From a virus, in IMG/VR virus record IMGVR_UViG_3300013101_000136, positions 1 to 20,042 of that record: a stretch of 20,042 nucleotides of DNA; one strand, written 5' to 3'. A program made the position numbers and the translations under genes. Below the pieces are notes generated by a model. The model was given only the letters and a program-made list of their open reading frames with translations. It was not told the DNA's origin and searched no databases. The stretch's first letter is position 1. The number at the start of each line of letters is the position of its first letter. Shown here one piece after another: positions 1-20,042 of the stretch.

Positions 1-486
1 ATATGAGCTGGTTCTGTAATCATCTTCATTATGTATGGAATTGAAACGCATTGGCAATACACCGGGGTGTGACAACCCGGCGTCAATCCAGTATAAATAT
101 TTACCTGAATCTATTCCCATTTGTTCTGCTGCATGTGAGATGAAATCAAATTTACCCCACATGATCTCTAAGCATCTGCTTTCCCAAGATGGTGAGTTTC
201 TGTACATCTCAACATTCGAATCTTTAACTTCTTGTATACGGTCAAAGTATGGTGAATCATTTAGGTTGTAGCTAAAGAATTTGTAGTTTTCATGTCCTGA
301 CAATAAGAATGTGGGCATGTATTTCATCATGTTACGCTTATCGGTATAACAATAAATTGGGACACCCAATTCGTGCATCTGAGCCAACGAAAACGCATAG
401 TGGGTGCCCCGGTTATGCCTGCCAGCGAATTCAGTATCATATAAATCGTCGTACACACATGTTACGAAAGATACGTCATTTTCCAT
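1..486 (-). CDS. HtrL/YibB-type glycosyltransferase-like protein, partial (3' end outside window)
   Basis: An open frame of 162 codons starts at the ATG complementary to 484-486 and runs off the left edge without a stop. A Shine-Dalgarno-like AAGG lies about 9 bases upstream. The N-terminus (FVTCVYDD) is followed by an Arg/His-rich segment at 22-28 and IYCYTDK at 44-50. Further on come W101, the segment MWGKFDFISHAAE (109-121) and YLYWIDAGLSHPG (130-142). This order, and especially the WIDAG block, is what I know from the HtrL_YibB family, which sits in bacterial LPS and capsule gene clusters and is thought to be glycosyltransferase-like. The ATG overlaps the stop of the upstream carbamoyltransferase (TAATG), so the two are probably translationally coupled. 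It would be the third gene of a sugar-modifying operon. The family call is from motif recall; substrate and C-terminus are unknown. Confidence 0.7.
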   Translation of the reverse strand, partial: MENDVSFVTCVYDDLYDTEFAGRHNRGTHYAFSLAQMHELGVPIYCYTDKRNMMKYMPTFLLSGHENYKFFSYNLNDSPYFDRIQEVKDSNVEMYRNSPSWESRCLEIMWGKFDFISHAAEQMGIDSGKYLYWIDAGLSHPGVLPMRFNSIHNEDDYRTSSY

Positions 487-2813
487 TAGTATACCTTAAA
501 ACGTTCGGGGGTTGACATAAATGGTATAATTGCAAAGTCAACATCTGATTCACTAACAATACCATCTCTTACGAATGCTAACATGTGTCCTTCAATGTTT
601 ACTGACAGCCATTCTATCTGATCCATATTACCCCAAACTATATCGAGTTGAGGCACTTCTGCGGGGATAGCTTCACCACCACTAATCAGGTTTCTGTTTT
701 GTTCATCATTTAAGACACCTGTGTACGGTCCACCTTTAACAACCACGGTGTCATCCTGACCAGCTAATGTAATGACCATCTTAATATCATCAGCTATTCT
801 GTAAGCTTCAGAAACTTTACTCAGTGTAACGAACATGTGGTTCTTAGTGCGGAAAATATTCTCGTACATTACATTCTTTGCCCACAGCATTCGTACAATA
901 GGTTCGAATGACTGATGATCCAAATCTAGGCCCAGTTTGGTAGATAGAGTCTCATGATAGTATAGCATGTTAGATGCAAGTTTAAAGTACTTGACCTTAT
1001 CACCGATAGCACGTTCCACGATACCCAAACAATCGTCTGGTCCTATGACAACCACTTTATCTTGTGTTTTAAGTATGTCGGTGATCATAGGTACGTATTT
1101 CGCACTTACTTCTGCTATGTTATTAGGTGTCACAAACAGATAAACTGTTGTTGCTTCATCAAGTGGAACCATGTTCACACTGACAACATTCTGTTCATAT
1201 TTCTTCTCTTCACCCTTGCGGAATATTAGCTTACCGTCATAGTAAACCGCATCCATTTCTGTGGTTCTAAGAATCTCTAGTGCTTCAGATAGACGTGTCA
1301 AGATTGGTTTCTGGTCAACATTGAATGACGTATTAAGTAGCACACCATTCCCTGATGCCTTATCAAATTCTGTAAGTAGTTCATGCAAGAATGGGTTCTG
1401 TTGTTCTGTTACAGTCTGTATACGTCCTGTACCGTCAATGTGTACGATAGCAGGTATGACTTCTTTGTATTCATCACGAACCTCAGCTACGTATGTCATG
1501 TGCCTAGACTGTGCACCTTCAGGGAAATCGAAGTACTTTGTTGCATCTTCTAACCTCACCACAGGGGCAAATGGCCGATACCACTCACGATTTTTGACCT
1601 TGGCATTAAGAACGTCTTTCATGTCACCAACAGGGTTACAGACAATACTACGATTGCCTAAAGCCCTTGGACCATGTTCTGAATTACCGCGAATGATACC
1701 GACTATGTTACCCAAGCTAAGGAACTTAGCCAGATCAGGTACTGATACGTTTTCCACTACGGATAGCGGCTCGTTTTCAATGTAAGAAGATAACATATGG
1801 GAATCTAGGATTGGAGTACCACAATATGTTAAATCTACTTGCTGCTCTGGCTTAAGTTTCAATAGCAAACCACCCACAGCAACACCACAATCACTGGTGT
1901 TTGGTGGGACAAAAACCTTTCCATTTCTCATGTGAAGTAGTTTTGTGTTAAGAATAACATTCAATGCACAGCCACCTGACATTGTAATAGGGAGGTCTGG
2001 ATATTTGTCTAAAAACGGCTTGGCAAACTTGAAAAACTGCTGTTCGAATACTTCTTGTGTTGTAGCAGCTATATCCCACGCAATTTGTCCCTCCAAGCGG
2101 GTTGTGCGTTGATTGAAGTCTTGCACACCAATCTTTTCCATTAGGCGTGGTAGAGCGTCAACCGCTGCTTCAGCACCACCAAGGTATGAATCGCCCCGGT
2201 AGTTAAATGTTTCATAGAATTCTGTAAAGGCATCAAACCAATCTTCACGAACGTTACCATACGAACATAACCCCATAAGTTTACCAGCGTATACAAGGTT
2301 ACCAATGTTAAGTGGATCGCGCTTGATATCCGTCAGATGGTCACCAAGTATCATGTATGCAAATCCAAGGTCTTGGTTAAAGCGTTCTAGGAGCTGTACA
2401 CCATTACGTCTATCTGTGCGATAAACATTGAAGAAACCTAAATCACCACCACCATCAAAGGTAAAGGTTATTGCATCATCATAGGGAGATTGATAAAACG
2501 ATGTTGCGGCATGAGCTTCGTGGTGGTCGAACCTATTATGTTGCTTATACGTAAAACTAGGCTTCATCTTATTGATATCAGCATAGTTCGTCAGATACAA
2601 ATCCACTTCACTCCGGTCAGTAAGTGACAAGAGATATTCCATTATCTCATCAAAAATTATTGTCGGGTAACCAGACGGTAGGTAATTAATTAACCCCGCA
2701 TTCTTTTTACTCAACCACCGTTCAACTTCTATGACTCGGTAATTGCCATTGTAATACATTGCCACCGCTGCATTATGTGAACCATATGCTGCTATTATTA
2801 GCTCATTGCTCAA
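486..2813 (-). CDS. NodU/CmcH-family carbamoyltransferase with long C-terminal extension
   Basis: Predicted to transfer a carbamoyl group from carbamoyl phosphate, via a carbamoyl-adenylate, to a hydroxyl of a sugar or similar acceptor. The N-terminal Kae1-like part begins IIAAYGSHNAAVAM (6-19) and holds the metal-binding HHEAH motif (97-101) and the nucleotide-binding FTFDGGGDLG block (117-126). GGCALN follows at 280-285. The C-terminal NodU-type part shows EHGPRALGNRSI (379-390), WYRPFAPVV (411-419) and LLNTSFN (492-498). The family domain seems to end near residue 535. About 240 further residues are not explained by it, so the protein is longer than the usual 550-600 aa. The start is a TTG: AAGAGG lies 8 bases upstream and the family N-terminus begins right there, whereas the first in-frame ATG (residue 19) would remove the first strand. 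It is the middle gene of a three-gene operon. The family call is strong; the acceptor is unknown. Confidence 0.9.
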   Translation of the reverse strand: MSNELIIAAYGSHNAAVAMYYNGNYRVIEVERWLSKKNAGLINYLPSGYPTIIFDEIMEYLLSLTDRSEVDLYLTNYADINKMKPSFTYKQHNRFDHHEAHAATSFYQSPYDDAITFTFDGGGDLGFFNVYRTDRRNGVQLLERFNQDLGFAYMILGDHLTDIKRDPLNIGNLVYAGKLMGLCSYGNVREDWFDAFTEFYETFNYRGDSYLGGAEAAVDALPRLMEKIGVQDFNQRTTRLEGQIAWDIAATTQEVFEQQFFKFAKPFLDKYPDLPITMSGGCALNVILNTKLLHMRNGKVFVPPNTSDCGVAVGGLLLKLKPEQQVDLTYCGTPILDSHMLSSYIENEPLSVVENVSVPDLAKFLSLGNIVGIIRGNSEHGPRALGNRSIVCNPVGDMKDVLNAKVKNREWYRPFAPVVRLEDATKYFDFPEGAQSRHMTYVAEVRDEYKEVIPAIVHIDGTGRIQTVTEQQNPFLHELLTEFDKASGNGVLLNTSFNVDQKPILTRLSEALEILRTTEMDAVYYDGKLIFRKGEEKKYEQNVVSVNMVPLDEATTVYLFVTPNNIAEVSAKYVPMITDILKTQDKVVVIGPDDCLGIVERAIGDKVKYFKLASNMLYYHETLSTKLGLDLDHQSFEPIVRMLWAKNVMYENIFRTKNHMFVTLSKVSEAYRIADDIKMVITLAGQDDTVVVKGGPYTGVLNDEQNRNLISGGEAIPAEVPQLDIVWGNMDQIEWLSVNIEGHMLAFVRDGIVSESDVDFAIIPFMSTPERFKVY

Positions 2814-2825
2814 TTTGTATACCTC

Positions 2826-4193
2826 TTAATAATCTAGAGGGAAGTCTAATTTTTCAAGCCACCCTTTACTCTCACTGTGCGGCCATACCGTATAGCTGGT
2901 AGGTCGCTTACTAGACAAGAAAATCATTCTATAATCAATGAATCCATTCTCGCTCTTGAGGTAGTTATTGAACTCGTCAGCCGACAAGTCTTTACGGTAA
3001 ATCTCTTCACCATCCTTATCATGAGCACCAACAAAGCAGAACGTAATATCATCTACTGCTTCGAAACTATCTTTATGTACACATACATGAACGTCATTTG
3101 ATCGTGCGAACGTAGCCTTCCAGTCTTCTTCATTTTCATAAGGAAGGTTGTTAGGTGGGTCAAGACGGTCTAGCGTCTCTTGTTGGACACCACGGTGCTC
3201 AAAGCTAATACCAGCATGTTCCTCGTACTGCCGAACAGTCCTAACTGACCCAAACCCCCATTTACCAAAATCAATTTGTGCAGGGTCTTCGCCATCCATT
3301 CCAAATAGAATGCGGTTACGCTTGTGGCACATGTCATTACGCTCAACCCAATCTAGTTTAATATTACCCTTAGTCTTTTCTGGGGTTGTGTGATCATCCC
3401 AGATTTTTGTTCTACCCTTACGAGTATATTCATGCCATGCAATAAGTTTATGTGGATGGAATAAATCATACCCCCAAGTATAAGCACGAACAGCAATCGA
3501 AATTTCTTCCCCGTGGAAGAAATAGTCGGGGTCGTGAGGCACCTCAACGGCAAATGAACCATCTGCAAACGCAAAGTGAGCTGAAAAGAACCGTGAAGAC
3601 ATAGGTAGGTCCAATTCTTTCCAGTTATCAATAGACGATGGTCTAAAGAACACTGCACCTTCGGGGATGAATCTATCAAAATCCATCTTCCATGGTATCT
3701 GTACTCGTGCCGCTGGATCATTCTCTGGGTCGAACGATGGAATGTAGCCAGTCAGTAGCGGCTTAAGGCAGTCTTCACTACGCAAGCTCTCTAGCATATC
3801 AATGGTGATGGTGTCCCACTCTGGGACGAATCTGTGATGTGAGTCCAACTGTAGTGTATACTTCTCGTCGTCATACATCTTTTGAATTTGGTATCTAGCC
3901 CAACATGCACCTTCAGTATCATTATAATCTAAGTCGATTACCTTGAGTTGTGCACCTTCCTTCTCCATAGTGATGATATTATAACCCATCTCCCCATCTT
4001 CAGAGAAACCTGTTGGTTGATATCCGGCATCTAAGAATACTTCAATAGGCTCGTCATCATTGCTGTGTTGCCAGCAAATACCAAGTCGTAGGTTTTCGGG
4101 GTGGTCGGCATGTTCAATCATGTCGTCTATGGTTGGAATGAGTTGTGGATCGCGGTAACTTGCAATCTGTATAAAAATTGTGTTGGCTTTCAT
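2826..4193 (-). CDS. GlcNAc-type glycosyltransferase (Skp1 GnT1-like family)
   Basis: Likely moves GlcNAc or a similar sugar from a nucleotide sugar to a hydroxyl group. The start IFIQIASYRDPQLIPTI (6-22) and the QLDSHHRF block (115-122) match the PF11397-type GlcNAc transferases, in which the DSH motif acts as the metal/nucleotide-sugar-binding DxD equivalent. The segment with FFHGEEISIAVRAYTWGYDLF and nearby WHEYTR also fits that family. The first 300 residues or so form the catalytic domain. The C-terminal 90 or so residues look like a separate beta-rich domain of unknown role. AAGGAGCC precedes the ATG, and a late-promoter box lies 29 bases upstream. The carbamoyltransferase starts 12 bases after this gene's stop, so it is the first gene of the glycan operon. 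The family was first described in eukaryotes but occurs in large phages. Acceptor unknown; it could be a virion protein, DNA or host glycan. Confidence 0.85.
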   Translation of the reverse strand: MKANTIFIQIASYRDPQLIPTIDDMIEHADHPENLRLGICWQHSNDDEPIEVFLDAGYQPTGFSEDGEMGYNIITMEKEGAQLKVIDLDYNDTEGACWARYQIQKMYDDEKYTLQLDSHHRFVPEWDTITIDMLESLRSEDCLKPLLTGYIPSFDPENDPAARVQIPWKMDFDRFIPEGAVFFRPSSIDNWKELDLPMSSRFFSAHFAFADGSFAVEVPHDPDYFFHGEEISIAVRAYTWGYDLFHPHKLIAWHEYTRKGRTKIWDDHTTPEKTKGNIKLDWVERNDMCHKRNRILFGMDGEDPAQIDFGKWGFGSVRTVRQYEEHAGISFEHRGVQQETLDRLDPPNNLPYENEEDWKATFARSNDVHVCVHKDSFEAVDDITFCFVGAHDKDGEEIYRKDLSADEFNNYLKSENGFIDYRMIFLSSKRPTSYTVWPHSESKGWLEKLDFPLDY

Positions 4194-4221
4194 ATTGTTG
4201 GCTCCTTGGTCAATACAAAAC

Positions 4222-4229
4222 TATTTATG
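4222..4229 (-). promoter_or_regulatory. T4-type late promoter box (CATAAATA)
   Basis: The minus strand reads CATAAATA, one base from the T4 late consensus TATAAATA. It sits 29 bases before the glycosyltransferase ATG, with the AAGGAGCC ribosome-binding site in between, and just after the terminator of the preceding gene. It would give the three-gene glycan operon its own late start. Confidence 0.65.
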
Positions 4230-4261
4230 ATGACTGTAAGATGGTGATCCGTCCATACTTA

Positions 4262-4290
4262 TAATAAAAAAGGAGCCGAAGCTCCTTTTA
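4262..4290 (-). terminator. Rho-independent terminator with UUCG tetraloop
   Basis: On the minus strand the hairpin is GGAGC-TTCG-GCTCC followed by six T, with A-T pairs extending the stem (4268-4276 with 4281-4289, loop 4277-4280). C(UUCG)G is an exceptionally stable RNA tetraloop. It lies 24 bases after the stop of the 137 aa gene and before the promoter of the glycan operon, so it separates the two units. Confidence 0.88.
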
Positions 4291-4313
4291 TTTGTTTACC
4301 AATATATTGTTAA

Positions 4314-4727
4314 TTATCGGTTGATTGGTTGACCGTTTGGCCCAACATGAACAGTTTGCGTTGCACCACGTTCTGGAACAAAGGTTGGGATACCATGTCG
4401 TCCAACACCCGGCAGCATCGTAACACCGCTTCGTGTTTGAACCTTAACCATCTGGTGGAAGAACTCAAGGGCATTTTCACCATTCGCTAAGGTTGTATTG
4501 TGCAATACATCCCATAGCTCGTGACGGCCTGAATCTCGTCCCTGTAGGATATGAACTAGACGATTACGGTCTATTTCATCCATATCTGCAATCTTGATGT
4601 AGTACAAGTCTTTTGATGCAGGATCACGCTTCATTACAACAATCTCTTGTGCAACACCGTTACCATCCAAATCAACCCACTCAATGTGGGGGTAAATCTC
4701 ATGCTTCTTAACTGTATCTGTGCTCAT
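4314..4727 (-). CDS. Monocistronic late protein of unknown function (137 aa)
   Basis: I do not recognise a named family. The protein is 137 aa, soluble and of mixed charge. It has an N-terminal stretch WVDLDGNGVAQEIVVMKRDP (17-36) that looks like two beta strands around a DGNG turn, a middle helical part with ELWDVL and ALEFFHQMVKV, and a Gly/Pro-rich tail ending VGPNGQPINR. There is no signal peptide or membrane segment. AGGAGA lies 7 bases before the ATG. A late-promoter box (4770-4777) precedes it and a strong terminator follows, so it is a single-gene late unit. That pattern, typical of proteins made in quantity at virion assembly, suggests a small structural or assembly protein; this is inference only. 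Confidence 0.8.
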   Translation of the reverse strand: MSTDTVKKHEIYPHIEWVDLDGNGVAQEIVVMKRDPASKDLYYIKIADMDEIDRNRLVHILQGRDSGRHELWDVLHNTTLANGENALEFFHQMVKVQTRSGVTMLPGVGRHGIPTFVPERGATQTVHVGPNGQPINR

Positions 4728-4769
4728 TGGTTTTTCTCCTGTTTGGGTATATTATTTTCAATGTACCAT

Positions 4770-4777
4770 TATTTATG
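4770..4777 (-). promoter_or_regulatory. T4-type late promoter box (CATAAATA)
   Basis: The minus strand reads CATAAATA 42 bases before the ATG of the 137 aa gene, the same variant box as at 4222-4229. It lies back-to-back with a sigma70-like promoter for the plus-strand Nudix gene. Confidence 0.6.
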
Positions 4778-4779
4778 TC

Positions 4780-4808
4780 TTGAATTTTTGTGTGAACCGT
4801 TATATAAT
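4780..4808 (+). promoter_or_regulatory. Sigma70-like promoter (TTGAAT-N17-TATAAT)
   Basis: TTGAAT at 4780-4785 and a perfect TATAAT at 4803-4808 are separated by 17 bases, close to the bacterial housekeeping consensus. The expected start near 4815 leaves a leader of only about a dozen bases before the Nudix ATG at 4827. This suggests early expression by unmodified host polymerase, unlike the late boxes around it. Confidence 0.65.
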
Positions 4809-4826
4809 TGAGAAGAGGAAAAAATA

Positions 4827-5273
4827 ATGCCAAGATATAGAAAAGCACCCAGAGCGGGCTACTTACCCTACTATGTAGAGGGTGGTAAAATGTATGTAAT
4901 GTTCATGAAACCATCGGATTCAGCGTATGGTGGGGACTGCTTCCAAATAGCAAAGGGTAAGGTCGATCCCGGTGAAACCGCAGAAGAAGCGGCTAAACGC
5001 GAAGCACACGAGGAATTGGGGCTTAAATCCAGTAATTTAGACACCCACAAGCACTTTGGTACGTTCTTAGGTTATACAGAATTGTATTACGGGCGTGTTA
5101 AGGATAGAGATGATTTTGATCCCTTTACCTATGAAACAGGAGAGACTAGATGGATCGAAGTCAGCGAGTTTTACAAAATAGGGCGATCATTGCACATTCC
5201 AATAATCAAATCACTTGCGAGAGAAGTTGCTAGGTTCGAACCCTCTCTACAAAATCCCCTATCTGAAAAATAA
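4827..5273 (+). CDS. Nudix hydrolase
   Basis: Predicted Mg-dependent pyrophosphohydrolase acting on nucleoside diphosphate-X compounds. A complete Nudix box (Gx5Ex7REUxEExGU) is present at residues 43-65: it begins GKVDPGE and ends REAHEELGL. At 148 aa it is a single-domain Nudix protein with short strands before the box (YLPYYVEGGKMYVMFMKP) and a C-terminal helix. GAGG about 8 bases before the ATG serves as ribosome-binding site, and a sigma70-like promoter lies directly upstream. It is one of only three plus-strand genes, and its last 44 bases overlap the convergent INT_rpt gene. T4 has a Nudix enzyme (NudE), and other phage Nudix proteins clear toxic nucleotides, ADP-ribose or RNA caps; the substrate here cannot be read from sequence. 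Confidence 0.93.
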   Translation: MPRYRKAPRAGYLPYYVEGGKMYVMFMKPSDSAYGGDCFQIAKGKVDPGETAEEAAKREAHEELGLKSSNLDTHKHFGTFLGYTELYYGRVKDRDDFDPFTYETGETRWIEVSEFYKIGRSLHIPIIKSLAREVARFEPSLQNPLSEK

Positions 5274-5979
5274 GCTCATTGACGTTGGGAAGTGTGTATT
5301 CATCACTGCGTCCTCCTTCCCAGTATTGTCTCCCCAATTCTTCCACGAATGATTCCCAGCCAAATGAGATATCACAGTGGAACATGCCAATGATTCTAAA
5401 CTGTTGTTCCATCTGGGCTCGTTTAACCGTTTCAGCACCTTCTAGGGTGATCCCTAGCTGGTAAACGTTGTTGGGACGCCCATGGTTGTTCAATATAAAG
5501 AAAACGCCCTCAGCGGCCTCTACGTTACGTTTAACAGCACTTATGTCGGCCCCTATCCAATCTCGCCAAGTGAACCAATCATCAAGGTAGATCAAGTCTG
5601 GACGGGATGGTATATCTTCAGGTTTTCTTCCTGACTTACAATATTCCCACCATTCCCCCTTAGTGTCTAAAGCCTGCTGCTGTACAAAGGACCTAGCCTC
5701 TACAAACCCCCTAAATGTTCGTTTTACACAGGGGAATGGGTTGTTAGAACCTAAGAAGTCATTCCAACTAATCCATTGGTTTTTATATGCCCTATCGGGT
5801 CGCTTGGGTATCTTAGATGGTGTATTTAGCATCCACCACTTTGCATACTGGGCAACAGAGGATATATGCTCATTTTGTACCAGTTCTCTTGCCTCATAGA
5901 ACTCAAGGTTAACCCTCGGTCTGCCTACGCTTCGTGGCGGTACGGTCTTTTTCTTGACCTTTCGTTTAGCCTTTTTCAA
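5230..5979 (-). CDS. Protein with two phage-integrase repeat (INT_rpt) units and a GIY-YIG-like C-terminus
   Basis: A 249 aa protein. Residues 1-22 are very basic and end in an AT-hook-like GRPR (19-22). Two repeats follow, about 27-79 and 92-144, each with the pattern EAR-x-(L/F)VQ ... P-x-x-IP-x-RPD-x-x-Y ... W-x-(S/T)W-x-D-(F/W)-(L/I)G. This resembles the phage-integrase repeat (INT_rpt) seen in some tyrosine recombinases. No recombinase catalytic domain is present. The C-terminal part has GVFFILNN (158-165), VYQLGIT (172-178) and a later E-rich helix, which resembles a divergent GIY-YIG/T5orf172 nuclease-like fold. The start is TTG with AAGG 7 bases before it; the first in-frame ATG (codon 50) would cut repeat 1. 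It converges on the Nudix gene with a 44-base overlap. A DNA-binding role is likely; nuclease activity is speculative. Confidence 0.75.
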   Translation of the reverse strand: MKKAKRKVKKKTVPPRSVGRPRVNLEFYEARELVQNEHISSVAQYAKWWMLNTPSKIPKRPDRAYKNQWISWNDFLGSNNPFPCVKRTFRGFVEARSFVQQQALDTKGEWWEYCKSGRKPEDIPSRPDLIYLDDWFTWRDWIGADISAVKRNVEAAEGVFFILNNHGRPNNVYQLGITLEGAETVKRAQMEQQFRIIGMFHCDISFGWESFVEELGRQYWEGGRSDEYTLPNVNELIFQIGDFVERVRT

Positions 5980-6013
5980 CTGTCAACCTTTTAATCAAAT
6001 ATTTGAACACTCA

Positions 6014-6021
6014 TATAAATA
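6014..6021 (+). promoter_or_regulatory. Perfect late promoter box TATAAATA abutting a start codon
   Basis: TATAAATA lies only 5 bases before the ATG at 6027. T4 late transcripts begin a few bases after the box, so the mRNA would start at or beside the ATG. No Shine-Dalgarno sequence is visible. It may be chance in AT-rich DNA, but no other plausible promoter for this gene is seen. Confidence 0.5.
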
Positions 6022-6026
6022 TCAGC

Positions 6027-6527
6027 ATGGACGATAAAACTAAAACCGAAACTACAATTGCTCTTCAAAATGCCTTGGATGCCCTAGATACTCCAGAGGT
6101 GGGTGCTCCTGCACCAACTATTGAAGTACCCGCAACTCCACAGACTAAAATACAAAAAACTATGTCTGCCTTCGGCCATGTGAAAATAGCATTAATGTCA
6201 ATTGCTGAACTGATTGATGTGTTCCGCATCGTACCACGTTTTATATTAACAGTATATGGTATTCTCATCTATAAGTTATATACGTGGTATGCTTCTATTG
6301 AAACCACCGTACAAACGACATGTGATGCTACTCTAACAAAAATTCTATTGGACCATGGCCAAACTATTGCTGAGGCTCAACTCCTTGCATGTCATGTTGT
6401 GGATCATGTGGGTGGACCAACAACAGCTCAAACGGCCTTCGTCACTACTGTAATTGGCTTATCTACACCGCTATTTGCATTCTATACAAACACTGGCAAG
6501 AAATGGGGCAAGGGAGAAGATAAGTAA
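6027..6527 (+). CDS. Two-helix membrane protein, candidate holin
   Basis: A 166 aa protein. Residues 1-50 are polar, rich in Thr, Ala and Pro, and probably flexible. A hydrophobic helix spans about 66-88 (VFRIVPRFILTVYGILIYKL) and a second about 137-154 (AFVTTVIGLSTPLFAFY). The tail KKWGKGEDK is positively charged and would stay in the cytoplasm. Two membrane helices with a charged C-terminus fit a small phage holin or other inner-membrane lysis protein, but no specific family is recognised. The frame is open from a TTG at 6003, but the ATG at 6027 is preferred because the late box at 6014-6021 lies before it. Its stop at 6525-6527 directly abuts the stop of the convergent 5' nuclease gene, with no base between and no terminator seen. 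Confidence 0.75.
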   Translation: MDDKTKTETTIALQNALDALDTPEVGAPAPTIEVPATPQTKIQKTMSAFGHVKIALMSIAELIDVFRIVPRFILTVYGILIYKLYTWYASIETTVQTTCDATLTKILLDHGQTIAEAQLLACHVVDHVGGPTTAQTAFVTTVIGLSTPLFAFYTNTGKKWGKGEDK

Positions 6528-7478
6528 TTAACGTACTGCCAGTAGTGGTACAAAATCTTCAACCTTACTAATTATTGGATGAAGGTCATTTTTATTACAG
6601 TAATTCAAAAATTTCATATGATTGTACTTACCACGATTTGCCTTACCACGTTCAACCTCTTTAACCATAAGAACTTTAATAGATTTTGGTTGGTCACGCA
6701 AGCTCATCAACGTAAAATTCTCCCTCACTAGTTCACTGGTCTTATATTCAACCTCTTTATGTGAGCCATCTGGTAATTCCTCAAGCTGAGTAAATTTATG
6801 TGCCATTACTTCGGTCATGAGGTATTCATCAGCAAAGGCTTTCTCAAGCTTAGTTAAGCGTACTCTAGGATATGCACTTTGGATATTATCGTTGGTTTTA
6901 GCTTCACCCCGAATGCACTTCACGAACACAAAAAAGTCTGCATCATTGTTATAATCTTCAAGCGTTCGCTCGTCACCTGTAGCCGGGTCTACAACCTTAA
7001 CACCTTCATATCGAAGTAGTTGCATCATATCTTTGTCGCCACTGACAACAATGTTTTCATCCTCACGGTGCATCTGGACCCATGCGGCCATAAGATCATC
7101 ACCCTCAAGACCTTCTTGCTGTAGCACGATGATACGGCTGCGTGATTTAAGCATATCTGCAAAATCTTGAATGTGTTCATCCAACTTAGCAAACAGACGC
7201 ATCTCTTTAGCTGTCTTGTCTGTACGTCTATGGCCTTTATACTTTTTGTTGGTCACACACTTACTAAGGTCTTGTGTGAATATCTTACGCCACGAATATG
7301 CATCAAAGGTAACAACTACCTCATCAGGTTCAAACCGACGATAGTACTCGTTTAATTTGTAAAATGCTGTGAGTATACACATGCTGATGACCACATCTTC
7401 AGGGTCACCACTTTTGTTGTTCGCGTGGAACGTCCTATGAAGTAGGTTGTTCCCATCTATTATCAGACTCTTCATCAT
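6528..7478 (-). CDS. rnh: RNase H / FEN-type 5'-3' nuclease
   Basis: A 5' nuclease relative of T4 RNase H, which removes RNA primers and adjacent DNA from lagging-strand fragments. Acidic metal-binding residues appear in the right order: D8 in IIDGNN, D59 in VVTFDAYSWR, E125/D127/D128 in EGLEGDD, D148/D150 in SGDKD. The basic KYKGHR follows at 79-84. A helix-3-turn-helix-like CIRGEAKTNDNI (188-199) with D197 completes the fold. The 316 aa length is close to T4 RNase H (305). The frame is open from an ATG at 7496, giving an extra MKKKKK, but two tandem ATGs at 7478 and 7475 lie right before the conserved IIDGNN and follow a purine-rich GAAGAAGAAG, so 7478 is chosen. It overlaps the end of the 229 aa gene by about 44 bases and closes the replication block. 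Confidence 0.9.
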   Translation of the reverse strand: MMKSLIIDGNNLLHRTFHANNKSGDPEDVVISMCILTAFYKLNEYYRRFEPDEVVVTFDAYSWRKIFTQDLSKCVTNKKYKGHRRTDKTAKEMRLFAKLDEHIQDFADMLKSRSRIIVLQQEGLEGDDLMAAWVQMHREDENIVVSGDKDMMQLLRYEGVKVVDPATGDERTLEDYNNDADFFVFVKCIRGEAKTNDNIQSAYPRVRLTKLEKAFADEYLMTEVMAHKFTQLEELPDGSHKEVEYKTSELVRENFTLMSLRDQPKSIKVLMVKEVERGKANRGKYNHMKFLNYCNKNDLHPIISKVEDFVPLLAVR

Positions 7479-8124
7479 TTTCTTCTTCTTCTTCATCAGT
7501 TTGAAACATTTCTTCGTAACTTAGGGTAGGTTTTTCTTCTTTATCAACCCCATTATACAAGTAGTCTTCCGCTCGTTCTGTGTTCATTATATCATCGGCC
7601 ATATGAGCCAACCATATACGAATAGTTTCCTCATCGTTGTTCCCCACAATACCAAACGTTTTAAGATATCGAATGAACGCTGGGTTGAAATCAATCTTAA
7701 CTTGAATACCATGCTCTTTCGAAAACCCCATAGCCAAGACATTCGCAAAGGGTTCGAGGCTGTCCTGCATAGATTCGCCTACTAACTCAACATCAAGTTT
7801 AGCCTTGTCTACACGTTCGTCATGTGCCAGCTTTTCATCATCTATATCTTGCTGTTCTTTATCCTTTAGCTTTTGAAATGCATTGCCCACAATGTCTCGG
7901 AATTCATCACTACTCTTGAGTTCTTCAAGTTGAGCGTGTCGTTCACCAGCCTCACGGGATTCCCGTTCTTCAGGTGATTCTAATGCACGTCTCTCCATCT
8001 CTTTACGAGTAGCAGTTTCTTCAAGAGTCTCTAAAGACCTTTTCAATTCGACCCGTGCCGTTTCTTCACGAATAGTCTTTTCTTCAGGTGTCTCGGTGAG
8101 ACGTTTTAACCAATTAATACTCAT
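7435..8124 (-). CDS. Unknown charged coiled-coil protein between clamp and 5' nuclease (229 aa)
   Basis: No family recognised. Residues 1-120 are highly charged with long predicted helices (runs of Glu, Arg and Lys, such as LETLEETATRKEMERRALES), likely coiled coil. The middle (about 125-190) is more globular, with VKIDFNPAFIRYLKTFGI and IRIWLAHMADDIM. The tail is strongly acidic (DEEEEENDEESD). It begins with GGAGG just before an ATG that overlaps the clamp stop (TAATG), so translation is coupled to the clamp. Its end overlaps the nuclease gene. Position between two replication genes suggests a replication, transcription or clamp-linked partner, in the place where T4 has rpbA after gene 45; there is no visible similarity to support equating them. 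Confidence 0.8.
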   Translation of the reverse strand: MSINWLKRLTETPEEKTIREETARVELKRSLETLEETATRKEMERRALESPEERESREAGERHAQLEELKSSDEFRDIVGNAFQKLKDKEQQDIDDEKLAHDERVDKAKLDVELVGESMQDSLEPFANVLAMGFSKEHGIQVKIDFNPAFIRYLKTFGIVGNNDEETIRIWLAHMADDIMNTERAEDYLYNGVDKEEKPTLSYEEMFQTDEEEEENDEESDNRWEQPTS

Positions 8125-8843
8125 TATACCTCCGGCATGACAAATACATCCATGTTTCCTACAACGATGTATAGTATGTTGCTTTTGAGTATATTTAGCC
8201 TAAAATTTCCGTCCTGAACCGCTAATTTTAAAATTGGTAGCATTTTCTTTAGATTGATTGTAAGAGATACCGTATCATTTTCACCCAGTGATTCTAGGTC
8301 AGAGTCAATACCAAAGTTGAGAATGTCCCCTGCTTCATCAGAAAATCTGAACCTCACGTCGCTTCCATTACCTTGGATAGTCATATGCTTACAACGCATA
8401 GCCGACATACTCTTACTGATATTGGACACATCTTCCTGTGTAATATCAAAATAGAATAGCGGTGTTCTGTTTAAATCAGTGCGGGGTATATCTCTAATAG
8501 CTTGTGGCAGTGCACAACGGAACTCAAAGTTCATTTTACCAGCATCAAATGCAAGCTTTTCAATCACATCAGGCTTATTCTCCTTAGAAACCATGTCTAC
8601 GGTGACAGCATCTAAATCCTTAAGTAACGTGGATTTCTGCATCAGTGATTGTAAACGTGAAAGACCTAGCCCAGTGAATTCGAAGTCGTGGTCCTTAATA
8701 GAAGCCACGATAATACCTTCATCGTCGTTGTACCCACGTATACCAACCTCATCTAATATGATACCCTCAACACCAAGCTTATTGGCTAAAAATGCCGCTT
8801 CAAGAATCAGCTTAACACTTTTCTGTGATAGTCGTTCTGTCAT
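8124..8843 (-). CDS. 45: DNA polymerase sliding clamp (gp45-like)
   Basis: A trimeric ring clamp that tethers gp43 polymerase to DNA and, in T4, also activates late transcription with gp33/gp55. The 239 aa length matches T4 gp45 (228 aa). It starts with a helical N-terminus (LSQKSVKLILEAAFLANKL), and its C-terminal strand pattern LKKMLPILKLAVQDGNFRLNI ... LYIVVGNMDVFVMPEV closely resembles the gp45 end. Its ATG overlaps the polymerase stop (ATGA). In T4, regA and clamp-loader genes 62 and 44 lie between 43 and 45; here they are absent and polymerase and clamp are directly coupled. The late-promoter boxes in the window are consistent with a clamp-dependent late transcription system. Call made from overall pattern and context. 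Confidence 0.9.
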   Translation of the reverse strand: MTERLSQKSVKLILEAAFLANKLGVEGIILDEVGIRGYNDDEGIIVASIKDHDFEFTGLGLSRLQSLMQKSTLLKDLDAVTVDMVSKENKPDVIEKLAFDAGKMNFEFRCALPQAIRDIPRTDLNRTPLFYFDITQEDVSNISKSMSAMRCKHMTIQGNGSDVRFRFSDEAGDILNFGIDSDLESLGENDTVSLTINLKKMLPILKLAVQDGNFRLNILKSNILYIVVGNMDVFVMPEV

Positions 8844-11413
8844 CCAAATAATCCTTCTTCAAATAAGAGTTTCTTTTTAGTTGGGACCTTGATCCCTGCT
8901 GCCGTAATCATAACACGCATTGGGTCGTCTACCAACCGTTTAACCTGTGCCTTCTTGTCTACGATAGGGGCAAAATGCTCCCAGAACCAAGCTGGTGGTG
9001 TATCTATGTCCTTCGGTACGGCTATGCTGGTAAAGAACCCATCAATCTTACGGGTTAGGTTGTATACCAATATCTTACTGCCCGACATGATACGTGGGCT
9101 TTCAGTATCGTCATATGTTTGAAGACACTTGTTCCAGAGGATTGATGCCCTACAATGTCCAGCAATTTTCTTCCGCAGTTCAAGATCGCCAGAGTTAAAT
9201 ACGTCTGTATTAGACTCAACTTTATTAACACCCTTGGGTGTTCCTAATAATGAAATGTCGTTTAGTCCAAACAGCATGTCCTTAAAATAAACAACTTCTG
9301 GCCCTATTATATCCCAATCTTCACCCTTTAACAACCTTTCAATAAAATTGGATAATTTATCCTTGATTTCAGCGGGTAGTTTAGTAGTGTTGATAGGCAC
9401 ACCCATGTACTTCATTTTATCAACAAATTCACCATCACTTGCAACTAGGTGAAGCATGTAGTACTTCTTCTCAATGTATATGCCACGGTCAGATACAATC
9501 TCTTGTTCAGCTTTCATAATCTCTGAACGTTCATCATCAATTAGAAACATCCTACGCATGAACTCCGGGTATGATGCATTAATTGCGTCACATACTTCAT
9601 TTGCAAGATTAAGAGCACTCTGGGGAGTGTCCTTGTATGTTTTAAAGTATACAGAGTCTGTGTCGCCATAGATGATTGAATCTGCTTCCATGTTGTACTC
9701 ACCGTTAATCTCTTCTGCAATCTTACGTGCCATGTGGTACAAGATTTCTCGCCCTGATAGAGTCGTTGACTCGGCTAGACGTACATCGAAGAACTTGAAA
9801 AAGCGGCTACCACAAGCACCATACATCGAGTTAAGCTGAATCTTCTTAATGTATTGCATACGGTCATAGAACTCTTCAAGCTCTTTGTCACCAGCCTGTT
9901 TAGCTTCCCACATCTTCTTCTTGTATTCTTTACGTTCACTGAACCATTTAGTAAGTACAGCAGGGATAACACCCTCATTAGATAGATCAAAGACCGTACC
10001 CAATCCACTGATAGACCAGTTCTCTTTGACTAGGATTCTACGCCATTGTTTAGCAGGTGCTGATATAACCTCACCAGTTAATTCCACAATGAGTGCAAGC
10101 TTTCTATCTGACCCATCACGGATTAGTGCGAAGGCTTCACCACGTTCTGCAAACTGCCCACGAATCATTTCTGGACTAATATTCATTGACCGCATGATGC
10201 CCGGATACAAGGATACTAAGTCAACAGACGCTGTGTACAGATGCATACCAATCTGTGGATCAATAACCGTAGCACCACCATACTTCTTACCTGTTGCTTC
10301 TGGGGCAGTATGGTCAGGTACACGTACACCTCTGTCATAATGACAGAAGTTAATGATGGCACACTCAGCTACCTTAATCGTGCCAAGTACGTCGGCAGTC
10401 TGGGCCGTTGTATCATGTGACATCTGTATAGCGGTTTCAATATATTTTTTCTTGTCTTCTAATCCCTTAAGAATGACAGTATCACGAATGTTATAGCGTA
10501 AAAATTGATTAAAGTCATCTCGATACAAGTCGTACAATGATCCAACATACTTCAATTTGGGTAAATGTGGTAACTCGGCTTCGGCAACATGTGCCAACGC
10601 ATAGCTAGGTTTCATGGCCATTTCAAAGTTCTTGTATATGTCAAGATAATCGAGGTGCACTCGCCCAAATATAACCAGAGCTTTCTCTATGTTGCCGTAG
10701 CGTTCTACTTCACGGTAGTATGGCTTACGACTGTTGGGGAATCCCAGTTTGTTTCCTGCACCCTTGAACAAAACTATCTCAGCCCGTTCGTAGATGTATG
10801 GTACATCAAAGAACTCTGAGTTCCAACCGGATATAATATCACTGTCCTCTATCTCTTTAAAGAAGAGTTTCAGAAGCTCTGTTTCATCTTTACATATGAC
10901 AACAATAGCATCTTCCTCAATATCTTGAGGAACATCACTTTGTGTATAGTCGGGTTCAGTTTCAGGTGGTACTGCAAGCACAATTGTTTCATCGGTATGT
11001 TGATGGTAAATGGCTATAGAACTGATAGGGGCATATGGATTATCAGTAGAAGAGTATCCTATGTTCTTATCGTAATCAACCTCTATGTCAAAGAATGTGA
11101 CATTAAGTGGTACTATAGGTTTACTGTAGAAGTGTTCTGAGAGAATTTTATATTGAGGCTGAATGTCAGACTCGTATAGGTTTATACCTCTAGCTTCGTA
11201 TTTCTTACGGGCATCAAAAAATTCTGACGGTTTATCAAAGTCTAATCGGGATATTGGGTTACCATTAATATCCTTATCCTTGCCATCATCGTTGGGTATA
11301 TAGAAATAGTAAGGGGCATCGAATTCTTGTACAACTCGATGCCCCGCACTGTCCCGTACCCAAACTTTAACTTTCTTCCTGTTATCAGACAGGATCGCAG
11401 AAACATAAGACAT
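8840..11413 (-). CDS. 43: Family B DNA polymerase (gp43-like)
   Basis: Replicative polymerase with 3'-5' proofreading. Exonuclease motifs: ExoI FFDIE (D109, E111), ExoII NSEFFD (D203), ExoIII YNIRD (Y307, D311). Polymerase motifs: A DLVSLYP (398-404), B KKIQLNSMYG (523-532), C YGDTDS (582-587). All key catalytic residues are present and the 857 aa length is near T4 gp43 (898), so it is intact with no split or intein. The last residues, KLLFEEGLFG, resemble the C-terminal clamp-binding peptide of T4 gp43, which ends LDFLFG. No clear Shine-Dalgarno sequence precedes the ATG; the leader CATATATAACAT is AT-rich, so translation may be weak or regulated. It follows dsbA by 13 bases and overlaps the clamp gene by 4. 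Confidence 0.98.
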   Translation of the reverse strand: MSYVSAILSDNRKKVKVWVRDSAGHRVVQEFDAPYYFYIPNDDGKDKDINGNPISRLDFDKPSEFFDARKKYEARGINLYESDIQPQYKILSEHFYSKPIVPLNVTFFDIEVDYDKNIGYSSTDNPYAPISSIAIYHQHTDETIVLAVPPETEPDYTQSDVPQDIEEDAIVVICKDETELLKLFFKEIEDSDIISGWNSEFFDVPYIYERAEIVLFKGAGNKLGFPNSRKPYYREVERYGNIEKALVIFGRVHLDYLDIYKNFEMAMKPSYALAHVAEAELPHLPKLKYVGSLYDLYRDDFNQFLRYNIRDTVILKGLEDKKKYIETAIQMSHDTTAQTADVLGTIKVAECAIINFCHYDRGVRVPDHTAPEATGKKYGGATVIDPQIGMHLYTASVDLVSLYPGIMRSMNISPEMIRGQFAERGEAFALIRDGSDRKLALIVELTGEVISAPAKQWRRILVKENWSISGLGTVFDLSNEGVIPAVLTKWFSERKEYKKKMWEAKQAGDKELEEFYDRMQYIKKIQLNSMYGACGSRFFKFFDVRLAESTTLSGREILYHMARKIAEEINGEYNMEADSIIYGDTDSVYFKTYKDTPQSALNLANEVCDAINASYPEFMRRMFLIDDERSEIMKAEQEIVSDRGIYIEKKYYMLHLVASDGEFVDKMKYMGVPINTTKLPAEIKDKLSNFIERLLKGEDWDIIGPEVVYFKDMLFGLNDISLLGTPKGVNKVESNTDVFNSGDLELRKKIAGHCRASILWNKCLQTYDDTESPRIMSGSKILVYNLTRKIDGFFTSIAVPKDIDTPPAWFWEHFAPIVDKKAQVKRLVDDPMRVMITAAGIKVPTKKKLLFEEGLFG

Positions 11414-11426
11414 ATGTTATATATGG

Positions 11427-11738
11427 TTACGCTTCGTTTGAGTCGTTATCGTCGTCTTGACCACCATCACCAAGGACGGCTTCACGGGCATATTCGAATG
11501 TGCTGTTAGCACCTAGAATTTCCTGATAGTCCTCGTCATGGAATGCTTTAACAAGCTTGCCAGTAAGACCAGTAGGCATTTCAAATGTCTCTTTCAACAT
11601 TATCTTAATGTCTTTGATGCTTTCCTGCTTGTCAGCACGGAACCGTTCGTGTGCAACGATTTCTTCAATGGCACCCTTGATACGCTTGATGTCTTCAGGG
11701 TTGCTGGGTAGTTCAAAATTTGCTTCTGTTGCGCTCAT
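11427..11738 (-). CDS. dsbA: DsbA-like double-stranded DNA-binding protein
   Basis: T4 DsbA binds double-stranded DNA and stimulates late transcription. The segment SIKDIKIMLKETFEMPTGLTGKL with the following VKAFHDEDYQEIL (40-75) mirrors the T4 DsbA core (IKDIRIRAKDELGVDGKMF and LYHKDN...VFE) in order and spacing. The 103 aa protein has an extra acidic tail (GDGGQDDDNDSNEA), against 89 aa in T4. AAGGAG precedes the ATG. In T4, dsbA is next to rnh and gene 33; here it leads into polymerase and clamp, with rnh at the end of the block. A sigma70-like promoter (11790-11818) is upstream. Assigned from recalled similarity, not a search. Confidence 0.72.
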   Translation of the reverse strand: MSATEANFELPSNPEDIKRIKGAIEEIVAHERFRADKQESIKDIKIMLKETFEMPTGLTGKLVKAFHDEDYQEILGANSTFEYAREAVLGDGGQDDDNDSNEA

Positions 11739-11789
11739 AAAAATCTCCTTGTTATTATCAATAAATATCCGCTACTGCGAAGGAGATGG

Positions 11790-11818
11790 ATTATCCCACT
11801 ATTGGAGACAAAAAGCAA
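11790..11818 (-). promoter_or_regulatory. Candidate sigma70/middle promoter for the replication block (TTGCTT-N17-GATAAT)
   Basis: On the minus strand TTGCTT (11813-11818) and GATAAT (11790-11795) are 17 bases apart, in the gap before dsbA. The TGCTT core also recalls the MotA box of T4 middle promoters, although its spacing to the -10 looks longer than in T4. It would drive dsbA, polymerase, clamp and downstream genes. Confidence 0.45.
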
Positions 11819-11826
11819 GTGTTTTA

Positions 11827-12456
11827 TTAAGAGAACCAAGTGGTGTAGTCACCGGGGAAGTTTTCCATGTCATAGTTATAGTCATCTTTAGCTATGATAT
11901 GGAATCTGACTATGTTAGAATCACCTACTTCAACTGGTGATACTGCATTTACAAAGTTGGGGCAACATGGATATACAATAGCTGTTCCACGTTCGGGGTT
12001 AAATCCAAACTCATGCGTAGGAAATTCTAACTTTCCACCCCGTACTTCAAACCGTTCGTCAAACATGTTATCGTCACTAAAGTCATTTAAGAATAGAACT
12101 ACAGTAAAATCATAGTCGTATATCTTATGCCATATTGCCGATTGCCCACGTTTGCTTATTAGTTGACTACCCTCAGTCGTTGCCTTCTGACCTGAATATC
12201 CCGTAGGATACCATTCAAAGGTGAATGGTGTCAATGTTTTTGTTTCGAATTTGTAGTATTTTTCAATAGCTGGGAGGAGTTGATTAAAAGTATCAGATAC
12301 ACGAGACTCTGACAGTCGATTGCCTTTAAATGTTACTGTTGGGTCGCCCTTTTGGTCGGTGTTAGGTATGGTATGTTTTAATCTAGCAACCATATCTTCT
12401 GCCTGTAAAGGTGATACCAATTCCTTGAGAACAAGGAAGGGTGATTTAGAACTCAT
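11827..12456 (-). CDS. 2-oxoglutarate/Fe(II) oxygenase-like protein, active site apparently degenerate
   Basis: A 209 aa protein whose second half looks like a double-stranded beta helix of the prolyl-hydroxylase kind. WHKIYDYDFTVVLFLND (109-125) resembles the strand with the HxD iron ligands. RGGKLEFP (139-146) is the usual GG-x-L-x-F motif. FVNAVSPVEVG (168-178) followed by R184 matches the strand that normally carries the distal His and the 2-oxoglutarate-binding Arg. Here Asn170 stands where His is expected, and H110 and D114/D116 are not spaced as HxD, so it may not bind iron or may use other residues. Such oxygenases are frequent in marine T4-like phages. AGGAG precedes the ATG. It lies between the possible head-protein genes and dsbA; role unknown. 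Confidence 0.6.
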   Translation of the reverse strand: MSSKSPFLVLKELVSPLQAEDMVARLKHTIPNTDQKGDPTVTFKGNRLSESRVSDTFNQLLPAIEKYYKFETKTLTPFTFEWYPTGYSGQKATTEGSQLISKRGQSAIWHKIYDYDFTVVLFLNDFSDDNMFDERFEVRGGKLEFPTHEFGFNPERGTAIVYPCCPNFVNAVSPVEVGDSNIVRFHIIAKDDYNYDMENFPGDYTTWFS

Positions 12457-12491
12457 ATAAACTCCTAGCTAGTATAGGTATGTATACGTTG

Positions 12492-12998
12492 TTACAAGAT
12501 TCGAGATTTAGACAGTTGTAAATAAGATTTACCTTCTGTCTTAACCAACGTGAACGGGACACCTTTCAGCTTTTTACCTTCTATGACAACATCAAGAGTT
12601 ACTATAGCCACTCCATCCATCTCACACATGTTCATTTTGGTTTCCCTGTCTTCAAGAGTAATTGATCCAGTACCACAGGTATCTGCGATGGCGTAGAAGT
12701 CTTTGACAAAGAATGTGTTGCTATCTTCTTCGGTTAGCTGTAAGGCAAACTTAGGGTCACCCGTAAACGATTCAATAAGTATTTGATCAGGTTCAATGCC
12801 AGCAATAGAGGCTTCCTCTTCAACAGGAACAGAATCACAAGCACATACACCATCGCTGCCACCACAGCCACAACCTTCTTCGGCTTCGGCTTTGTCTTTG
12901 GTTTCAACAGTCTCATTAGCTTTAAACACCAAGGTTGACTTTTCAAGGTCAATAGTGTTCATAAACTCCAACAATTCTTCCGATGTTCTGAATTTCAT
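12492..12998 (-). CDS. Unknown 168 aa protein with a CxC...CxC cluster
   Basis: No family recognised. Residues 1-30 look helical, followed by an acidic linker. A Cys-rich segment EGCGCGGSDGVCACD (41-55) places C43, C45, C52 and C54 as CxC-x6-CxC. Two more cysteines (C108, C125) lie in the C-terminal part, which looks beta-rich (ALQLTEEDSNTFFVKDFYAI; VAIVTLDVVIEGKKLKGVPFTLV). The cluster could bind zinc or another metal, or form disulfides. The gene lies 4 bases after the 161 aa gene's stop with only a weak ribosome-binding site, so coupling to it is likely. The neighbours are candidate head/core proteins, making a virion or assembly role plausible. Confidence 0.75.
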   Translation of the reverse strand: MKFRTSEELLEFMNTIDLEKSTLVFKANETVETKDKAEAEEGCGCGGSDGVCACDSVPVEEEASIAGIEPDQILIESFTGDPKFALQLTEEDSNTFFVKDFYAIADTCGTGSITLEDRETKMNMCEMDGVAIVTLDVVIEGKKLKGVPFTLVKTEGKSYLQLSKSRIL

Positions 12999-13002
12999 CT
13001 AA

Positions 13003-13488
13003 TTACTGACCACGCATTCTTTTATTAAGACGGCTTAAACGCTTAGATTGTGTCTTACGCTTGGTGAATAGAGTCTTACGTACTCTCTGTCCTTTCTTCA
13101 TGCGGGCAGATTTCTTACCCTGACGTACTTTCTTGGGGTCCTTTCTGATACCACACTTTTCAGGTGATGATACCATACGACCAGCCTTTGGGCCAGTAGT
13201 ACAACGGTATTGTCGTAGGAACTTATCACCATATCGACGGAACTGACGCTGTACAGCTTCAGAGATATTATCAAATTCATCACCATCTGTAAGCTCTGCA
13301 ATGTCATTTAGAATTGCGTTTACTTCCTTAGTATGATCTTCATTAAGATCACCACTAGCCAACAGTTCACGAATCTCTTGAATATCTTCGAGCATCGTTT
13401 CCAATTCTAGCACAGCCTCGTCATAGTCTTCGATGACTAATGCCGATTCGCTGATAACAGCCTCACCTAATAATCTTCCTAATTTCAT
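13003..13488 (-). CDS. Candidate prohead core/internal protein with basic tail (161 aa)
   Basis: The protein has two unlike halves. Residues 14-80 are acidic and helical. Residues 83-161 are extremely basic (Lys/Arg-rich, including KKVRQGKKSARMKKGQRVRK), with two cysteines in RCTTGPKAGRMVSSPEKCG (95-113) that could form a small loop or metal site. LLGE-AV near the N-terminus (cut after E9) and NISE-AV (after E77) both match the T4 prohead protease gp21 rule (L/I-x-E before A, G or S). Cleavage there would release the basic part, as expected for a packaged DNA-binding protein. It starts with TAATG coupled to the 441 aa gene, with GAGGAC before it. No named family recognised; role inferred from motifs. 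Confidence 0.75.
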   Translation of the reverse strand: MKLGRLLGEAVISESALVIEDYDEAVLELETMLEDIQEIRELLASGDLNEDHTKEVNAILNDIAELTDGDEFDNISEAVQRQFRRYGDKFLRQYRCTTGPKAGRMVSSPEKCGIRKDPKKVRQGKKSARMKKGQRVRKTLFTKRKTQSKRLSRLNKRMRGQ

Positions 13489-14813
13489 TATAGTCGTCCT
13501 CGGTCATTTTGCCGTTGGTCCAATTGATCCTGATCTTGGCGTTGTTGTTCTTGGTCTTTATCCAATTCGTCCCGTTCTTTATCGTCCATGTCATCTTCAT
13601 AGTCGGTACGATTTCTAGCAGCCCTCATACGTATTTGTAATTCCTTACGTTCAGATTGAGACTGCTTCTGTTTAAATTGTTTTGTTTCTAGATCATCCTC
13701 TGGCCCAATTTTATACTTAGTGCGTATATTAACCATTTGGCGACGGAGTGTTTGTGGCGTATCATTCGCATCAAGTTCAAGAACTATTTGAGTGAACAGT
13801 TCAGAGAAACCTTCTCCCATAGCCATCTTCTTCTTATAGTTGAATGTTGCAAGTTCACGCATCTTCTTGGCGCTCTTTTCTTTATCCTTTACAGCGTCCA
13901 TCTCAGCCTGTGCAGAAATTAATTCTTCTTCCTTTGCTACTGTATCCTTAGAGGACATCATTGCTATTTCAGCCTGTTTAGCTTTAGCCTGTTCAGCTTC
14001 AGCATTAGCCTGTGCAGTTTCCTTCTCATTTTGTGATTTAAGCATGCCCAATACGGATACCATCAAATCTTCTTTGCTGTCCCCAGATTCAAAGTCGTCA
14101 CCCATATCTTCGTCTTCGGGGTCGCCTTCTAGGTCGCCTAGATCATCTTCTGATCCACTAGCGTTTGGGTTACCTTCATCATCACCTCCTTCCAAGTCAC
14201 CTAAGCCGTCACCACCGAAACTATCAGCACCACCTTCATCATCGCCCATTTCTGGGTCTGGGTCGGCTTCAGTAATTTCATCTGCATTGTATACCGCATC
14301 TTTGGGTAATTTAGGGAATTCAGCAGTTATGATGGTAAACTCGTCTTTCAGTTCGTACAACAATTCAGCTAGGGATTTATCTTCACCCTTACCAGTCTTT
14401 TTAAAGTCAAGTACATCTGCTAGTGTTTGTGCAATACGTTGTTCGAATTCTTCGCTCTGCTGTAGGGGTACTGTAATGATCATCATATTGCCTGTATCAT
14501 CACGTACACCATATGAGATGATATCTTTGTTATCATATTCACCACTGTTTTGCAAATCCTTAAGGCGTGACGTAACGTCCTTCAGTTGATCGGGATAGCC
14601 AGATGACTCCGTAAGTCGTTCAAAAGAACCAACACTACCTTCCATTGCAACAGGGTGAAACCTATAACGGTTTGCAATACCCTGATGGAACTTAAGCATA
14701 TAGTCCTTCAGATTCATGCGAGTCTGCATACCACCTAGACGATTGCTAGGCACGACGGCAATACTACCTGCTCCGGTAGAACCTGCCGCTGCTGTTTCAT
14801 CAACTTTTTCCAT
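13488..14813 (-). CDS. Acidic coiled-coil protein, possible head core/scaffold protein (441 aa)
   Basis: No family recognised with certainty. The N-terminal 175 residues look globular (MIITVPLQQSEEFEQRIAQT region). A low-complexity Asp/Glu/Gly segment fills 179-249. A long Ala/Glu/Lys helix, probably coiled coil, spans about 255-322, then a short folded part with FSELFTQIVLELD (336-348). The C-terminal 60 residues are rich in Gln, Asp and Arg. EITE-AD (180-184) fits the gp21 protease rule. Acidic, helical, protease-site-bearing proteins are typical of T4 prohead cores, but a tail-assembly chaperone is also possible. The frame is open from a TTG at 14825, but the ATG at 14813 has GAGG 6 bases before it and is chosen. 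It is coupled to the 161 aa gene by TAATG. Confidence 0.8.
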   Translation of the reverse strand: MEKVDETAAAGSTGAGSIAVVPSNRLGGMQTRMNLKDYMLKFHQGIANRYRFHPVAMEGSVGSFERLTESSGYPDQLKDVTSRLKDLQNSGEYDNKDIISYGVRDDTGNMMIITVPLQQSEEFEQRIAQTLADVLDFKKTGKGEDKSLAELLYELKDEFTIITAEFPKLPKDAVYNADEITEADPDPEMGDDEGGADSFGGDGLGDLEGGDDEGNPNASGSEDDLGDLEGDPEDEDMGDDFESGDSKEDLMVSVLGMLKSQNEKETAQANAEAEQAKAKQAEIAMMSSKDTVAKEEELISAQAEMDAVKDKEKSAKKMRELATFNYKKKMAMGEGFSELFTQIVLELDANDTPQTLRRQMVNIRTKYKIGPEDDLETKQFKQKQSQSERKELQIRMRAARNRTDYEDDMDDKERDELDKDQEQQRQDQDQLDQRQNDRGRL

Positions 14814-14837
14814 GATAATCCTCAAAACCTTTATCTA

Positions 14838-14845
14838 TATTTAGT
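14838..14845 (-). promoter_or_regulatory. Weak late-promoter-like box (ACTAAATA)
   Basis: The minus strand reads ACTAAATA, two mismatches from TATAAATA, in the short gap after gp4 and 24 bases before the ATG of the 441 aa gene, the same spacing as the perfect box before the tube-fold gene. Spacing supports it; the sequence is weak. Confidence 0.3.
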
Positions 14846-14854
14846 CTTCCGGGC

Positions 14855-15307
14855 CTAATTGAACTGCTCTTTTTCAGTTAAGAGCCTGAAATTCATACCG
14901 TTTAGCCCACACCACACTCTTGCAGCTTCCCATTTAAGCTGATTCTTCATATGAACCGCATTCTCATACATTTTGTTCTTTGGATTACGGGACCTAGATG
15001 CCTTAGTTTGTTTATAAGGCTTTATCTCAATTAAATCACGTACCACCTTTCCATCACTACGCCTGTACTCCATGTACAAATCAGGGAAGTATTTTGCTGA
15101 TCGTACACCACCATTAGGCATTGGCATAGCATATGGTATTACAATCTCTTCAGATGCCCAATGTATCACCCTTAAGTTATTATCACAGAAATCAAATGCT
15201 TCCAGTTCCCACGATGACCTGTATATGATGTTATTCAAGTCACCCTTGTATTTATTAGGATTTTTTGGTTTGAACTTACCTTGTTTCCATCCAGCCTTAT
15301 TTGCCAT
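14855..15307 (-). CDS. 4: Head completion nuclease (gp4-like)
   Basis: T4 gp4 (also called gp50/4) finishes filled heads before tail attachment and belongs to the PD-(D/E)xK, TnsA-like nucleases. The 150 aa length is the same as T4 gp4. The start KFKPKNPNKYKGD and IIYRSSWELEAFDFCD (27-42) are typical. Catalytic-type residues are E34, PD at 75-76 in YFPDLYMEY, and ExK at 94-96 in LIEIKP. AAGGTAG lies just before the ATG, and the gene follows the tube-fold gene after 8 bases, probably on the same late transcript. Lysines and aromatic residues near the C-terminus (KNKMYENAVHMKNQLKWEAA) fit DNA binding. The assignment is firm from motif pattern and length. Confidence 0.92.
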   Translation of the reverse strand: MANKAGWKQGKFKPKNPNKYKGDLNNIIYRSSWELEAFDFCDNNLRVIHWASEEIVIPYAMPMPNGGVRSAKYFPDLYMEYRRSDGKVVRDLIEIKPYKQTKASRSRNPKNKMYENAVHMKNQLKWEAARVWCGLNGMNFRLLTEKEQFN

Positions 15308-15315
15308 GTACTACC

Positions 15316-16377
15316 TTAAAAGCTTAGTATGTCAGGTAAGTCGATATCAGGTTTGGGTAGTTGTATATCTCCAAGATTCCCTGTAATTGGTGGTATGAAC
15401 GTGCTGATCGTGTTTATAATAGGAATGTCAGGGATTGTATCCAATCTACGCACACGTCTGTAGAGACGTTCTATGTCGGCTACACGCCCTCTAATATCAT
15501 TAATGGTGAATGTTTGTGGTTCAGGTTTTAAGAATGAAAAGTCGAGATCACGTTCCCATGATCTAGGTGCATCAATAAACACGGAATCATATGTAAAGTT
15601 CATCATTACTGTGTTTACATCAGATTGACCCATATCCAGTTCATCCAATGTCATATTAAGAACCTTTGGGTTGAGGAACTGATATTCAACATATTGTATT
15701 TGCGGTACATCTTCACCTGATTCATCACCACGACGCTCTTGCAGGGCATATGACCAGTGCCTAATACATATGTTCTCAATAATACCTGATTCTTGACCAA
15801 TACCCGGTGGAAGTGGTCCAATAGAACCAGTGCCACCACCTAAACGTTCATTCTCACCATCAAGAACACCGTTTGAATTAAACGCCTTGTTCTTAGGTCC
15901 ATTACCACCACCTTCCTTATAAGTTGATAATAAATTTGCCTGTTCCTTTCTTATGTTAGCTATAGGACTAATACTTTTCAAATAGACTTCGTACATGGTG
16001 TGTGCAAAGTTTTCCACGTCATCATACATGGTTATCTGCATTGATCCATAGTCTACCTTCGTAGCAACTTTGCTGCGGTAATTGTACTGGTTTATGTCTT
16101 GATATATCACCGTGGGGTTAGGTCTGGACGCTTGCCTTACAGCGAATGATAATTCATCTGTAAGCTGCCCATCTTCAGATTTTATTAGGTTGCCAAAATC
16201 AATAGGTGGGTTTCGGAATTTAATTGTTACCGTGAAATTAAACTTAAGCTTAGGACGGTTGTAATTCATCGGATCAACGATAGCCATCGTATCGCTGGTA
16301 GTCTCAGCAGTCGATTTAAGATCAGCTCTCGGTGATAGTGTTAAGTATCCTTCTGGTTTTGCTCTTGTTCTAGGCAT
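15316..16377 (-). CDS. Tail-tube-fold protein, possible baseplate/tube junction (gp54/gp48-like)
   Basis: A 353 aa protein with two halves of tail-tube character. The first is KLKFNFTVTIKF (43-54), then a segment with ELSFAVRQASRPNPTV and DINQYNYRSKVATKVDYGSM leading to QITMYDDVENFAHTMYEVYL. The second, after a Gly/Pro-rich loop of about 65 residues, has CIRHWSYAL, VEYQFLNPKVLNMTLDELDMG and VNTVMMNFTYDSVFI. This layout fits the gp19/gp54 fold rather than gp19 itself, which is a separate gene nearby. T4 gp54 is 320 aa and gp48 is 364 aa. The C-terminus is Pro/Ile-rich (PDIPIINTISTFIPPITG). A perfect late box 24 bases upstream supports this start over the internal Met31. Whether it is a junction protein or a second tube protein is open. 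Confidence 0.72.
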   Translation of the reverse strand: MPRTRAKPEGYLTLSPRADLKSTAETTSDTMAIVDPMNYNRPKLKFNFTVTIKFRNPPIDFGNLIKSEDGQLTDELSFAVRQASRPNPTVIYQDINQYNYRSKVATKVDYGSMQITMYDDVENFAHTMYEVYLKSISPIANIRKEQANLLSTYKEGGGNGPKNKAFNSNGVLDGENERLGGGTGSIGPLPPGIGQESGIIENICIRHWSYALQERRGDESGEDVPQIQYVEYQFLNPKVLNMTLDELDMGQSDVNTVMMNFTYDSVFIDAPRSWERDLDFSFLKPEPQTFTINDIRGRVADIERLYRRVRRLDTIPDIPIINTISTFIPPITGNLGDIQLPKPDIDLPDILSF

Positions 16378-16401
16378 AATATTTTCTCATGTTCTTTATG
16401 G

Positions 16402-16409
16402 TATTTATA
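16402..16409 (-). promoter_or_regulatory. Perfect T4-type late promoter box (TATAAATA)
   Basis: The minus strand reads TATAAATA exactly, directly after the terminator of gene 19 and 24 bases before the ATG of the tube-fold gene. Confidence 0.82.
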
Positions 16410-16410
16410 A

Positions 16411-16435
16411 AAGTAGAAAGCCCGAATAAACGGGC
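16411..16435 (-). terminator. Rho-independent terminator after gene 19
   Basis: Inverted repeat GCCCG/CGGGC (16420-16424 with 16431-16435) with a six-base loop. On the minus strand it is followed by TTTCTACTTTT, a broken U-tract. It lies between gp19 and the next gene and runs straight into the late box at 16402-16409, so the two tail units are transcribed separately. Confidence 0.65.
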
Positions 16436-16476
16436 CTCCTTGTACCAACAAGAGCTTACTATATCTCTCTTCCTAC

Positions 16477-17070
16477 TTAAAGGATAAAGCCACTTCCAGT
16501 TGAACCAGCACCACCAGTCGCTTTACCACCAACATTGTCAGGGTTAACGTTCTGTCGTGCGTGGTCGAATCGGAACGTAACTGTTGCTTTAACAGTTTCT
16601 GACGTGGTGTAATCTACATCACCCCAGTCAACGTTCTGAATAAACGCACCTTCAAGTATCCAAGTTTCAACTACAGCTTGGTTACCGTCGAGTAGGTCCA
16701 TTTTAACCGCGAATTTATAATCTTGACCAGCAGCAGCAGATGACAAACGCGGGGATGCGTTTAGTCCAATGATATTCTGTTGTAGTTCAAGTTGTTCCTG
16801 AATTGCCGCTGTAACACCACCATCTAAGTCATCTTCGAAGGTGACGTTAACTGGCTCAAAGATGTGCTTTGCAGCAACATATGCCTTTGAGTTGTAACGG
16901 TCAAGTACAACTTCTTCGAAAGTAAGTTTAGGACGGTCTGCACTGATAGCGTTCAGACGTAAAGGCTCTTCATCACCAGCCATGTTCTGGAAGGTAATAG
17001 CCCACTTGTGCTTTAGGCGAGGTTGAGCGATGCCGCCACCGTCAACACCCAAATCTGTAATTAATGCCAT
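16477..17070 (-). CDS. 19: Tail tube protein (gp19-like)
   Basis: Builds the inner tube of the contractile tail, on which the sheath assembles. Typical features are the start of the folded part RLKHKWAITFQNM (18-30), RPKLTFEEVVLDRYNSKAYV (46-65), FEPVNVTFEDDLDGGV (70-85), and the C-terminal strands VETWILEGAFIQNVDWGDVDY and ETVKATVTFRFDHA. At 197 aa it is somewhat longer than T4 gp19 (163 aa), ending in a Gly-rich tail (GGKATGGAGSTGSGFIL). GGAG precedes the ATG by 9 bases and a perfect late box lies 31 bases upstream. It has its own terminator, so it is a single-gene unit, fitting a protein needed in over 100 copies per virion. The sheath gene would normally be its direct neighbour; here the 247 aa plus-strand gene sits between them. 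Confidence 0.92.
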   Translation of the reverse strand: MALITDLGVDGGGIAQPRLKHKWAITFQNMAGDEEPLRLNAISADRPKLTFEEVVLDRYNSKAYVAAKHIFEPVNVTFEDDLDGGVTAAIQEQLELQQNIIGLNASPRLSSAAAGQDYKFAVKMDLLDGNQAVVETWILEGAFIQNVDWGDVDYTTSETVKATVTFRFDHARQNVNPDNVGGKATGGAGSTGSGFIL

Positions 17071-17101
17071 TGGTCAAATCTCCGTAAGGTCTTGTTTTAA
17101 G

Positions 17102-17109
17102 TATTTATA
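17102..17109 (-). promoter_or_regulatory. Perfect T4-type late promoter box (TATAAATA) for gene 19
   Basis: The minus strand reads TATAAATA 31 bases before the gp19 ATG. It stands back-to-back with the plus-strand box at 17150-17157, 40 bases away. Confidence 0.82.
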
Positions 17110-17149
17110 TAACCTGCATTTAATTTTGTGAGTTTACAGTTGTATTTGC

Positions 17150-17157
17150 CATAAATA
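17150..17157 (+). promoter_or_regulatory. T4-type late promoter box (CATAAATA) for the 247 aa gene
   Basis: CATAAATA on the plus strand, 24 bases before the ATG at 17182, with GGAG at 17171-17174 between. Box, ribosome-binding site and start are all in the positions expected for a late gene. Confidence 0.7.
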
Positions 17158-17181
17158 CCTGTAATATCACGGAGTTAATTA

Positions 17182-17925
17182 ATGCGTCAATTCAAAACAT
17201 ATTTATCAGAAATGGTACTAACTGAGAAGGGAGCCGAGCTAAATGCCGACCTCATCTACCAGAAGATTATCGACACACTGGATCATGCTCATATAGACTT
17301 TGACGAGGACCGCATACAGTTCCACGTGGGGCGTATTACAAAGAATAGTGCAGTTGATGTGAGGATTGTTATTAGGCCCGCTGGTGAGGACGAGGTTCGC
17401 TTAGGTAAGAATACTAAGGGTGAATACACTATCGTAATAGACGTTGCTGGTAACATGCCGTCAAGGGATGACATCGACGATTTCATTTCTAATGATAGAA
17501 TGAGAGCGGGTGAAGTCAAACAAGCGTTAGCACAATATATTCGTGATCACAGCACAGAGCAGGATGCCCCGCTAGTTAAGACCAAATACGAAGACGATGC
17601 CCTTGATAATGATCAAGGAAATTTTGAACGTCAGTATGAATCTTTAACTCGTAAGATTAAAGAGCGTATGGCCGAGTATACTGGTGTTTGTGGTGAACTT
17701 GATGGTGAACTGGACACTGAGGACATGAGCCAAAGAGAATCTGCTAAGATGGCACGTGCACAACTTACCAAGGAGTATTTTGGTGATAATATAGATGAAT
17801 TCAAGAAGATTGCTGGTGGTATGCTTAAGGCTGGTTACATGCAAGGTCTTACTAAAGAGAATAAAGAGAAGTTATTGAATCGGTTGGGTAGCTATTACGA
17901 TCAGAAGATCAAACCTACTATGTAG
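17182..17925 (+). CDS. Candidate capsid-targeted internal protein (247 aa)
   Basis: No enzyme or structural family recognised. The first ten residues, MRQFKTYLSE, closely resemble the T4 capsid-targeting sequence of internal proteins and Alt (MKTYQEFIAE), after which gp21 protease cuts. The L-S-E triplet sits at the same place, although the next residue is Met rather than the usual Ala. The rest has an alpha/beta N-terminal part (IQFHVGRITKNSAVDVRIVI and YTIVIDVAGNMPS), an acidic helical middle (about 105-195) and a helical C-terminus rich in Lys. It is soluble with no membrane segment. It lies on the strand opposite to sheath and tube genes, with its own late promoter, GGAG and bidirectional terminator. 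Such a unit looks like a self-contained insertion (moron) whose product could be packaged and injected. This role is inference. Confidence 0.85.
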   Translation: MRQFKTYLSEMVLTEKGAELNADLIYQKIIDTLDHAHIDFDEDRIQFHVGRITKNSAVDVRIVIRPAGEDEVRLGKNTKGEYTIVIDVAGNMPSRDDIDDFISNDRMRAGEVKQALAQYIRDHSTEQDAPLVKTKYEDDALDNDQGNFERQYESLTRKIKERMAEYTGVCGELDGELDTEDMSQRESAKMARAQLTKEYFGDNIDEFKKIAGGMLKAGYMQGLTKENKEKLLNRLGSYYDQKIKPTM

Positions 17926-17952
17926 GTCTAACTCACCTATTATGTAGGTAAT

Positions 17953-17980
17953 AAAAAAGGGAGCCGAAGCTCCCTTTTTT
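17953..17980. terminator. Bidirectional Rho-independent terminator between convergent genes
   Basis: A 12-base stem, AAAAAAGGGAGC (17953-17964) with GCTCCCTTTTTT (17969-17980), loop CGAA, which reads UUCG on the minus strand. U-tracts exist in both directions. It ends the 247 aa gene (stop 17925) and gene 18 (stop 17995). The core GGAGCCGAAGCTCC is the same as in the terminator at 4262-4290. Confidence 0.92.
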
Positions 17981-17994
17981 GTGCGTCAATTTCC

Positions 17995-20042
17995 TTATCG
18001 GATAACTGCGTCTGTTCTTACTAGTCGTAGATCAACCAAGATGAACTCAACAGCCTTGATAGGCTTGATAGCAATATCTACTATCAGTTCACTGCGGTCA
18101 ACCGATGCTGGTGGATTGTTTGATTCATCACATTGTGTTGCGAAGTCAAACAAGCCACGACGACCAACTAGCTCAGAAAGGAAACTATCCGTAGATGCTT
18201 TCACGTTCTGCCGAGTTAGCGTGTCATTCGGTTCGAACAAGAAGTCGAATAGACGACGACGTAGTGTTCTTCGGATGAATCCGGTTAGCCGAGCAACATT
18301 TACACGATCAAGTGCAGATGATGATGACTGGGTAGTGTTCTGAGACATAATCAAGATGCCACGGTTGATCAAGTTTGCAAAATAGTTAATGTCTATTGCA
18401 AACAAGGTGTCCTGTGTACCCTTGTCGATATCGTTCTCTACCCATAAAGTTGCTGTACCAAGAGTTCCTGATACGTAACCAATAGACGTTAGGTGTGATG
18501 ATGCACCGCGAGTTGGACCCGCTGGTGCGTACCACAGTTCTGTCTGTTGATCATTGAATGCGTATACCCGCAGAGCAGAAGATGCAGCAGAGACCATAAT
18601 CGTAGCACCATCTGTATTAGATGCTAGTCCATGTGGGTAATAATATGCAACGTATGTGTTGAATACTTTATTGTCTTCTGCCCATTCTATCATACCGTTT
18701 GGACCTGTAGGTGGACGGTTAAAAGGTGTATCTGCAATTACAAATACCTCATTATCCAAATCCTGTGACAGAGTTGCAAGTTCATCTGTAGCTTCCCAGT
18801 ATCCCGGTGCAAGTGTAAGGTTGTAATCAAAACGATCAGAACGGAAGATGCTGTTAGGGTTGTTAATGGTGCCCTGAATTTGAGTAACAATGGCAGCACG
18901 ACGTGCTGCATCGTTTGCACCAAGAGATGTACCATTCTTAAACTCTACGGTATTATCAAAATCAGTAGATGATGCTAAAAGCACACCTTCTGATTCACTT
19001 GATGTGAACTCGGTTGCAACAATGCTACCTGCTGTCCAGTTGTCGATGACTGCATCAAGACCGTCGTATGTACCAACGATAGATGTAAAGTCATCATTAT
19101 AAATGTCTAGTGGTGAAGGACCCTGACCTTGTACAGGTGTTTCAAACTTATCAAAAAGCAGAGTGTTAGCAAATAGTGCTGTTGTGCCGCTTGTGCCGTC
19201 TGAAACTACTTCTACTGATGACGTTGCACCAGCTAAACCTGAAGTGATTCGAATGCATCCTGAGATGATTTCAACTACCGTTCCAGCGTCACCTGTCTGG
19301 GCTTGGATTGCAGCTTCCATTTCAGAAATAAGTTCTGAGAATGTCTGTGCAGCCTGACCTAGTATAGTAACGTTAAATGTGTTTACACCACCGTTGTCTG
19401 AAACTGTAATTTCAAAGCCGTATGCTGTTGTATCGTTGTTTAGACCAGTGTTGTCTAGACCTGTGATGTTACCACCCGTAGAGTCGTAACAAATGTCTTG
19501 ATAACCAGCAATGTCGATTGTGTGGTCCTGCAAGAAGTCTTGCTGGAATTGTGTTGAACTAAATGAATAGCACATGAACACATCAAGCATCGCTTCATCA
19601 ATTAAAGTCTTAAGTTCAGATGATGTCACTGTTTGCTTATAGCTCGGAGACGCGGGAACAAGTCCGTTCGCATCATTAGATTCCTGAATAAAGTCAGCAA
19701 CTAATGCATTTAGGTTGTCACCCGCAAGTCCTACCTTGGATGTCCAAAGTGACTTTGTACTTGCGTATGTGTCATCAAGATTAACGTTTGCACGTACAAC
19801 ATATGCACGTTCGCCAACTTCTAGGAATCTGTAAAGAGCGTCTAGGCCGTATTCGTTACGGGCATCACCATGTTGTGCACCACCTGCTGCATCAACTAGA
19901 AAGTTTGGCGTACCATAAAGTTCGGCTGCTTGTGAGCGACCTGTAACAGTACGGATAACGTTATTCTCAAAAGTACCCAATGCAGGCGTAACACCGTCTG
20001 CTTGTGTTTTTTCATCTGCCGTGGCAATGAATATTAGGGGAA
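17995..20042 (-). CDS. 18: Tail sheath protein (gp18-like), N-terminus outside window
   Basis: Contractile sheath subunit. The frame stays open to the right edge. Codons for PLIFIATADEKTQADGVTPA precede the TTG at 19980, and this is normal sheath sequence, so the true start lies beyond the window and about 681 residues are visible. Typical blocks are the N-terminal segment from GTFENNVIRTVTGRSQAAEL to LYGTPNFLVD, EYGLDALYRFLEVGERAYVV with RANVNLDD, and the C-terminal domain with FIRRTLRRRLFDFLFEPND, CDESNNPPASVDRSELIVDI and KPIKAVEFILVDLRL. The C-terminal part matches the handshake region of T4 gp18 (659 aa). A beta-rich segment at about 19158-19428 (YGFEITVSDNGGVNTFNV to TALFANTL) looks like an extra surface domain. 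It ends at the bidirectional terminator. Confidence 0.95.
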   Translation of the reverse strand, partial: PLIFIATADEKTQADGVTPALGTFENNVIRTVTGRSQAAELYGTPNFLVDAAGGAQHGDARNEYGLDALYRFLEVGERAYVVRANVNLDDTYASTKSLWTSKVGLAGDNLNALVADFIQESNDANGLVPASPSYKQTVTSSELKTLIDEAMLDVFMCYSFSSTQFQQDFLQDHTIDIAGYQDICYDSTGGNITGLDNTGLNNDTTAYGFEITVSDNGGVNTFNVTILGQAAQTFSELISEMEAAIQAQTGDAGTVVEIISGCIRITSGLAGATSSVEVVSDGTSGTTALFANTLLFDKFETPVQGQGPSPLDIYNDDFTSIVGTYDGLDAVIDNWTAGSIVATEFTSSESEGVLLASSTDFDNTVEFKNGTSLGANDAARRAAIVTQIQGTINNPNSIFRSDRFDYNLTLAPGYWEATDELATLSQDLDNEVFVIADTPFNRPPTGPNGMIEWAEDNKVFNTYVAYYYPHGLASNTDGATIMVSAASSALRVYAFNDQQTELWYAPAGPTRGASSHLTSIGYVSGTLGTATLWVENDIDKGTQDTLFAIDINYFANLINRGILIMSQNTTQSSSSALDRVNVARLTGFIRRTLRRRLFDFLFEPNDTLTRQNVKASTDSFLSELVGRRGLFDFATQCDESNNPPASVDRSELIVDIAIKPIKAVEFILVDLRLVRTDAVIR

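Follow-up and report, generated by a model that had tools for sequence, protein, structure and literature searches.

The window analysed here is a 20,042-base virus record, which gene order and similarity group with the phages XacN1, RAS14 and CM1. RAS14 and CM1 are Stenotrophomonas phages, and XacN1 is a Xanthomonas phage that PMC5852040 describes as a distant relative of the Rak2-like phages. The XacN1 run matching the window is annotated as carbamoyl transferase, glycosyltransferase, NUDIX, RNase H, DNA polymerase and head completion protein, and then continues through a structural (tube) protein to ORF352, the orthologue of an open reading frame (ORF) at 17182–17925 on the plus strand of the window. 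This ORF encodes 247 amino acids, and we confirmed its coordinates, strand and length as given in a first-pass annotation of the DNA. Homologues were found in XacN1, RAS14, CM1 and many IMG/VR contigs, and the frame is kept by homologues in independent genomes at 30–51% identity, indicating that the ORF is a real gene. On the basis of these homologues, their alignment, a homology to HExxH proteins and a structure match, we propose that its product is a head-targeted pseudo-metallopeptidase.

The gene is surrounded by tail genes, not head genes. The tail tube gene (16477–17070, minus strand; PHROG 4542, 1e-41) diverges from it, and the tail sheath gene (17995–20042, minus strand; PHROG 10581, 1.2e-121), cut by the end of the window, converges on it. 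The TTG at 19980 is probably a wrong sheath start, and the 708-aa homologue in L004 begins further upstream. Upstream of the 247-aa ORF lie a T4-type late box, CATAAATA (17150–17157, plus strand), and a ribosome-binding site, GGAG (17171–17174, plus strand), both of which the first-pass annotation had attributed to the gene. The late box NATAAATA was found 24–37 nt upstream of the gene in all 10 sequences checked, and GGAG or a close variant occupies the same place in the homologues; late expression of the gene is likely. The divergent tube gene has a late box of its own, TATAAATA (17102–17109, minus strand). Downstream, a symmetric terminator of A-run, hairpin and T-run was located at 17951–17982 (−19.5 kcal/mol, z −6.09), and the same element occurs in L004 and L010. 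A generic terminator scan did not include this hairpin among its listed terminators. Given its symmetry and its place between two genes that converge, it is probably the terminator of both, and the earlier view of a terminator belonging to this gene alone gives way to a strong element held in common with the sheath gene.

We found the gene conserved, and divergent from the tail-tube gene, throughout the assessable XacN1/RAS14/CM1 jumbo-phage clade. This arrangement was seen at 15/15 assessable tube loci and also in XacN1 and RAS14 (L111 was left out of the assessable set, its upstream sequence being too short, and L106 shows the gene start only). The gene was first supposed to be absent from L119, which was ruled out by a diverged copy recognised among the L119 ORFs. 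Profile searches revealed no homologue in the Rak2-like phages PA5oct, Atu_ph07 or 121Q, though tube and sheath genes are there, and no paralogue or relocated copy. No relatives were found in the bacterial genomes searched, and no Pfam or PHROG family matched the protein better than chance. XacN1 ORF352, RAS14 WAX21621 and an unannotated CM1 gene are orthologues with the same place, strand, tag and fold (31–33% identity), annotated at most as predicted or hypothetical; they differ in having one residue fewer before the tag and no L/I-x-E at 13–15. The gene had been described as interrupting the sheath-tube (18–19) pair, and the gap between these two genes takes other insertions in related phages, such as a homing-endonuclease-like ORF between the sheath gene and the homologue in L119 (1568–3163), a Hef-like gene in PA5oct and ORF353–366 in XacN1.

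The first ten residues of the protein, MRQFKTYLSE (codons 1–10, 17182–17211, plus strand), resemble a capsid-targeting sequence, with L-x-E at 8–10. It has been documented that residues 4 and 7 of T4 IPIII serve capsid targeting, that residues 8 and 10 serve processing, and that T4 gp21 cleaves after L/I-x-E (PMC9026906). F4, Y7, L8 and E10 occupy exactly the positions critical in IPIII. We compared the tag over 14 lineages, aligning XacN1 and RAS14 manually; these two and L119 have a peptide shorter by one residue. Position 4 was F or L, position 7 was Y or F, and position 8 was I, L or V, each in 14/14 lineages, and E10 was kept in 12/14, being replaced by T in L010 and by K in L034. The T4-like N-terminus noticed in the first-pass annotation is thus conserved position by position. 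The Met at P1', remarked on there as unusual, is confined to the window gene and L008, and the other lineages mostly carry S, A, T, G, Q or K.

We also identified a second candidate cleavage triplet that had escaped the first-pass annotation, LTE at codons 13–15 (17218–17226, plus strand), at a break between helix 3–14 and helix 18–35. A second L/I-x-E at this place is present in 9/14 lineages, including both that lack E10, with K, Q, R or S at P1', and at least one L/I/V-x-E ends at residues 9–15 in all 14. From nine close homologues, E15 and not E10 appeared to be the conserved site, which was ruled out on adding L105, L117 and L119. Columns 11–21 form the most variable block of the alignment (mean entropy 1.91, vs 0.89 for columns 22–40), and the structure models have low confidence at the N-terminus (below 50 at residues 1–9 in one and at residues 4–15 in the other) and a helix break at 15–17. 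Alignment and models separate the N-terminal tag from the fold, and it resembles a signal that could be detached. T4 IPI, IPII, IPIII and Alt likewise have a ten-residue N-terminus with critical positions 4, 7, 8 and 10 and the same late promoter type, and the clade encodes a protease of the gp21 type. The window protein differs from them in having no sequence relation past the tag, a gene between tail genes and an extra L/I-x-E at 13–15.

The head protease was identified in XacN1 (ORF297; PHROG 207, 1e-57), with homologues in CM1 and the close contig G002; its presence is shown for the clade, and the window fragment does not span the protease region. The clade protease has a conserved N-terminal ITE, and the N-terminus of the major capsid protein in the clade also carries an L/I-x-E triplet. 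Within the window, a basic 161-aa protein (13003–13488, minus strand) has an N-terminal L/I-x-E (MKLGRLLGE) and a basic C-terminus, and in the homologues found the triplet ends at residues 8–10, making this product a candidate core, internal head or DNA-binding protein. The tag also takes a genome-specific form common to two unrelated genes, MRFTSYLIE and MRFVQYLIE in XacN1 and MSFKTFLIE and MSFVQFLIE in CM1.

Genome-wide counts, for which we used a looser pattern of CTS-like N-termini, were compared with shuffles (300 in XacN1, CM1 and SCTP-2). XacN1 contained 10 such N-termini against a shuffle mean of 3.6, and CM1 contained 13 against 5.1, with 0/300 shuffles reaching the count in either genome; they were associated with late boxes in both (Fisher p 2.6e-4 in XacN1, 1.8e-4 in CM1). 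SCTP-2 showed no clear excess (12 vs 7.0; 12/300 shuffles reach the count). The uncultured 484-kb phage LR756508 gave 34 matches vs 8.1 in shuffles, many of which may be paralogues. PA5oct, which has no homologue of the 247-aa protein, offered an independent test, since MS-detected proteins are flagged in its record. CTS-like N-termini were not enriched among the flagged proteins (3/93 vs 4/147), which makes the pattern weak evidence by itself and no predictor of virion association. The case for the tag rests on its position-specific conservation, not on the pattern alone. XacN1 ORF352 is not named in the text of PMC5852040, which covers XacN1 virion MS/MS.

Several other tagged proteins were observed in these genomes. 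In the region 177696–337234 of LR756508.1 (L067–L075, L055), more than 20 proteins of about 170–280 aa that start with M[KR][LF]K[DNE]LLxE or near variants lie in clusters, giving the impression of a large tagged-effector array. Many of them have a YRG or similar motif near residue 30–48, suggestive of ADP-ribosyltransferases, with no Pfam confirmation. In SCTP-2 (MF360958), a family of 225–329 aa with starts of MKINDLLxE or similar was seen at 209679–214398, 282007, 326749 and 333694, and one member has ALFRG and KPTD, motifs shared with ADP-ribosyltransferase-like proteins. CM1 carries two late-box genes with tag-like starts at 197604 (minus strand) and 108531 (plus strand), one having HEVQH and similarity to virion protein families and the other resembling KptA/ART. 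XacN1 ORF170 (81006–81653) has the tag-like start MKQVRLSQFLSEA and is kinase-like by eye, with no Pfam match.

We then examined the body of the protein. A profile of ten homologues weakly matched an SCTP-2 protein with HELTH and NTPAEYNA, and the relatives of that protein in LR756508 and IMG/VR keep, or nearly keep, HExxH and NxPxExNA. When 12 homologues and 10 HExxH relatives were aligned profile to profile with hhalign, the probability was 96.9 over 206 columns, covering residues 10–244. In a single-sequence ranking among 397 sampled proteins of comparable length, the HExxH relatives known at that stage, three in number and two of them picked without reference to the 247-aa family, came 1st, 2nd and 5th behind the true homologues. 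Independently, a Foldseek search with the first model matched a viral protein of 250 aa (E 1.7e-7, probability 1.00), which has the same length as the SCTP-2 protein and may be identical with it. Sequence and fold searches of the PDB gave no significant match, and weak metallopeptidase hits were discounted.

In the hhalign alignment, the HExxH of active relatives falls on QALAQ (codons 114–118, 17521–17535, plus strand), with both His replaced by Q114 and Q118 and the Glu by A115. NxPxExNAxx falls on NDQGNFERQY (codons 143–152, 17608–17637, plus strand), where the third zinc ligand, a Glu, is replaced by N147, and the framework positions N143 and Y152 do not vary. The zinc site (HExxH and downstream Glu) was absent in 12/12 aligned members and also in XacN1 and RAS14. 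On the sequence evidence, the 247-aa protein is very probably a zincin homologue that has no zinc site. Its elements follow the same order as the MPTase domains of phage polyvalent proteins (PMC5512222), namely an N-terminal helix, strands, a helix at the HExxH position and a following helix. The likeness extends to relatives that keep HExxH and NxPxExNA intact and to one relative fused to ART-PolyVal. The window protein differs from those domains in being stand-alone, in carrying a capsid-targeting-like tag and in having lost all three zinc ligands.

Most of the active HExxH relatives begin with L/I-x-E peptides. In L121 (1206–4432), an HExxH metallopeptidase and an ART-PolyVal domain (PF18760, 2.3e-7, above cut-off) occur in one ORF, with an upstream neighbour that has the tag-like start MSSLLTFKQYLKEV and a tube-like ORF (by eye) downstream. 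Since an internal start at MKTFKQFLMKE is possible in this ORF, the fusion may partly be two genes in one frame. The 247-aa protein itself is single-domain, not polyvalent, and the ART-PolyVal fusion is seen only in this relative. MPTase and ART domains have been argued to be delivered with phage DNA (PMC5512222). Taken with the tags of the relatives and the L121 fusion, this argument makes descent from a delivered protease, with catalysis lost in the clade, the simplest reading.

The explanation we favour, with a probability of roughly 0.58, is that the gene encodes a pseudo-metallopeptidase that is expressed late, targeted to the head, trimmed by a protease and probably ejected, and that acts by binding. 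The product would be a late-expressed internal protein of the head in XacN1-type jumbo phages. It would dock into the prohead core through its N-terminal 10 (or 15) residues, in the manner of the T4 capsid-targeting sequence. A gp21-type head protease would then cleave after L/I-x-E, at E10 or, where E10 is missing, at E15, leaving about 232–237 residues in the capsid. This mature part would have a zincin-type metallopeptidase fold minus all three zinc ligands, and because these ligands are lost, it would act by binding and not by cleavage through the zincin mechanism. The binding target would most likely be a host protein met after ejection with the DNA; alternatively, the protein may have a structural role inside the head. 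Packaging in the head is the better-founded part, which we judge probable, and ejection followed by binding in the host is put forward more tentatively. The loss of E10 in two lineages, the K, Q, R or S at P1' of the second triplet, the lack of a clear motif excess in SCTP-2, the PA5oct result, the PDB searches with no significant fold match and the placement among tail genes count against this explanation.

The same tag would be expected of a structural core protein that is targeted and trimmed but stays in the head, organising the core or the DNA, and never acts in the host. Such a role would fit the long C-terminal helices in the models and the conservation of the protein through its clade, unlike the T4 internal proteins, which are variable. 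However, metallopeptidase ancestry and the ART-PolyVal fusion of a relative point to effectors, and Alt and many T4 internal proteins are ejected (PMC9026906), so we regard a purely structural role as possible but rather unlikely. The position among tail genes also leaves room for a role in the tail: the product could be a clade-specific assembly factor or chaperone that acts on the tube and for that reason lies opposite the tube gene, with the tag as an amphipathic assembly helix. Its constant divergence from the tube gene and its clade-wide conservation are what a morphogenesis gene would show, and the first-pass annotation had named universal conservation as a tail factor as an outcome that would count against head packaging. 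The conservation was indeed found across the clade, but no homologue was detected in the other Rak2-like phages searched, which do have tube and sheath genes. In addition, the N-terminus obeys the T4 capsid-targeting rules in a genome-specific form common to an unrelated gene, and the family elsewhere is an HExxH peptidase, once fused to ART-PolyVal. We consider the tail-factor explanation unlikely.

That the likeness to the T4 tag arose by chance in an ordinary amphipathic N-terminal helix would agree with the shortness of L/I-x-E and with the PA5oct result, but positions 4, 7 and 8 hold in all 14 lineages at identities down to 30% while neighbouring residues vary, and the motif exceeds shuffles in XacN1 and CM1; chance is an improbable account. 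The first-pass annotation suggested a self-contained cassette with an anti-defence factor or host-takeover protein. Taken as a mobile, accessory element, such a cassette could draw on the opposite strand, the late box and ribosome-binding site of the gene, and the insertions in the sheath-tube gap of L119, PA5oct and XacN1. The gene nevertheless keeps one position in every assessable clade member and has diverged in place to 30% identity, its terminator hairpin is shared with the sheath gene, and no paralogue or relocated copy was found. Clade-wide conservation thus disfavours an optional anti-defence cassette, leaving a structural core role possible, and we hold the cassette to be very doubtful.

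If the gene product is the head-targeted pseudo-metallopeptidase we favour, it would be a delivered protease fold turned into a non-enzymatic factor and conserved through one clade. A broader and more speculative idea, which we think may well prove wrong, is that across this jumbo-phage lineage T4-style N-terminal tags serve as a common code by which a large set of effectors, among them ART-like proteins and metallopeptidases, is loaded for delivery by the virion, and that the XacN1-clade protein, carried by all members, is a delivered protease turned conserved dead binder, for example a decoy or inhibitor at the host target of the ancestral protease. The tag would offer a sequence rule for spotting head-loaded proteins of giant T4-related phages, whose proteins mostly lack known function. 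If confirmed, it would make candidate injected effectors of dozens of anonymous late genes, more than 20 of which belong to a single 484-kb phage.
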